DNA of 64,000 bases, from positions 124,001-188,000 of the forward strand of contig NZ_JACVOM010000002.1 in the NCBI RefSeq assembly GCF_018882445.1. Direction: 5' to 3'. The translations under genes and the position numbers were made by a program. Below the pieces are notes generated by a model. That model was not told the DNA's origin and did no database searches. It was given only the letters and a program-made list of their open reading frames with translations. Shown here piece after piece: positions 1 to 64,000 of this stretch (positions are counted from its first letter, which is position 1; each line of letters begins with the position of its first letter). Origin of the DNA: Polynucleobacter sp. 15G-AUS-farblos. GTDB lineage: Bacteria; Pseudomonadota; Gammaproteobacteria; Burkholderiales; Burkholderiaceae.

Positions 1-1044
1 TACATTACGCAGGAACAAGAGTGAGCGGCCATGTAAGGTCACAATGCCATCTTTTGCATTGACAGCACCGATGCCCGCTTTGTATTGACGATCCGGATTG
101 AGTGCGCGGGTGATTGTTTTGCCACCCTTACTGACTTGCTCAACTAAAGTACCCTTCAAGATACCGAGCCAGTTTTCATAGGCAAGGACTTTGTCATCGG
201 CATCGACTGCTGCGATAGAGTCTTCCAAATCCAAAATAGTAGATAAAGCTGCTTCCAAAACGACATCGTTAATGCCAGCAGGATCGCTAGCACCAATGGT
301 TTTGCTCTTATCAATTTCAATATCAATATGCACACCGTTGTTGCGCAATAAGACCGAGCTTGGCGCAGCTGCATCACCTTGATATCCTACAAATTGCTTC
401 TCATCAGCTAAGCCAGTAGAGCCACCATCTTTCAATTTGATAGACAGCTTATTGCTATCCACTGTGTATGCCACAGAGTCACGATGAGAGCCTTTAGCTA
501 AAGGAGCGGCTTGATCTAAAAAGTTACGAGCAAAGGCCACCACCTTAGCGCCACGAATTGGGTTGTATCCGCCAGCTTTAGTAGCACCATCTTCTTCTGA
601 GAGCACATCAGTGCCATACAAAGCATCGTACAAAGAACCCCAACGCGCATTTGCTGCATTCAATGCATAGCGCGCATTGAGAACTGGAACGACTAATTGT
701 GGGCCAGCTTGGAGAGCAAGCTCATCATCCACATTTTGTGTAGTGCCAACAACCTTACCTGGCACTTCATCTAAATACCCAATTTGCTTCAAGAATTGAC
801 GATAGGCAGGCATATCCTTGATTGGACCTGGATTGGCTTGATGCCATTTATCTAAATCTACTTGAATACGGTCACGCTTAGCCAGCAATGCATCGTTCTT
901 GGGTGTGAGATCTTTGACGATCTGATCAAAGCCTTCCCAAAAATCTGCACTTTTAATACCCGTTCCAGGAAGAACTTTGTCTTCAATAAAACGATAAAGA
1001 GGGGTTGCAACTTGGAGGCTATTACAGGTGGTGCGCGCAGTCAT
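1..1044 (-). CDS. glcB: Malate synthase G (partial, N-terminal part)
   Basis: Malate synthase G condenses glyoxylate with acetyl-CoA to malate (glyoxylate shunt and glycolate use) in the cytosol. The first 348 codons are in the window and the gene runs off the left edge. The protein begins [19 protein letters not shown] and carries the family stretch [19 protein letters not shown] near residue 270, with the AceB/GlcB-type N-terminal domain before it. The start is the ATG at 1044, preceded by an AAAGG motif 8 bases upstream. It follows purA on the same strand by 60 bases with no clear terminator between. The name is certain at family level; the catalytic C-terminal half is not visible. Confidence 0.93.
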
Positions 1045-1104
1045 TTTGTAAACCTTTGTTTCTAAGACTTAAGTTAATAAAAAAAGAGAATCGAATATTG
1101 TTAA

Positions 1105-2484
<1,380 letters not shown>

Positions 2485-2503
2485 TCAAGCAAATATGGCG
2501 TGC

Positions 2504-3670
2504 TTATTTTTTCTGCACAACTTCCCATGCATTGCCCTGCTTTACTAATTCACGATCGCACTCATATTCAGCAGACTCGACTGCACCGCCTGCGAGCACC
2601 TGAATAACGACCTCTCCACGATTTCGCAATTGCTCTATGGTGGCATTCAAGGCAGTGTCATCCAACCAAGGTGCTGCAATCGCCATCCTGCGAACGTTTA
2701 ATGGAGATAGATTTGCCAAGGTTAATAAATCCAAGGAGAAACCGGTAGCTGGACGTGAGCGACCAAAAGCCTGACCAACATGATCATAACGACCACCTCG
2801 CGCAATCGGCTGAGGCAACTTCTCTACATAGGCAGCAAACATGACACCGCTGTGATATTGGTAGCCACGCAGATCCGATAAATCAATACTGAGCTCTAAA
2901 CCATCAGACAAGTTTGCAGTAATGGCAACTAAACGCTCAAGATCACTCAAGGCCTGATCAATTGAAGCATGCTGAGGGAGCACTTTTTTCGCTTTTACCA
3001 ATACTTCAGAGCAAGGACCATTCAATTCAGTGAGCGCCATTAATGCTTGGGCTGTTTTAGCTGGTAAACGTGTCGCCCATTGAGTGAGGCGCGGGCGATC
3101 TTTGCTTTGCAACAGATCGTATAGCTCCTCAATCGATTCTTTATCCAAAGCTTGCCCATCCAAAAGACCCATCAAGATACCTGCGTGAGATAAGTCGAGA
3201 TAAACCTTACTTAAGCCAGCAAGCCCTAATGTCTTAAGGAGTAATGAGATTGCTTCAAAATCCGCTTCCCAAGTGGCGCATCCGTAGATTTCGGCTCCGA
3301 GCTGCAATTGCTCACGCGCAGAACTACCCACTGGAGTACGTGCATGGGCAACTGTACCCGCATAACAGAGACGCGTCACACCAGCTCGGTTTAATAAGTG
3401 AGCATCAATGCGAGCGACTTGAGGCGTGATGTCTGCGCGCAGCCCTAGAGTACGACCGGACAATTGATCAACCAATTTAAAGGTTTGTAAATTGAGATCT
3501 GAACCAGTACCCGTTAACAAGGAATCCAAAAACTCCAGAATGGGAGGCGCAACTAATTCATAACCATAGGATTGATATAAATCCAGAATGCTACGACGCA
3601 AACTCTCTACCTTGCGAGCCTCTGCCGGCAATACGTCTGCAATATCTTCAGGAAGCAACCAACGATTCAT
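2504..3670 (-). CDS. hisZ: ATP phosphoribosyltransferase regulatory subunit
   Basis: HisZ is a catalytically inactive class II histidyl-tRNA synthetase paralogue. It binds the short-form HisG and makes the first enzyme of histidine synthesis active and histidine-sensitive. The 388-residue protein begins [15 protein letters not shown] and shows HisRS-like motif 2 features ([15 protein letters not shown]) and the motif-3-like [21 protein letters not shown]. It lacks the C-terminal anticodon-binding domain of HisS. True hisS is a separate gene at 10906-12234. It sits 20 bases downstream of hflC. Its presence implies a short HisG elsewhere in the genome. Confidence 0.93.
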
Positions 3671-3690
3671 GATGTAAACAATTCACTCTC

Positions 3691-4560
3691 TTATTTTTTA
3701 CGCATGAACTTGAAGAAATCGCTATTAGGCTCAACCACCATGACATCCCTCTTGTCTTTGAAGGAATTTCGATAGGCTTCTAAGCTTTGATAGAACTGTG
3801 CAAACTGTGCATCGCGACCAAAGGCCTCTGCATATAGAGCGGTAGCTTTAGCATCACCAGCACCTTTAATCTTTTGAGCATCTCTATAGGCTTCCGCCAA
3901 AATCGTGTCACGTTGACGTTCTGCATTTGCGCGAATCTTGTCAGACTCTGCCGCACCAGTAGAGCGCAACTCATTGGCGACCCGTTTACGCTCTGCCTCC
4001 ATGCGTCGATAGACTGAGTCGCTAATCTCTGCCAAGAGGTCAACCCGCTTGAGGCGTACATCCACGATTTCAACACCGATATCAGAAGCATCATCAGCCA
4101 CTTTTTTACGAATGCCCTGCATGACTTGTTCACGCTGATCAGAAATCAATTCCCGCACAGTGCGCTTCGTAAACTCTTCATTCAATGCGGAGCGAACCAA
4201 TTGAGTGAGGCGATCTTGGGCTAAACGCTCATCTCCTTTAAAGCTAATAAAGAATTTACGTGGATCAACAATGCGCCATTTCACATAAGAATCAACTAAT
4301 AAATTCTTTTTCTCAGCAGTAATGAAACGCTCTGCTTCAGGATTATCGATGGTCAAAATGCGGCGATCAAAAAAGCGCACGCTCTCAAATGGCGCTGGGT
4401 ATTTAATTTGTAGGCCCGGTTTTTCAATCACTCGAACAATTTGTCCAAATGAGAACACCACAGCGAACTTACGCTGATCAACAACAAAAATACTTGAGGA
4501 GAGAATGTATACCAGGACAATAAAAGCAATGCCAGCTGCAATCAGACGATTCATATTCAT
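3691..4560 (-). CDS. hflC: HflC, protease modulator (SPFH family)
   Basis: HflC is an inner-membrane SPFH/band-7 protein that, with HflK, encloses the FtsH protease in large membrane assemblies and tunes its activity. The 289-residue protein has an N-terminal membrane anchor at about residues 5-25, then VDQRKFAVVFSFGQIVRVI and the SPFH core, followed by the charged coiled-coil region around RRMEAERKRVANELR. Its start ATG shares one base with the hflK TAA stop (TAATG), so the two are translationally coupled. A second in-frame ATG lies two codons in. Confidence 0.95.
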   Translation of the reverse strand: MNMNRLIAAGIAFIVLVYILSSSIFVVDQRKFAVVFSFGQIVRVIEKPGLQIKYPAPFESVRFFDRRILTIDNPEAERFITAEKKNLLVDSYVKWRIVDPRKFFISFKGDERLAQDRLTQLVRSALNEEFTKRTVRELISDQREQVMQGIRKKVADDASDIGVEIVDVRLKRVDLLAEISDSVYRRMEAERKRVANELRSTGAAESDKIRANAERQRDTILAEAYRDAQKIKGAGDAKATALYAEAFGRDAQFAQFYQSLEAYRNSFKDKRDVMVVEPNSDFFKFMRKK

Positions 4561-6047
4561 TATCTTGCCTCCCGATCACGACTACGCAAGCCATCGCGTT
4601 TATCTGCGTTACTTGCGGCTGGTGAGCTAGGCACTGAAGAACTTGCTGTAGGAGCTGGATTATTAACGCCAGTAGCGCCGCCTACAGTAACCGATCCAGT
4701 TGGTGTTGTCGCAGCATTCGCTTGTCCACTAGCGGCTTGTGCACTTTCAGCGCTAACTTGAGCAACAATCTTATCCAATGGTAGATACAAGAGGCTATTA
4801 CTCTTGGTGGTATCGACTAAGACCTTAGTGACATTGCCATACATCTCACGCATGCTGTCGATGTACATCCGATCACGCGTTACTTGAGGTGCTTTTGCAT
4901 ACTCCACTAATACTTGCTTGAAGCGTGCAGCATCACCCTCTGCGGTTGCAACCACTCGGGCCTTATAACCTTCTGCCTCCTGAATTAAGCGAGCACCAGT
5001 ACCCTTGGCACGCGGAATAATGTCATTGGCATAAGCCTGACCTTCACTCTTTAAACGCTCCTGATCCTGACCTGCTTTAACTGCATCATCAAAGGCAGCT
5101 TGCACCTGCTCAGGGGGTTGTACGTTTTGTACAGTGACGCTCGTTACATAAATACCGGTTTTGTAGCTATCTAAGATTTTCTGGATTGAGTTTGCTAAGT
5201 CAACACCAATCTTTTCACGCCCTTCATAAAGGACGGTATCCATCTTGCTACGTGCAACGATTTCTCGAACTGCTGTTTCAGCAGCCTGAATAACAGCCGC
5301 ATCAGGATCGCGATTATTAAACAAATAATCTGTTGGATCTTTCAAGCGATATTGAACAGCAAACCGGACATCAATAATGTTTTCATCTTCAGTCAACATC
5401 GAAGAATCTTTTTGGTTCGTTGCTTTAATCAGGACAGGGCGACCTACTTCAACTGAGCGCACGCCAGATAAATTGACTGTTTCATCTGCCTGAACGGGCC
5501 AAGGCATGCGCCAATTAATACCAGGCTTAGCGGTGTAGTCGTATTTACCAAAGGTCATCACAACACCGGCTTGACCCTCTTGAATAATAAAAAAGCCACT
5601 ACAAATCCAAATAAAGAAAACGCCTGCCGCTGCTATCAGAATGCTGGCTTTAGATCCGAAAGGATTGGTGAACTCAAAGCTAGGCGTATTACCACCACCG
5701 CCACCCTGACCACCACGCTGTGATGGCGGAGGAATATCACCTACGTTGGGTTTATTGGCAGGCTGACTTGCACCAGGCCTTTTCTTGCCACCAAAAATTC
5801 CAGCTAAGCGATCATTGAAATCACGCCAGAGCTCATCTAGATCGGGTGGGCCATCTGGCTTTGCGGCTGGTGGTGTTGAAGGATTGTTTGGCTGGGTCTC
5901 AACAGGTTGATTACCATTACCGGGATCTGCTTTTGGAGCTTGATCGTTCGCCTGCCCATCTTTGGCATCTTTAGATCCACCAGAATTGTGGCTATTGCCC
6001 CAACCTGGATCATTGACCGAAAAGAGGTCTAAAAATTTACGCGTCAT
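4560..6047 (-). CDS. hflK: HflK, FtsH protease activity modulator
   Basis: This is the partner of HflC in the FtsH-HflKC complex. The 495-residue protein has a long low-complexity cytoplasmic N-terminus (Pro/Asn/Gly rich, residues about 15-125, with a poly-Gly run), one membrane segment at about 134-154, the SPFH domain starting at QEGQAGVVMTFGKY, and a disordered Ser/Ala/Thr-rich C-terminal tail after residue 440. The start ATG at 6047 overlaps the 3' end of hflX by 11 bases in another frame. The order hflX-hflK-hflC matches the classic hfl operon. Confidence 0.95.
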   Translation of the reverse strand: MTRKFLDLFSVNDPGWGNSHNSGGSKDAKDGQANDQAPKADPGNGNQPVETQPNNPSTPPAAKPDGPPDLDELWRDFNDRLAGIFGGKKRPGASQPANKPNVGDIPPPSQRGGQGGGGGNTPSFEFTNPFGSKASILIAAAGVFFIWICSGFFIIQEGQAGVVMTFGKYDYTAKPGINWRMPWPVQADETVNLSGVRSVEVGRPVLIKATNQKDSSMLTEDENIIDVRFAVQYRLKDPTDYLFNNRDPDAAVIQAAETAVREIVARSKMDTVLYEGREKIGVDLANSIQKILDSYKTGIYVTSVTVQNVQPPEQVQAAFDDAVKAGQDQERLKSEGQAYANDIIPRAKGTGARLIQEAEGYKARVVATAEGDAARFKQVLVEYAKAPQVTRDRMYIDSMREMYGNVTKVLVDTTKSNSLLYLPLDKIVAQVSAESAQAASGQANAATTPTGSVTVGGATGVNNPAPTASSSVPSSPAASNADKRDGLRSRDREAR

Positions 6048-7278
6048 TAGGAATATAGCTTCGGTTAGAAATCGGGTTAAATTCGGAGGACTCTGGTCGT
6101 TCGGGTAAAGGCGCTAAAAACTCGTCCGGGGCCATTTGCTTCTTGGCACGGTTGTGTTCGACCCTTATTCTATCAGTCATTTGCGAGCATTCCGCTAGAG
6201 CCGACCGGAGTAAATCCAGCCCTAAGCCAGTCTGGGCTGATAGGAAAACCTGGCTTGGGAAGCCATTGGCGTCCCGCTCCAGAACAGCCCCACGGGTAAA
6301 GGTTTGGGGCATGAGATCAATCTTATTCATCACCTCAATGCGGGGGATGTCATCAGCCCCAATTTCCTCTAAAACTGCCTCTACTTCGGCTTTTTGCTCC
6401 CTGGAAACAGGGCTACAAGCATCAATTACGTGCAAAATCAGGTCGGCATGAATAGTCTCGTCCAAAGTGGCCCTAAAAGCCTCCACCAGCTGGTGCGGCA
6501 AATCCCGTATAAAACCCACCGTATCCGACACCACAATCGAACCAACACCCTCTAAATGCACCTTTCTGGAGGTGGTATCTAGGGTGGCAAAAAGCTGATC
6601 GGCAGCGTATGTCCCTGCTTTTGTGAGGGCATTAAATAAGGTGGACTTACCGGCATTGGTATAGCCCACCAAGGAGACGGAAAACACATCCTTACGGTTG
6701 CGAGCTCTTCTTTGGGTTCTTTGTTGACGCTGTAATTTCTCTAACTCATTCTCTAGACGTTTCGCTTTGGTCGCTAACATACGGCGATCGAGCTCCATCT
6801 GCGTTTCGCCTGGACCGCCACGCACACCGATACCACCACGTTGACGCTCCAAGTGACTCCAAGCCCTCACCAATCGAGACATCCGATAACGCACTTGCGC
6901 TAATTCAACTTGAGTCTTACCTATATGACTCTGAGCTCTTTGACTAAAAATGTCCAAAATTAAGCCCGTTCGGTCCATCACATGACGGCCGATATGGCGC
7001 TCTAAATTGCGTTGCTGGGTTGGAGAAAGTGGATGATTAAAAATGGCGAGCTCTGCATCATGCTCCTCCATTAATCGCTTGATCTCATTTGCTTTACCAG
7101 AACCAATAAATAAAGCGGGATCCGTTCTACCCTTACGCGCAATGACAGTAGCTGTAGGTATAGAGCCAGCGCTATCAGCCAAAAGACTGAGTTCGGCCAT
7201 GCTGTCTGCAAAATCCTCGCGCCCAGTATCAACACCTACTAAGACAGCGCGCGGCGCATCAACTCCAGTGTTATACAG
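6037..7278 (-). CDS. hflX: Ribosome-associated GTPase HflX (probable CTG start)
   Basis: HflX is a GTPase that splits stalled or heat-damaged ribosomes. The G domain shows G1 [10 protein letters not shown]3 [11 protein letters not shown] and G4 NKID, after the family segment [20 protein letters not shown]. The first ATG in frame (7200, MAELSLLAD) would cut off about 26 conserved residues. The same frame continues upstream without a stop and encodes [16 protein letters not shown], which lines up with the start of Escherichia coli HflX (MFDRYDAGEQAVLV). The only plausible initiator there is CTG at 7276-7278, with AAGAAGG five bases upstream, just inside the end of hfq. No ATG, GTG or TTG occurs in frame between the upstream TAG and 7200. 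From the CTG the protein is 413 residues. Confidence 0.9.
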
Positions 7279-7513
7279 AGCTGCCTTCTTCTAATCGAAA
7301 TTCAATCGCACGTGCAGGAACAATCGTAGAGATTGCATGCTTATAAACCATCTGAGTAACGGTGTTACGTAGCAGCACAACATATTGATCAAACGACTCA
7401 ATATTGCCTTGTAATTTAATCCCGTTTACCAAATAAATTGAAACGGGAACGTGCTCCTTACGGAGGGCATTCAAAAATGGATCTTGAAGTAATTGGATTT
7501 TGTTGTTATTCAT
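7271..7513 (-). CDS. hfq: RNA chaperone Hfq
   Basis: Hfq is a hexameric Sm-like RNA chaperone that pairs small RNAs with mRNAs. The 80-residue protein has the Sm1 region [20 protein letters not shown], then [17 protein letters not shown] and the Sm2 motif YKHAIST. The C-terminal tail is short ([14 protein letters not shown]). The ATG at 7513 follows a strong AAGGAG five bases upstream. Its last codons overlap the proposed CTG start of hflX, suggesting translational coupling. The 148-base gap between der and hfq contains no gene and may carry an hfq promoter. Confidence 0.97.
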
Positions 7514-7661
7514 ACTGCTCCTTATTGATCTTTTATTTTGGGAGTCTTGCTTTTTTTGGTGGCTTCTTAATGCGCTTTTTTAACTCTCTTACAAATCCTA
7601 CAAGGTTCTATATTGGGCTCAATCCCTAAAAATCAAGCCCTAATTGAAAGCTTATCTCAAA

Positions 7662-9026
7662 TCACCGTTTTTTGCCTTTTTTTCCTTTATCCGCATCGAC
7701 GTAAGGGTTCTTTGCCGTATTCATCTGAATACGCAAAGGCGTTCCTCGCAACTTAAAGACATCCCTAAATCGACCCTCTAAGTATCGTTTGTAGCTATCA
7801 GTCACGCCACTGAGCGAAGTACCATGAATCACCACAATGGGAGGATTCATGCCCCCTTGGTGTGCATAGCGTAATTTAGGACGTCCCATGCCAACCCGTT
7901 TAGGCTGCTGATGTTCAATCGCTTCTTGCAAGATACGGGTTAAACGTGGGGTTGGCAATTTCGCCATTGCAGCAGCATAGGCAGCATCGACATCTTTGAA
8001 CAATTCTTTGAGACCGGTGCCCTTTTTAGCCGAAATAGGATGCACATTAGCGAAATCCAAGAATCGCAGTTTTTGCGCAATCTCTAAACGCGCACGCTCT
8101 TTCACGTAGGCATCAATGCCATCCCATTTATTGACAGCCACCACTAAAGCACGGCCTGCTTCCACAATAAATCCAGCGATATGCGCATCTTGCTCTGAAA
8201 TATCTTGTTGTGCATCCAGCATCAGAATCACGACATTGCAATCCGCAATCGCTTGCAGTGTTTTCACTACAGAGAATTTTTCAATCGCTTCAAAAACTTT
8301 TCCGCGACGACGCAAGCCCGCGGTATCAACCAAGATATAAGGCTTGCCATTACGTTCGAAGGGAACCTCAATCGCATCACGTGTGGTCCCAGGCATATCA
8401 AACGCAATGACACGCTCTTCACCAATCAACTTATTAATCAAAGTAGATTTGCCCACATTGGGGCGTCCTACTACCGCAATCTTCATCGGACGATTTGGAT
8501 CGTTTGCAGCCTCTTCCTCTTCAGGCTCTGGGATTCCGAGTGTATCTAAAGCGTCGTCGATTAAGCCACGAACACCATCACCATGGGCTGATGAAATCGG
8601 GAAAGGCTCACCTAAACCTAACTCATGAAAGTCTGCAGTCACAACGCCTGCCTGCATCCCTTCCGTCTTATTGACAGCCAAAATTACAGGACGTCCGGTC
8701 TTGCGCAAAAAGTCTGCAATCACGCGATCTTGTGGCGCCATACCTAAGCGGCCATCAACCAAGAAGATGATGATGTCTGACTCAGCAACCGCTTGCTTGG
8801 TTTGCTTCGCCATCTCCGCAACAATGCCAGTCTTAGCAACAGGCTCGAATCCACCGGTATCAACGCAAATGAAAGCGCGTTCGCCAATTCGACCTTTACC
8901 GTAATGGCGATCTCTAGTTAAACCTGAAAAATCTGCTACCAATGCATCACGTGAACGTGTGAGGCGATTAAAGAGAGTCGACTTCCCGACATTGGGACGA
9001 CCGACAATAGTGATGACTGGATTCAT
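7662..9026 (-). CDS. der: Ribosome biogenesis GTPase Der (EngA)
   Basis: Der is an essential tandem-GTPase factor for 50S subunit maturation. The 454-residue protein has two G domains. The first has [15 protein letters not shown] at residues 8-22, DTGG and NKTE. The second has [14 protein letters not shown] at about 187-200, [10 protein letters not shown] and NKWD. A KH-like C-terminal domain and a basic tail (DKGKKGKKR) follow. Its start overlaps the bamB stop by four bases (ATGA), matching the conserved yfgM-bamB-der order. Confidence 0.97.
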
Positions 9027-10180
9027 TTTGGACTGTACGCCGCTAGTTTTCCACCTTGAGATTGAATCAAGATGAGGCCGCCTACTGCAATAGGAGCGGC
9101 TGTGATTGGACTGCTATCGTGTCGAAAGCGGGCAATATTGTCGCCATTCGACTGTGAAAATGCATGGACGTAGCCTTCGGCATCGCCCATCAACAACACT
9201 CGGCCAATTGCAAGAGACTCTCCTACATTACGGAAAGTCAATTTGGTATTTTCCCAAACCAGGGTTCCATCCTTAGTAGCGAAAGCAGAAATATGGGATT
9301 TTTCATTTGATGAGAACACTAATTCAGCGCTTTGAGCGGTACCGGTATAACTAGAAAAATCTTTGTACCACAATAGATTTCCAGTTCTCACCTGACCACA
9401 TCCAATACGACCTTGGTAAGACACTGCACAGACTGCCTCGCCTTCCAGGCTTGGCTTGGCAGTGACATCATTCAGTCGCTCAATTTCTGAGAAACCTTTT
9501 GGAAAAGAAATGGGGGTCTCCCAAATTAAACCGCCATTAGCAAGTGCAATCATGCCAAAGCGTCCACCAGAGAACCCTGTCACAACCACTTCATTATTAA
9601 TGGGCAACATGCCATAGCCAACACGTAATGACAGTGCAGCTTGGGGCCGTTGATAATTCCATTTACGAGCACCTGTTTGCGCATCTAAACCCACGAAACG
9701 ATTGTCTAGCGTACGAACCACAACTACACCGCCAGCAACCACCGGCTCACTTAGTACTTCACTACCAATATTGATGTTCCAAAGCGACTTACCAGAATCA
9801 TCAAAGGCATAAACCGTCCCTTTAATACCGACAGCAACGGTTGTGCGCCCATCTGTTCCTGGACCAATTGCTAAACGCTCTGGCACTGCTACTTCCCAAA
9901 CTTTTTTGCCAGTAGCCAAATCAATCTTGCTTAAATTGCCGCTATGCGAGGCTGCATAGACTGCATCCCCGGCAACAGCGGGATGAAAATTAAATGTTTG
10001 CGATGAGCCAACATTTGTCTCCCAAATTGGCCGCATTTCAAACTGATTGCTGACCGGCGCTAACTCTGCAGGCTTACGTACACGTGAATTTCCAGAACAT
10101 CCAATCAAAGCAATCGTTAAAGCCCCTAGAACGAGGGCTGATACCAACTGCTTTGTCATCTGTTTCATCGAAATCATCAC
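9023..10180 (-). CDS. bamB: Outer membrane assembly lipoprotein BamB
   Basis: BamB is the beta-propeller lipoprotein of the BAM complex that inserts outer-membrane proteins. The 385-residue protein has an N-terminal lipoprotein signal ending in LIGC (Cys at about residue 28), then PQQ-like blades such as [19 protein letters not shown] and [18 protein letters not shown] at 10180 and ATGs at 10177 and 10168 are all possible starts. GGAGGAG lies seven bases before the GTG. The start region overlaps the yfgM stop codon, so expression is coupled. Confidence 0.95.
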
Positions 10181-10836
10181 TGAGCAACTCCTCCAAGAGC
10201 ATCCATCTTGACCTTCAAGAGACGACGCGCTTCTTCAGGAAACTCTTTTGCTTGATCTAACTTTTTCCAAGCCTCTTGATAGCTTGCCTTAGCCTCTGCA
10301 TTTTTCTTTTGGATCAAATACCAGTCGCCACGACGCTCCAACCACAAAGCCTCGAATCCTGGAATTGGCTTTTCTTTCAAAATCTGGTCGGCCTCGGCAA
10401 AGTTTTGGTCACCACCCTGCTCGATGAGTTGAGAAACCAAACGCAATTTAGCCAATGCCAAGTAACTGTTATCTGACGCATTCTTTGCTGCCCAACGCAA
10501 ATAATCGATTGCCTTAGCGCTATCACCAGCATCAGAGGCAATTCTGGCGGCAACCAAACTTGACATAGCTGCGTAAGTGGTCCGAGAAAAATCTTTTTGC
10601 AGATCATTTGCAGCACGTAAAGTTTGATCTTTGTCGCCTTTAGTAATCGCAGTAACCATGGTTTCGTAGAGCTTAGAGGCTTCGCTAGCCTGACTATTAC
10701 GCCACCATTGGTAGCCACTATAGGCTGCATATGCAAACAGAACCGCAGTCAATACACCCGTAATTAGGTTGCGGTACTTTTGCCAAAACGCTTTCAGTTG
10801 GTCTATCTGTTCTTGTTCTTCTAGATCTAAAGGCAT
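10177..10836 (-). CDS. yfgM: YfgM-like ancillary SecYEG translocon subunit
   Basis: YfgM is an inner-membrane anchored periplasmic TPR protein linked to the Sec translocon and periplasmic chaperones. The 219-residue protein begins MPLDLEEQEQIDQLKAFW, has one membrane helix at about residues 22-42 (LITGVLTAVLFAYAAYSGY), and a helical TPR-like periplasmic part including AKAIDYLRWAAKNASDNSY. It sits between hisS and bamB, as in many proteobacteria, and overlaps bamB by four bases. Confidence 0.9.
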   Translation of the reverse strand: MPLDLEEQEQIDQLKAFWQKYRNLITGVLTAVLFAYAAYSGYQWWRNSQASEASKLYETMVTAITKGDKDQTLRAANDLQKDFSRTTYAAMSSLVAARIASDAGDSAKAIDYLRWAAKNASDNSYLALAKLRLVSQLIEQGGDQNFAEADQILKEKPIPGFEALWLERRGDWYLIQKKNAEAKASYQEAWKKLDQAKEFPEEARRLLKVKMDALGGVAQ

Positions 10837-10905
10837 ATCAATCCAAGCTCGTTTATTAGTAATTTATTGTTTTCTATTGCAAATTCGTTCGCGACTAAGC
10901 TCATT

Positions 10906-12234
10906 CTATTCGGAGGCGCCCACTAGAGCCTCAATCACAGCCTCTAACACCCCTTCCAAGGGGACTGCTTTTTGCTCACCACTCGCCCGCAAGTCTTTGA
11001 GTTGCGCCTCATCCTTAGCCAATTCGTCTGGCCCAATGATGACGGCAAAGGCTGCACCACTGGCATCAGCCTTCTTCATTTGAGACTTAAAGCTAGCCGA
11101 TTGGCCATCTGGCGGGCAGAAAAGGATGGTATCAATTCCTGCGCTACGGAGGCGCTCAGCAACAATCATTGCGGTTGTTAGGGTATCGCCGCCTTGATGC
11201 AGAACAAATACATCGCATTGGGCCTGCGCTTCTGGAATTGATCCAGAAACCTTCATTAACTCAAGAACGCGCTCCATCCCCATCGCCCAACCACAAGCTG
11301 GTGCTGCTTTACCACCCATGCGCTCAATTAATGGATCATAGCGACCACCACCAGCGATGGTGCCTTGAGCACCAAGCTCTTCAGTAATCCACTCAAACAC
11401 AGTGAGATTGTAGTAATCCAAGCCACGCACTAAACGCGGGTTGATTTTGCAAGGAATGTTATTGGCTTTGAGTAAAGTCTGAACTGAGTTGAAGTGTGCA
11501 AGCGATTCTTCTCCTAAGAAATCCAATAATTTAGGCGCACCCTCAATCAATGCCTGCATCTCCGGATTTTTCGAATCCAAAATACGCAATGGATTAGTCA
11601 GGAGACGTCGTTGTGAATCCTCATCTAACTGAGTTTGATGCTTTTCAAAATAAGTCACTAAGGCAGCGCGATGTTGCGCACGTTCATTGGCCTGGCCTAA
11701 AGAATTAATCTCTAGACGCACTCCTTTTAAACCCAACTCATCCCAAAGTCGCTGACCCATGAGAATGATTTCTGCATCGATATCGGGACCAGCAAATCCT
11801 AATGCCTCAATGCCGAATTGATGGAACTGACGATAACGGCCTCGCTGTGGGCGCTCATGGCGAAACATAGGTCCGGTATACCAAAGGCGCTTCGGTCCTT
11901 CATACAGCAAATTATTTTCAATTACCGAGCGCACTAAGGCAGCAGTTCCTTCAGGACGAAGCGTCAACTGCTCACCATTCAATCGATCTTCAAAGGAGTA
12001 CATCTCTTTTTCAACAATGTCGGTAACTTCGCCAATACCCCTTTGGAATACTGCGGTAGCTTCCACAATAGGTGTTCTTAAAAATTCATAGCCATAAGCC
12101 CGAGTGAGATCACGTAAGACATGCTCGAGATGAGCCCATTGCGCTGCATCTGCTGGCAGTAAGTCATTCATACCACGGACGCCATTAATTTTTGGAGTCT
12201 TTTGAGCTTTTTCTGGCTTGTTTTGATCAGTCAT
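10906..12234 (-). CDS. hisS: Histidyl-tRNA synthetase
   Basis: This enzyme charges tRNA-His with histidine. The 442-residue class II synthetase shows motif 2 ([19 protein letters not shown]), the histidine-binding [15 protein letters not shown] and the [14 protein letters not shown] region, followed by the C-terminal anticodon-binding domain ([19 protein letters not shown]). The N-terminus [24 protein letters not shown] has a short extension before the core. It is 17 bases downstream of ispG and 69 bases upstream of yfgM. Confidence 0.97.
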
Positions 12235-12251
12235 TTTTATTCTTGTTTTGA

Positions 12252-13511
12252 TTACACTTTTGCAGCATAGTTTTGCTTGACGTATTCATCAACAATGACC
12301 TGAAAATCTTGCGCAATATTTTCACCGCGCAATGTTTTTACTTTTACGCCATCAACAAATACTGGGGCCGCTGGTGTTTCACCAGTGCCTGGTAATGAAA
12401 TACCAATATTGGCATGCTTGCTTTCGCCTGGCCCATTCACGATACATCCCATCACTGCTACATTCATATTTTCAACGCCAGGATGGGTCTTTTTCCAAAT
12501 AGGCATTTGTTGACGGAGATAAGATTGAATATCGGCCGCCAACTCTTGGAAAGTTGTGCTGGTCGTTCTACCGCAACCAGGACAAGCAATCACCATTGGC
12601 GTGAAATTACGCAAGCCCATGGTTTGCAAAATTTCCTGTGCAACGATCACTTCGTTTTCTCGTGGAGCACCAGGATCAGGTGTTAATGAAACCCGGATCG
12701 TGTCGCCAATACCCTCTTGCAACAAAATTCCCATGGCGGCAGTAGAGGACACAATCCCCTTACTTCCCATACCGGCTTCAGTTAAACCTAAATGCAAAGG
12801 ATAGTCAGAGCGTCTGGCAAGATCGCGATACACCGCTACCAAATCTTGCACATTGCTCACCTTGCAAGATAAAAGTATTTGATCAGGATTCATGCCCAAT
12901 TCGACAGCCTTTTCTGCTGACTGCAAAGCAGACTGAATTAACGCCTCAATCATCACCTCTTGTGCAGTCTTTGGATTGGCTAAAGCGGCATTGCTATCCA
13001 TGATGCTAGCCAAGAGCTCTTGATCTAAGCTTCCCCAGTTCACACCAATACGAATTGGCTTATCGTATTTGCAAGCAGCTTCAATCATCTGCGCAAACTG
13101 TGGATCACGTTTCGCGCCCTTACCCACATTGCCTGGATTGATGCGGTATTTAGAGAGCGCCTTAGCGCACTCAGGGTAGTCATTTAATAAGGTGTGGCCG
13201 TTGTAATGAAAGTCGCCAATGAGTGGCACTAAGACATCCATCTTGTCCAACTGCTCACGAATATACGGAACTGCTGCAGCAGCTTCTGGCGTGTTCACAG
13301 TGATGCGCACCATCTCCGATCCAGCGCGAGCTAATTCTTTTACTTGAATAGCAGTTCCAACCGCATCTGCAGTATCGGTATTGGTCATGGATTGAACGCG
13401 CACTGGAGCATCCCCACCAACCGTGATAATGTTGCTTTTCCAAGCAACTGTTGCTTGACGAGTCGCACGCTTTGGCGCTGGACCTAAAGGCAAAGGTGGC
13501 AACGATTTCAT
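12252..13511 (-). CDS. ispG: 4-hydroxy-3-methylbut-2-enyl diphosphate synthase
   Basis: IspG is the [4Fe-4S] enzyme of the MEP isoprenoid pathway that reduces MEcPP to HMBPP. From the ATG at 13511 the protein has 419 residues and begins [19 protein letters not shown]. An upstream in-frame extension to 13598 would overlap rlmN and is not expected. Iron-sulfur ligands are visible in [12 protein letters not shown] and [14 protein letters not shown]. The ATG lies one base after the rlmN stop codon, so translation is probably coupled. Confidence 0.96.
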
Positions 13512-13512
13512 A

Positions 13513-14700
13513 TCAGCTATCCAATTTTTTAAGCCATTCAATAGGCTGTTCTTGTATTTGAATAATTTCTGCATCATGTACTGCGCGCTCACGAACACGT
13601 GTGCGATCTACAACATCCCCCGCCAATTGACCGCAGGCAGCGGCAATATCATCGCCACGCGTCTTACGAACCGTAGCAACCATGCCAGCATCTAACAGAA
13701 TGCTAGCAAATGCATGAACACGTTGCGCTGGTGAGCGCTTCAGTCCAGATTCTGGGAAAGGATTAAATGGAATCAGGTTCACTTTGCATTTAATATTTCT
13801 TAGCAAACGAACTAATTCTTTTGCTTGAATATCGGAGTCATTGACGCCATCTAGCATGCAATATTCGAAGGTTAAAAAATCTCTTGGTGCAAAAGGCAAG
13901 TAGCGCTCGCAAGCATCTAACAACTCACGTAGCGGATATTTTTGATTCAGAGGCACTAGTTGATCGCGCAATGCATCATTTGGAGCATGCAATGACACAG
14001 CAAGTGCTACAGGGCAGTCTTGTGCCAAGCGATCGATCATTGGAACTACACCAGAGGTGGAAACCGTCACACGCCGACGCGATAAACCGTAAGCTCTATC
14101 ATCAAGCATCAGACGCAATGCAGAAACAACATTGTCGTAATTAAGCAAAGGCTCGCCCATGCCCATCATGACCACATTAGAAATCACACGGCCTGTATGC
14201 TCCCAACCTGGGGTTGGATATTTTTCAATTCTGCGGACAGCCTCTGGATCATTGCGTAACAGGTGCTCTGCAAACCAGAGTTGGCCAATAATTTCACCAG
14301 ATGTCAGGTTACGAGAAAAGCCTTGATGCCCAGTGGAGCAAAAACGGCAATTCACAGCGCAACCAGCCTGAGATGAGATACATAGAGTACCTCGGTCATC
14401 CTCAGGAATAAACACGGACTCAACTGCATTACCAGCACCAACATCTAGCAACCACTTACGGGTGCCGTCAGCCGCATGCTCATCTTTAATAATGGGAAGA
14501 GAAAGTACTTCTGCTTTGTCTAGCAATGTTGCTCTAAAGCTTTTTGCTAGATCACTCATGTCATTGATGTCGGATACACCACGCTGATGAATCCATTGCA
14601 TGAGCTGCTTAGCCCTAAAGGGCTTTTCGTTTAACCCCGCGACATACGCCGCCATTTGGTCGGCGTCAAAATCTAAGAGATTTACGCGCGGGGAGGTCAA
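13513..14700 (-). CDS. rlmN: Dual-specificity RNA methyltransferase RlmN
   Basis: RlmN is a radical SAM enzyme that methylates C2 of A2503 in 23S rRNA and A37 in some tRNAs. The 395-residue protein carries the CxxxCxxC cluster motif in [19 protein letters not shown], the [11 protein letters not shown] motif and the catalytic-Cys region near the C-terminus ([13 protein letters not shown]). An in-frame TAA lies just upstream, so the start appears to be the TTG at 14700, with AGTAGG four bases before it. The gene is 31 bases downstream of ndk. No pilF/rodZ genes separate it from ispG. Confidence 0.96.
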
Positions 14701-14731
14701 TGCGCCTACTTATCAATCAATAGGTGGTTGA

Positions 14732-15157
14732 TTAACGATTGAAAACATTCATGCCAGGGAAGAAGAATGCAACTTCCACAGCAGCTGTTTCAGGAGCGTC
14801 AGAACCATGAACTGCATTAGCGTCAATGCTGTCAGCAAAATCAGCACGGATAGTACCTTTGTCTGCCTTCTTCGGATCAGTTGCACCCATCAAATCGCGG
14901 TTTTTAGCAATAGCACCTTCGCCTTGCAAAACTTGAATCATGACTGGACCAGAAATCATGAATCTCACCAAATCTTTAAAGAAAGGACGGGCTGCATGAA
15001 CAGCATAGAACTGCTCTGCTTCGGATTGTGAAAGATGCGCCATTTTGGACGCGACAATCTTCAAACCAGCTGATTCAAAACGGTCATAGATTTTGCCGAT
15101 GACGTTTTTAGCGACAGCATCAGGTTTGATAATAGATAGGGTGCGTTCAATTGCCAT
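14732..15157 (-). CDS. ndk: Nucleoside diphosphate kinase
   Basis: Ndk balances nucleoside triphosphate pools by a phosphohistidine ping-pong mechanism. The 141-residue protein begins [18 protein letters not shown] and contains the active-site [20 protein letters not shown] with the catalytic His in VHGSD. It heads the minus-strand housekeeping run. A perfect TATAAT lies upstream at 15252-15257. Confidence 0.97.
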
Positions 15158-15251
15158 TCAAGACTCCAATAGTGATTTCAAAGATATTTGTGAAATAAGG
15201 CCAAAAAAGGGATATGGGCCTACAACCCCGCCCTATTTCAACGACCCCCAA

Positions 15252-15257
15252 ATTATA
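15252..15257 (-). promoter_or_regulatory. Candidate -10 box for ndk
   Basis: A perfect TATAAT reads on the minus strand about 95 bases upstream of ndk. The expected -35 position shows no good TTGACA match, so only the -10 element is supported by sight. Confidence 0.35.
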
Positions 15258-15352
15258 CATTGCCTGACCGTATTTACCCCTATATGAGTAGGGCTAAGCC
15301 ATTGAATTTACAGGGCATAACCCTATGATTTGTAGTCTTTTGCAATAGGGGC

Positions 15353-15379
15353 TTGAAATTTACCCATTTTGTCTATACT
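15353..15379 (+). promoter_or_regulatory. Candidate promoter for the BI-1 family gene
   Basis: TTGAAA at 15353-15358 and TATACT at 15374-15379 are separated by 15 bases. They lie 55 bases upstream of the start codon at 15434. The spacing is shorter than the sigma-70 optimum, so this is a weak call. Confidence 0.35.
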
Positions 15380-15433
15380 TACAGTCAACAGCCCTTCATG
15401 GGCTCTTGATTTAACGATAAAGAAGGAGTCAAT

Positions 15434-16135
15434 ATGAGTGATTTGAACTCTTACGGCTTTGGGCAAACCAGCTCAATTAGCACTATTCAGATTCGCAACC
15501 GCGTCCTGCGTAATACCTATGCACTATTGGCGCTCTCCATGGTGCCAACTGTCATTGGTGCATGGCTTGGCATTGCTATGGGATTCAACTTCCTGGCACA
15601 AAGCCCATTCCTGGGATTTGTGGTGTTTATGGCAGTCGCCTTTGGCTTCTTCTGGGCAATTGAGAAGAACAAAGATACGGGTCTTGGAGTTGTCCTCCTT
15701 TTAGGCTTCACCTTCTTTATGGGGCTGATGTTATCCCGTTTAGTTGGTTACACCTTGAATAGCTATAGCAATGGCGCTGCATTAGTCATGCTCTCATTCG
15801 GCGGTACAGCTGCTATTTTTGCCACCATGGCAACTATCGCCACCGTCAGCAAGAGTGACTTTTCCGGAATGGGTAAATGGTTGATGGTGGGAGTTCTACT
15901 TCTGATCGTTGCCTCTTTAGCTAATATCTGGTTGCAACTACCTGCCCTGATGCTAACAGTCATGGTTTTGGCCATTGCGATCTTCTCAGCTTTCATCCTG
16001 GTGGATGTGCAGCGAGTGGTACATGGCGGTGAGACCAACTACATTATGGCCACTCTAGCTATCTACCTTGATGTATACAACGTCTTTACTAACCTGCTCG
16101 CCCTCTTAGGCATCTTTGGCGGCAATAAAGAGTAA
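15434..16135 (+). CDS. Bax inhibitor-1/YccA family membrane protein
   Basis: The 233-residue polytopic protein has about seven hydrophobic segments after a short polar N-terminus (MSDLNSYGFGQTSSIST). It has the BI-1/YccA family pattern, including RNTYALLALSMVPTVIGAW and the C-terminal IYLDVYNVFTNLLALLGIFGG. Family members are proton-sensitive calcium leak channels, or in Escherichia coli YccA an FtsH modulator. The function here is inferred. AAGGAG precedes the ATG by six bases. It is monocistronic, divergent from ndk, with a strong terminator downstream. Confidence 0.88.
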   Translation: MSDLNSYGFGQTSSISTIQIRNRVLRNTYALLALSMVPTVIGAWLGIAMGFNFLAQSPFLGFVVFMAVAFGFFWAIEKNKDTGLGVVLLLGFTFFMGLMLSRLVGYTLNSYSNGAALVMLSFGGTAAIFATMATIATVSKSDFSGMGKWLMVGVLLLIVASLANIWLQLPALMLTVMVLAIAIFSAFILVDVQRVVHGGETNYIMATLAIYLDVYNVFTNLLALLGIFGGNKE

Positions 16136-16187
16136 GTTGTATCTGTGCTGTATCGACGTAGTGTCAACATCAGTTTGATTCAAGAAC

Positions 16188-16212
16188 AAAAGGCGCCCTA
16201 GGCGCCTTTTTT
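16188..16212. terminator. Rho-independent terminator
   Basis: An AAAAGGCGCC arm, CTA loop and GGCGCCTTTT arm plus further T residues lie between the convergent BI-1 gene and the secreted protein gene at 16240. The A- and T-flanked stem could act in both directions. Confidence 0.85.
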
Positions 16213-16239
16213 CTTTACTACTTTTTTTCTTCGTATAGA

Positions 16240-16656
16240 TTACTTAGCACTTAAATCATCGCACCAAGCGTAATAGGTATTAATCCACTGACCAAATGGT
16301 CCTTCGTTCACGCGACCTGAGCCACAGCCAACTAACTTATTGCCGCTGATCTCATACACGCCTGAACCACCCTTATAAGCAATTTGCAGCTTCTTTCCAT
16401 CAGGAGAGATGGTGCCAATCTCATACGCTTTGTAGTTGGGATTCTCATAAGTAAACTCAACATGAGGACCATCTTGCTTGATGATTGTTAAAGTCGCCGT
16501 GACATTTTGAGTTTGCGTCTTCGGATTCTTCTTGGAAGCGTTAATCGATGTTTCAGTTGTATTACCAGAGTAGACTTTTGCTAGGGTTGGAATACCCTGG
16601 GCGTTGACAAGGGCGCTCATCCCCAGTCCTATTGCAAGACCAATTATTGCTTTCAT
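16240..16656 (-). CDS. Secreted protein of unknown function
   Basis: From the ATG at 16656 (AAAGG upstream) the protein has 138 residues. It has a clear Sec signal peptide (MKAIIGLAIGLGMSALVNAQ, cleavage near residue 19-20). The mature part has a polar Thr/Asn/Lys stretch (about residues 30-50), then a beta-rich segment ending in GCGSGRVNEGPFGQWINTYYAWCDD. It has two cysteines that could form a disulfide. I do not recognise the family with confidence. It faces the BI-1 gene across a shared terminator. Confidence 0.75.
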   Translation of the reverse strand: MKAIIGLAIGLGMSALVNAQGIPTLAKVYSGNTTETSINASKKNPKTQTQNVTATLTIIKQDGPHVEFTYENPNYKAYEIGTISPDGKKLQIAYKGGSGVYEISGNKLVGCGSGRVNEGPFGQWINTYYAWCDDLSAK

Positions 16657-16735
16657 AAAGTACCTTTGTGTGAAATTGAAAAACGGATAGACGATTTTTA
16701 TCACACAACTGGGTCAGCGCTTAAAACTTGATGAC

Positions 16736-16816
16736 TTAATTAGCTACGAACATGCTCACCGCATAAGACAGCGCAAATAAAATCAAAATAATGGCAAAGC
16801 TATCTGAGGCCTTCAT
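16736..16816 (-). CDS. Candidate 26-residue single-pass membrane peptide
   Basis: The ATG at 16816 follows GGGAGG with five bases between, an unusually strong ribosome-binding site. It opens a 26-residue reading frame: MKASDSFAIILILFALSYA then VSMFVAN and TAA. The middle is one membrane helix. No other gene occupies this 318-base interval between the secreted protein start and rlmD. The rest of the interval (16817-16974) shows nothing I recognise. The peptide resembles in style the 43-residue frame at 34620-34751. Confidence 0.55.
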   Translation of the reverse strand: MKASDSFAIILILFALSYAVSMFVAN

Positions 16817-16974
16817 AACACCCTCCCCGTATTGAATTAGAGCAATGTCAGCTTAGTACGCCGACTACTTCAATCTACTCTTCATGCCCATATCAACCGG
16901 GATGCTGGGCACTGAATTGAGGCACTTCATGGGAACTGGCACTAATCCAGTGCATTAAATCTGGGGATTTAACC

Positions 16975-18423
16975 TTAATTAATCTGAGTTTGGGGCTTTT
17001 GTAGGTCAAAAACGGCCATGGATTCTACGTGGGAGGTATGAGGGAACATATTGACGATGCCTGCAGCACTAAGGACATAAGCAGCCTGATGACACAATAT
17101 CTCCGCATCTCGGGCTAAGGTTTTTGGGTTGCATGAAACATAAACAATGCGCTCAGGTAATAACTGACTTGATTGCGCATGGAGATCTGCAAGCGCCTTA
17201 CAAATTTCCATGGCGCCTTCACGTGGAGGATCCATTAACCAGCGTTCAGCTTTTCCCCAACTTGCAATGGTCTCAGTACTCACTAAAAAAAGATCGCTTT
17301 GCATAAAACTGGCTTTGTCTATCAGGCCGTTGTGCCGAGCATTTTCTTGGGCACGCGTTGTCAGGGATGCCAAACCCTCAATTCCTAAGACTTGTTTTGC
17401 CCTTCTTGCGAGGGGCAGTGTGAAGTTTCCGATACCGCAAAAGAGATCTAGTACGCGATCAGTTTCTTTGACTTCTAAAAGCCGGATCGCCCTACTCACT
17501 AAACTGCGATTCATCATATGATTCACTTGCGTGAAATCAGCTGGCTTAAACGGCATTTCAATTTCAAATTCTGGCAATCGATAACAAAGCTTGCCAGTCT
17601 CTGGATAAAACGGTGCTACGGTTTCTATTCCCTTGGGCTGCAACCAAATCCACACTTGATGCGCATCTGCAAACTCTCGCAATAGTTGCTCATCAGCACT
17701 TGTCAGCGGCTTTAAATTACGAAATACCAATGCTGTCACCGGCTTATTTTTCTTCGGATCATCTGATAAGGGATCTTCCGGCTCTCCAACAGCTACTTCA
17801 ATTTGGGGCATACGATCCACAATCGAGAGTCCCATGACCAGCTGGCGCATTTTAGGAAGAAGATCAGAGACATGCTTGGGCAAAATTTCGCATGCAGTCA
17901 TGTCGGCCACGTAAGAACTCTTACCCTCATGAAATCCGATGAGTACTGTACCTTTTTTAATGGAGCGATTCACTGCGCTTAAACGTGCACGATGACGATA
18001 CTCCCATGCTGGGCCGCCCATTGGCCTAAGAATTTCTTGGGGCTTGAGTTTGGCTATGTGCTGTAAATCATCTTCTAGCACGCGTTGCTTCATCGCAATC
18101 TGTGCGCGAATATCTAGGTGCTGCATCGTACAGCCGCCACACACACCAAACGCCTTACATTTAGGCTGCGCTCTAAATACTGCTGGCTTGATGATGTCTA
18201 AAACCTTGGCTTTACTAAACCGGGCTTTATCTTGGGTAATGATGTAGGTCACGCGCTCAGTTGGAAGTGCACCTTGAATAAAGATAACTTTGCCACTTTG
18301 GCCTTGAGCTACTTCTTCTACATTGGGCTGTAGTCGAGCGATGCCTTGAGCGTCTAGATCCAGCGATTCAACTTGTACCGCCTCAGTCACCACAATGCTG
18401 ACTGGCTTCTCCCCTCTACGCAT
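16975..18423 (-). CDS. rlmD: 23S rRNA (uracil-1939-C5)-methyltransferase RlmD
   Basis: RlmD is a SAM-dependent methyltransferase with a [4Fe-4S] cluster and an N-terminal TRAM domain. From the ATG at 18423 the protein has 482 residues. Cluster cysteines lie in CKAFGVCGGCTMQHL, SAM motif I is VLDLFCGIGNFTLPLA, and the catalytic motif is VYVSCNPKTLARD near the C-terminus. The frame is open upstream to 18489, but that would overlap the exonuclease gene by 74 bases. The chosen ATG overlaps the exonuclease stop by eight bases. Confidence 0.92.
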   Translation of the reverse strand: MRRGEKPVSIVVTEAVQVESLDLDAQGIARLQPNVEEVAQGQSGKVIFIQGALPTERVTYIITQDKARFSKAKVLDIIKPAVFRAQPKCKAFGVCGGCTMQHLDIRAQIAMKQRVLEDDLQHIAKLKPQEILRPMGGPAWEYRHRARLSAVNRSIKKGTVLIGFHEGKSSYVADMTACEILPKHVSDLLPKMRQLVMGLSIVDRMPQIEVAVGEPEDPLSDDPKKNKPVTALVFRNLKPLTSADEQLLREFADAHQVWIWLQPKGIETVAPFYPETGKLCYRLPEFEIEMPFKPADFTQVNHMMNRSLVSRAIRLLEVKETDRVLDLFCGIGNFTLPLARRAKQVLGIEGLASLTTRAQENARHNGLIDKASFMQSDLFLVSTETIASWGKAERWLMDPPREGAMEICKALADLHAQSSQLLPERIVYVSCNPKTLARDAEILCHQAAYVLSAAGIVNMFPHTSHVESMAVFDLQKPQTQIN

Positions 18424-19237
18424 CCGCAGAGAAACCTTGGAGATATTCTTGCCACTGACCACCATTAGGCTCTTTGGCTTCTTTCTCAAGATAGGCTTTT
18501 ACAAAAGCAATTTCTTCTTGATACTCTTCTAAAGAAAAGCCACCGCGCAGCAGTTGAAAGCGGCAATACATCAGATAAGTATTCACCACATCCGTTTCGC
18601 AATAGCGTCGAATGTCATTAATCTTGCCTTCTTGGTAGGCAGGCCAGACTTGACTGCCATCCATGCCCATCTTCCCAGGAAAGCCGCACAGCTTAGCCAA
18701 ACCATCTAGTGGCGCATTGGCTCTGCCATTAAATTTTGCCAAGAGATCCATCATATCGAGATGGCGCATGTGATAACGACTAATGTAGTTATTCCATTTG
18801 AAATCACGACTATCAGCCTCTTGGCTATCACCCATCTCCCAGTAACGCGGAGCCTGAATGTGATTTGCTAGGGCACGATAGTGCAGGACTGGTAAATCAA
18901 ATCCACTACCATTCCATGAAACCAACTGAGGAGTGTATTTTTCGATCAAATCAAAGAAGGCTTGCACCAAGACTTTTTCATCGTCTTGTACTGTGCCTAA
19001 AGTACCGACCTTAATTTGCGGCGTTCCCTCTTTAGTCGTTCTGCGAATCACACAGGAGATCGCCACAATCTTTTGCAAAAACAATGGCAGAAATTCACTT
19101 CCTGTTTTGGCGGCTCGCTCAGCCATAGCCTTTGCTGCAACCTCGGCATCACTCATAGCGGCAGGATAGTCTTCTAGACGGCGAAGACCCGCTACATCCG
19201 GAATGGTCTCGATATCAAAAACGAGCACGGTTGCCAT
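18416..19237 (-). CDS. Predicted 3'-5' exonuclease (PolB-like, DnaQ superfamily)
   Basis: The 273-residue protein starts MATVLVFDIETIPDVAG, giving the Exo I motif D-x-E. An Exo II-like segment is VSWNGSGFDLPVLHYR. An Exo III-like region follows in IRRYCETDVVNTYLMY with the terminal aspartate. This is the layout of the PF10108 predicted PolB exonuclease-like family. Its physiological substrate is not known. It lies between an NlpD-like gene and rlmD in a compact minus-strand run. Confidence 0.88.
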   Translation of the reverse strand: MATVLVFDIETIPDVAGLRRLEDYPAAMSDAEVAAKAMAERAAKTGSEFLPLFLQKIVAISCVIRRTTKEGTPQIKVGTLGTVQDDEKVLVQAFFDLIEKYTPQLVSWNGSGFDLPVLHYRALANHIQAPRYWEMGDSQEADSRDFKWNNYISRYHMRHLDMMDLLAKFNGRANAPLDGLAKLCGFPGKMGMDGSQVWPAYQEGKINDIRRYCETDVVNTYLMYCRFQLLRGGFSLEEYQEEIAFVKAYLEKEAKEPNGGQWQEYLQGFSADA

Positions 19238-19242
19238 GGGAT

Positions 19243-20025
19243 TTACTGCAAGTAAGGTGTTGGATTTACTGGCTTACCGTTTACACGTAACTCAAAGTGT
19301 AATTTGGGTGAATTGGTATCAGTATCACCCATTTCAGCAATCTTTTGCCCTTTACGGACATTCTCACCCTCTTTGACTAAGAGCTTGCTGTTGTGGGCGT
19401 AAGCGGTGAGATAGGTATTGTCATGCTTGATGATGACTAAATTGCCATAACCTCTCAGACTATTACCAGCGTAGACCACATTGCCATCAGAAGCAGCTTG
19501 CACCGCTTCGCCAACTTTACCGGCAATATCAATCCCTTTGTTTTTATCGTTGAACTCTTCAGTGACCTTCCCTTTTGCAGGCCAAGATAAACGAATGCCT
19601 GGTTCAGCAACCACTTCCGCTTTAGTAGGGGGCGCTTTTGGCGCATCGGCTTTTACACTATCTGCTCTATCTGGAGCAACAGCCTTCACTTCCAAAGGCT
19701 TGCTAGTTCTCGCACCTGCAGGCGGCTTCACAATAATCAAGTCACCCACTTCAATAAGGTTTGGATTGAAATTAGGGTTAGCAGCGGTATTCCACTGCGC
19801 CACATCACGCGGTGCTTGACCGTTATCCAAAGCAATACGAGCTAAGGTATCGCCCTTCTTTACCCGATAATAGCCAGGAGGGGTTGACTCAGAAGAACTG
19901 CTTGAGCCTGCACTACGATCAGTGACGCTTGCAGGCTTAGTACGAGTGCTAGTGCAGCCAACTGTCAGAGCCATTGCAGCGCATAACAGGACCAAGAAAG
20001 AGGCTTTACTGAGAGAGTTAGACAT
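19243..20025 (-). CDS. nlpD: NlpD-like LysM/M23 lipoprotein
   Basis: This is an outer-membrane lipoprotein that probably activates a periplasmic amidase during cell separation. From the ATG at 20025 it has 260 residues. A signal sequence ends at the lipobox TVGC, followed by a LysM domain (GYYRVKKGDTLARIALDNG, then PNLIEVGDLIIVKPP). A C-terminal M23 domain (GIDIAGKVGEAVQAASDGN, YGNLVIIKHDNTYLTAYAH, KLHFELRVNGKPVNP) completes it. Key M23 zinc ligands look degenerate (GIDI in place of GxDx with His), as in NlpD/EnvC activators. An ATG at 20046 overlapping the pcm stop is an alternative start. Its position after surE-pcm is the classic nlpD place. Confidence 0.9.
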   Translation of the reverse strand: MSNSLSKASFLVLLCAAMALTVGCTSTRTKPASVTDRSAGSSSSSESTPPGYYRVKKGDTLARIALDNGQAPRDVAQWNTAANPNFNPNLIEVGDLIIVKPPAGARTSKPLEVKAVAPDRADSVKADAPKAPPTKAEVVAEPGIRLSWPAKGKVTEEFNDKNKGIDIAGKVGEAVQAASDGNVVYAGNSLRGYGNLVIIKHDNTYLTAYAHNSKLLVKEGENVRKGQKIAEMGDTDTNSPKLHFELRVNGKPVNPTPYLQ

Positions 20026-20042
20026 AAACGGAAATAGAGGTT

Positions 20043-20699
20043 TCATACTACCCCTGATTGTAAGGGGACAAAAAAGACCTCGTCCAGCACAGTTCTTTGA
20101 TAGCGCTGAGAGCTCATTCTTTCCACTAGCACCAACTGTTGTTCTTTTTCATTTCTGGCAACTGGGGCGACTAAACGCCCTCCAATTGCCAATTGATCTA
20201 ATAGAGCGTCTGGAATACCCAATCCAGCAGCAGCCAGAATAATTCCATCAAATGGGGCTGCCTGTGGCAAACCCAAGATGCCATCGCCATAAATTAATCG
20301 TAGATTCTTAATTCTAAAAGGTCGTAATTTTGAACGCGCCATATCATGTAGCGGGCGAATCCGCTCAATTGAATAGACTTCCTCAGCGAGTAAGCTCAAC
20401 ACTGCCGCTTGATATCCGCAGCCCGTACCAATTTCGAGAACCTTACCCAATGGTTGTCTCGGCTTATGAAGCAACTCGATCATGCGCGCTACTACAGATG
20501 GTTTTGAGATAGTTTGTTGATGACCAATGGGTAGAGCTGAATCTTCGTAAGCTTGAGCATGCAAGCCCGCATCCATGAATGCATGACGCGGCACAGTGGC
20601 AAGCGCCTCTAAAGTTTTGCCATGCTTAATACCGCCAGCGTGTACTTTAGCTGCTAGCGCCTGACGATAGGCTGCGAAGCGTTCTGTGGGAGCTTTCAA
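20043..20699 (-). CDS. pcm: Protein-L-isoaspartate O-methyltransferase
   Basis: Pcm methylates isoaspartyl residues in aged proteins for repair. The core shows [19 protein letters not shown] motif [19 protein letters not shown], and [21 protein letters not shown]. The frame is open to 20783 but that would overlap surE by 88 bases. I prefer the TTG at 20699, whose last bases overlap the surE TGA, giving 218 residues beginning [19 protein letters not shown]. The start remains uncertain. It sits in a surE-pcm-nlpD run. Confidence 0.9.
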
Positions 20700-21499
20700 C
20701 CGCGATCCCAACCATTGGCACGCATCGCTGCTAAGCGAGCATGATGTGTGAGATCTAATTGCATGGGTGTAATCGAGATACAACCATCATCTACCGCATG
20801 AAAGTCAGTGCCCTCAGAATTGTCTTTGACATCCCCTGCTGCACCAATCCAATAAATCTTTTCACCACGAGGACTATCTTGCACTACTACAGGTTGTGAA
20901 TGATGTCGATTACCCAAGCGGGTCACTCGCCAACGATATAAGTCGGCATAGGGGCGATTGGGAATATTGACGTTTAACAAAGTGGCTGCGCCATCCTGTC
21001 GAGCCAATTGTGGGCTAGCCAGATTTGAAACTAGCATTTGGGCAACAATATCATGCGCTGCTTTAGCAGCATCATCAATGCGATTCCAACCACGATCAAT
21101 TTGCGAAAACGCAATTCCAGGAACACCAAACATCACCCCTTCAACTGCAGCTGCCACAGTGCCTGAATAGAGAACGTCTTCACCCATATTCTCCCCTTGA
21201 TTAATACCGGAGATCACTAAGTCTGGTTTTTGTTCTAGGAAGCCAGTCATGGCAACGTGAACACAATCCGTTGGCGTTCCATTGATAAAGATGAAGCCAT
21301 CACGCTCACCACCAGCAACGCGGTGAATTGAGAGTGGCCTTGAGAGCGTTAATGAATTCGAGGCTCCACTGTGATTTTGCTCAGGCGCAATCACCGTAAT
21401 TCGACCCAAAGGACGAACCGCATTCACTAATGCAAGTAGACCGGGGGCCAGATAACCATCATCATTCGAAACTAAAATATGGGGCTGATGATTGCTCAT
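20696..21499 (-). CDS. surE: 5'/3'-nucleotidase SurE
   Basis: SurE is a metal-dependent phosphatase acting on nucleoside monophosphates and short polyphosphates, a stationary-phase survival protein. The 267-residue protein begins [20 protein letters not shown] with the metal-binding DD pair, followed by [14 protein letters not shown] and [11 protein letters not shown]. The length fits the family. It lies 23 bases downstream of the RND pump gene and leads into pcm. Confidence 0.95.
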
Positions 21500-21522
21500 A
21501 ACGGAAATGTTCTTTCGGGTAA

Positions 21523-24500
21523 TTAAATATTACTTGCAGGAGTTAATGCGCGTCCTCTAAACCAACCGTAAATCACCGGTAAGACCAAGAGGGTCAAAAT
21601 GGTTGTAGTGACCATACCGCCCACAATGACAAGTGCCAATGGGCGCTGTGCTTCAGAACCAATTGACTGGGACAAAGCAGCTGGTAAAAGACCTAATCCG
21701 GAAAGCATCGCCGTCATCAGCACAGGGCGAACACGCAAGGCAGCACCCTCCACCATGACATCTTTCATCTCACTATGCTCAGCCGCTGTTGTCTTATTAA
21801 TAAAAGAGATGAGAATCACCCCATCTTGAATCGCAATACCAAAGAGCGATAAGAAACCAAAGAATGCGGAGATGCTTAAAGTTTCCCCCGCCAAATGCAA
21901 GGCAATGACTCCGCCAATTGCCGCAAATGGTACATTAATCATCACGATAAAGGCATCACGGAAATTACCAAATGCGCTCACTAGTAATAAGAAGATACCT
22001 AACAATGCTAAAGGTACGATCAGCATCAGTTTCTTCTGGGCTTGCTTCATCTGATTGAACTGACCATCCCAGCTGATCGAATAATTGGGAGGTAGAGTAA
22101 TATTTTTCTCAACCAGGAATTGAGCATCCTCAACAGCACTGCCTAAATCGCGATTGCGCACGCTAAACTTAATCGCAATATAACGTTTGCCTGCTTCACG
22201 ATAAATGAAAAAAGGACCATCGGTCAGTCGCACAGTTGCCACCATCGACAAAGGAATTGCCTTGCCATCTGGTGAGTCGACCAGCAAGCGGCTAATGTCA
22301 GCCACGTCATTGCGACTTCCCTCGTTTAAGCGAATCGCAATACCAAAGGTCTTTTCATCCTCAAGTAAGCTCGTGACAGAAGTGCCGCCAATTGCATTAG
22401 CAACTAAGGTCTGTATGTCATTCACATTGATGCCGTAGCGTGCAGCTCGGTCACGATCAATTTGAATATTTAAGGTAGGTTGACCCAACTCTTTCAAAAT
22501 CCCTTCATCAGCAACTCCCCGAACTTTTTTAAGTTGGTTAATCACCTCATGGGCTTTTTGATCAAGCACCTCTAGATCAGTGCCGTAAATCTTGACAGAA
22601 TTTTCACCCTTCACACCCGAGAGCGCCTCATTGACGTTATCTTGAATGTATTGTGAGAAGCTATAGCTAATTCCAGGAACCCTATCGAGCTCCTTCTCAA
22701 GATGGGCAATCAAATCTTTTTTGGTGGAGCCTGAAGGCATCTTATCTGGGGTCTTAAGATAAAGGCCGTATTCTTGATTGAATACACCGGTGGAGTCGGT
22801 ACCATCATCTGGTCGTCCAATTTGTACAGCCACCTTATCGATTTCAGGTTGCTTCATAAAGGTTTCACGTAATTGATCCGCTACCTTCACGGAGTAGTCT
22901 AGATCTACGGTATTAGGCAAAGTGACGCGCAACCAAATATTGTTCTCTTCCAAGGTTGGCAAGAATGCTGTACCTAGGCGAGTCATACTCAATAACGTCA
23001 ATCCCAGCACGAACACGGCTACAGAAAAAATCGTCAAAGGACGATCCATCAATCTTCTGAGCAATGGCTTATAGCTATTTAATATCTTCGTAATAAAAGA
23101 AGGTGGCTTATGAGTCAGATTCTCACCAAAGACTAATGAAACCATTGCTGGCAAAAAAGTAAGGCTTAAGATCATTGCAGCAATCAAGGCAAAGCCCATA
23201 GTGAAAGCCATGGGCTTAAAGATGATCCCCTCTACACCACCCATAAAAAACAATGGGGAGTAAGCCACGATAATGATGCCGGTCGAATAAATCATGGCAC
23301 GCTGTACTTCACTGGTGGCCAGCACAATACTTTGATTCAGGCGCTTGCCACCCTCCTCTAAGTGACGCATGACGTTCTCCGTCAAGATCACTGCCGAGTC
23401 CACAATCACACCAAAGTCAATTGCACCCAATGAAATTAAATTCGCTGGCACGCTCCATAAATGCATCTGAATAAAAGAAACGCAAAGCGCCAAAGGAATC
23501 ACTGCAGCCACTACTGCAGCTGCTCTCAAATTTCCTAAGAAGATAAACAACACTCCAAGAACTAAAGAGATCCCAAAAAACAAGGTGTGCTTGACCGTAC
23601 CCACGGTGATATCCAGCAAAACTTGGCGATCATAAAAAGGCTTGACCTCGATTCCAGGTGGGAGCACATGCTTATTAATATTGTTGACGGTGTTATGGAC
23701 TCGAGCTAAGACCTCGGATGCATTTTCACCGCGACGTAGATAGACAATTCCCTCAACCGAATCAGGATTGTTATTAAATTGGAACATCCCTAGACGCGGT
23801 GCATTTCCAATTTGAACTTTAGCGACATCACCTACCCGAATAGGAACACCGTTATTCAAGGTAATCACTACTTGCTTGATATCTTCAATATTCTTTAAGA
23901 GTCCAACACCACGCACCACGAACTGCTGCTCACCACTTGGTAGGAGTCCACCGCCGGTATTGCTATTGGCACTGGTTAAAGCAGCAATCATTTGATTAAC
24001 AGTGACACCTTTCGCCTGAAGACTTTCAGGGCTCACTATGACTTGGTATTGACGAACCTTGCCCCCAAACGAGGAAACATCGGCTACCCCTGGAGTTTGC
24101 TTAAGCTCTTTATAAATCTCGTAGCTTTGCAGGGTTTTCAGCTGGGTTGATGATGCGTAGTCTGAGCGTACTTCATAGCGCATGATCTCGCCAGTAGCAT
24201 CAGAGTCTGGACTAATACTGGAATTCACGCCAGGCGGAAAATCCACCTTGCCTAAATTAGAAATAAATATTTGACGCGCTTTAAAAGGATCAGTCGTGTC
24301 ATTAAATTTTAATGTGACAACAGATAAGCCAAATAAAGAGACGGAACGGAAAGCCTGCAAACCAGGAATACCCGCTAGGGCATTTTCTACTGGAATAGTG
24401 ACCTGTTGCTCTACCTCAGTCGTACTTCGACCAGGCCATTGTGAAATAGCCTGAATCGTTAAAGGCGCTACTCCAGGGTAAGGCTGGATTGGTAACTTGC

Positions 24501-24600
24501 TGAGACTGAACATTCCCAGGCCCAGTAAAACAATGGATGCAACAATGACAAGCACTCGCTTCTCAACGACCCCTCGAATAAAGGACGTGAAAACGCTCAC
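21523..24600 (-). CDS. Heavy-metal efflux RND transporter (CzcA/CusA family)
   Basis: This 1025-residue inner-membrane RND pump is of the heavy-metal efflux group. It starts at GTG 24600, directly after the adaptor stop. It has the N-terminal helix [21 protein letters not shown] and a second repeat beginning [18 protein letters not shown]. The helix 4 signature is [15 protein letters not shown], carrying the two Asp and one Glu expected of CzcA-type proton relay, with Ser where CzcA usually has Gly. Metal specificity cannot be read from this alone. It forms an operon with the adaptor and outer-membrane channel. Confidence 0.93.
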
Positions 24601-25875
24601 TTAGTCCTCCTGCTTAGCAAAGCGATCATTTAACAAGACAGCACCTTCAGCCAAAATTTGCCAGCCCTGCTCAACACCTTCTGTGATAGCAAAAGACTTA
24701 CTATTGAGGTCATATCCTTTGACTGGCACACGACGGAAGGTTTCTGGTCCAACTCGGATAATGGCGTATCGGGCTTCACGGATCCGCACAATTGCAGTCT
24801 GTGGTACCACGATAGCATCCGCATTGCCTGTAGTTAACAGGCCTGAGGCAAACATATCTGGACGTAAAAGATCATCGGTGTTTTCTACATCGGCACGAAT
24901 TAATAAAGCACGGGTTTGAGGATCAACAGCAGGTGCAATGTAATTAGCGTAAGCAACAAACTCTTTATCTGGATAAGCCTCAAGTCGCAAAATGATTTTC
25001 TGGCCCGGCTTTACCATCCGGAAATCTTGCTCAAATACGTTACCTAAAAACCAGAGATGCTTTGGATCCGCTAAGGTAGCCATCACATCCCCTGCAGCGA
25101 CTGCTGCGCCTGGCTCTACATTTCGCTTAACCACCACTCCTTGTAAAGGGGAACGCATAATCAAATTCGTTTGCGTCCTGCCGGTTGTCTCGATGCTCTT
25201 AATATCACCATCGCCCGCACCCAGATTTCTCATACGGTTAGCAGCAGCTTCTTGTGTGAAACGGGCATCCTCCAATAAATCACCCATGGTTTTATTCGCC
25301 ACCAAAACTTTGGAGATTTTGGATGAGAGCATAAATTCCTGTTGAGCAGAAATAAAGTCTGGGCTATATAGCTCCAAGATGGGTGAGCCTACGTTTACCT
25401 GTGCACCATCAAATGCATAAATACGCTCTACCCTACCTGGTGCGCGTGCTGACAACACTTTAGATCTTTCGGCATTAAAAGCGAGGCGCCCAGGAACTTT
25501 AATATCGACTGGTACTTGTACTTTTTCAGCGGTCTGAAAGATATAGATCTCTGGGTTTAGTTTGATACCAGGAAGCTTGAGCTCAAGAATGCCGCTCTTT
25601 TCTACTTTCAATGCTTTATCAGAAGCCTCTATCTTGACGATACGATTTACATTAGTCACGCGACCAAGCACAATGCCCAGCGACAGAATGGCAAAAGCAA
25701 AAGCAGCCAAACGCACACGATAGCGATTCGTTGGACTGAGATTCCAATACAGGCCTGCTAAACCTGCAAAAGCAACTTGCGCATGATGAGAACCATGATG
25801 CACTCCCTTATGAAAATGCGGCATAAGCTTTTCATAAAGGTTTTTGATACGCGAGAGAATCTGCTTGATCAACAC
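24601..25875 (-). CDS. RND periplasmic adaptor (CzcB/CusB-like) with His-rich N-terminus
   Basis: The 424-residue membrane fusion protein links the RND pump to the outer-membrane channel. The N-terminal cytoplasmic part has six histidines within residues 20-31 (HFHKGVHHGSHH). A membrane helix follows at about 54-72, then barrel-sandwich/lipoyl segments (SARAPGRVERIYAFDGAQV and MRSPLQGVVVKRNVEPGAA) and a helical hairpin between them. The start is GTG 25875 or the adjacent TTG, with AAGGAG upstream. It abuts the pump gene with no gap. Confidence 0.9.
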   Translation of the reverse strand: MLIKQILSRIKNLYEKLMPHFHKGVHHGSHHAQVAFAGLAGLYWNLSPTNRYRVRLAAFAFAILSLGIVLGRVTNVNRIVKIEASDKALKVEKSGILELKLPGIKLNPEIYIFQTAEKVQVPVDIKVPGRLAFNAERSKVLSARAPGRVERIYAFDGAQVNVGSPILELYSPDFISAQQEFMLSSKISKVLVANKTMGDLLEDARFTQEAAANRMRNLGAGDGDIKSIETTGRTQTNLIMRSPLQGVVVKRNVEPGAAVAAGDVMATLADPKHLWFLGNVFEQDFRMVKPGQKIILRLEAYPDKEFVAYANYIAPAVDPQTRALLIRADVENTDDLLRPDMFASGLLTTGNADAIVVPQTAIVRIREARYAIIRVGPETFRRVPVKGYDLNSKSFAITEGVEQGWQILAEGAVLLNDRFAKQED

Positions 25876-25881
25876 TGCTCC

Positions 25882-27435
25882 TTAAAAAGGTTCTTTACCA
25901 GAGGAAACATATAAAACCGCTTGCGCCTGCATCAGGTTACTCTCAGCTTGCGCTAAGGCAATCTCTAAATTACGCAATTGCGACTGAGCAGTCAATAAAT
26001 CATTAAATCCTTGGCCATTATTGGAGTATTGAGTTAGCCCTACTTTATAGGCTGCATCTGCCTGAGGGACTTGGCGATCTCTCAAAAATTGGGTTTGATT
26101 CTTAGCCTGATCGTATACAGCATAGGCAGTATTCACACCCAAAACGATTTGCTGGCGATTCGAAATATTACCTGCCTCTGCTGCCGCCTGGGTCCGTTGT
26201 GCTTGCTCTACTCCGAATCGCTCTTTAGTAAAGAAATACAGAGGAATCACTAAATCTAACTCCAGCTGATAAAACATCGTGCCGTTATTGGCAGCAAATG
26301 GGCCGCGAGGCGTAAAGGAGGAGCCAATCACTTGGAAGTCTGGAAGATAGGCCTTCTTAGCCAAGTCAACACCCTTACGTGCAGCCTCTAATTGCAAAGA
26401 TGAACTCTTGAGTGATGGGTGACTAGTCTCAGCATAATCCTCTAGCTCTACCAAGGTAGGCACATTGTTTAAGGCGCGACGCACATCTGCACGCAGTATT
26501 AATTTTTCTCGTGCATGACGCCCCACTAGAGTATTAATACTTTTAATCGCTACATCGAGTTGGCGCTCAGCATTGAATTGATCAGCTTGTGCAGCACTTT
26601 GTGCAACTTGAGCATTGAGGTATTCAACATAAGCAGCAGAATTATTGGAATACCGTGCTTTAGCGACGTTCTTAATCATCTCCAAGCGCACTACCGACTC
26701 CCTTAAGACTTGTAACTGCTTTTGAGAAGCTAGCGCATTAAAGAATAAGGATGATAACTGTGCGCCCAATTGAAGATACGTTGCTTCGCTCTGCGCAAGC
26801 AGTGCTTCAGCGTTGGTATTGGCGATATCGGATGCTAGGCTCTTTTTGCCAGGGAACTGAAATGGTTGCGCAATTGAAATGGAATTATTGCTACTAATGC
26901 CACTTGGATTCTGTGCAGTTGGCGCGTTAGCGCCGCCTAATGCAAATGGAGAATTCGATGGCATGCCTGACCACACCAAGCCGACTTGAGGGTTTGCAGG
27001 AGCAGCAATCTGAGGCACAGTTGCTTTCGCAGACATGTAAGACTCGCGTAATGAAGTCAACTGCGGATTATTGAGTTTGAGTTCAGCCCAGAGTTGACGT
27101 AAATCCATCTCCGCAGGATCTGATGAAGTAGGTTTGGTATAAATTTTTGGTACGTTAGCAGGATTGGCCGGTAGCAATGAATCCATCCGCCTTGGAGCCT
27201 GCTCTTTGGGGAGGGCTTGCGGGGCAATCGGCGGAGGCATTCCCAAAGTATTACCTTGATCAATCTGAACCAAGACAGAGCCCGAGGTCGCTCCAATTTC
27301 TCCAATTTGAGCAAATGCTGAAATAGATACGGCACTCACAGCAAAAGTAGTGATCGCCAGTTTGGCTATCCTTTTGAAGGGTCGTGCTTCACTAGTTTTG
27401 CTTGGACCTAGAATCAACAAATGCCGCTGCCTCAA
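25882..27435 (-). CDS. Outer membrane efflux channel (TolC/CzcC family)
   Basis: The 517-residue protein has an N-terminal signal-like segment (ITTFAVSAVSISAFAQ) and two OEP repeats of long helices (for example LRDRQVPQADAAYKVGLTQ and the C-terminal LRNLEIALAQAESNLMQAQ). It is probably the outer-membrane channel of the RND pump. No ATG is available at the 5' end. TTG at 27435 or TTG codons at 27417-27420 are possible starts, so the start is uncertain. It is the first gene of the three-gene efflux operon, six bases before the adaptor. Confidence 0.9.
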   Translation of the reverse strand: MRQRHLLILGPSKTSEARPFKRIAKLAITTFAVSAVSISAFAQIGEIGATSGSVLVQIDQGNTLGMPPPIAPQALPKEQAPRRMDSLLPANPANVPKIYTKPTSSDPAEMDLRQLWAELKLNNPQLTSLRESYMSAKATVPQIAAPANPQVGLVWSGMPSNSPFALGGANAPTAQNPSGISSNNSISIAQPFQFPGKKSLASDIANTNAEALLAQSEATYLQLGAQLSSLFFNALASQKQLQVLRESVVRLEMIKNVAKARYSNNSAAYVEYLNAQVAQSAAQADQFNAERQLDVAIKSINTLVGRHAREKLILRADVRRALNNVPTLVELEDYAETSHPSLKSSSLQLEAARKGVDLAKKAYLPDFQVIGSSFTPRGPFAANNGTMFYQLELDLVIPLYFFTKERFGVEQAQRTQAAAEAGNISNRQQIVLGVNTAYAVYDQAKNQTQFLRDRQVPQADAAYKVGLTQYSNNGQGFNDLLTAQSQLRNLEIALAQAESNLMQAQAVLYVSSGKEPF

Positions 27436-27604
27436 AATCAGAAAATGCTGTTTTTATAGCCTCAGATGCTGTTTTGAATGAGATAACCCAGCATCCATTA
27501 GGGATTAAGAGATTATAGGGTACAAAAGAGCCAGGCCAAAAGATTAACAATAGCTATCTTATTGATTCTAAAGACAATAATGAATTTTAGAGTCGCGAGA
27601 TGAC

Positions 27605-29020
27605 TTAAAACTCGGCATGCACCCTAAAAGAGAGAATGCTTACTGGCCCGCGAGCAGAGTTATAGGCTGGATTACTGATGTACTGAAAGTTCACCCCGGC
27701 TAAGACATTCTTAACCACTAGGGCGTTGTAGTAAAGCTCAGCAATTCGCTCAGGACGATAACTAATCGTCTTACCTGGCCCAGCGTAATCTCCAAGGAAA
27801 TAAGAGATGCCTCCAGCCTGTAAGTAATTTTTACGATTATTAGATAAACCATTTTGCATTACTGAAATACCAAGGCTGTCACTTGGACGATTCCAGCTTG
27901 TACCATTCATGCCCATGCCAATCGACATGGAGTTATCAGCTTCAGTAAATGACATTGTTTCGGTATTGCCATCAGAAGTATAAGCGCGAGCATAGACACC
28001 TAAGTCTTTCGTTAAGGCCTGCTCACCATGAATACCGATACCGGTTTTATATTGGTAGTTATTGCGTACATTATTAATTGCCTGTGTACCTTGTGCATTA
28101 TTGGCATTAATGTAATTGGTTGCATCCTGAAAGCGAGCCAAAATCATTTTGTTGCGAGAGGCAAGCACACTGACCTTGCCTGGTAGATCGGCAATATGAT
28201 GCTGGCGCTCAATTTCGACTTGATCACCATAGGCGTTAAAGATCTGCCAATTGAGATCGCGGCCATTAGGCGTCTTAGGCGCAATCATCCGTGACGCACG
28301 CAAGACCCAATTATCTACATACCACTCCCCTGCTAAGCCCCAGCTGTACCCGCGCGCATCGGCAGCATAGTCATAGGCAAGGTAAGTCATATTGCCCCAG
28401 TTCATAAATTGAATTCGGGGATCTTTAGCGTAACGACTGTCATCAAAGATATCGAGTGTTGAAAATTGACCGGCAGTGATTACCACGCGGTTGCTACTGA
28501 CTGTTTGTGCAATTTGATTGGCATCATCCTCTAAACGGACTTTGTCACCCTCTTGATTAATCGTTTGACGCAAGAAGGCACGAGCTGAATAAAACTTGGC
28601 TTGCGAGCCACTCGCTTTATTTCCTTCACCATTAGGAAATCCACCCAAGCCTACCAAGTCGGAAAATGCCACTCCTGATATCACCTCAGGATTGAAATAC
28701 ACATCGGTGTTTGATGCTATCCGCGCACCAAAAAATAAAGTGCCTGACCAAGAATAGCTCATGGACTTCAGGGGATCTAAGCTGTTCTGACCAGAATAGG
28801 ATGCATTGAAATTGTTGTAGCGCTGATTAATGTAAGTGGATTGACCGTGAAAGTTGACTGGCAAACCAAACAATTCGCCCTCCGTAGGTAACCAATGAAT
28901 ATCTTCAGCAAAGCTGGCAATTTGATCGGCACCCGATCCGGCCTTCTGCGCGTAGGCATAGGCACTCAAAAAAGTGCAAATAATACTCAGTAGGAGAGTT
29001 AGATAAACCTTGCGGGTCAT
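27605..29020 (-). CDS. Carbohydrate-selective porin, OprB-like
   Basis: The 471-residue outer-membrane protein has a signal peptide (MTRKVYLTLLLSIICTFLSAY, ending AYAQ). The body is beta-rich with many aromatic-ended strands, and the last strand SILSFRVHAEF ends in Phe as expected for BAM substrates. Segments such as TEGELFGLPVNFHGQSTYI, GEWYVDNWVLRASRM and ERIAELYYNALVVKNVLAGVNFQYI fit OprB/carbohydrate porins. The substrate is not known. The 169 bases between it and the efflux operon hold no gene that I can see. Confidence 0.82.
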   Translation of the reverse strand: MTRKVYLTLLLSIICTFLSAYAYAQKAGSGADQIASFAEDIHWLPTEGELFGLPVNFHGQSTYINQRYNNFNASYSGQNSLDPLKSMSYSWSGTLFFGARIASNTDVYFNPEVISGVAFSDLVGLGGFPNGEGNKASGSQAKFYSARAFLRQTINQEGDKVRLEDDANQIAQTVSSNRVVITAGQFSTLDIFDDSRYAKDPRIQFMNWGNMTYLAYDYAADARGYSWGLAGEWYVDNWVLRASRMIAPKTPNGRDLNWQIFNAYGDQVEIERQHHIADLPGKVSVLASRNKMILARFQDATNYINANNAQGTQAINNVRNNYQYKTGIGIHGEQALTKDLGVYARAYTSDGNTETMSFTEADNSMSIGMGMNGTSWNRPSDSLGISVMQNGLSNNRKNYLQAGGISYFLGDYAGPGKTISYRPERIAELYYNALVVKNVLAGVNFQYISNPAYNSARGPVSILSFRVHAEF

Positions 29021-29207
29021 TCACAATTTCAGATTGGGTTGTCAACACCATCGAATGACAACAGGCCGATAGAGAAAACTGGCAGCTCACGGCTTGGGAT
29101 TGAAGCCCAAGGGTGGCACAGACCAAATTATCCCCAAAAAGAAGCAATTTACCTAGTCTTTATGACGATTGAGTGACGTATTGAGTGGAAGATTGTCTCA
29201 AAACAAC

Positions 29208-29492
29208 TTAACCAAATAAATCACTATGACTACCAAGTCTGGCAAGACGCAAAATTTCTGGATTAGGCTTCTTATAGATCAGGAGGACATCAGGCTTGAT
29301 ATGACATTCGCGATGCCCAGCCCAATTTCCAATCAAATCATGATCTCTCAACTTATTGGGCAACAAAATATCCATTATTAAGAGATCTATGACATTCAGC
29401 AGAAGCCTCTCTAAATCTTTTTTATGTCTTGAGTTTGCATGAATACGCTTGAAGTCCCTTTTAAATATGGATGATCTTTCAATCACCCGCAT
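29208..29492 (-). CDS. yafQ: YafQ-family mRNA interferase toxin
   Basis: This is a 94-residue RelE-superfamily toxin, expected to cleave mRNA on the ribosome. Compared with Escherichia coli YafQ, the catalytic histidines and acid are in place: DHDLIGNW (His50), CHIKPD (His63 and Asp67) and GSHSDLFG (His87 and Phe91). The Trp that follows the Asp in YafQ is Val here. The ATG at 29492 overlaps the end of the antitoxin gene by 14 bases, the usual arrangement for DinJ/YafQ pairs. It appears intact. Confidence 0.9.
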   Translation of the reverse strand: MRVIERSSIFKRDFKRIHANSRHKKDLERLLLNVIDLLIMDILLPNKLRDHDLIGNWAGHRECHIKPDVLLIYKKPNPEILRLARLGSHSDLFG

Positions 29493-29745
29493 TCAAATCC
29501 GCCATTAATGCTTTACTTGTTTTAAAACGCTTGCCCCTTCCAGATTCGAGCTCGGCAATTGCTTTTTTAGTGGTGGAATTAGGCACCTTTACTGTAAAGG
29601 GCAGTTGCTTCTCATCCGCAATTCGCAACATCAGCATTCTTATCGCATCCGAAATAGATAAACCCATCGCCTCAAGGGCATCCGAAGCTCTATTTTTAGT
29701 AGCCATATCAATCCTGGCGCGTACATAGGTATCTGAAATAGTCAT
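29479..29745 (-). CDS. dinJ: DinJ/RelB-family antitoxin
   Basis: The 88-residue protein begins MTISDTYVRARIDMATKNRA and contains the ribbon-helix-helix core ASDALEAMGLSISDAIRML typical of RelB/DinJ antitoxins, which bind their own operator and neutralise the toxin. The start is the ATG at 29745, with GGAG seven bases upstream. The open frame upstream (to 29829) runs through the operator and is not coding. An 11-base inverted repeat lies 24 bases upstream. Confidence 0.9.
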   Translation of the reverse strand: MTISDTYVRARIDMATKNRASDALEAMGLSISDAIRMLMLRIADEKQLPFTVKVPNSTTKKAIAELESGRGKRFKTSKALMADLNAGD

Positions 29746-29768
29746 CACTATTCTCCAATTAATCCTTA

Positions 29769-29797
29769 AAAATGTAGTCACATTGAGACTACATTTT
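29769..29797. promoter_or_regulatory. Palindromic operator candidate of the dinJ-yafQ module
   Basis: Perfect 11-base arms, AAAATGTAGTC at 29769-29779 and GACTACATTTT at 29787-29797, are separated by seven bases just upstream of the antitoxin gene. Ribbon-helix-helix antitoxins bind such palindromes to repress their own operon, so this is the likely operator. That role is inferred. Confidence 0.75.
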
Positions 29798-29815
29798 AAC
29801 ATAATACGGGCAATA

Positions 29816-29841
29816 AAAAAGGGGCTCAATAGCCCCTTTTT
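29816..29841. terminator. Rho-independent terminator between the ParD-like gene and dinJ
   Basis: An A-run, GGGGCT stem, CAAT loop and AGCCCC stem with a T-run form a symmetric terminator. On the minus strand it would end transcripts from dnaX-ybaB-recR-ParD-like and isolate the toxin-antitoxin operon. Confidence 0.85.
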
Positions 29842-29869
29842 ACTGAATCAGCAGTAGTCCATAGTTAGG

Positions 29870-29899
29870 TTAGCGGCGATCCATTAACGCTCGGGCTAA
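29870..29899 (-). pseudogene. Remnant of a second recR 3' end
   Basis: Ten codons read LARALMDRR then TAA, the same nine residues that end the intact RecR (30138-30167, TAG stop). The DNA matches at 25 of 30 bases and all five differences are silent. Homology stops immediately upstream of these codons, next to the end of the ParD-like gene. This is a direct repeat of the recR tail from a diverged allele, flanking the ParD-like gene. Confidence 0.75.
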
Positions 29900-29915
29900 G
29901 AGAATACTTATAAGA

Positions 29916-30134
29916 TCATCCAAATTTGAATGGAGTAAGTTTTCTTTCCTGAACTTCTTCAATGCTTGCTAATACATCCCGAAGTAGTTGAACTGGCAAA
30001 TCAGGATTCTCCTCTGCAGCCTTACCCAAACGAGCCCAGTATTCAATCTGCTCGGGAATAGACCGGTTCATAGCCTGCGCGCAGGACTTTGCATCCTTCA
30101 CTAAAAAATCAGATAGCTTAATAGGCTTAGACAC
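29916..30134 (-). CDS. ParD-like antitoxin (orphan)
   Basis: The 72-residue protein begins at GTG (MSKPIKLSDFLVKDAKSCA) and has the features of the ParD-like antitoxin family (PF11903): AMNRSIPEQIEYWARLGKAAEENPDL. These are predicted DNA-binding antitoxins, often without a recognisable toxin. No partner toxin frame adjoins it. The GTG is three bases after the recR stop with no good ribosome-binding site, so translation probably depends on recR. It is enclosed between the recR tail and its diverged repeat. Confidence 0.8.
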   Translation of the reverse strand: MSKPIKLSDFLVKDAKSCAQAMNRSIPEQIEYWARLGKAAEENPDLPVQLLRDVLASIEEVQERKLTPFKFG

Positions 30135-30137
30135 AAT

Positions 30138-30752
30138 CTAGCGGCGATCCATCAGCGCTCTGGCCAAAGTACCGGCATCAACATATTCAAGCTCACCACC
30201 AACCGGAATACCTCTGGCAATTCTGGTGACTTTGATGCCTTTAATCTTGAGTACTTCACCGATGTAATGGGCAGTAGCCTCACCTTCACTCGTGAAGTTG
30301 GTGGCCAGCACCACTTCCCGAATAGGCACTCCTGTATCAGGAGCTTCAATACGGGCTAGCAGTCGATCAAAATGAATTTCATTAGGGCCCATGCCATCTA
30401 GGGGAGAGATGCGGCCCATCAATACAAAGTAATTACCTTTGAAACTTAAGGTTTGCTCAACCATCACTTGATCGGCTGGCGTTTCCACAATACAAAGTAG
30501 AGATGGATCACGGCGCTCATCAGCACAAGTGCTGCAGATTTGCGTTTCAGAAAAAGTGTTGCAACGAGCACAGTGCCCAACTGTTTCGACAGCCTCACCT
30601 AAGGACTGCGCCAATACGGCTGCGCCATTACGATCATGCTGCAATAAATAGAAAGCCATACGTTGAGCAGACTTAGGGCCTACTCCTGGTAGAACACGTA
30701 ATGCCTCGATCAATCGACCGAGTGCATCTTGAGGCGCTTCATGACGTGCCAT
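30138..30752 (-). CDS. recR: Recombination mediator RecR
   Basis: RecR works with RecF/RecO to load RecA on gapped DNA. The 204-residue protein has a helix-hairpin-helix ([17 protein letters not shown]), a four-Cys zinc finger ([16 protein letters not shown]), and a Toprim domain ([17 protein letters not shown]). It ends in LARALMDRR. It follows ybaB by 26 bases in the conserved dnaX-ybaB-recR order. Confidence 0.96.
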
Positions 30753-30778
30753 TAAATAGCCATTAAATAATCAAGTTC

Positions 30779-31102
30779 TTAAAAAGGCAACTTAAAGCCA
30801 GGAGGCATTGGCATACCAGCAGTAGCGCCAGACATTAACTGTCCACTAGCTGCTTCGACTTGTTTAAATGCTTCTGTGTAGGCAGTCACAATCAGATCTT
30901 CTAACATTTCACGATCATCCATTGCACCTGGATCAATCTGTACACGCTTGAGTTCGTATTTACCAGAGATAGTGACTTTCACTAAGCCGCCTGCAGCTTG
31001 GCCTGTGACTTCTAATGCGGCTAACTGCTCTTGGGCCACTTTCATTTTCTCTTGCATCTGCTGAGCCTGTTTCATGAGACCAGCAAGTCCACCTTTCATC
31101 AT
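30779..31102 (-). CDS. ybaB: YbaB/EbfC family nucleoid-associated protein
   Basis: This is a small dimeric DNA-binding protein. The 107 residues begin [20 protein letters not shown], a charged coiled-coil, followed by the core [17 protein letters not shown] and a Gly/Met/Pro-rich tail. Position between dnaX and recR is diagnostic. The stop is 26 bases before recR. Confidence 0.95.
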
Positions 31103-31163
31103 CGTATTTTTTCCTTAATGACTATGAGTTAGTTGAAATGTTTTAATAAAAGACAAATATCAA

Positions 31164-32807
31164 TTAGAGCGGTTTAACAGAGCCACCAACTACCGTGGCA
31201 CCAAACTCTTTTTGTAACTGTTGAATAAAGGGATCAGCCGCAATCATTTGCTCAGCATTCATACGCTTTTCTTGATGAATCTGGGCATCCACTTTTGCGA
31301 CGGTCTTGCCTTCGACTTCACCTTTTTCAATCAGAATCTTGATCGGCTTACCAAAATGTGTAGTGAGCGCATCCGCCAAGCGAGCTACTGATGCCTCTGA
31401 TGCCAATTGCGGCATTGGGGTCACGATAGTGGCTTTGACTCCCGCAGCTGAATCTACCCAATCTTGTAACTCTGTCTGAAATGCCAACTGCTGAACTAAA
31501 CCTTTTACTGGTAACTGACGCATTAATGCATGCCAATCTGGGCGCTCTGCCGGTCCGACTGAACTTGCTGGGGCTGAAGGCGCAACAGGTGTAGGTGCTG
31601 CTTTAGCAGCAGGTGCCGATGGAGTAACTTTAGGTGCTGGAGCTGAAGATGGTCTAGCGCTTGCTACCGGTGGTGCTGATGGTGCTGAACCCCCTGCTCC
31701 ACCCGGACGAAATGCCAACATACGCAAGAGCGTCATGGCAAAACCAGTTTGCTCATCAGGGGCAAGCGATAAATCGGGGCGACTCGTAATTGTGATTTGA
31801 TAGAAGAGTTGCGCTTCTTCTTTAGTGAGCTGTGTTGCCAGGCGACGAATCTCACTCGCCTCTGGCCAATCTTCTAGTATGGATTCAGGAACTACTTGGG
31901 CTGCTGCAATCTTTTGCAATAAGCTCGAGAGATCTTGTAGTGCTAATGAGAAAGACATACTGCGCTCGCCCATCTCATTGGCAACCGCTAAAAGACTAGC
32001 GCCGTCTTTTGTAATCAAACAATCCAAAATACGAACCAGATACGCATCATCTAAAGTACCGAGCATGCCGCGGACGGATTCTTCGGTCACTTTTCCTGCA
32101 GCGTAGGCAATCGCTTGATCGGTTAAGGACAGGGCATCGCGCATGGAGCCTTGCGCTGCTTTTGCCAAAACACGCAGCGCATTGACTTCGTTCTCAACCT
32201 TTTCTGCTGCAAGCACCTTTTCAAGGTGCTCGACGATAAGCGGAACTGGCATTTGCTTGAGATTGAACTGTAAGCAACGGGACAAAATCGTCACTGGAAT
32301 CTTTTGAGGGTCAGTCGTTGCCAGAATAAATTTCACATGCTCTGGCGGCTCTTCTAAAGTTTTAAGCATCGCATTAAAGGCATGATTGGTGAGCATATGC
32401 ACCTCGTCAATCATGTAGACCTTATAACGACCATTGCTAGGTGCGTAGGCTGCTTTTTCTAGGAGCGATGCAATATCGTCAACACCGCGATTACTTGCAG
32501 CATCCATTTCGATGTAATCAACAAAACGGCCAGCATCAATTTCTAAACAGGCAGGACATTTGCCGCAAGGTTCAGAGGTCATCTTGCCTTGTCCATCGAC
32601 TCCAGTGCAATTGAGCGCTTTGGCCATAATTCGGGCAATGGTCGTCTTACCTACTCCGCGGGTGCCAGTAAATAACCACGCATGATGTAGTCGACCCTGA
32701 TCTAAAGCATGGGTTAAAGCCTTAACCACATGATCTTGACCGACTAATTCAGAGAAAGTTTTGGGGCGCCAGGAACGGGCTAAAGCAAGTGCTGTCATGT
32801 CATCCAT
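31164..32807 (-). CDS. dnaX: DNA polymerase III subunits gamma and tau
   Basis: DnaX is the AAA+ clamp-loader ATPase of the replicase. The 547-residue protein has Walker A GTRGVGKTT at about residues 48-56, a four-Cys zinc module (CTGVDGQGKMTSEPCGKCPAC), Walker B MIDEVHML and an SRC motif (ILSRCLQF). An Ala/Pro/Ser-rich linker at about residues 375-420 and a tau-specific C-terminal domain follow. I see no A-rich slippery site in the linker, so a gamma product by frameshift is not supported. ATG 32807 or the ATG three codons later could start it. Confidence 0.96.
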   Translation of the reverse strand: MDDMTALALARSWRPKTFSELVGQDHVVKALTHALDQGRLHHAWLFTGTRGVGKTTIARIMAKALNCTGVDGQGKMTSEPCGKCPACLEIDAGRFVDYIEMDAASNRGVDDIASLLEKAAYAPSNGRYKVYMIDEVHMLTNHAFNAMLKTLEEPPEHVKFILATTDPQKIPVTILSRCLQFNLKQMPVPLIVEHLEKVLAAEKVENEVNALRVLAKAAQGSMRDALSLTDQAIAYAAGKVTEESVRGMLGTLDDAYLVRILDCLITKDGASLLAVANEMGERSMSFSLALQDLSSLLQKIAAAQVVPESILEDWPEASEIRRLATQLTKEEAQLFYQITITSRPDLSLAPDEQTGFAMTLLRMLAFRPGGAGGSAPSAPPVASARPSSAPAPKVTPSAPAAKAAPTPVAPSAPASSVGPAERPDWHALMRQLPVKGLVQQLAFQTELQDWVDSAAGVKATIVTPMPQLASEASVARLADALTTHFGKPIKILIEKGEVEGKTVAKVDAQIHQEKRMNAEQMIAADPFIQQLQKEFGATVVGGSVKPL

Positions 32808-32829
32808 TCTAACAAGCTAAAATGGAATC

Positions 32830-32927
32830 GGACGGGCCTCCCCGCATGGTGGGTTGGATAACCTGGTCAGGTCGGGAACGAAGCAGCCAAACCCAATTTC
32901 TGCCAGTGCCGGGGGTCGGGCTCGTCC
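32830..32927 (+). ncRNA. ffs: Signal recognition particle 4.5S RNA
   Basis: The ends GGACGGGC and GCTCGTCC pair fully. The apical part has the conserved SRP core AGGTCGGGAACGAAGCAGCC, the Ffh-binding region with a GGAA-type loop and asymmetric bulges. The total of about 98 bases is right for a small bacterial SRP RNA. It is divergent from dnaX, a placement common in proteobacteria. A CCACCCC/GGGGTGG pairing just downstream may help 3' end formation. Confidence 0.92.
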
Positions 32928-32954
32928 ACCCCCCTCCTTCTTAAATGGGGTGGC

Positions 32955-33086
32955 TCAGGATATCTTCAGAATTCTGAAAAGCCCCCAAATGATCCAAATA
33001 ATCAGCAAGATCAGTACGGTTCTTGCGTCAACAGAAATTCTAAATAGCTGTAACTGTTTGTGGGAACACTCTATAGATAGTCGCAC
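32955..33086 (-). CDS. Candidate 43-residue membrane protein
   Basis: GTG at 33086 follows GAAGAGG with six bases between and opens a 43-codon frame (MRLSIECSHKQLQLFRISV then a hydrophobic stretch TVLILLIIWIIWGLFRIL). The polar N-terminus followed by one membrane helix and a basic end looks like a real short membrane protein. It fills the otherwise empty space between the SRP RNA gene and the unknown gene at 33182. No homologue is recognised. Confidence 0.45.
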   Translation of the reverse strand: MRLSIECSHKQLQLFRISVDARTVLILLIIWIIWGLFRILKIS

Positions 33087-33181
33087 GTCATACCTCTTCA
33101 ATATCAAAGAGCCAGCGTAGAGTTTTTTAATTGGTCACGAAAGACGTGATTATTGATTTACTTGTAGGATGACTATTGGGG

Positions 33182-33553
33182 CTACTCAAAATGCCCTATC
33201 TTCTCAATCAACTTAGCAAGGTGACTTACTGAGTCAAATGTATTAGATGTTTGTGCATCAATATCTTCCCAGTTGTACTCCAAGGAAAAATGGGCTGATT
33301 CAATAATGAGTTCATAGCTAGAAACTGGCTTATGGTTTGGGTTTGCTGGAACATCTTCTGCTAGAGGTACAGATATTCCTGTTATTGCCTTTAACAATGA
33401 ATCTACTTCAGAGGATGTGAGCTCTCTAGTGTGCAGCACATCGTCGGTTCTTTTGACGGTAAGCCGGGACACCTTTTCAAGGGTGAGCTCATATTGATTC
33501 AGACCAAGCTCTACCCAGGCGGTTAACTCAATGGCAATCGGATAAGTGGTCAT
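33182..33553 (-). CDS. Protein of unknown function
   Basis: From the ATG at 33553, preceded by AAAGGAAGG six bases upstream, the protein has 123 residues beginning MTTYPIAIELTAWVELGLN. It is acidic, soluble and predicted mixed alpha/beta, with no signal peptide or membrane segment. The open frame continues upstream to 33808 but into sequence overlapping a terminator, so the longer form is unlikely. I do not recognise the family. Confidence 0.65.
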   Translation of the reverse strand: MTTYPIAIELTAWVELGLNQYELTLEKVSRLTVKRTDDVLHTRELTSSEVDSLLKAITGISVPLAEDVPANPNHKPVSSYELIIESAHFSLEYNWEDIDAQTSNTFDSVSHLAKLIEKIGHFE

Positions 33554-33795
33554 TTGAGGCCTTCCTTTAGGATCTATTGGTATATGAGCGTTTTGCGCTT
33601 GGTTTTCAATTGATCTTACGCCCTTATTCCCCGCAGCTACATAGGATTTATCTCTATTTCTTATGCGGCACTGCAGTATCAAAAAGAGTTTTCCGCTATT
33701 GTATCCAGGGCGCACAAACTGCCGCGCAAGCTTTTTGTTTAATCGAGGAATCCATTCATCAAGCAGGCTGGCTTTGATGCTTTTGTTCAGGCAAT
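33554..33795. other. Intergenic stretch without a recognised gene
   Basis: About 240 bases between the unknown gene and the phasin terminator carry short open frames on both strands, none with a ribosome-binding site or recognisable product. It probably contains the promoter of the gene at 33182-33553. It may be decayed sequence. Confidence 0.4.
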
Positions 33796-33824
33796 AAAAA
33801 AGCCCCAATCAATGGGGCTTTTTT
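33796..33824. terminator. Rho-independent terminator after the phasin gene
   Basis: AAAAAAGCCCC, a seven-base loop, then GGGGCTTTTTT lie 18 bases past the phasin stop on the minus strand. Confidence 0.88.
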
Positions 33825-33841
33825 AGTAAAGCGTTTACTAA

Positions 33842-34411
33842 TTAAGCAGCGATTTGCTTACGTGACTTAGCAGCTGGAGCAACTTGACCTTGGAAAGAGC
33901 TCATTGCGGAATCCATAGTCTTTTCAAAATTTGCATATGCATCATGTGAAGAAGCACGTACTTGATCAAAGCCCTTCAAAGTTGCTTCGAATACACTGTT
34001 AAATGCAGATACAAATGCCTCTGAACCAGCAGGAGCTTGTGCAGTAGCTTCTTTAACAAATTTCTCCAAGTCAGCCTTGGAATCATCAATTGCTGAGTCA
34101 ACTAAGCTAGCAACTTCTTTGCTGTTCTTACGCAATACTTTGTTCACTTTATTCTGATAGCCAACAACTTGAGCAGCAGCTTCTTTAGCTGTTTCAGCAT
34201 CAAACATTTGCAAAGCATCTTTTGGATCTTTTAATTGAATCAATTTTGCTGAGCTAGCTTGAGCAGCTGATACCACTTCTTTAGCTACGTCATAGTTAAT
34301 CTCTGCGATGGCTTCTGCACTTTGTACAGTTAATGTAGCGATAGTTTGTGCTGACTCAAGAGCTTTAGCTTGAGCATTTGTCAATGTAGTGTTTAGTGTG
34401 TTTTGAAACAT
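33842..34411 (-). CDS. phaP: Phasin family protein
   Basis: Phasins coat polyhydroxyalkanoate granules and limit their size. From the ATG at 34411 (AGGAG seven bases upstream) the protein has 189 residues beginning MFQNTLNTTLTNAQAKALE. It is almost wholly helical and Ala-rich, with phasin_2 features (ESAQTIATLTVQSAEAIAEIN, QLKDPKDALQMFDAETAKEA). It ends in a basic tail (AKSRKQIAA). The open frame extending to 34513 is not expected to be translated. It implies PHA storage in this organism. Confidence 0.9.
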   Translation of the reverse strand: MFQNTLNTTLTNAQAKALESAQTIATLTVQSAEAIAEINYDVAKEVVSAAQASSAKLIQLKDPKDALQMFDAETAKEAAAQVVGYQNKVNKVLRKNSKEVASLVDSAIDDSKADLEKFVKEATAQAPAGSEAFVSAFNSVFEATLKGFDQVRASSHDAYANFEKTMDSAMSSFQGQVAPAAKSRKQIAA

Positions 34412-34566
34412 GGTCATTCTCCTGTAAGGGTATTTACTGATACTTATTAATGTTGCACTGCAATTACTGCATCGCAACATTTTACAAGAATAATTATGAA
34501 ATTTGCATGACATATTTGAGTTTTTTCAAAAACCTGCAAATTTCACCCTTTTAAACAGGGGTTCTA

Positions 34567-34600
34567 GGGGTATTGCCTATTTTTTAGGCACAATATCCCC
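34567..34600. repeat. Imperfect inverted repeat (stem-loop) upstream of the phasin gene
   Basis: GGGGTATTGCCTA and TAGGCACAATATCCCC surround a T5 loop on the plus strand. They lie between the phasin start and a short membrane ORF. No T-run follows on the minus strand, so it may be a regulatory stem-loop rather than a simple terminator. Confidence 0.45.
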
Positions 34601-34619
34601 CCCAGAATGACCGCCCTTC

Positions 34620-34751
34620 TTAGAAACTTAAAAGTGACTTAATAGCCCCTTTTAGACTCTGGTCACGCTGGGTATTTTTCAATACTGCGCAGTAGGACAG
34701 AACCATGATGATTGCCAATGAAATGCCGTTGAAGTTATTGAGTAAGTCCAT
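34620..34751 (-). CDS. Candidate 43-residue single-pass membrane protein
   Basis: ATG at 34751 has AAGGAG six bases upstream. The frame encodes MDLLNNFNGISLAIIMVLSY then CAVLKNTQRDQSLKGAIKS and LLSF. One membrane helix covers about residues 9-25 and is followed by a polar, basic C-terminus. It lies 38 bases downstream of umuC on the same strand, so it could be co-transcribed with umuDC, or have its own promoter. No homologue is recognised. Confidence 0.6.
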   Translation of the reverse strand: MDLLNNFNGISLAIIMVLSYCAVLKNTQRDQSLKGAIKSLLSF

Positions 34752-34789
34752 GTATTTCTCCTTGATGAATAATTAACGATTGAAATTGT

Positions 34790-36118
34790 TTATCGAGCTA
34801 CCGGCAGCTCATCCCACTGAGTGGTGTAGTTCGGTGACCTATTGTTTGATCGCATCTGCCACTCCTGCTTGGTGCCTGATGCTGCCAAACGAATGACGGC
34901 ATTACCAAAGCGAGAGTTAATCGCATCCATGGCTTGCATGAGGTCAGCTGACTTCCCTTTGCTTTCCATATCTTCGAATAAAGATTGTTGGATCGTGGGC
35001 TTGTCTGCAATCAGATTCAGAATGACGCCAGCTTTTTTATAACGAAAGCCACTTTGATAAATTTGTTGAAGACCTTTGAGTGCAGCATTCGTGAGTGTCA
35101 CTGTGTTATCGCTAGGGTCCACTAGTGGAATCGTGATGCTTTGATGATGCTGTGGCTCATTTTGCTTAAATGGATTGGTCTGAATAAAGACCGTAATGGC
35201 ACCAGTTACCGAATCTTGACTGCGTAATTTTTCTGCTGCTCGAGCAGCATGTGTGGCAACCGACTGTGCAAGCTCTTCCTGCTTGGTCACCAACTTACCA
35301 AAACTACGTGAAGCAATGATTTGCTGCTTAGCTGGTGCAACCTCTTCCAACTTCAAACAAGAGGTACCGCGTAGCTCATAGCAAAGCCTCTCCATCACCA
35401 CCCCAAACTGCTGACGCATCGCCTGTGGTGAGGCCTGCAATAAATCAAATACCGTATGAATTTCTAAAGCCTTTAGCTTCTTGGCCAGTTGGCGCCCAAT
35501 GCCCCAGACTTCAGCCGCTGAGGTTTCTGTCATCCACTGATAGAGCTCAGGCTTGGGCATCGCCTCGACATCACAGACGCCTAAAAACTGTTGGTGCTTT
35601 TTGGCTAAATGATTTGCAAATTTTGCGAGCGTTTTACTAGCTCCTATACCAACACACACAGGTAAACCAGTGGTGTCTTTTACCTGCTGCTTGATAGTCT
35701 GTCCCAAGACGATGGTATCGGGGTATTGCTTTAAAACCGTTTCAATTTGCAGGAAACTTTCATCGATGCTGTACACCTCTAAGTTTGGTGTAAATTTTCT
35801 AAGCACTTGCACTACACGATTACTCATATCGCCATACAGCGTGTAATTTGATGAATACGCTTGTATGCCATGCTTCTTGGCTAAATCTTGCATCTGAAAC
35901 CAAGGTGTGCCCATCTTCACGCCTAATGCTTTTACTTCAGCACTACGCGCTACTGCACAACCATCGTTATTCGAGAGCACCACCATCGGCACGTCTTCCA
36001 ACTTAGGTGCAAACACGCGCTCACAGGAAACATAAAAGTTGTTCACATCAACCAATGCAAATAGGGGGTTGGCTGTGTTGCCTTGGGTATTTATCTGGGT
36101 CTTCATCTGAGTGCGCAT
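34790..36118 (-). CDS. umuC: DNA polymerase V catalytic subunit UmuC-like (Y family)
   Basis: This error-prone Y-family polymerase is used in SOS translesion synthesis. From the ATG at 36118 it has 442 residues. The palm motif is [18 protein letters not shown], the catalytic acidic pair is YSIDESFL, and a helix-hairpin-helix lies in [19 protein letters not shown]-terminal UmuC-type domain follows. The ATG lies one base after the umuD stop, so the pair is coupled. Transcription is probably controlled by the LexA box upstream of umuD. Confidence 0.93.
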
Positions 36119-36119
36119 C

Positions 36120-36605
36120 TCACTTACTGCCCCGGCCGCTGTAATGGCTGTACTTACGAACAACACCGACTACGACACCCCAAATCTGTAGCTCACTGCC
36201 CTCGGTAAAAGTAATCGGTTGATAACTTGGGTTTTCTGGTTGAAGTTCAATGCGGCCGCGTAATTGATATAGGCGCTTGATGGTGTATTCACCATTCACG
36301 ACAGCCACAACGATGTCTTTGTGTTTTGGCTTGAGGGCTTTATCAACCACCACCTTGTCACCATCACAAATGCCGGCGCCCATCATCGAATCCCCTTTGA
36401 CGGTGAACATGAAAGTGGCTGGCTTGTTCTGCACTAAGTAATGATTGAGATCTAGGCCCTCTTCGGCGTAATCGGCTGCTGGACTAGGGAATCCAGCTGA
36501 AATCCGATGACTTAAGAGTGTGGTCTCATGGGCGACAAAATGGGCCGCCATGGCTTGTGGAGCCTGGCTGAGGGTTACTTTTGCGGAGTTCATTTGCTGC
36601 GTCAT
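36120..36605 (-). CDS. umuD: UmuD-like S24 peptidase, Pol V accessory protein
   Basis: UmuD is cleaved after RecA-filament contact to UmuD', the active partner of UmuC. The 161-residue protein has the Ala-Gly cleavage site in ISAGFPSP (residues 37-38), catalytic Ser73 in KGDSMMGAG and Lys110 in YTIKRLY. There is no N-terminal DNA-binding domain, so it is UmuD and not LexA. A consensus SOS box lies just upstream of the ATG. Confidence 0.93.
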
Positions 36606-36616
36606 AGTGATTAATA

Positions 36617-36636
36617 TACTGTATGTTTATACAGTA
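36617..36636. promoter_or_regulatory. LexA (SOS) box upstream of umuDC
   Basis: A 20-base palindrome with core CTGTATGTTTATACAG (CTGT-N8-ACAG) and flanking TA on each side matches the proteobacterial LexA consensus. It sits 12 bases upstream of the umuD start codon, where a bound repressor would block transcription. Confidence 0.9.
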
Positions 36637-36816
36637 TATGTAAAAACCGCAAAAATGAGGGGATTTTTGTTGTTTTAGGGCTATGGATACCCCTCCACCC
36701 CTCTTTTTCTAGCCATAAACCCCAAGTACCCCATGCTTGTATTGAGGCGAAGGAATTGCATAATGGTCCTAGAAGTTACCTCTTAAGTAACTCATATACA
36801 AAATAGTAGGAGACAA

Positions 36817-37884
36817 ATGAAGACGTACAAAATTGCGTCCATTCCAGGCGATGGAATTGGCAAAGAAGTCATTCCCGAATGCGAAAAGGTATTAAATGCC
36901 TTAAGCAAAAAACATCCTGAACTTGCTTTTGAATTCGAACACTTCGATTGGGGTGGCGATTACTACCGTAAACACGGCATCATGATGCCCGATGATGGTC
37001 TTGAACCCTTACGCCCTAAAGATGCCATTTTGTTCGGCTCAGCCGGTGACCCTAAGATTCCGGATCACATTACTTTGTGGGGCTTACGTCTCAAAATATG
37101 CCAAGGCTTTGATCAGTATGCCAATGTACGCCCCACCAGAATTCTGCCCGGGATCGAAACGCCTTTACGTCACTGCAAACCCAATCAACTCGATTGGGTG
37201 ATAGTGCGCGAGAACTCCGAAGGTGAATACTCCGGCGTAGGCGGTAGAGCACATCAAGGTCATCCTATTGAGGTTGCTTCTGACATGAGCATCATGACTC
37301 GCGTTGGCGTTGAGCGCGTACAGCGCTTTGCCTTTAAGTTAGCGCAATCACGCCCCCGCAAGCATCTCACCGTAATCACTAAATCCAATGCGCAGCGCCA
37401 TGGCATGGTGATGTGGGATGAAATCGCCAATATCGTTGCTAAAGACTTTCCAGATGTTACTTGGGATAAGGAGTTAGTTGATGCCGCTACTGCACGTATG
37501 GTCAATCGTCCTGAGTCTTTAGACACCATTGTTGCAACGAACTTACATGCGGATGTACTCAGTGATTTAGCGGCTGCACTCGCTGGTAGCTTAGGTATCG
37601 CACCAACGGCTAACCTGGATCCAGAGCGTCGCTATCCATCGATGTTTGAACCGATTCACGGCTCTGCTTTTGACATCATGGGTAAAGGGCTGGCCAACCC
37701 GATTGGCACATTCTGGTCGGCCGTCATGATGCTCGACTTCTTGGGCGAAAAGGCTCTAGGAGCAAAGTTAATGGCAGCTATTGAAAAAGTCACTGCCAAT
37801 CCAAAACTACACACACGCGATTTAGGTGGTACAGCCATGATGCGTGACGTTACTAATGCAGTTATTGAGGAGATCTCCAAATGA
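36817..37884 (+). CDS. Tartrate dehydrogenase/isopropylmalate dehydrogenase family
   Basis: This is an NAD-dependent decarboxylating dehydrogenase, probably acting on tartrate or a related hydroxy acid. The 355-residue protein begins MKTYKIASIPGDGIGKEVIP and has VRENSEGEYSGVGGRAHQ, ITKSNAQRHGMVMWDE with the catalytic Lys, VDAATARMV, and DVLSDLAAALAGSLGIAPTA with metal-binding Asp residues. These are closer to TtuC-type tartrate dehydrogenase than to LeuB. AGGAG lies upstream of the ATG. Its TGA overlaps the ATG of the Bug protein (ATGA), which suggests joint uptake and oxidation of one substrate. Confidence 0.9.
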   Translation: MKTYKIASIPGDGIGKEVIPECEKVLNALSKKHPELAFEFEHFDWGGDYYRKHGIMMPDDGLEPLRPKDAILFGSAGDPKIPDHITLWGLRLKICQGFDQYANVRPTRILPGIETPLRHCKPNQLDWVIVRENSEGEYSGVGGRAHQGHPIEVASDMSIMTRVGVERVQRFAFKLAQSRPRKHLTVITKSNAQRHGMVMWDEIANIVAKDFPDVTWDKELVDAATARMVNRPESLDTIVATNLHADVLSDLAAALAGSLGIAPTANLDPERRYPSMFEPIHGSAFDIMGKGLANPIGTFWSAVMMLDFLGEKALGAKLMAAIEKVTANPKLHTRDLGGTAMMRDVTNAVIEEISK

Positions 37885-38843
37885 AGCTATTGAAACTACT
37901 AAGTGGATTACTAAGTGCTTGCTTGATTTCGTTCGGCTTGCTATCAGGCGCTCATGCCCAACCCTTTCCAGATAAAACCATTCAGTACATCATCCCCTTT
38001 CCTGCAGCTGGAGAGTCTGATTTAGTGGCGCGCTACCAGGCGGATATCTCTGCCAAAAAATTTAAGCAGCCTATGGTGGTCATTAATCGCGCTGGCGCTG
38101 GTGGCGCACTTGTCTGGAGCGCTCTCAATACTTATCCTGCTGATGGAACTACAGTAGTCGGTATCAACATTCCGCATACTATGTTGCAACCCTTGCAAGA
38201 GGGCATTCAATATAAGACTGACGATATTAATGCGATCTACTACTATCACTTCACCCCAGATGCTTTGATGGTTTCTGCTGATAGCCCTTACAAAACCTAT
38301 CAAGAATTTATTGCAGCAGCCAAAAAGGATCCAGGCAAACTCTCTTTAGCAGGCTCAGCACAATTCTCAGCCAACCATATGGCTGTAGAGCGTTTAAATA
38401 AATTGGCTGGGGTGAAAATCAATTACGTGCCATTCAAAGGTACAGGTGATTTGATTACTGCCTTAATTGGAATGCACGTAGACGGAGCAATGGGCTATTT
38501 GCCACTAGCCATTCAGCAAAAAGGAAAAGTGCGCACCCTGGCTATCGCCACCGAGAAACGCAATCCCGCCCTACCGGATGTGCCGACCTTTAAAGAGCTG
38601 GGTCTCAATTGGGTAGACGGAGCCTATCGCGGTGTCGCAGTCCCTAAAGCTACTCCACTTGTGCTGCAACAAAAGTTATCTGACTACTTTGCACAACTAA
38701 ACGCAGATCCAGAAACCAAAAAGAAACTTGAGGACTCCGGATTTGTGATAGTGGATGTACCTTTGGCAAAAATGCCAGCATTTATAAAAGAGAAAACTGC
38801 ACAAGCTATGGAAGATGCCAAGAGTGCCGGAATGATCAAATAG
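37881..38843 (+). CDS. Tripartite tricarboxylate transporter substrate-binding protein (Bug family)
   Basis: The 320-residue periplasmic protein has a signal peptide (LLSGLLSACLISFGLLSGAHA, ending AQP) and Bug family elements: PFPDKTIQYIIPFPAAGESD, NRAGAGGALVWSA, and NYVPFKGTGDLITALIGMHVD. It binds small carboxylates for TctAB-type uptake. No transporter membrane subunits adjoin it, as is common for Bug proteins. The four-base overlap with the dehydrogenase suggests tartrate-like substrates. Confidence 0.9.
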   Translation: MKLLKLLSGLLSACLISFGLLSGAHAQPFPDKTIQYIIPFPAAGESDLVARYQADISAKKFKQPMVVINRAGAGGALVWSALNTYPADGTTVVGINIPHTMLQPLQEGIQYKTDDINAIYYYHFTPDALMVSADSPYKTYQEFIAAAKKDPGKLSLAGSAQFSANHMAVERLNKLAGVKINYVPFKGTGDLITALIGMHVDGAMGYLPLAIQQKGKVRTLAIATEKRNPALPDVPTFKELGLNWVDGAYRGVAVPKATPLVLQQKLSDYFAQLNADPETKKKLEDSGFVIVDVPLAKMPAFIKEKTAQAMEDAKSAGMIK

Positions 38844-38870
38844 ATCTTCCCGGATTATTTCCTGGACAAG

Positions 38871-38904
38871 AAAAAACCACCGAATTGACTCGGTGGTTTT
38901 TTTT
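38871..38904 (+). terminator. Rho-independent terminator after the Bug gene
   Basis: ACCACCGA, a six-base loop, TCGGTGGT and eight T residues form a strong terminator 28 bases past the stop codon. The A-run on the other side allows use by the convergent gene at 38946 too. Confidence 0.9.
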
Positions 38905-38945
38905 CATTGAACTACTTGCTTTGCTTGATACTCAGGAGCGATGTA

Positions 38946-39794
38946 TTAGACATCATTCATGAAGTCGCCACCACCGCCGCCACTGTCATCCCAACTGCTA
39001 GCACCGCCATCATCCCAAGAGCTTGCATCGCGCACGCCAAAATTAGGATCATCTAACGCAGGTCCACTCACTTGGTTCATATTGGGGTTATTGCCAAAGT
39101 TACCTGGATTGTTTGCATTGTTTGCATTGCCACCCATCAGATGACTAGCTAATGCTTGACCAGCATACATACCAGCACCTAAAGCTGCGCCAGTTGCTAA
39201 GCTACCCATTAAGCCACTACCAGCGCCACCAGGTGCGCCTGGATAGCCAGGGCCGCCAGGAGCACCGGGGCCACCAGGATAAGGAGCAGGTCCACCAGGA
39301 GTACCTGGATAACCAGCAGATGGTGCGTTATATACCTCAACAGCATCACGCTTGCGGCGCTTGAGAACGATGATGGTGCCAATCACAAGAATGGCAATCA
39401 AACCCCAGAACAAGGGGCTACTAAAAATAGATGTGGCACCCGCAGCTGGAACACCTGCTGAAGTCGCTAATTGCATTTGCAATTTCTGTACCGAATCAGC
39501 CTGAGCAAAAGGCAAACCAGGAGCCAAGCTTTCCGCTTTCAAAAAGTGACTACGGGCTGTTTCCAATTTGCCTTCTTTTACATAAAGCTCAGCAGCAACA
39601 TAGTGTGCCTTAGCGCTATTAGGATGATTTTTCAAAACTTCTTTCATCATCACATCTGCTTTAGCCAACTGCCCCGCTTGCACTGCTTGATAGACCTCAG
39701 GCAGAGTTGCTTCAGCAAAAGCGGCATTACTCGCTAGCAAGGTCATTGCTGCGAAAAGACTGAGGAAGAGATTCATTACCTTACGCATTTTCAT
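38946..39794 (-). CDS. TPR-repeat membrane protein with Gly/Pro-rich C-terminal half
   Basis: From the ATG at 39794 (AAGGAG five bases upstream) the protein has 282 residues. It has a signal peptide (LFLSLFAAMTLLASNAAFAEA), a two-unit TPR part (about residues 28-105, for example AKAHYVAAELYVKEGKLETA), and one membrane helix (FWGLIAILVIGTIIVL) followed by KRRKRD. A Gly-Pro-rich low-complexity stretch with PGGPGAPGGPGYPG units comes next. The tail carries a duplicated ASSWDD motif. The layout suggests an inner-membrane protein with a periplasmic TPR and disordered cytoplasmic tail. The function is unknown. Confidence 0.82.
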   Translation of the reverse strand: MKMRKVMNLFLSLFAAMTLLASNAAFAEATLPEVYQAVQAGQLAKADVMMKEVLKNHPNSAKAHYVAAELYVKEGKLETARSHFLKAESLAPGLPFAQADSVQKLQMQLATSAGVPAAGATSIFSSPLFWGLIAILVIGTIIVLKRRKRDAVEVYNAPSAGYPGTPGGPAPYPGGPGAPGGPGYPGAPGGAGSGLMGSLATGAALGAGMYAGQALASHLMGGNANNANNPGNFGNNPNMNQVSGPALDDPNFGVRDASSWDDGGASSWDDSGGGGGDFMNDV

Positions 39795-39916
39795 AGACAC
39801 TCCTTTATGGCTTAGTCGTTTACGGATAAACGATCAAATGCATTATCCCTACTTTAGGGATTTTTGTTACCTCGACAATATATGCGGTCTAAGTAGGGGA
39901 ATTCAAGGGGGTTTGG

Positions 39917-42900
39917 CTAAACTACCTCGTGGAGCTCACCCAGAGCAGAAATTAAGAAGGTTTTGATCTTTTTATCCTTCCGAATGGGCTTTAATCCCGC
40001 TTGATAAGCCTGTAATTGCTTACGGTATTTTTCATACTTTTCACTTCCTAGGGCCGGAATCGTGAGCTTGTAATCAATGATGGCCAAATGGTCATCTAGC
40101 TCCACCAAGCGATCTATGCGATAGCTCTTACCCCCCTCAGTTACCAGATCTAACTCATTCCAAGCAGCAACCCACTCCCCAGAAGTTAAGTAGCGTTTGA
40201 GTTTGGGTGTCTCTAATACCGTTTTGACTTGATCTAATAACTTCTTAGCACTATCTTGATCAATGCCCAACCAATTCATGAGCTCTTGTTCGCTTAGTAT
40301 TGGTGGCTTATTCTGATTACCAGAATCTGGCGTCAAGAACTCAAGTAGCTTATGAAAGTTTGTGCCCTCTTGTAACACTTCAGGGTCGGGCTCAGTAATG
40401 GCTTCATCCTCACCAGCAAACACCTCTACCGTAATACCGCTCTCAATGTCGCTCAGTAATTGCGTTTGATAATGGATTGCATGCGGCCATTTAAGTACAA
40501 AGTCATCAAGAGAGATAGTCTTATCCTCAGCTTGGGGGACTATCGGAGCTTTTTGAGTATTTTCTAAGATGCTTTCTGGCAGCAGATACGGCAACAAACC
40601 TGCCGCACTAGCTTTACCGTACCAAGATTCCTGGTTCAAACCAGTAGGATTTTTGGGGGTAGGTTTTTGAGCGTCACCACTAATCCACAAACCCTGTCTG
40701 GCACGAGTCATTGCAACATAAAACAAATTCCAGTTTTCATTTATCCCAATCGCTTTTTCAGCTTCATTGATTTCTTTACGTGGACTTGTCAATGTTTTGG
40801 TATTAAATGCAGACAGGTGCAAAGGCCCCGTCTCTTGTGGCGGCCAATCCATCAGAACACCCATCTTGTCAGGATTTGGCTTTGTATTATTGGCATCTAA
40901 GATGATGACAAATGGAGACTCCAATCCTTTGGCACCATGAATAGTCATCAGTCGCACCCGTAAATGCAGATCTTCAGCAGACATATCACTCTCTGGATCC
41001 ACTTCTACTAAATTATCATCACTGGCAGCATCAATATCACCCTCATCTGGCGTTTCATCATCATCGCCACGACGCTTGGCATTTATTTCTTGAATAAAAC
41101 GACTCAAACTGGGGTATTGACCACCGTCTTGATCTAAAGACAGCATTAAGAAGGCGTCTAAATTGGCCAATACTTGAGCACGATCTCGATCCTGGCAAAC
41201 AGAGGCATAACGTGCACGGACACTACCCTCTTGATAAATGCGATCTAGCAAATCATGTACCGGTAATCGCTCACTTAACTGATGCCAGTGCTTTAAGAAT
41301 CGAGCTGCTTTTTGCAGATTTGCATCTACGCTATCTTGCAAGGCATCCCACCAAGAGCGGTAAGCCTCTGGTGTTTTAGCAATAGCCAGTTTTTGCATTT
41401 CCTGTTCAGTAAAACTAAAAATAGGACTTCTGAGCACCTGTGCTAATAACAAATCATGGCGCGGCGTCACCAGCACACTTAACAGCGCAATCAGATCATC
41501 TACCTCTAAGGTATTTAAGAGTCCTCCTAAGCGAGAGCTGTCATAGACCAGCCCCATATCTCGTAGAGCCCTCTCGTACTGAGGCAAGAATTGGCGACGC
41601 TTTACCAACAGTAAAAAATCGCTTGCCCTAGCATCACGCCAGATATCTTGATCGCCATCTTTGTCAGCCACTTTTCGGGTAGCGATCAAATGGTTAATCA
41701 GCTTGCCAACCATTAAACCCTCTGCATGACGCTGCGCCACATTCACAGTTTCATAGGGATCCATAATGGCGCTATCAAATGCGCTGCCCTCGCGTGGCTC
41801 ACTACTCTTGGCTTCATAAGGCACCAATGCTAAAAGATGAGCCTCACCTTGCTGTGCATATTCTTGAGTGGGTCGATTTTCATCAGAAGCGCGCCAATGC
41901 GTCTTTTGCTCTGAGTAAGGATAGTCATCAGGAATCTGAGGACCCATAAAGATTTTATTAACGGTCTCATTAATTTGAGGAGCATTGCGGCGTGTAACGC
42001 CTTGCTCCATGTATATCGCCTTCCATGCTGAATGCAAAAACTGTTTAGCACTGACAAATAAACGGGGGTCTGCACGTCGAAAACGGTAAATAGATTGCTT
42101 TGGGTCACCCACAATAAAAATCTTAGGCTTTTCTGAGCTGTTTCCATATCCTTCTAACCACGAACGCAAAATCTGCCATTGCAAAGGATTGGTGTCTTGA
42201 AACTCATCTACTAAGATTTGTGTATACCGAGCATCTAGGCGTGATTGCAGATAAGCTGCATGGGCAGAATCTGCCATCAAAAGACTGACGCCGATTTCTA
42301 AATCGTCAAAATCACGGACCCGCATGCTGTCTTTTCTATCCTCAGCATGCGCCATCATAGATTCATTTAATGCAAACCAGGCCTGATTAATGGCGTAGAT
42401 ATCTTGCTCTGCTTGCCAAGCGATGTACTTGACAAAAGCATTGCCCCACTCTTTTTTAATATTGAGGTATTCATCACAGCGAGTAGCCAGACCTTCATTC
42501 TTTAAGAAGGTCTTAAGATCACCAACTAAGCGGTCATTCCAGGTGCGATATTCAAGCTTATCGAGAGTTAAAAAAGTATCTTGAAATACTTGCACCACAT
42601 CCATCACATCACCACCGCGCTTCTTACAGGCAATGGCAGGCAATAAATACTCCAGCAACCCTTGATCTTGAGCGCCGCTATGCTCAAAACAATACGCTAC
42701 AAACTCTAAGTTTTTTAGTGCGTCAGGGGCATTCCATAAAGAAAGTAGTGGATTAGTTTCCTTGAGCTGAGGAAGTGAATTCTTTAGAAGATCTGCGGGG
42801 CTAATATTTTTTTCTCTGCAGGCTTTAGCAAAAAACGTCCAGGCTCCTCTTTGCTTGAGAAGACTTGCTTTACCCATCAGTAATTGCAAGGCATTGTAGG

Positions 42901-43486
42901 AGCCTAAGTGTTTTAATAAAACATCGTACTGAGCCTTGAGATCGGCGCTCATTCCGCCCCACCAATCCTGCAAACACTCCTCTTGCAAACGCTTCGCATC
43001 CTCGCGCAATGTAAATCCTGGCTGGATACCTAGAGAGACTGGCGCTGCCCCCAGTAACCTTCCAAACCAACCGTGAAATGTGTCAATCACAATCGGCTGT
43101 GGATTAGCCAAGACTTGAGAATAGAGTGCTTTAGCTTTGGGCAAATAGATGCCCATTTGAGATGCATCTAAGCCCCTCTCAATTAAGGCATGAGTTACCA
43201 TCTCATCATCGCCTGTAGAAAATTCTTGCAACAAACTATACAAACGATCACGCATCTCCTGAGCAGCCTTGCGCGTAAAAGTGAGGGCGAGAATTTGCTG
43301 GGGTTTTACATCATCTAGCAATAAACGCACCATACGCGCTACCAATAACCAAGTCTTGCCACTGCCCGCACAAGCAGAGACCACAACAGACTTTTGTGGA
43401 TCGCAAGCAAGCTCTTTTGAAAACTGAGTCACCGGCACACCATCGGACATTTTTATGGAATTAAGGTCTATGGGTTGACTCACCAT
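39917..43486 (-). CDS. addA: UvrD-like helicase-nuclease, AddA type
   Basis: This is the helicase/nuclease subunit of a double-strand-break resection complex. From the ATG at 43486 it has 1189 residues. Walker A is VVSACAGSGKTWLL, motif Ia is LALTFTRKAAQEM, motif II is ILVDEFQDTNPLQW, and later motifs include FIVGDPKQSIYRFRRADPRL, MTIHGAKGLESPFVI and NLFYVAMTRARQG. A C-terminal PD-(D/E)XK nuclease domain has DRLVELDDHLAIIDYK. The ATGGTGA overlap with the addB stop supports this start. The gene is paired with addB. Confidence 0.92.
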   Translation of the reverse strand: MVSQPIDLNSIKMSDGVPVTQFSKELACDPQKSVVVSACAGSGKTWLLVARMVRLLLDDVKPQQILALTFTRKAAQEMRDRLYSLLQEFSTGDDEMVTHALIERGLDASQMGIYLPKAKALYSQVLANPQPIVIDTFHGWFGRLLGAAPVSLGIQPGFTLREDAKRLQEECLQDWWGGMSADLKAQYDVLLKHLGSYNALQLLMGKASLLKQRGAWTFFAKACREKNISPADLLKNSLPQLKETNPLLSLWNAPDALKNLEFVAYCFEHSGAQDQGLLEYLLPAIACKKRGGDVMDVVQVFQDTFLTLDKLEYRTWNDRLVGDLKTFLKNEGLATRCDEYLNIKKEWGNAFVKYIAWQAEQDIYAINQAWFALNESMMAHAEDRKDSMRVRDFDDLEIGVSLLMADSAHAAYLQSRLDARYTQILVDEFQDTNPLQWQILRSWLEGYGNSSEKPKIFIVGDPKQSIYRFRRADPRLFVSAKQFLHSAWKAIYMEQGVTRRNAPQINETVNKIFMGPQIPDDYPYSEQKTHWRASDENRPTQEYAQQGEAHLLALVPYEAKSSEPREGSAFDSAIMDPYETVNVAQRHAEGLMVGKLINHLIATRKVADKDGDQDIWRDARASDFLLLVKRRQFLPQYERALRDMGLVYDSSRLGGLLNTLEVDDLIALLSVLVTPRHDLLLAQVLRSPIFSFTEQEMQKLAIAKTPEAYRSWWDALQDSVDANLQKAARFLKHWHQLSERLPVHDLLDRIYQEGSVRARYASVCQDRDRAQVLANLDAFLMLSLDQDGGQYPSLSRFIQEINAKRRGDDDETPDEGDIDAASDDNLVEVDPESDMSAEDLHLRVRLMTIHGAKGLESPFVIILDANNTKPNPDKMGVLMDWPPQETGPLHLSAFNTKTLTSPRKEINEAEKAIGINENWNLFYVAMTRARQGLWISGDAQKPTPKNPTGLNQESWYGKASAAGLLPYLLPESILENTQKAPIVPQAEDKTISLDDFVLKWPHAIHYQTQLLSDIESGITVEVFAGEDEAITEPDPEVLQEGTNFHKLLEFLTPDSGNQNKPPILSEQELMNWLGIDQDSAKKLLDQVKTVLETPKLKRYLTSGEWVAAWNELDLVTEGGKSYRIDRLVELDDHLAIIDYKLTIPALGSEKYEKYRKQLQAYQAGLKPIRKDKKIKTFLISALGELHEVV

Positions 43487-46461
43487 ACCCCCTTTCGACA
43501 TATGCCACGCGCCTCGCAATACCGACAAACACCATCAGGAGCAAATGCCTCCATGGGTTTTTTAGACCATAAACCTTCAAGGTCTTGGGTAATCTGCTCG
43601 GAAAATTGCTTCATCAACTGAGGAAATGGGCTCACCTCCTGAGAGCGCGGCGCATTTTGTACATCTTTACCAATGTCGGCCTTGAGGGATACCCACTCAG
43701 CCTCTCGCACTTGATGTCCAACAATTTTATGATTCTCTTGACCCTCATTAGCGGCTCGCGCGTATATCAGCAACTGCGGATCATCCAAAATATGTTCCGC
43801 TCGATCTTGAACCTTTTTATAACTTTGATGCTTGTAATCAATAACGGAAGCTACTTTTGGATTGCTAGCGTGTACATCAAAACGATCCGCGTAACCTTCG
43901 ATACGAATTTGGCGTAGCTCGCCATCAGGACCCATGATTGGTAGTTCAAATCCAACCTTTGCTTCGCCATCAAAATACTCCCAGCCTTCTTGCTCACGCC
44001 CCAATTGCCAAGTAATAAAACTTGGAATTTGCTTTTGCCAATCACGCAAGGTTCCCATCACACGGGCATCGCCCTCTATTAATTCCTTAAACTCTTGTTC
44101 AGAAATAGCAGATAAGCGCTTTTCCATCCACTCACGTCGCAACTGAGTATCAACCTTGAGCTCAGAATTGTTATGTGCCTCTGTTTTTAATGCGTGATAG
44201 AAGATTCTGAGGATGGCATGTAAGGTTTGACCAGCCAAAGATGCATCAAAACCTTCATCAAATCCCTTCATTTTTCGCAATCCCAATAAACTGCGAACGT
44301 AATAGCGATATGGACAATCTCGCAATGCCTTATAAGCACTTGGGCTCATTGATAAAGGCATCGGCAAATCATCCTCAAGATGAGCGACTGATCTTGATAG
44401 GGGATGGATTTGAACTGGTCGCTGCTCAGGCTTAACTTGTAGTGGACTCCACTTGAGTGCACTTTGCAAACGCTGAATCCAGGCAGATGGACGCAAAGGT
44501 TCGCCACTTTTGCTATTGCTTTGCCAGAGAAAATCTACTTTGTCAGCTGACGCAAGCAATTGCGATAAATCACGTGCCTGCTGTTGAAATTGCAAAGCAA
44601 TTGTTGATGTCTTTAAAAGCTGATTTAAGGCGTCTGAGAAAAATAAAGGCGGCTCTGCATATGCAGGTAATTGCTGCTCATCACAACCAACCATCACTAC
44701 CGCATCAAATTTTCTGAGGCGAGTAGAGCTCAAGGGAAGAATGCTTAAAGTCGCGAGAGCCTCTTTACCCTCCTCCTGATAGCTTGCGCCCTCAATTACT
44801 GTCTTCACTAGACTTAACCAGTCGCTTAAACGCATCTTCACTTGCTGATGTGCGGAGCCATGCAAATCGAATGATTTAATCACTTCTAACAATTGCTTAC
44901 CAGCCGAGTCTTGCGCTAGTTTGCTGGCCATGCCAGTGGCCTTTAGGTTCTGCTGCAACAAGCTATATGCCTGATGACAATCTACTTTTAAGTTTTGCCA
45001 TTCATAGTGACGCTCTCTTAAAAATTGCAAGAGCTTAAATAAGGCGGGATTTGGCTGTACTGAAGATCTTTTCTCTGCACTTGCTGTAGCCCCTTCAATC
45101 GCCAAGTGAAAGGTCTTCCAACCTGTTTCCGCTTTACTTGAAATCAAAATATCTTCGAGTTCTGCAACGAGTCCTACGCATAAGTCTTTGTCACAATTGA
45201 GCCACTGAGGGTTATTGATTGCTATAAACGGATTTTGCAAAAACTCTAAAAGTACTTTTGCACTAGGCCCATCCTTGGGCGCCCTAATGAGCTCTAGCCA
45301 ACTATTAAATGCGGCAGCGGCACGCGTTGTTGATAGCTTCCAACCAGTCTCATCTCGAATATTTAACGATGGCCCTAAGCGGGTGAGTAAAGCACGCGCT
45401 CTTCTAGCCACCAAACGGTCTTGAGCAACTAGCGCAATCTTCTTTTTATCTGCAATCACATATTGCTCAATCGTTTTTGCAGTTAACCATGCCAGCTCTT
45501 CAAATCGCTTAACACCCATGAGTTGCCAGTTTTCAGAATGGCTATGACGAATATTTTCTAGAGCTTGATAATGCGCGTCATCGCCCCCGACTGCTTCAGC
45601 CCACAAACCAACTGTTTGCCAATCCATTGTGACTTCGATGACGGGTGTGTGATGAGCATACTGATCAAGAAAGGTGTTGAAGATTTCTTTATCTATTGGC
45701 TTAGGGTCAGCTGTTTTAACCCAGATTAAGGGCCTTTCTTGATGATGCTTTTTAGCTTGCTCAATTGCTTCTAGATGCGATGCCATCGCAAGCTGTTCGC
45801 GAAACACGGGGTCACTTGCACTGGTGATATAACGCCAAAATGTGAGTAGCACAAATGCTTCTTGGTCGACTACTTTGCGAGATAGCTCTGGATAGACTTC
45901 GTTAATCAGTTTGTCTAAAAAGGTAGTGACTTGATCAATCCATGCTTGACCAATCGAAATTTGCTTTCCATTGGCCGCTTCTATCTGTGCATAAATTTGT
46001 TTTTGTAGTTGGGGTAATACTGCCTTAGATAAAGTGTCACATGCTTCGATGATGGCTTGAGCTAAACCCCAGGCACCCGCCTCAGTTTCAGCTTTAAATC
46101 GCGCTTGCAAATCGCGATGCTCACGTAATGTGGCATAGACACCCAACCAACGCTCTAAATCCGTCTGTTTCTTTGGAAACTTCCATGCGTTTGGTGCCGC
46201 CTCTAGCCAATCAGTAAAGCTGATAACTTGTGGCAAGAAGGCTATTTGATTGGATAGGTCATCCGGGCGGGTATCTTCGAGCGCAGCCCTAAGGCCGATG
46301 AGGGGTCCTGCAGTACTCAGCACCACTAAAGGGCGCTGCTGGGTTTGTTTTGCACAATTCCAAATACCTTCCGCTAAGGTCTTGAGAGCCTGGGCATTGG
46401 GCGCAATCGTCCATGCATAAGGCTGCTTTTGCTCAGAAATAGTGGGAAATGCGGCTGACAT
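43480..46461 (-). CDS. addB: PD-(D/E)XK nuclease family protein, AddB type
   Basis: This is the second subunit of the AddAB-like complex, 993 residues. The N-terminal helicase-like part lacks a recognisable Walker A. The C-terminal nuclease domain has GYADRFDV, VIDYKHQSYKK and four cysteines placed as an iron-sulfur staple, one in ALRDCPYRYYVRSL and three in CRYCEARGIC close to the end. It is divergent from trxA and overlaps addA by seven bases. Confidence 0.9.
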   Translation of the reverse strand: MSAAFPTISEQKQPYAWTIAPNAQALKTLAEGIWNCAKQTQQRPLVVLSTAGPLIGLRAALEDTRPDDLSNQIAFLPQVISFTDWLEAAPNAWKFPKKQTDLERWLGVYATLREHRDLQARFKAETEAGAWGLAQAIIEACDTLSKAVLPQLQKQIYAQIEAANGKQISIGQAWIDQVTTFLDKLINEVYPELSRKVVDQEAFVLLTFWRYITSASDPVFREQLAMASHLEAIEQAKKHHQERPLIWVKTADPKPIDKEIFNTFLDQYAHHTPVIEVTMDWQTVGLWAEAVGGDDAHYQALENIRHSHSENWQLMGVKRFEELAWLTAKTIEQYVIADKKKIALVAQDRLVARRARALLTRLGPSLNIRDETGWKLSTTRAAAAFNSWLELIRAPKDGPSAKVLLEFLQNPFIAINNPQWLNCDKDLCVGLVAELEDILISSKAETGWKTFHLAIEGATASAEKRSSVQPNPALFKLLQFLRERHYEWQNLKVDCHQAYSLLQQNLKATGMASKLAQDSAGKQLLEVIKSFDLHGSAHQQVKMRLSDWLSLVKTVIEGASYQEEGKEALATLSILPLSSTRLRKFDAVVMVGCDEQQLPAYAEPPLFFSDALNQLLKTSTIALQFQQQARDLSQLLASADKVDFLWQSNSKSGEPLRPSAWIQRLQSALKWSPLQVKPEQRPVQIHPLSRSVAHLEDDLPMPLSMSPSAYKALRDCPYRYYVRSLLGLRKMKGFDEGFDASLAGQTLHAILRIFYHALKTEAHNNSELKVDTQLRREWMEKRLSAISEQEFKELIEGDARVMGTLRDWQKQIPSFITWQLGREQEGWEYFDGEAKVGFELPIMGPDGELRQIRIEGYADRFDVHASNPKVASVIDYKHQSYKKVQDRAEHILDDPQLLIYARAANEGQENHKIVGHQVREAEWVSLKADIGKDVQNAPRSQEVSPFPQLMKQFSEQITQDLEGLWSKKPMEAFAPDGVCRYCEARGICRKGVW

Positions 46462-46593
46462 TAAGAACTTTGAAGAACTCTCGTTTTGGGGCTAATTTTG
46501 AATTTTCGGCACAATCTTTGGCTTATTGCTAATATAAGCGTTGTAACGCCACAATTAAACAACTCGCTAAATAAGTCTAAATAAGGAATTTTC

Positions 46594-46920
46594 ATGAGTG
46601 CCGGCATTAAATATGTAACTGACGCCTCTTTCGAACAAGACGTCCTCAAGTCCGATAAACCCGTTTTGCTCGATTTCTGGGCTGAATGGTGCGGTCCTTG
46701 CAAAATGATTGGTCCAATCCTGGAAGAGCTCTCCGGTGAATACGGTGACAAATTACAGATTGCCAAAATGAATGTGGATGAGAACCAGGGCGTTCCCGCC
46801 CAATTCAACATTCGCGGCATTCCTACCTTGATCCTCTTTAAAAACGGTACTGTTGCCGCTCAAAAAGTAGGCGCTTTGGCTAAATCCCAGTTGACTGCTT
46901 TTATTGATAGTCATCTGTAA
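46594..46920 (+). CDS. trxA: Thioredoxin 1
   Basis: This is a cytosolic disulfide reductase. The 108-residue protein has the active site WCGPCK at residues 32-37 and the cis-proline region [12 protein letters not shown]. The ATG follows AAGGAA. It lies upstream of rho, the common trxA-rho order, with a hairpin between. Confidence 0.97.
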
Positions 46921-46931
46921 AGTGTCTGACA

Positions 46932-46962
46932 CCACGGGTTCACTAGGTGAGCCTGTGGTTTT
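46932..46962 (+). terminator. Probable terminator after trxA
   Basis: CCACGGGTTCAC, TAG loop and GTGAGCCTGTGG pair with two G-U wobbles and are followed by TTTT. The T tract is short, so termination may be partial, allowing some readthrough into rho. Confidence 0.6.
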
Positions 46963-47176
46963 CCTGCTGTAAGCCTTGCCATACCCTATTTTTAGTGTAG
47001 TATTACTCGAACGCACTAATCAGTGCTCCGAATTTCAGCAAACTATCTCCCCCTTCTTTTAGCAAAACTCCCCAAATCCTGTTTGTCCACATCTGTCTGA
47101 TATCCATCAAGACGGCGATATCCCAAAACACATTTTTATTGAATCTTTTCCCTCTTTATCAAAACCCGAGAACCAC

Positions 47177-48439
47177 ATGCAATTAACTGAACTCAAAGTC
47201 CTCCACGTATCCGCCCTGCTTGAAATGGCAGCTGGCCTGGAGATTGAAAATACCCAACGGATGCGCAAACAAGAATTGATGTTTGCGATTCTGAAAAAAC
47301 GTGCGAAGGCCGGAGAGACTGTTTTTGGTGACGGCACCTTAGAGGTATTGCCTGATGGCTTTGGCTTCTTGCGCTCTCCTGAAGCCTCTTATATGGCTTC
47401 ACCTGATGACATCTATATTTCTCCTGCGCAAATTCGTCGCTTTAATCTCCATACTGGCGATAGCGTAGAGGGTGAAGTTCGCACACCAAAAGATGGCGAA
47501 CGTTACTTTGCCCTAGTAAAGGTCGACAAGATCAACGGTCTGGCTCCTGAAGCCCTCAAGAACCGCATCATGTTCGAGAACTTAACGCCACTGCATCCAA
47601 ATCGCGTGATCTCACTTGAGCGTGATATCAAGGCTGAAGAGAATCTAACTGGTCGCATCATCGACATGATCTCCCCAATTGGTTACGGTCAACGTGGTTT
47701 GATCGTGGCCTCACCAAAGTCTGGTAAGACCGTGATGATGCAACACATTGCACACGCAATTGCTGCTAACAATCCCGAAGCGATTCTGATTGTCTTGCTC
47801 GTTGATGAGCGCCCTGAAGAAGTTACTGAAATGCAGCGCTCCGTGCGCGGTGAAGTGGTTGCCTCTACCTTTGATGAACCAGCAGTTCGTCACGTTCAAG
47901 TTGCCGAGATGGTGATTGAAAAAGCGAAACGCTTAGTAGAGATGGGTAAAGATGTCATCATCTTGCTTGATTCGATTACCCGTCTTGCACGTGCTTACAA
48001 CACAGTAGTTCCTTCATCCGGAAAAGTACTCTCTGGTGGTGTGGATGCCAACGCCTTACAACGTCCAAAACGTTTCTTTGGAGCTGCTCGTAATATTGAA
48101 GAAGGTGGTTCACTCACCATCATCGCTACTGCCCTGATTGAAACTGGTAGCCGTATGGATGACCTCATTTATGAGGAATTCAAAGGTACCGGCAATATGG
48201 AAGTACACCTTGAACGTCGCTTGGCTGAACGCCGCGTTTACCCTTCTATTAACCTCAATAAGTCCGGCACCCGTCGTGAGGAATTGCTGGTTAAAGCCGA
48301 AAACCTCCAGAAGATCTGGGTGTTGCGTAAATTACTGGCAGATATGGATGATATTGAGGCAATGAATTTCATTGTGGATAAGCTCAAATCCACCAAAAAC
48401 AACGGTGAATTCTTCGACCTAATGCGTCGCGGCGGCTAA
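47177..48439 (+). CDS. rho: Transcription termination factor Rho
   Basis: Rho is a hexameric RNA helicase ending transcription. The 420-residue protein begins [18 protein letters not shown] and has the RNA-binding [17 protein letters not shown], Walker [10 protein letters not shown], Walker [17 protein letters not shown] and the Q-loop region [15 protein letters not shown] 214-base leader separates it from the trxA hairpin. Rho genes are often autoregulated through such leaders. Confidence 0.98.
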
Positions 48440-48468
48440 TTTAGCCCCGTGAAGGCTGTTTCAGACAC

Positions 48469-48493
48469 AAAAGGGGCTGTTTTAGCCCCTTTT
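48469..48493 (+). terminator. Rho-independent terminator after rho
   Basis: AAAAGGGGCT, a short T-rich loop, and AGCCCCTTTT lie 30 bases past the rho stop codon. Confidence 0.88.
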
Positions 48494-48624
48494 GCCTACC
48501 TAAACAGCGCTTTGTTGTTGATTTCATGGCATAATTTCGCCTTTACTGCTTTTAAAACCTGGGAAAGTATTTAGGTTGTGAAGTTTAATTTAACCAAAAC
48601 GGCTACCCGCTCATAGGACTCAAA

Positions 48625-48972
48625 ATGAAACCTGGCATTCACCCCGAATATCGTGAAATCGTCTTTGTAGACGTTTCCAATAACTTCAGCTTCAAGACTC
48701 GCTCCACAATGTCTACTAAAGAGACGATTAAGTGGGAAGATGGCAATGAATATCCATTGGCCAAGATCGAGACTTCATCTGAATCACACCCTTTCTACAC
48801 TGGTACCCAAAAAATCATGGATACCGCTGGTCGTGTTGAGAAATTCCGTCAGAAATTCGGTACTAAAGCGGTTGCTAAAGCTACCGGTGATGGCGCTGCT
48901 AAAACAGCTGAGAAAAAAGCTGCTGCTGCAGAAGCTAAAGCTGCTGAAAAGACAGCTAAGAAGAAGGCTTAA
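48625..48972 (+). CDS. rpmE2: 50S ribosomal protein L31 type B, with Ala/Lys-rich tail
   Basis: The 115-residue protein begins [19 protein letters not shown] and has the type B L31 core ([41 protein letters not shown]) without the zinc-binding cysteines of type A. The family core ends at about residue 85. A 30-residue Ala/Lys-rich tail with repeated [11 protein letters not shown]-like units follows. It is monocistronic, with a terminator downstream. Confidence 0.94.
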
Positions 48973-49021
48973 TTCCCTTCTAATCGCAGGATATGGCTTT
49001 AGCCTCCTCTGCGAGATAATC

Positions 49022-49046
49022 AAGGCAGCGTTTGCTGCCTTTTTTA
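49022..49046 (+). terminator. Rho-independent terminator after rpmE2
   Basis: AAGGCAGC, GTTT loop, GCTGCCTT and a T tract lie 50 bases past the stop codon. Confidence 0.9.
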
Positions 49047-49085
49047 TTTTTTGTTTTACCTTTAGTTGCACCCTTTATAAAGTAC

Positions 49086-50801
49086 ATGGTCAAACTTACT
49101 GCCGCCGCTACTAAATCAATTCCGCGCATCATTATTTTTGCGTTGACATTGGTTTATGGATTTTCTGGCCTCTTCTTCCGTGATCCTTGGAAGAATGAAG
49201 ATGCGATTGGCTTTGGTGGAATGTGGGCTTTATTTCGCGGCGACTCTCTTGATTGGATTGTTCCGCATTTAGCTGGGCGCGATATTTCTCTTGGCGCCCC
49301 ACTTCCTTACTGGATGGGGGCCACCCTCATCGAATTATTTGGTCCTTGGATTGGTGCTGCGAATGCTGCCCGCCTCTATTCAGCGATTTGTTTTTTTGCT
49401 GCGGCAATTGCTATTTGGTATGCCACCTATCTTCTAGGTCGTCGTCGTGAAGTTCAACCCATTGCATTAGCTGTTGGTGGTCAGCCTGACCTCAAAAGCT
49501 ATGGTATGACATTGGCTGATGGCGCCCTCCTCATCTTCTTAGCTTGCGTTGGTCTTGCACAGCGCGCCCATGAAACAACTCCGATGATGGCGCAACTCAT
49601 GGGCATCAGTATCGTTTTGTATGGCACAGTGCGCGGACTAGATAAGCCTTGGCAAGGCGGTTTATGGACCGGACTTGGCGTGACCATCGTTGCGCTCTCC
49701 AGTAATCTGACCTTAAGCTTGATTGTCATTACTTCAACCATCATTGCGGTGATTGCGAGTAATGCTCGATTGCGTTATCGCTGGACTATCACCAGCACTT
49801 TCTTTGGCATTGTGGGTGTATTAATTTGGCCAGCGCTTTGGTACATCGCTGATATCTCACCAGAGTGGCGCCATATTGCACAAGAGGGTTGGCGCAATAC
49901 CCCTGAAATGCGTCTTCTCCCTTCATTTGAATCTCTCGAATTTTTAGGCGTGAACTTCTGGGCGTACGCCTGGCCAGTTTGGCCTTTAGCCATCATCTCT
50001 TTAGTGCATTGGGGGCAAACCAAGGAATCTGGTGCGTGGCGCGCCCCTCACCTTTGCATTCCCTTGTGTTTATTTATCGGCTGCTTTATTTATGTTTTGT
50101 TCCGTAGTCAGGCTAATGAACATGACCTCATGATTTTGATTCCAGGTCTATCAATTATTGCAGCCTTTAGCCTTCCTATTCTCAGGCGCAGCTTTATTAG
50201 CTTCATCGACTGGTTTGCGATGTTCAGCTTTACGGTGATTGCTTTAGCTATTTGGATTATCTGGCTTGCCATGGTCACCGGTTATCCAGAACAAATTGCT
50301 AACAATGTAGCGCGCTTTATACCTGGCTATGAAAGCCAATTCAATCCCTTGGCATTCATTGTGGCTGTAGTGATTACCGGCCTATGGCTAGCAATTGTGC
50401 GCTGGAGAACCTCGCGCGCTCCCAAAGAAATTTGGCGCTGTCTGATTATCTCCGCCTCCGGCACTACCTTAATGTGGGTCTTGTTGATGACCTTATGGTT
50501 ACCTACCATCAATTATGCAAAAACCTATCGGCATGTTTCTGCACGCTTGGTGCAAGCCGTTCCAAATGTTGGCTGCATTGATACTAGCAATCTGGGCTAT
50601 GCTCAGCTCGCCTCTTTTAACTACTTCACCAAACTGAACTTACAGGATGATCCTAGCTGCCCTTGGCTTCTCACCCATAGTCAGTCTGAGGCCTCAGCTT
50701 ACGCCAGACTCAATAATAAAAAGCTCACACTATTATGGGAAGATCGACGCGCTTCTGACCGCGACGAACGCTTGCGTTTATACGAAGTCATTCCGGAATA
50801 A
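49086..50801 (+). CDS. Polytopic membrane protein, GT39/ArnT-like glycosyltransferase
   Basis: From the ATG at 49086 the protein has 571 residues and about twelve hydrophobic segments. Near the N-terminus FRDPWKNEDAIGFGGMWAL has an acidic pair in the first periplasmic loop, as in GT-C/GT39 enzymes. LGAPLPYWMGATLIELFGP resembles the substrate-facing second loop. The soluble C-terminus (about residues 510-571) is short. Family placement is by architecture. The donor and acceptor are unknown. It is followed three bases later by a MATE transporter. Confidence 0.7.
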   Translation: MVKLTAAATKSIPRIIIFALTLVYGFSGLFFRDPWKNEDAIGFGGMWALFRGDSLDWIVPHLAGRDISLGAPLPYWMGATLIELFGPWIGAANAARLYSAICFFAAAIAIWYATYLLGRRREVQPIALAVGGQPDLKSYGMTLADGALLIFLACVGLAQRAHETTPMMAQLMGISIVLYGTVRGLDKPWQGGLWTGLGVTIVALSSNLTLSLIVITSTIIAVIASNARLRYRWTITSTFFGIVGVLIWPALWYIADISPEWRHIAQEGWRNTPEMRLLPSFESLEFLGVNFWAYAWPVWPLAIISLVHWGQTKESGAWRAPHLCIPLCLFIGCFIYVLFRSQANEHDLMILIPGLSIIAAFSLPILRRSFISFIDWFAMFSFTVIALAIWIIWLAMVTGYPEQIANNVARFIPGYESQFNPLAFIVAVVITGLWLAIVRWRTSRAPKEIWRCLIISASGTTLMWVLLMTLWLPTINYAKTYRHVSARLVQAVPNVGCIDTSNLGYAQLASFNYFTKLNLQDDPSCPWLLTHSQSEASAYARLNNKKLTLLWEDRRASDRDERLRLYEVIPE

Positions 50802-50804
50802 GGC

Positions 50805-52196
50805 GTGCTGCACTTTAAATTATCGCGCTTGCGCGAGGATATTCCTGCCCTACTAAAATTAGCCGGTCCACTACTGGTAGGTCAATTGGCTGTCATTGCC
50901 TTTGGCGTACTAGATACTGCGATGACCGCACGCTACTCCGCAGAAGATCTGGCTGCACTGGCTATGGCCTCTGCAATCTTTATCAGCATCTATGTTGGCT
51001 TGACTGGAGTAATCTCTGCATTAGCCCCGATTGCTGGCCAACTCTTTGGCGCAAAACGCTTTGATGAAATTGGTGAAGAAGTGCGTCAGGCCACTTGGCT
51101 AGCTTTAGGGCTCGCTATCGTCGGTTGCGCAGTACTCATGAACGCAGATCATCTGCTAGCGATCTCACACCTTAGCGCTGACATCGAGGGTAAAGCGAGG
51201 TTATATCTCAACATCCTAGCGATTGGTCTGCCAGCGAGTATGGGAATGCGCGTACTAATGGCGTTACACAATGCGGTATCCAGACCAGCCGTTATTACGA
51301 TTGTGCAACTTATTGGTTTGGGATTAAAGCTACCACTCAATCTGCTCTTTATCTATGGCGGCTTGGGCATAGAGGGCATGGGTGGTCCAGGCTGCGCTGT
51401 CGCTACCGCCATCATCAGCTGGTTCTGGCTCATCAGCACGCTGAGCTTTGTTGTGTTTGATCGCTTTTATCAACCTTTCAAAATTTTCAGTCGCTTTAGC
51501 CCTCCCAATTGGCATCGTATTTGGACCTTACTGAAGCTAGGCACCCCTATAGGCTTTAGTTATTTAATAGAGGTCACCTCATTTACCTTCATGTCTTTAT
51601 TTATTGCGCGCCTAGGAACAACCGCTTTAGCAGGGCATCAGATCATTGCGAATATGGGCACCGTCATTTATATGGTGCCGCTTTCTTTATCCATCGCTAC
51701 GATGACTTTAGTATCTCAATCGATTGGCGCAAATAAACCTGAACGCGCCGAAGAAATTGGTTGGTCTTCTGTCTTTTTTACGACTGTTCTTTGTATTGCA
51801 ATTGGCATTGGTGTTTGGGTCATGCGAATGCCTTTATTAGATCTTTATGATCCACCTAATGCAGTTAAGGTATTTTCCATACCCCTCTTTTTATTCATCG
51901 CCTTTTATCAAGTATTTGATGCACTACAAGTGACTGCGGCATTTATTCTGCGTGCTTATCGTGTAGCCTTTTGGCCTATGGTGATTTATGCCGGCTCACT
52001 CTGGGGTGTTGGCCTAGGTGGAGGTTATCTATTGGGATTTGATGTCTTAGGTAACACGCCGGCCTTTTTACAGGGCGCCAATGGCTTTTGGGCCGCCAAT
52101 AGCATCAGTCTCGGACTAGCTGCCTGCCTACTGCTTTATCTATTTAGAAAAACGGCGGCGCGCTTTGAAAAAACGCATCCGCCGCTTGAGGTCTAG
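50805..52196 (+). CDS. MATE family efflux transporter
   Basis: The 463-residue protein has twelve predicted membrane helices and MATE features such as LLKLAGPLLVGQLAVIAFGVLD, IFISIYVGLTGVISALAPIAGQ and the second-half repeat SYLIEVTSFTFMSLFIARLG. It exports organic cations or drugs using sodium or proton gradients. The start is GTG 50805, three bases after the upstream stop, so it is probably coupled with the GT39-like gene. It converges on the next gene with only 12 bases between. Confidence 0.9.
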   Translation: MLHFKLSRLREDIPALLKLAGPLLVGQLAVIAFGVLDTAMTARYSAEDLAALAMASAIFISIYVGLTGVISALAPIAGQLFGAKRFDEIGEEVRQATWLALGLAIVGCAVLMNADHLLAISHLSADIEGKARLYLNILAIGLPASMGMRVLMALHNAVSRPAVITIVQLIGLGLKLPLNLLFIYGGLGIEGMGGPGCAVATAIISWFWLISTLSFVVFDRFYQPFKIFSRFSPPNWHRIWTLLKLGTPIGFSYLIEVTSFTFMSLFIARLGTTALAGHQIIANMGTVIYMVPLSLSIATMTLVSQSIGANKPERAEEIGWSSVFFTTVLCIAIGIGVWVMRMPLLDLYDPPNAVKVFSIPLFLFIAFYQVFDALQVTAAFILRAYRVAFWPMVIYAGSLWGVGLGGGYLLGFDVLGNTPAFLQGANGFWAANSISLGLAACLLLYLFRKTAARFEKTHPPLEV

Positions 52197-52208
52197 AGAA
52201 CTTCTCTC

Positions 52209-52643
52209 TTAACGATAGCTTGGTACTTGATTGCCTTTAGAGTACATGCACTGTTGATAAGCAATGTTGTATTGTGCTTGGGCTTGATTTTGTTTGCCAG
52301 AAGAATTCATGGCGCCCATCGCAGCTCCGCCTAACAGTCCAACACCAGCACCGGTACCGACGTTGGCATGATTACCGCCTTGAATCACAGCACCAGCAAC
52401 TGCACCTAGTGCTGCGCCAACTGCAGCACTGGTTGCACCCTCCTTCAGGGCAGCACTACTAGTATCTCTCACAGAATTTGCAGCAAAGTTACGACAAAAC
52501 AAATCCTCCTGCTGAAATAGGTCAAACGGCTTGCCTTCGCGCGGCATGACTGCAACTGTTGGGCCTGTTGGTGCAGAGACACAAGCCGTCAAAGAGGCCA
52601 CTAAAACCAAACTCAGTGTTGTCAATAATGTAAATCGTTTCAT
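52209..52643 (-). CDS. Glycine-zipper lipoprotein
   Basis: The 144-residue protein has a lipoprotein signal (LVLVASLTACVS, Cys at about residue 21). A Gly/Ala zipper (VGAALGAVAGAVIQGG, GTGAGVGLLGGAAMG) follows at about residues 74-112. The C-terminal QYNIAYQQCMYSKGNQVP is typical of YMGG/glycine-zipper outer-membrane lipoproteins. The role is unknown, probably envelope integrity. Confidence 0.8.
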   Translation of the reverse strand: MKRFTLLTTLSLVLVASLTACVSAPTGPTVAVMPREGKPFDLFQQEDLFCRNFAANSVRDTSSAALKEGATSAAVGAALGAVAGAVIQGGNHANVGTGAGVGLLGGAAMGAMNSSGKQNQAQAQYNIAYQQCMYSKGNQVPSYR

Positions 52644-52725
52644 CTCATACCTTTAAATAATTTTTTCAATACCCAATTGCATAACGCCTATCTATCACCC
52701 TATTTTAATTGCCTATTGTCTTTTG

Positions 52726-53205
52726 CTAAGGCGCTCGTCTGAGAGGTGGTACTCCACTAGTGGGTGGCGCAGCAGCTTGTGTTTGCCAACCTGTAGGGCA
52801 CTCTTGCGCATAAGGAAAATATTTACCACTTGCTTCACAGTAATACCAAACTGGTGCTTGCGGCTGAGAAGCTAAAACCATGGGTTGTGGTGGTGTGACA
52901 TAAGCAACTACCGGAGGCGCATAAGCTACTGGCGGTGCGTAGTAAGCCGGAGGAGGAAAGCCATAATATCCAGCGCCAGCCCAATTACCGCGCCACCCGC
53001 CTCCATAGCCATAGCCATAGCCGCGACCCCAGCCTGGACCATATGCAGCTGGACGCCAGCCACCGCCATAACCATATCCGTTGGCATAACCCCCGCCAAC
53101 ACTGACATTCCAGGCAACATTACCTGCGTTAGCAGCCAAGGGGCTCAAGCTGAGCAAGCCCGCTAATGCAATCCCTAAAGCCAGGTATAGATAATTCATT
53201 TTCAT
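52726..53205 (-). CDS. Exported Gly/Tyr/Pro-rich protein of unknown function
   Basis: From the ATG at 53205 (AGAGGGG six bases upstream) the protein has 159 residues. A signal peptide (LYLALGIALAGLLSLSPLAANA) precedes a Gly-Tyr-Trp-rich segment (GYANGYGYGGGW, GWGRGYGYGYGGGW) and a Pro-Ala-Tyr part (PPPAYYAPPVAYAPP). The C-terminus VWYYCEASGKYFPYAQECPTGW is a conserved module with two cysteines, seen in many small exported proteobacterial proteins. The function is not known. Confidence 0.78.
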   Translation of the reverse strand: MKMNYLYLALGIALAGLLSLSPLAANAGNVAWNVSVGGGYANGYGYGGGWRPAAYGPGWGRGYGYGYGGGWRGNWAGAGYYGFPPPAYYAPPVAYAPPVVAYVTPPQPMVLASQPQAPVWYYCEASGKYFPYAQECPTGWQTQAAAPPTSGVPPLRRAP

Positions 53206-53310
53206 AGTCGACCCCTCTGATTGGTCTCTTGGCCTGTCCTCAAAACAGATTTCTGGCCTCTTCCTTCTATAACGCCCCAGACTGAAGCAAGCTGACACAA
53301 TTTACAGAAT

Positions 53311-54309
53311 TTATTGATCTAATTTTGCGCCAGATTTGATGACAACTCTAGCCCATTTATTGGACTCAGCAGCAATCAGCTTTGAGAGATCCTGAGGGCT
53401 GCCAGGTGCTGGATCAAGACCGCCAGCCAATAACTTAGCCTTAACTTCAGGATTAGTAAGGGCTTGGCGCGTTAATCGATTCAGGCGCATCTGAATGCTT
53501 GACGGTAATTGTGCGGGTGCCATCAAAGAGAACCAAGAGATGGCTTCAAAACCAGGCAAGCCCTGCTCGGCCATAGTCGGGATTTCTGGAGCTGCAGGAG
53601 AACGCTTGAGGGAGGTCACACCCAAAGCCTGCACTTCACCCGCTTTAATTAAAGGCAGTGATGAAGATAAGTTATCAAACAACATGGTGATACGCCCACT
53701 CACTAAATCGGGCAAAGATTGTGCGCGACCTTTGTAGGGAATATGACGGATTTGCACACCTGTCATTTCTTTAAAGAGCTCACCCGACATATGAAGCGAT
53801 GTGCCAACCCCAGAAGATCCGAAGGTTAATTGATTGGGTTTACTTTTTGCCAGGTCAATCAACTCACTCAAGTTAGTGATACCCAATTGCTTATTCACAA
53901 TCAATACATTCGGGGTGCTAGCCAAAAAACTAATGGGCGTGAAATCCTTCACCGGATCAAATGGCAGTTTGTCATACAGAGCGCCATTGATAGCATGTAT
54001 ACCGACAGTACCGATAAGCAAGGTGTAACCATCTGCTTCACTTTTAGCCACCACATCTGCGCCGATATTGCCACCGACTCCAGGGCGATTCTCCACCAGC
54101 ACAGGAACACCTAGTGATTTTTGCCAATACTCTGCCAGTACGCGCGCCAGAATATCGGGTGCACCACCGGGAGTAAAGGTAACAATAATCCGAATAGCCT
54201 GTTTAGGCCATACAGTCTCTGCAGATACTGGGTTGACGGAGATAGCTAAAACTACAAGAGTGGCAAAGAGCTGCTTGAATACTCTCACTACTTTAAAAAA
54301 TTGCATCAT
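53311..54309 (-). CDS. Tripartite tricarboxylate transporter substrate-binding protein (Bug family)
   Basis: The 332-residue periplasmic binding protein has a signal peptide (QLFATLVVLAISVNPVSAE). Bug elements include IRIIVTFTPGGAPDILAR, VENRPGVGGNIGADVVAKS, and IRHIPYKGRAQSLPDLVSG. Binding of a carboxylate is inferred from the family. It stands alone, without neighbouring TctA/TctB genes. Two adjacent ATG codons (54309, 54306) are possible starts. Confidence 0.9.
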   Translation of the reverse strand: MMQFFKVVRVFKQLFATLVVLAISVNPVSAETVWPKQAIRIIVTFTPGGAPDILARVLAEYWQKSLGVPVLVENRPGVGGNIGADVVAKSEADGYTLLIGTVGIHAINGALYDKLPFDPVKDFTPISFLASTPNVLIVNKQLGITNLSELIDLAKSKPNQLTFGSSGVGTSLHMSGELFKEMTGVQIRHIPYKGRAQSLPDLVSGRITMLFDNLSSSLPLIKAGEVQALGVTSLKRSPAAPEIPTMAEQGLPGFEAISWFSLMAPAQLPSSIQMRLNRLTRQALTNPEVKAKLLAGGLDPAPGSPQDLSKLIAAESNKWARVVIKSGAKLDQ

Positions 54310-54343
54310 GAATTTAAGTTAAAACGCAGTTGGATTGCAGCAC

Positions 54344-54907
54344 TTAAAAACCAAACTTGCCACGCAACCATATCCAACCTGTATAGACTACTGGATCATC
54401 TGGACAAGGACCAAGGCCACACTCGAGCAAAGTAGAAAGTAGATTAGCCAAGACCAAGAAAATAAATAAGATAACAACCGTATTGGCAAACCAAGAACGT
54501 GATCGAACGTCACGATTGGGTAGCATCAATAAAATTGCTTGTCCTGCTAGGAGGCCTATATACCCAACGAAGGCCCAGGTATAAAAATGGAGTTCTAAAA
54601 ATGTAGCGCCAAACCCCTTATCGCCAGGCAAGATATGCAAGAAAATTTGCCGTAAGGAAACCGTCATCCCCACTAAACCACCGATGATTCCCCAACCATA
54701 ATGAGCCGAATGTGCACCACAGCGAATATTGAGAACCAAAGCAAAACCAATAATCACAAATCCCATGCGCTGCATCAGACAGAGCGGGCAAGGCAGTTCG
54801 CCAAAATAGAGTTGGTCTACAAAAGCGTAGGCAAGAACGCCAACCACCGCTAGTAAGGCAAGCTGATTACCTAGTGCCGCAAGTGAGGGGAAGGAATGCT
54901 TGCTCAC
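54344..54907 (-). CDS. dsbB: Disulfide bond formation protein B
   Basis: DsbB reoxidises periplasmic DsbA and passes electrons to quinone. The 187-residue, four-helix membrane protein has the first redox pair CPLC (residues 40-43) and a second pair in ECGLGPCPDDP near the C-terminus. The family loop CLMQRMGFV is also present. The start is GTG 54907, overlapping the TGA of the upstream DUF5993 gene by four bases. Confidence 0.93.
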   Translation of the reverse strand: MSKHSFPSLAALGNQLALLAVVGVLAYAFVDQLYFGELPCPLCLMQRMGFVIIGFALVLNIRCGAHSAHYGWGIIGGLVGMTVSLRQIFLHILPGDKGFGATFLELHFYTWAFVGYIGLLAGQAILLMLPNRDVRSRSWFANTVVILFIFLVLANLLSTLLECGLGPCPDDPVVYTGWIWLRGKFGF

Positions 54908-55056
54908 AGGCTGAGATTCAAATGATCAGTTGCATGGAAGCGGAACCAAACCATCAAGGTGACTACCGTAATCGCTAGCAAAATCAAGCCCGCAAAGCGC
55001 TTCTCAAACCAGACTAAGATCAGTCCGATCAAGGCTGTCAGAAAAGGCAAGAACAT
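54904..55056 (-). CDS. DUF5993-like 50-residue membrane protein
   Basis: The ATG at 55056 opens a 50-codon frame beginning MFLPFLTALIGLILVWFEKR, with two membrane helices and the end HATDHLNLSL. Its TGA overlaps the dsbB GTG. Small DUF5993 proteins are known next to dsbB in proteobacteria, so this is probably that partner. The assignment is by context and pattern, and the function is unknown. The frame falls below common length cut-offs. Confidence 0.78.
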   Translation of the reverse strand: MFLPFLTALIGLILVWFEKRFAGLILLAITVVTLMVWFRFHATDHLNLSL

Positions 55057-55149
55057 ATACATACATGAATTTTATCGCAGGATCTCTTGGCTACAGGCGA
55101 ATTGGCTAATTACACAGTTTTCTGCAGGTCTTTTGTTTAGAATGCCTGC

Positions 55150-55929
55150 ATGAGCACAAAATCGACTCCACCCTGCTTAGACTTGATGATTGATGGGAAT
55201 ATTGCACGGATTACCTTTAATAATCCTGCTGCCCGCAATGCCATGACTTGGCCCATGTATGAAGAGCTGAAAAGTATTTGTGATGAACTAGCTCAGAATC
55301 CAGAAATTCGGGTGGTCATTTTTAGGGGTGCTGGTGACAAAGCATTTGTTTCAGGTAGCGACATTGAACAATTTGTCAGCCTGAAAAAAGATGAGGCTTA
55401 TGAGAAAGCAGTCGACCAAATTTTTGTTTCACTTCAAGAGTTACCCATGCCCACCATTGCGGTGATCGAAGGTTTAGCAGTTGGAAGTGGACTGTTGATG
55501 GCAACGGCTTGCGATTTTCGTATCTCCACTCCAGAGGCGCGCTTTGGTATTCCTGTAGCAAAGACTTTAGGCAACTGTCTCTCACCAAGCAATCTCAATT
55601 GGATCTGTGCTCACCTTGGTATTCCGATGGTGAAAAAAATGTTACTGACTGCTGAGTTAGTAAAGGCGCCTGAATTATTAGCATCTGGCTTTCTGTACCA
55701 GACAGTTGATGCATCTGAAATTACTGAAGCCGCAAACGCCTTGGCGACGAAGATGGCGGTACTCGCACCTATCACCCAAAAGTCGAGCAAGCTGGGAATT
55801 GCACGCCTATTACGTCACAACCTCCCAGATTGCACCGATCTCATGCGCGAGACCTATAACAGCCAAGACTTCCGAGAAGGCGTCAATGCATTTCTGGAAG
55901 GACGTCCACCGAAGTGGACGGGCCGGTAA
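55150..55929 (+). CDS. Enoyl-CoA hydratase/isomerase (crotonase) family protein
   Basis: The 259-residue protein has the crotonase fold signatures NPAARNAMTWPMYEEL, FRGAGDKAFVSGSDIEQF (oxyanion hole) and IEGLAVGSGLLMATACDFRI. The usual catalytic Glu after FGxPE is absent: the segment reads ARFGIPVAKTLGNC. Hydratase activity is therefore doubtful, and another crotonase reaction is possible. It converges on the hydrolase gene with no gap between stop codons. Confidence 0.85.
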   Translation: MSTKSTPPCLDLMIDGNIARITFNNPAARNAMTWPMYEELKSICDELAQNPEIRVVIFRGAGDKAFVSGSDIEQFVSLKKDEAYEKAVDQIFVSLQELPMPTIAVIEGLAVGSGLLMATACDFRISTPEARFGIPVAKTLGNCLSPSNLNWICAHLGIPMVKKMLLTAELVKAPELLASGFLYQTVDASEITEAANALATKMAVLAPITQKSSKLGIARLLRHNLPDCTDLMRETYNSQDFREGVNAFLEGRPPKWTGR

Positions 55930-56991
55930 TTAGTTCTTAGCGTTTAAGAATTCCACTACTGTTTTAACAAAGACGTCAGGCACCTCAATGTGAGGAATAT
56001 GGCCTACATTGTCTAGCGGCACCAGCTTAGCATTCGGAATAGCAGCTTGGGCCTTACGACCTAACTCTGGAAAGTTGCCCAAAGACTTTACCGCCTCTGG
56101 AGGTGCGAAGCGACGGCCAAATACGGTACGATCCTTTTGCCCAATGACCAATAAGACTGGCATCTTTAACTGCGGCAAATCATTGACGACTGGTTTTTCA
56201 GCAATCATTTGATAAGTCAGAACAGAAGTTCTTGCATAGGCTGGGTAATCAGGTCCTTTTTGTATACGTACGTAGACTTCAACAAACTGCTCGAATGTAG
56301 GCTGCCAGACCGGAAAGTAGCTCTTCAGAAAATTACGGTAGCTCATTTCTGTTTGCGCCATTTCTAGCTTTAACAAAGTATCGTTCTGTTGTGGCGGAAC
56401 ATCCTTGCTGTAATCTTCAAGTCCAAGTGGGTTTTCTAAAACTAACTTTTGAACGGTTTTGGGATATAAACGTGAAAAACGAATACCTACCATTCCACCC
56501 ATGGAATTTGCGATCACGGAAACCTGATTGATCTTTAATGACTTCAACAATGCCTGGGTATTGGCAGCCAAATCATCAAAGTGATAAGCCACATCCGGCT
56601 TAGATGACTTACCAAAGCCTACTTGGTCAGGTGCAATCACACGGTAACCCGCCTGAGTTAAACCGGCAATCGTTGGTGCCCAATAATCGCTTGAAAAGTT
56701 CTTGCCATGAAATAGCACTACTGCCCCTTTTTGCTTACCAACCGCCGGCACATCCATATACATCATGCTCGCAGGCTGCCCTTGCAGGCTGGTCTTAAAT
56801 TCTTTAACTGGATAAGGATAAGGCCAGGTACTTAAGCGTAAATCCAAAGGTGCTGCATTGGCATATAAGCTAGCCGGTGCAGGGCTTGCGCTTACCTTTG
56901 CTGGAGGGACATTTTCAGTAGTAGCACAAGCTACTAAAAGTACAGGAACTGCGATTGCTAAGACAAGGGTTTTGTGTAAAGAATTCATCAT
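55930..56991 (-). CDS. Alpha/beta hydrolase lipoprotein
   Basis: The 353-residue protein has a lipoprotein signal (LVLAIAVPVLLVACATT, Cys near residue 22). The hydrolase core has VVLFHGKNFSSDYWAPTI (HG oxyanion motif), nucleophile elbow VIANSMGGMVG with the catalytic Ser in an ANSMG variant of GxSxG, an acid near LVIGQKDRTVFG, and His in DNVGHIPHIE. The substrate is unknown. It is located three bases downstream of the FAH-family gene, so it is probably co-transcribed. Confidence 0.87.
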   Translation of the reverse strand: MMNSLHKTLVLAIAVPVLLVACATTENVPPAKVSASPAPASLYANAAPLDLRLSTWPYPYPVKEFKTSLQGQPASMMYMDVPAVGKQKGAVVLFHGKNFSSDYWAPTIAGLTQAGYRVIAPDQVGFGKSSKPDVAYHFDDLAANTQALLKSLKINQVSVIANSMGGMVGIRFSRLYPKTVQKLVLENPLGLEDYSKDVPPQQNDTLLKLEMAQTEMSYRNFLKSYFPVWQPTFEQFVEVYVRIQKGPDYPAYARTSVLTYQMIAEKPVVNDLPQLKMPVLLVIGQKDRTVFGRRFAPPEAVKSLGNFPELGRKAQAAIPNAKLVPLDNVGHIPHIEVPDVFVKTVVEFLNAKN

Positions 56992-56993
56992 GA

Positions 56994-57686
56994 TTAAACA
57001 ATCTTGGTTTTTAAATTAACTAAGCCCTCAACACTACCCTCGAGGACATCCCCTTTTTTCACGGGACCTACGCCTGCAGGCGTACCGGAATAAATCAAAT
57101 CACCTGCCTCAAGCGTAAATAAGGTTGAGAGGTAGGCAATCGTATCGGGAACGTTCCAAATCAACTGATTGAGATCACCCTCTTGGCGAACTTCTCCATT
57201 GACTAATAATTTCACAGAACCCTTGCTAGGATGCCCGCATTTACTAACCGGTGTGATTTCACCGCAAGGTGCGGATTGATCAAAAGCTTTACCAGTATCC
57301 CAAGGCCGCCCCATCTTTTTAGCCTCACCCTGCAAATCACGGCGAGTCATATCCAAACCTACCCCATAACCATAGACATGCTCGAGTGCTTTATCAGCTG
57401 GAATATTTGCGCCACCCTTACCAATAGCTACCACCATTTCAATCTCATGATGCACATCATTTGAAAGTTGGGGATAGGCCATATCCTTGCCGTCAGTCAC
57501 AATCGAATTTGCGGGCTTCATAAAGAAAAATGGTGGCTCACGATCAGGGTCATGTCCCATCTCACGCGCATGATCCGCATAGTTACGACCCACACAATAA
57601 ATACGGTTTACAGCAAAGCGTCGGGTGTCACCTGTAACAGGCAATGAAGTAACTACTGGTGGCTCAATAACAAATGAAGAACTCAT
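56994..57686 (-). CDS. Fumarylacetoacetate hydrolase family protein
   Basis: From the ATG at 57686 (AAAGG six bases upstream) the protein has 230 residues. FAH features are IYCVGRNYADHAREMGHD, PFFFMKPANSIV, the metal-binding EIEMVVAIGKGG, and YSGTPAGVGPVKKGDVL. Members cleave or decarboxylate acylpyruvates (fumarylpyruvate or acylpyruvate hydrolase) or tautomerise oxaloacetate. The exact substrate is open. An upstream start at 57710 is less likely. Confidence 0.9.
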   Translation of the reverse strand: MSSSFVIEPPVVTSLPVTGDTRRFAVNRIYCVGRNYADHAREMGHDPDREPPFFFMKPANSIVTDGKDMAYPQLSNDVHHEIEMVVAIGKGGANIPADKALEHVYGYGVGLDMTRRDLQGEAKKMGRPWDTGKAFDQSAPCGEITPVSKCGHPSKGSVKLLVNGEVRQEGDLNQLIWNVPDTIAYLSTLFTLEAGDLIYSGTPAGVGPVKKGDVLEGSVEGLVNLKTKIV

Positions 57687-57721
57687 GACTAACCTTTCTG
57701 GTGAATGCAATAGGATGAAGT

Positions 57722-58003
57722 TTATTTCTGGTCTTTGGAAGTATGACGCAATTTCAATATCAAGATGCTAAGCGCTAAAGCAAAAGTAATTGCATTAGCC
57801 AGAATGAGGGGCCACTTTTCAATAATGAGCCCATAAATCAGCCACAGACCCACTCCAACAGTAAATAAAGAGTACATCCCCAAGGAAACCCCTGAAAGGT
57901 TACGAGTACGCCAAGAGTGGATAGCCTGAGGCAAAAAGGCGACCGTGGTTAAAAATGCAGCGCAATATCCAATGATCTCGATTTCATGGGCCTGAAGGTT
58001 CAT
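57722..58003 (-). CDS. SemiSWEET-type sugar transporter
   Basis: The 93-residue protein has three membrane helices and the PQ-loop pattern AFLTTVAFLPQAIHSWRTRN followed by LSGVSLGMYSLFTVGVGLW, typical of bacterial SemiSWEETs that dimerise to move sugars. The substrate is not predictable. It is 35 bases upstream of the FAH-family gene. Confidence 0.88.
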   Translation of the reverse strand: MNLQAHEIEIIGYCAAFLTTVAFLPQAIHSWRTRNLSGVSLGMYSLFTVGVGLWLIYGLIIEKWPLILANAITFALALSILILKLRHTSKDQK

Positions 58004-58035
58004 CTAGCCATTGTAATTAGCTACACTTCCCAATT

Positions 58036-58110
58036 TCAGCTAAGCGGATCAAGCGTGAACTGACGATGTGGGATAAGGTGATCAAAGACGCCAACATCAA
58101 AGCAGATTAA
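58036..58110 (+). pseudogene. 3' fragment of a Bug/TctC binding-protein gene
   Basis: On the plus strand 24 codons plus TAA encode SAKRIKRELTMWDKVIKDA then NIKAD. This is the ending typical of Bug family proteins (a basic-acidic helix, then W-x-K-V-x-K-D/E-A-N-I-K). The frame has a stop (TAG) ten codons earlier and no start or upstream body. It is a decayed remnant lying between two minus-strand genes. Confidence 0.6.
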
Positions 58111-58114
58111 GTAT

Positions 58115-58507
58115 TTATTTCTTATTTAATCCCGCTTTGCGGGCTTCTATTTCTTTATTAATAGCGACCACGGTCTTGGCATCGGGCGCAGTCCATTTGC
58201 CGCCAGAGTTATTCACTATATAAACTAGGGCGTCTGCAAAGCCTTCGACTGATAAATTGGGACTGCCACCTTTGGCTGGCATCGCTCTTACGCCAACATA
58301 TCCATGCGCAGTCAAAATGACTTGCCCTTCAGCAATCAAGGGCGCCCACTTTGCTTTGTCACCCAACTTGGGGGCATTCAACACTCCTGCACCATGGCAA
58401 CTAGCACAGACTTGTTTATAAGTACTCTCACCCGATTGCGCATAAGCAAGTGATGAAAAAGCGAATATTGTTGCGGCAAATGTGAGGACTTTAGTCTTGA
58501 GCATCAT
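58115..58507 (-). CDS. Cytochrome c5-type protein
   Basis: The 130-residue periplasmic c-type cytochrome has a signal peptide (LTFAATIFAFSSLAYAQS), haem site CASCH at residues 34-38 and a probable axial Met in VRAMPAKGG. It resembles the class I cytochrome c5 family and is likely a small electron carrier. Its stop lies five bases from the end of the Bug gene remnant on the other strand. Confidence 0.9.
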   Translation of the reverse strand: MMLKTKVLTFAATIFAFSSLAYAQSGESTYKQVCASCHGAGVLNAPKLGDKAKWAPLIAEGQVILTAHGYVGVRAMPAKGGSPNLSVEGFADALVYIVNNSGGKWTAPDAKTVVAINKEIEARKAGLNKK

Positions 58508-58556
58508 GATTTCATTCCATAAAAAAGATATATCACCCTATTACTCTATCACTCTA

Positions 58557-58925
58557 TCACTTACAGGGATAGCTGTGCATAAAGAACCGGATGAGCGTCT
58601 TAGCAGCACGCTCTTGATTAAATTGGGGGTTAGCGCGATTCCATTTCAAGAACTCTTGCAAAATCATTTCGCGAGTACTGCCCTGCTTTGAAAAACAAAT
58701 AGCAGGCTTTGCATTAGGCGAACGATTGGCGAGATAAGCTTGGTAGACACCCTCGCCAAAACCAAAACAAAAGTTCTGGGCATCTTGATCCTGCTGGTTT
58801 TGACACAACTCGACTAAAGCTGCAGTGGAAGCATCATTCGCTGGCATATTAGGCTGCGCGAGCGCTAGTTGCTGACAAAAACAATAGCCGACCAAAAATA
58901 ATGAGATCTTTTTTAATGTATTCAT
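58557..58925 (-). CDS. Rap1a/Tai-like secreted protein
   Basis: The 122-residue protein has a signal peptide (KISLFLVGYCFCQQLALAQ). The mature part has LVELCQNQ, FCFGFGEGVYQAYLANR, AICFSKQGS, FLKWNRANPQF and a C-terminal FFMHSYPC, the pattern of the Rap1a/Tai fold (PF18602), named for immunity proteins of type VI amidase effectors. No effector gene adjoins it, so immunity is not shown. It lies 18 bases downstream of the DUF3300 gene. Confidence 0.75.
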   Translation of the reverse strand: MNTLKKISLFLVGYCFCQQLALAQPNMPANDASTAALVELCQNQQDQDAQNFCFGFGEGVYQAYLANRSPNAKPAICFSKQGSTREMILQEFLKWNRANPQFNQERAAKTLIRFFMHSYPCK

Positions 58926-58943
58926 TTGAATGCTTTCAATAGA

Positions 58944-60089
58944 TTAACGTCTAAACCCGCCCATATGACCGCCACCAAATCCGCCGCCGCCACCGAAGCC
59001 TCCGCCAGCTCGGCCTCCTCCAAAACGATCTTGGTTAGCATCAAAACGGGCTTGTTCACGGAAGGCATTTTCTTGCGCAGCCTCACGATAGGCATTTGGG
59101 TTCGCTCGATCTTGTTGATACGCGTTGCGCGATTCCTGATTCAGGCGATCAGCCTGTGCTCGCTCTTGCGGGCTAGCATCTCTCTGAAAAGTATTATCAG
59201 CTCTTTGCGCAGTGTTCCTAAGGTCCTGACGATCTTGAGGTGTGGCATTACTCCGCCAATCATTAAGCAGTCTTTGCTGGTTCTGAACATTGCTCGGGCC
59301 GATTAAGCCACGTGAAGGATTGTTGGCGTTGTTCACGTTAATCGTGCCATCAGACCAAGCTGGTGTTGCCCAGAATGCGTCGCCCACAGCTAGACCTAAA
59401 CCAAATCCCATTGCGCCCCATGCTGGGTTATAGGCAGGATATGGTGGATAGTCTGGATAAGGCCATGCGCCATAAACCATCGTTGGGTTATAAGTCGGGA
59501 CATACACTGTCTGGGCATTGCTCGGCCCAATCAAAATATTGCCAGCAGCATCGGTAGTCACCGTCATCTGCGGAGATGTCTTTAGGGTGCCAGCTTGGAT
59601 TGCGCGCTTTCTGAGGGACTGCACCGCCTTGAGCGTATCCGCGGGTTGTAGCTTATAGGCATTACCGAGGTTCTGAGTCCATTGCAACTTCGAACCCATC
59701 ATATTGAATGCCTGCGGAAATGAGATCAATGATTTAACACTGTCATTCCATGACTGCGCCTTCAGTGCATTTTGCAAATCGACTCCCTGGATTGCCGCAT
59801 TACTTGCTCTCCAGTTGTAAGCTTCTGCAATTTCTAATGGGTATGTAGAGGCCAAGAGCATTAAAGATAATAAAGAGTCGGGATACAAGGCGATCGGAGA
59901 AACTAAAGACTCCAATTGGGCATTTGTGAGCGTCTGCGGAGCACCACTATACGAAGCACTTTGCATATAGGTCGGTGGGTAAGCGTATTGCGAATACGGT
60001 TTGTAGTTATTGCTACAAGAAACTACACCCAAAAGAAGAGAGCAGCCTACGAGACTAATTCGCACTTGCTTTCTCATTCTCATTTTCAT
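58944..60089 (-). CDS. DUF3300 domain lipoprotein
   Basis: The 381-residue protein has a lipoprotein-like signal (LVGCSLLLGVVSCSNN). The DUF3300 domain follows at about residues 50-225 (LESLVSPIALYPDSLLSLML, QSWNDSVKSLISFPQAFNMM, QTVYVPTYNPTMVYGAWPYP). An Asn/Arg/Gln-rich disordered part and a Gly-rich tail (RAGGGFGGGGGFGGGHMGG) end it. The function is unknown. TTGGAG precedes the ATG. It forms a two-gene unit with the Rap1a/Tai-like gene. Confidence 0.88.
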   Translation of the reverse strand: MKMRMRKQVRISLVGCSLLLGVVSCSNNYKPYSQYAYPPTYMQSASYSGAPQTLTNAQLESLVSPIALYPDSLLSLMLLASTYPLEIAEAYNWRASNAAIQGVDLQNALKAQSWNDSVKSLISFPQAFNMMGSKLQWTQNLGNAYKLQPADTLKAVQSLRKRAIQAGTLKTSPQMTVTTDAAGNILIGPSNAQTVYVPTYNPTMVYGAWPYPDYPPYPAYNPAWGAMGFGLGLAVGDAFWATPAWSDGTINVNNANNPSRGLIGPSNVQNQQRLLNDWRSNATPQDRQDLRNTAQRADNTFQRDASPQERAQADRLNQESRNAYQQDRANPNAYREAAQENAFREQARFDANQDRFGGGRAGGGFGGGGGFGGGHMGGFRR

Positions 60090-60130
60090 AAATACTCCAA
60101 GATCTTCTATCGCTAATTACAAGAAATGTC

Positions 60131-60751
60131 TTAACCCGGTCTAAACAAATAACCTGATCGGGCTTTGTCGCGACGCTTTCGATACACCACATGAATACAG
60201 GAGATTAGCGCCCATAAGCACAACAACGGATCTAAGACGTAATCCCAAAGATTCGTCGATTCATGCCAATGCCCTGCCCAAGCCACTATTGCAATTGCAA
60301 TAATCCAAACCCCTTTAGTCCATCCCAATAAGCCGCACACCAAAGCAAACGTAGTAATCGCAATCAATAAGCCTAAAGAGCCATAGCCCCAGACATAGGG
60401 ATCCAACATTCCAAGACCTAAGGCCAAGGGATAGAAAAGAATGGCAATGATCGAAAGCGCAATACGAAACGCAAGAGGCACAGGACGACTTGGAAGCAAG
60501 ACTGAGCTCCAAAGCAAGAGAGTCAAGACCACACTCAGATCGCCAGTCACTCCGCGAACATATGCCACCAAGGGAAGTTCAAGCGATAAGCCAATTGGCC
60601 AGAAGAAGGGATTAGTCAAAAGCAATACCGAGAACCATTTGATTGGCATTGCCAATGGCTTGCTCATCATTGTTTGCACTAGCCAGACAATGACAACTGC
60701 GCAAGTGATAGATAGCTCTACTAAGGCAAAAGTTTGCATCCACTGCATCAT
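60131..60751 (-). CDS. Polytopic membrane protein of unknown function
   Basis: The 206-residue protein has six or seven hydrophobic helices, a conserved-looking loop LLTNPFFWPIGLSLELPLV, and a basic C-terminus (VVYRKRRDKARSG). I do not recognise the family. Its ATG overlaps the stop of the Asp-box gene (ATGA), making it the third gene of the GT39/Asp-box unit. It may help move or flip a lipid-linked product, which is inference from context only. Confidence 0.75.
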   Translation of the reverse strand: MMQWMQTFALVELSITCAVVIVWLVQTMMSKPLAMPIKWFSVLLLTNPFFWPIGLSLELPLVAYVRGVTGDLSVVLTLLLWSSVLLPSRPVPLAFRIALSIIAILFYPLALGLGMLDPYVWGYGSLGLLIAITTFALVCGLLGWTKGVWIIAIAIVAWAGHWHESTNLWDYVLDPLLCLWALISCIHVVYRKRRDKARSGYLFRPG

Positions 60752-62019
60752 GGTTGCACCTCTTTAGTTTGAGACTCTGGAACTGGGGCAGATGAAACCG
60801 GCAATTGCTTATAAGCGCGTGTTAGCCACGCTGATGAAAAATGCATATGACGAATCTTTTTTCGATTCCACGTGTAAACAAGATGCGCATCCTGACCATC
60901 GGTACTCACAAGATAAGGATATGAGAACTCTTTGCGTTGATCATTAGGCAAAGCCTCATCATCTTCAAGCACCTGAATTACCTGCCACTGATCGGATTGC
61001 GGCTGCTTCATGAGCATGACAAGACGATGGCGCCCCACCTCAATATTATTCAGTACCAATAAACGAATGCCATTCTTTAAAGTTAAGCCAGCAAGTGCTG
61101 AATTTGGATTGGCAATCGGGAGATCTTCAGACGGCTGCCAGGATTGTCCGGCATCCTGCGTCAGACTGACCGGTATATTTTTTGGGAGCCCTGAACTTCG
61201 GGTTTGTCGAAAGAGTGCTGCAGCAGCTTGTGGATCATTCACGAATATCACGGGCTGGATTGCGCTGCGTCCAGAACTCATTCTGCGCTTATCAATAACT
61301 TGATTTCCCTCCACCCTCAAGAACTCACCAAATCGTCCAATCCACTCATGGTAAGCAGGCAAACCTAGACGGCCATCACTAAAGTGCAAAGCGGGTGACT
61401 TCACCAAGGTACTTAAGTTCAATAATGGCGAGCTGATCAAACGTTGTGGGCGACTCCAAGTAAGACCCTCATCATCTGAAATCAGCGTAGAAATCGAACT
61501 GCCTGCCCAACCCCCAATAGAAACCGTAACAAAAAATAATTGCAGCCGACCATCAGCCATTCTGCTGGGAACAGGATTACCCAACTTGGCAATGTAGCGT
61601 TGTAATCCCTTTTCGGCGCCCACTCGATCAATGACAACCGTAGGCGCAGTCCATAATCCAGAATGCGGATCAAATACTGCACTATTAATGACTACATCAG
61701 GCGCACCCTCCCGACTACCAGCAAACCAAAATGCCCGAAGAGCGCCATCATTTAGTGCAATCAGCGAAGCAGCATGCACTGAAGGAGCGCCAGTGTCTGG
61801 CAACCAAGTAGCGCGTGGATTAGCCACAGTAGGCTGACTAATTACTTTATTTTGTGCTTGCTTAGTCGTCGACGTCATTGCAGGCGCTTGCTCGACTTGC
61901 TCTTCAAGTGCAACTACAGGTTCTGTTACAAATGGCGCCCACGTGGGTCGACTATCTAAATGCAAAAAACCAAGCACGGAGGCGAGCAATAAAAAGCAAA
62001 GTGCAATCACACGACTCAT
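60748..62019 (-). CDS. Sialidase-like Asp-box (BNR) protein
   Basis: The 423-residue protein has an N-terminal signal anchor (VIALCFLLLASVLGFLHL) and a beta-propeller with Asp-boxes SDDEGLTW (residues 181-188) and TQDAGQSW (287-294). The family region SVHAASLIALNDGALRAFWF, AGSREGAPDVVINSA is also present. The classic FRIP motif and sialidase catalytic triad are not evident, so a different glycan activity or binding is possible. It is translationally coupled on both sides by ATGA overlaps. Confidence 0.82.
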   Translation of the reverse strand: MSRVIALCFLLLASVLGFLHLDSRPTWAPFVTEPVVALEEQVEQAPAMTSTTKQAQNKVISQPTVANPRATWLPDTGAPSVHAASLIALNDGALRAFWFAGSREGAPDVVINSAVFDPHSGLWTAPTVVIDRVGAEKGLQRYIAKLGNPVPSRMADGRLQLFFVTVSIGGWAGSSISTLISDDEGLTWSRPQRLISSPLLNLSTLVKSPALHFSDGRLGLPAYHEWIGRFGEFLRVEGNQVIDKRRMSSGRSAIQPVIFVNDPQAAAALFRQTRSSGLPKNIPVSLTQDAGQSWQPSEDLPIANPNSALAGLTLKNGIRLLVLNNIEVGRHRLVMLMKQPQSDQWQVIQVLEDDEALPNDQRKEFSYPYLVSTDGQDAHLVYTWNRKKIRHMHFSSAWLTRAYKQLPVSSAPVPESQTKEVQP

Positions 62020-63740
62020 CTACAAGCATCCTTTGCTGACAACATGGCTGCAGAGCTCACAACTGGTGTTGCAATAAGATATTCATTCACAAAGAGATAT
62101 TGCCCAAAGTGGCCTTTTAACATTTCTATAATTTCTTCATTCGAGTGTCGCGCCCGCATTTCCATTCTGCGACCAATAATCTGACAGGAATCACATAATT
62201 CTGGCTTTATACCTAATGGAGTTTGTACCAATACCAAAGAATAGCTGCTAGTTAATTTGCTAAGCTCCCCCGCCTCTGATGCCAAGTATCCATGCAAACG
62301 GCTCGATGGCAAAAGTAAGCGAAACTCCTCATCTTTAGCGCGGTAGTCACAAGGCACCCATAGATCCTTATCCTGGACTTGAGCAATGACTTCTGGCGTA
62401 AAGCGGCCCAGCCTACCCTCCAAAGGCGACAAACTGCTAGCCAATCCGAGATAGGTCAAAAAGCAAGCGGCAAGGGCAATCGTTTTGGTGTCCTCTTTTT
62501 TAAATATGCCAAAGATCACCAAACCCAGACTGATGAGCATAAATGCCCAATGTCCATAGGAATAAGTCCATATACCTACATCGCCTTGAAAAGTCGATTG
62601 CTGTAATTGACTGCCAATCCAAATCAAGGCAGAAAAAACAATGGCCTGAAGTATTAAAGCGACTCGGAAACCCCACATTGGTAAACGCTGCCAATGCAAA
62701 GCAATCAATGCAGCAAAAGCAGGCATGACAGGCAAAAGATAGCGACCAGATCGTTGACTAGGCAAACTGAACACAATGAAAAATGCCAACACGAGTAGCA
62801 GTAATAAACTTTCTTCGAATGACAAGAAGCGCCGTTCACGCCAGCATTGAATCAGTGTCGACAAGAGTACTAGAGTAAATAAACCAGCATTGGCAAGTGA
62901 GGTCAGCATCAACATCCAAATACTGTCACCCCCACTCAGCAAGTCCACTAGATAGTTGCTCGTACGCGCATCAAACTTACCTGCATTCTCACCAAGTACA
63001 AACTCTTTCCACACATCAGCAGGATATGGGTCTAAAGCAAACCAAAGCGCAAAAACACCTAAGGCCAGAATGGCGATCAGGCAGACCTTATATAGGTCCA
63101 AGATCAGTGTTTTAGAAATACTCCAGTCACGCCATCGCCAGTAATACAAGCCCAGAGCAAAGCTGGCAGGCACAACGTAAGCAAAGGATTTAGCAAGCAG
63201 TGCTAATCCTAAAGATAGCCCTGCAAAGAGCGGAAAAATCATTTTGGAATTGAAGGCTGATTTGCCCCAATATAAGAGGGCCATAAACGGCAAGCTAATC
63301 CAAAAGACTTCAGGAGGGTCAGTTAAAAACGGACGCCCATAGCGATAGGTAGCAAAAAAGGAGAGCCATACCAAACTAGCTAACAAACCGGTTTTAGTAT
63401 TGCCAGAAAAACGACGCACAGCCAAAAACAGACATAAAGCAGTCAAGCCGGTATAGAGCACACTGGGCCAACGTAAGTTAAATAGTGACCATTGTTCCGC
63501 CCAATCGCTACTAGCGATGCCTTGCCAGAAAATCAATGGGGGCTTGGTGTTCTTCAGCCCCTCCATTTCTGACTGAAGAGGCAGCCATTCCCCGGTTGTG
63601 GCTGTCATACGCACAATGTGCATATAGGGATATTCGTCACCATTTTTAGGTGCAAACCGACTATCTAGCGCGTAAAGGTAGGTAAATACACCTAAAAGGA
63701 GTATTAAGAGTCCTGAACGGTATGAAAATGGACCTCGCAT
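62016..63740 (-). CDS. GT39-family (ArnT-like) membrane glycosyltransferase
   Basis: The 574-residue polytopic protein has about eleven membrane helices. Its first periplasmic loop has APKNGDEYPYMHIVRM with the catalytic acidic pair, followed by GLKNTKPPLIFWQGIASSDW, matching the GT39/PMT_2 pattern of enzymes that transfer sugars from polyprenyl phosphates to lipids or proteins. The C-terminal periplasmic part has cysteines in ELCDSCQIIGRR. It is first in a three-gene overlapping unit. Confidence 0.88.
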   Translation of the reverse strand: MRGPFSYRSGLLILLLGVFTYLYALDSRFAPKNGDEYPYMHIVRMTATTGEWLPLQSEMEGLKNTKPPLIFWQGIASSDWAEQWSLFNLRWPSVLYTGLTALCLFLAVRRFSGNTKTGLLASLVWLSFFATYRYGRPFLTDPPEVFWISLPFMALLYWGKSAFNSKMIFPLFAGLSLGLALLAKSFAYVVPASFALGLYYWRWRDWSISKTLILDLYKVCLIAILALGVFALWFALDPYPADVWKEFVLGENAGKFDARTSNYLVDLLSGGDSIWMLMLTSLANAGLFTLVLLSTLIQCWRERRFLSFEESLLLLLVLAFFIVFSLPSQRSGRYLLPVMPAFAALIALHWQRLPMWGFRVALILQAIVFSALIWIGSQLQQSTFQGDVGIWTYSYGHWAFMLISLGLVIFGIFKKEDTKTIALAACFLTYLGLASSLSPLEGRLGRFTPEVIAQVQDKDLWVPCDYRAKDEEFRLLLPSSRLHGYLASEAGELSKLTSSYSLVLVQTPLGIKPELCDSCQIIGRRMEMRARHSNEEIIEMLKGHFGQYLFVNEYLIATPVVSSAAMLSAKDACR

Positions 63741-63812
63741 AGCTCTAGTTTATAGGGCTTAGAAGCAAGCTGTGAAAAACCAAGGTCAGGTGCTTTTTCT
63801 CATGAGCTTATA

Positions 63813-63842
63813 AGAAATGAATCTGAGTCCATTCTCATTTCT
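63813..63842. promoter_or_regulatory. Inverted repeat upstream of the exported-protein gene
   Basis: AGAAATGA at 63813-63820 and TCATTTCT at 63835-63842 are perfect inverted arms about 80 bases before the ATG at 63921. The inner AATGAGAAT-like half-site on the minus strand recalls Fur boxes. The regulator is not established. Confidence 0.35.
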
Positions 63843-63920
63843 CTCAAGTTCTTGTTTAAGATATGGCTAAGTGAATTTCACTGGCATTAAATACTGAAAA
63901 ATAAAATGGAGATTGTTCCT

Positions 63921-64000
63921 ATGCGAGTAAAACACCTTAAAACGGTACTAATAGCCTCGGCCATGATTGGTCTTGGGCACTGGAGCAGTTCTGCCCTTGC
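63921..64000 (+). CDS. Exported protein (partial, signal peptide only)
   Basis: The ATG at 63921 is preceded by TGGAGA eight bases upstream and opens a frame beginning MRVKHLKTVLIASAMIGLGH and ending in SSSALA at the window edge. It has the basic, hydrophobic and AxA-like parts of a Sec signal peptide. The mature protein lies outside the window, so its nature is unknown. Confidence 0.65.
   Translation, partial: MRVKHLKTVLIASAMIGLGHWSSSAL

What the first reader, a model, noticed from the sequence alone, without database searches (positions are those of the whole stretch)
29870..30167. Duplicated, diverged recR tail brackets a ParD-like antitoxin gene
Seen: the final codons of RecR (LARALMDRR plus stop) recur at 29870-29899 with 25/30 DNA identity and only silent differences, and the ParD-like gene lies between the two copies. 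Silent-only divergence means the second copy came from another recR allele, not from a fresh local duplication. Inference: foreign DNA entered at the recR 3' end while restoring recR, a pattern of 3'-end integration sites, leaving the old operon terminator (29816-29841) beyond it.
Basis: partly seen in the sequence, partly recalled or inferred. Interest (0 to 1): 0.65.

Follow-up and report, generated by a model that had tools for sequence, protein, structure and literature searches.

The report
Recombination scar behind recR gene
A leftover 30-base piece of another recR allele marks where toxin-antitoxin genes have been swapped behind recR in Polynucleobacter, leaving an antitoxin gene whose toxin is gone; the process is of a known kind, but this site records it clearly.

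Summary
The last 30 nt of recR (30138-30167) recur at 29870-29899, 25/30 identical with only silent changes, beyond a ParD-like (PF11903) gene; 300 simulations of the region never exceeded 20/30. An empty site exists: in 8 of 130 genus loci recR is followed directly by a RelB/YafQ module like the window's. Three further loci carry a second recR tail behind another insert: 54 nt after a ParD-like/ParE-like pair, and 92 nt (twice) after a MntA/HepT-type pair. Tail length varies and the inserts hold only toxin-antitoxin genes, so an integrase attachment site is unlikely. I read it as a recombination scar at a toxin-antitoxin exchange hot spot between recR and an OprB-like porin gene: one end recombined in recR, the other joined illegitimately inside the recR tail, losing the ParE-like toxin and leaving an orphan antitoxin. 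RelB/YafQ is itself exchanged DNA: 92-96% identical to G103/G178, against 72-86% for other genes compared. Which side is resident is not settled. The nearest known process is effector displacement leaving orphan immunity genes in Vibrio.

The parts
30138..30752 (-). recR (204 aa), ends in the proximal tail
   Evidence: ORF; RecR and Toprim Pfam domains
30138..30167 (-). proximal recR tail, LARALMDRR plus TAG
29916..30134 (-). ParD-like antitoxin gene (72 aa, GTG start 3 nt after the recR stop); orphan as far as tested: no PF15781 match in the genome
   Evidence: PF11903 E 9.4e-17; own-genome searches (one more PF11903 gene on C10); comparison with toxin-paired relatives
29900..29915 (-). 16-nt junction of unproven origin between the antitoxin stop and the distal tail
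   Evidence: the antitoxin end GGATGATC matches the antitoxin/toxin overlap in 6 of 14 paired relatives
29870..29899 (-). distal recR tail (another allele), remnant
   Evidence: 25/30 to the proximal tail; followed by terminator and RelB/YafQ as recR itself is in L085 and L112
29816..29841 (.). terminator-like hairpin, present behind recR in empty-site relatives
   Evidence: read in sequence and alignment
29769..29797 (.). 14-nt inverted repeat upstream of relB, perhaps its operator (inferred)
29479..29745 (-). RelB-type antitoxin
   Evidence: PF04221 E 7.2e-20; 95.9% and 91.8% DNA identity to L112 (G103) and L085 (G178)
29208..29492 (-). YafQ-type toxin
   Evidence: PF15738 E 6.4e-29; 94.0% and 93.0% DNA identity to L112 and L085
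27605..29020 (-). OprB-like porin gene, the far border of the hot spot
   Evidence: PF04966 E 3.7e-26

Best explanation
This is a recombination scar in a toxin-antitoxin exchange hot spot between recR and an OprB-like porin gene in Polynucleobacter. Shown: empty sites in relatives; second recR tails of different length behind different toxin-antitoxin modules; a RelB/YafQ module shared across species at above-background identity; a ParD-like antitoxin with no PF15781 toxin in the genome. Inferred mechanism: incoming DNA from a relative carrying recR, ParD-like and ParE-like genes recombined homologously with the resident recR, perhaps near nt 450 of the gene. Its far end was joined illegitimately about 30 nt before the stop of the resident recR. 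This kept a complete recR, lost the ParE-like toxin, kept its antitoxin and left 30 nt of the older recR in front of the terminator and RelB/YafQ, a module that had itself been exchanged. The order is the least certain step. The confidence given is for a scar with one homologous and one illegitimate end, whichever side was resident; rival 1 is a variant of it and its odds lie inside this figure.
For: Second recR tails in 4 of 130 loci: window 30 nt, L182 54 nt, L145 and L153 92 nt, with inserts ParD-like alone, ParD-like plus ParE-like, and MntA plus HepT type. Empty sites with RelB and YafQ in L085, L086, L099, L112, L123, L142, L165 and L168; for L182 a comparable empty site in L084 and L167. 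Tail differences, synonymous/non-synonymous: 4/0 in the window, 6/2 in L182, 15/1 in L153, 2/2 in L145. RelB and YafQ are 92-96% identical to L112/L085, while dnaX, ybaB and recR are 82-86% identical to the same genomes and two other 4-kb stretches 79-84%. G159 ranks first for the window's recR in every 120-nt window up to nt 510, second at 420-540, then 30th, 17th and 38th. 52 of 130 loci have a toxin-antitoxin seed hit between recR and the porin. No PF15781 toxin in the genome. In L145 and L153 the insert is 99% identical while recR is 88-93% and the upstream 3 kb 84%.
Against: Polarity is unresolved: the distal tail is 26/30 to L085 and 25/30 to both L112 and L084, so 30 nt cannot tell resident from donor. 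The only close relative, G159, is a 77%-complete assembly, and its own recR end may be the one that changed: for G159 the window is still the best match there. The drop in identity is weak (Fisher p 0.013 to 0.27 depending on the break tried, uncorrected, chosen after seeing the data). In L182 the proximal tail is 49/51 to L167 and the distal tail 42/51, the opposite of a simple 'distal is resident' reading; but its distal tail and porin are nearest to L131/L103 and L131, so L182's own background is mixed. L145's tails do not show silent-only divergence (2/2). The 16-nt junction matches neither recR nor ParE-like genes clearly better than shuffles do.
Confidence: 0.72

Rival explanations
1. 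Reverse polarity (a variant of the best explanation): the resident had recR, ParD-like and ParE-like genes; the incoming DNA was the distal recR tail, terminator and RelB/YafQ, anchored in the recR-porin intergenic region, and it overwrote the toxin.
For: RelB/YafQ is exchanged DNA. The stretch right of YafQ is slightly nearer to G159 (89.9% over 148 nt) than to L112 (89.1% over 128 nt) or L085 (84.8% over 191 nt), which allows an end of the import there. Replacement explains the missing toxin. The distal tail is contiguous with RelB/YafQ as in L085.
Against: The end of the window's recR is not most like G159, which this model neither needs nor explains; G159 has no ParD-like gene behind recR.
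Confidence: 0.25
2. Toxin-antitoxin genes travel as circles or cassettes carrying a recR tail and integrate by a single crossover at recR, so the tails are the arms of a passive mobile cassette.
For: In L182 both the recR end and the sequence after the distal tail are L167-like (94.0% and 94.6%) while the insert and distal tail are not, as a crossover near the stop would give. In L145/L153 the 92-nt distal tails differ more (90%) than the sequence on either side (99%), suggesting recombination within tails.
Against: In the window the distal tail is contiguous with RelB/YafQ as in empty-site relatives, which a circle does not need; [quoted passage not shown] coli (passage of PMC2884548); no circle was looked for or seen.
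Confidence: 0.12
3. Site-specific integration at the recR 3' end by an element-encoded integrase that restores the gene end.
For: The gene end is complete and duplicated, with an insert between; an empty site exists.
Against: Tail length varies (30, 54, 92, 92 nt). Between recR and the distal tail there are only 238, 617 and 798 (twice) nt, occupied by toxin-antitoxin genes, which leaves no room for an integrase gene; one acting from elsewhere was not searched for.
Confidence: 0.03
4. Local tandem duplication of the recR end followed by drift.
For: Direct repeat in the same orientation.
Against: The differences are silent only, and the distal copy continues into a context that relatives have directly behind recR.
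Confidence: 0.03

Closest known systems
Displacement of type VI effector genes leaving orphan immunity genes in Vibrio cholerae (PMC5361080, abstract and passages seen)
   Same: A conserved upstream region as the proposed homologous anchor, illegitimate joining at the other end, the toxin gene lost and its protective partner retained.
   Different: There, secreted effectors and immunity genes in long arrays; here, type II toxin-antitoxin modules behind a housekeeping gene, with a remnant of the anchor gene itself as the scar.
Homology-facilitated illegitimate recombination (PMC3240628 abstract and outline; PMC2884548 passages)
   Same: One homologous end and one illegitimate end, giving insertion or replacement of short segments.
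   Different: Shown experimentally in other species; here only inferred from sequence. The listings showed no such work in Polynucleobacter.
Integrative elements that restore the 3' end of their target gene (recalled, no call)
   Same: A target-gene 3' end duplicated on both sides of an insert.
   Different: No integrase in the insert, no fixed repeat length, tiny inserts.

Membership tests
Scar of homology-facilitated illegitimate recombination | Foreign segment joined to a stretch of homology on one side | tested here: inconclusive
   Exchanged RelB/YafQ is clear; a foreign recR end is suggestive only
Scar of homology-facilitated illegitimate recombination | Non-homologous join at the other end, at a position that varies between events | tested here: met
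   Second tails of 30, 54, 92 and 92 nt; no clear homology found for the 16-nt junction
Integrase-mediated gene-end insertion | Fixed-length duplicated core in independent insertions | tested here: not met
   Lengths 30, 54, 92 and 92 nt
Integrase-mediated gene-end insertion | Integrase gene in the insert | tested here: not met
   Window: PF11903, PF04221 and PF15738 genes; three other plus-strand ORFs and one minus-strand ORF of the recR-porin interval match no Pfam family. L182, L145, L153: toxin-antitoxin genes fill the inserts
ParD_like antitoxin (PF11903) | Profile match over the curated cut-off | tested here: met
   61.2 bits against 23
Type II pair of ParD-like with ParE-like (PF15781) toxin | Cognate toxin gene present | tested here: not met
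   No PF15781 match in the genome; a toxin of another family as partner was not tested
Type II pair RelB/YafQ | Adjacent antitoxin and toxin families with open frames | tested here: met
   PF04221 and PF15738 over cut-off, overlapping ORFs
Type II pair RelB/YafQ | Toxicity and neutralisation | not testable with these tools
   needs an assay

The most novel reading that the evidence does not exclude
The end of recR is a standing exchange port. Toxin-antitoxin cassettes circulate among Polynucleobacter species with a piece of recR as a homology handle and no integrase of their own. The ParD-like antitoxin that repeatedly sits 0-3 nt behind the recR stop is kept by selection as a translationally coupled anti-addiction gene of the recR operon.
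Probability: 0.13. Interest if true: 0.6.

Novelty: new member of a known kind. Interest (0 to 1): 0.32.

Why it matters
Toxin-antitoxin genes turn over fast in chromosomes, but direct traces of how single modules are swapped are seldom legible (general knowledge, not searched). Here a remnant of the anchor gene, empty sites and three kinds of insert are preserved at one place, so the route (recombination anchored in a housekeeping gene, with loss of the toxin and retention of the antitoxin) can be tested. It also shows that a duplicated gene end need not mean an integrase.

Tried and rejected
Chance match: rejected (with at most 3 mismatches allowed, finds only the distal copy itself). Fresh local duplication: rejected on silent-only divergence. 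Fixed integration site: rejected on variable tail length and lack of room for an integrase. Tracing the 16-nt junction to recR or to a ParE-like gene: for the 22-nt stretch 197 (recR) and 24 (ParE-like) of 200 shuffles scored as high, for its last 14 nt 134 and 40 of 200. Settling which tail is resident by nearest relative: 30 nt are too few. A plasmid source: 34 plasmid records match at 60-80% identity, none over 80% of the query; the best covers 38%, and the eight rows listed are RelB/YafQ matches (phages not searched).

Second tails in other loci: 96 further loci (80 named loci, several of which duplicate genus genomes, and 16 more genus genomes) gave ten loci with a repeat hit at E 0.01; two touch the recR end, L082 (31/37 nt at +40) and L018 (74% over 47 nt at +2742, E 0.007, probably chance). 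In one search, hits in L090, L112, L113, L123, L154, L181, L204 and L211 were dropped because they do not cover the recR end. Of 173 genus genomes with recR (own genome included) 146 were examined downstream (130); 27 were not. The first 30 of the 130 hold only 1.5 kb beyond recR. In the recR segment comparisons 9 of 130 loci were left out because their recR does not align without gaps over 612 nt. In the ParD-like tree two rows under 50 aa were left out (36 of 38 kept).

Full report
Observation. The window's recR (30138-30752, minus strand) ends in a 30-nt stretch that recurs at 29870-29899 with 25 of 30 identical positions; the differences are silent. Sequence simulated from the same dinucleotide frequencies gave at most 20 of 30 in 300 trials. 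Between the copies lies a 72-aa ParD-like antitoxin gene (PF11903) that starts 3 nt after the recR stop. Beyond the second copy lie a terminator-like hairpin, a RelB/YafQ pair (PF04221, PF15738) and an OprB-like porin gene (PF04966).

Empty site. recR was found in 173 of 186 genus genomes. For 130 of these I oriented the locus and read what follows recR. In eight (L085, L086, L099, L112, L123, L142, L165, L168) RelB starts 128-137 nt and YafQ 381-390 nt after the recR stop, with no ParD-like hit between and no second tail. In L085 and L112 the recR end, terminator and upstream region of relB align closely with the window's distal side. The distal tail therefore stands where a recR gene end stands in these relatives.

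Not unique, not fixed. Second recR tails occur in 4 of 130 loci. L182 has 54 nt behind a ParD-like/ParE-like pair; a relative's ParE-like protein of the same seed family is PF15781. L145 and L153 have 92 nt behind a nucleotidyltransferase/HepT pair (PF01909, PF01934), followed by another ParD-like gene. Differences between tails are mainly silent in three of the four (4/0, 6/2, 15/1) but 2/2 in L145. The insert is therefore not one element and the repeat is not one length, which speaks against an integrase attachment site. Sixteen further genus genomes and 80 named loci gave no clear additional case (L082 is doubtful).

A hot spot. Between recR and the porin gene, 52 of 130 loci have a hit to one of the toxin-antitoxin seeds, 7 have a DUF6282 gene (PF19799, weakly amidohydrolase-like; 4 of the 7 also have toxin-antitoxin hits), 59 have neither and a porin hit within 300 nt, 6 have neither and a more distant porin, and 10 have neither and no porin hit (tblastn E 1e-5, some hits weak, partial or on the other strand).

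Where the pieces come from. Over dnaX, ybaB and recR the nearest of the eleven relatives compared is G159 (88-94%); G103 and G178 are at 82-86% there, 79-84% over two other 4-kb stretches and 72-83% in the porin and the genes beyond (G178's contig ends in that stretch). RelB and YafQ, however, are 92-96% identical to G103 and G178, although this module is only 73-81% identical to that of the other carriers listed. It is therefore exchanged DNA, in one direction or the other. Right of YafQ G159 (90% over 148 nt) and L112 (89% over 128 nt) are about equally close, L085 less so. In the last 150 nt of recR G159 falls from first to rank 30, 17 and 38 among the 120 compared, which suggests that this end of recR was exchanged too. 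But the drop is statistically weak, and G159 itself may have changed.

Mechanism. I favour homology-facilitated illegitimate recombination: a donor fragment with recR, the ParD-like and the ParE-like gene pairs with the resident recR, and its other end is joined without homology about 30 nt before the resident stop codon. This step is inferred. It accounts for an intact recR, a silent-only second tail and an antitoxin without its toxin. The genome has no PF15781 protein, and the antitoxin ends in GGATGATC, as at the stop/start overlap of 6 of 14 paired relatives; only the last two bases of this, beyond the stop, are informative. The reverse order (RelB/YafQ with its recR tail overwriting the toxin) is the main rival. 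In L182 the proximal recR end and the sequence after the distal tail both resemble L167 while the distal tail does not, which fits insertion of a unit carrying its own recR tail; but L182's porin is nearest to L131 and its distal tail to L103 and L131, so its background is mixed. The events need not have had the same polarity.

The antitoxin. In 12 of 130 loci a ParD-like gene starts 0-3 nt after the recR stop; L113 has a broken form. None of the 12 has a full ParE-like hit behind it; L149 keeps a remnant. Of ten pairs of such genes compared, eight have dN/dS 0.14-0.22, one has no non-synonymous change (two synonymous), and one is saturated at synonymous sites. Of the pairs with the L145 gene, which sits behind a second tail, one gives 0.17 and one 0.53 on few changes, and L145 against L153 is undefined. 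The window's gene gives 0.15 and 0.12 against two toxin-paired genes; L149 against L089 is saturated. Two pairs of toxin-paired genes give 0.02 (all). So the coupled genes look relaxed but still constrained. They fall on one side of a weakly supported branch (74/79). Whether they are kept for a function is open. The genome has one further PF11903 gene elsewhere.

Literature. The closest described process is the displacement of type VI effector genes in Vibrio cholerae with retention of orphan immunity genes (PMC5361080, abstract and passages). Illegitimate recombination assisted by homology is discussed as a source of small variable segments in PMC2884548 (passages) and reported at low frequency in E. 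coli conjugation in PMC3240628 (abstract and outline). Searches for toxin-antitoxin, competence or recR work in Polynucleobacter, for recR as a toxin-antitoxin hot spot, for ParD-like antitoxins and for orphan antitoxins listed nothing on this site by title or abstract start; those papers were not read, and lists were cut at 10-12 rows.

Verdict. A real and well-preserved scar of an ordinary kind of process.

Noticed in passing
window 29916-30137; also L087, L100, L101, L110, L130, L133, L149, L151, L171, L178, L179 directly after recR: A ParD-like gene without a full ParE-like neighbour starts 0-3 nt after the recR stop in 12 of 130 loci and stays under moderate constraint, suggesting translational coupling to recR.
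   Followed up: partly
L145 and L153, from recR stop to +1110: A MntA/HepT-type pair plus a ParD-like gene is 99% identical between two genomes whose upstream 3 kb is 84% identical, while the 92-nt recR tails between and beside them differ by 10-12%: sign of exchange and of recombination within the tails.
   Followed up: partly
L149, first 360 nt after recR: The ParD-like gene has a 3' end like toxin-paired forms and a 5' end more like coupled forms, followed by a remnant of the ParE-like toxin: a probable hybrid.
   Followed up: no
L163, +9 to +89 after recR: Partial match to a ParE-like toxin directly behind recR, perhaps another decayed insertion.
   Followed up: no
L082, +40 to +76 after recR: A short repeat of the recR end (31/37 nt, partly in frame) in a betaproteobacterial assembly outside the genus.
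   Followed up: no
L084, L099, L101, L157, L167, L182, L184: A DUF6282 gene (PF19799 in L084; the others by tblastn) occupies the same recR-porin interval in 7 loci, so the hot spot is not limited to toxin-antitoxin genes.
   Followed up: partly
window 29769-29797: A 14-nt inverted repeat (93% complementary, 1 nt between the arms) upstream of relB, perhaps its operator.
   Followed up: no
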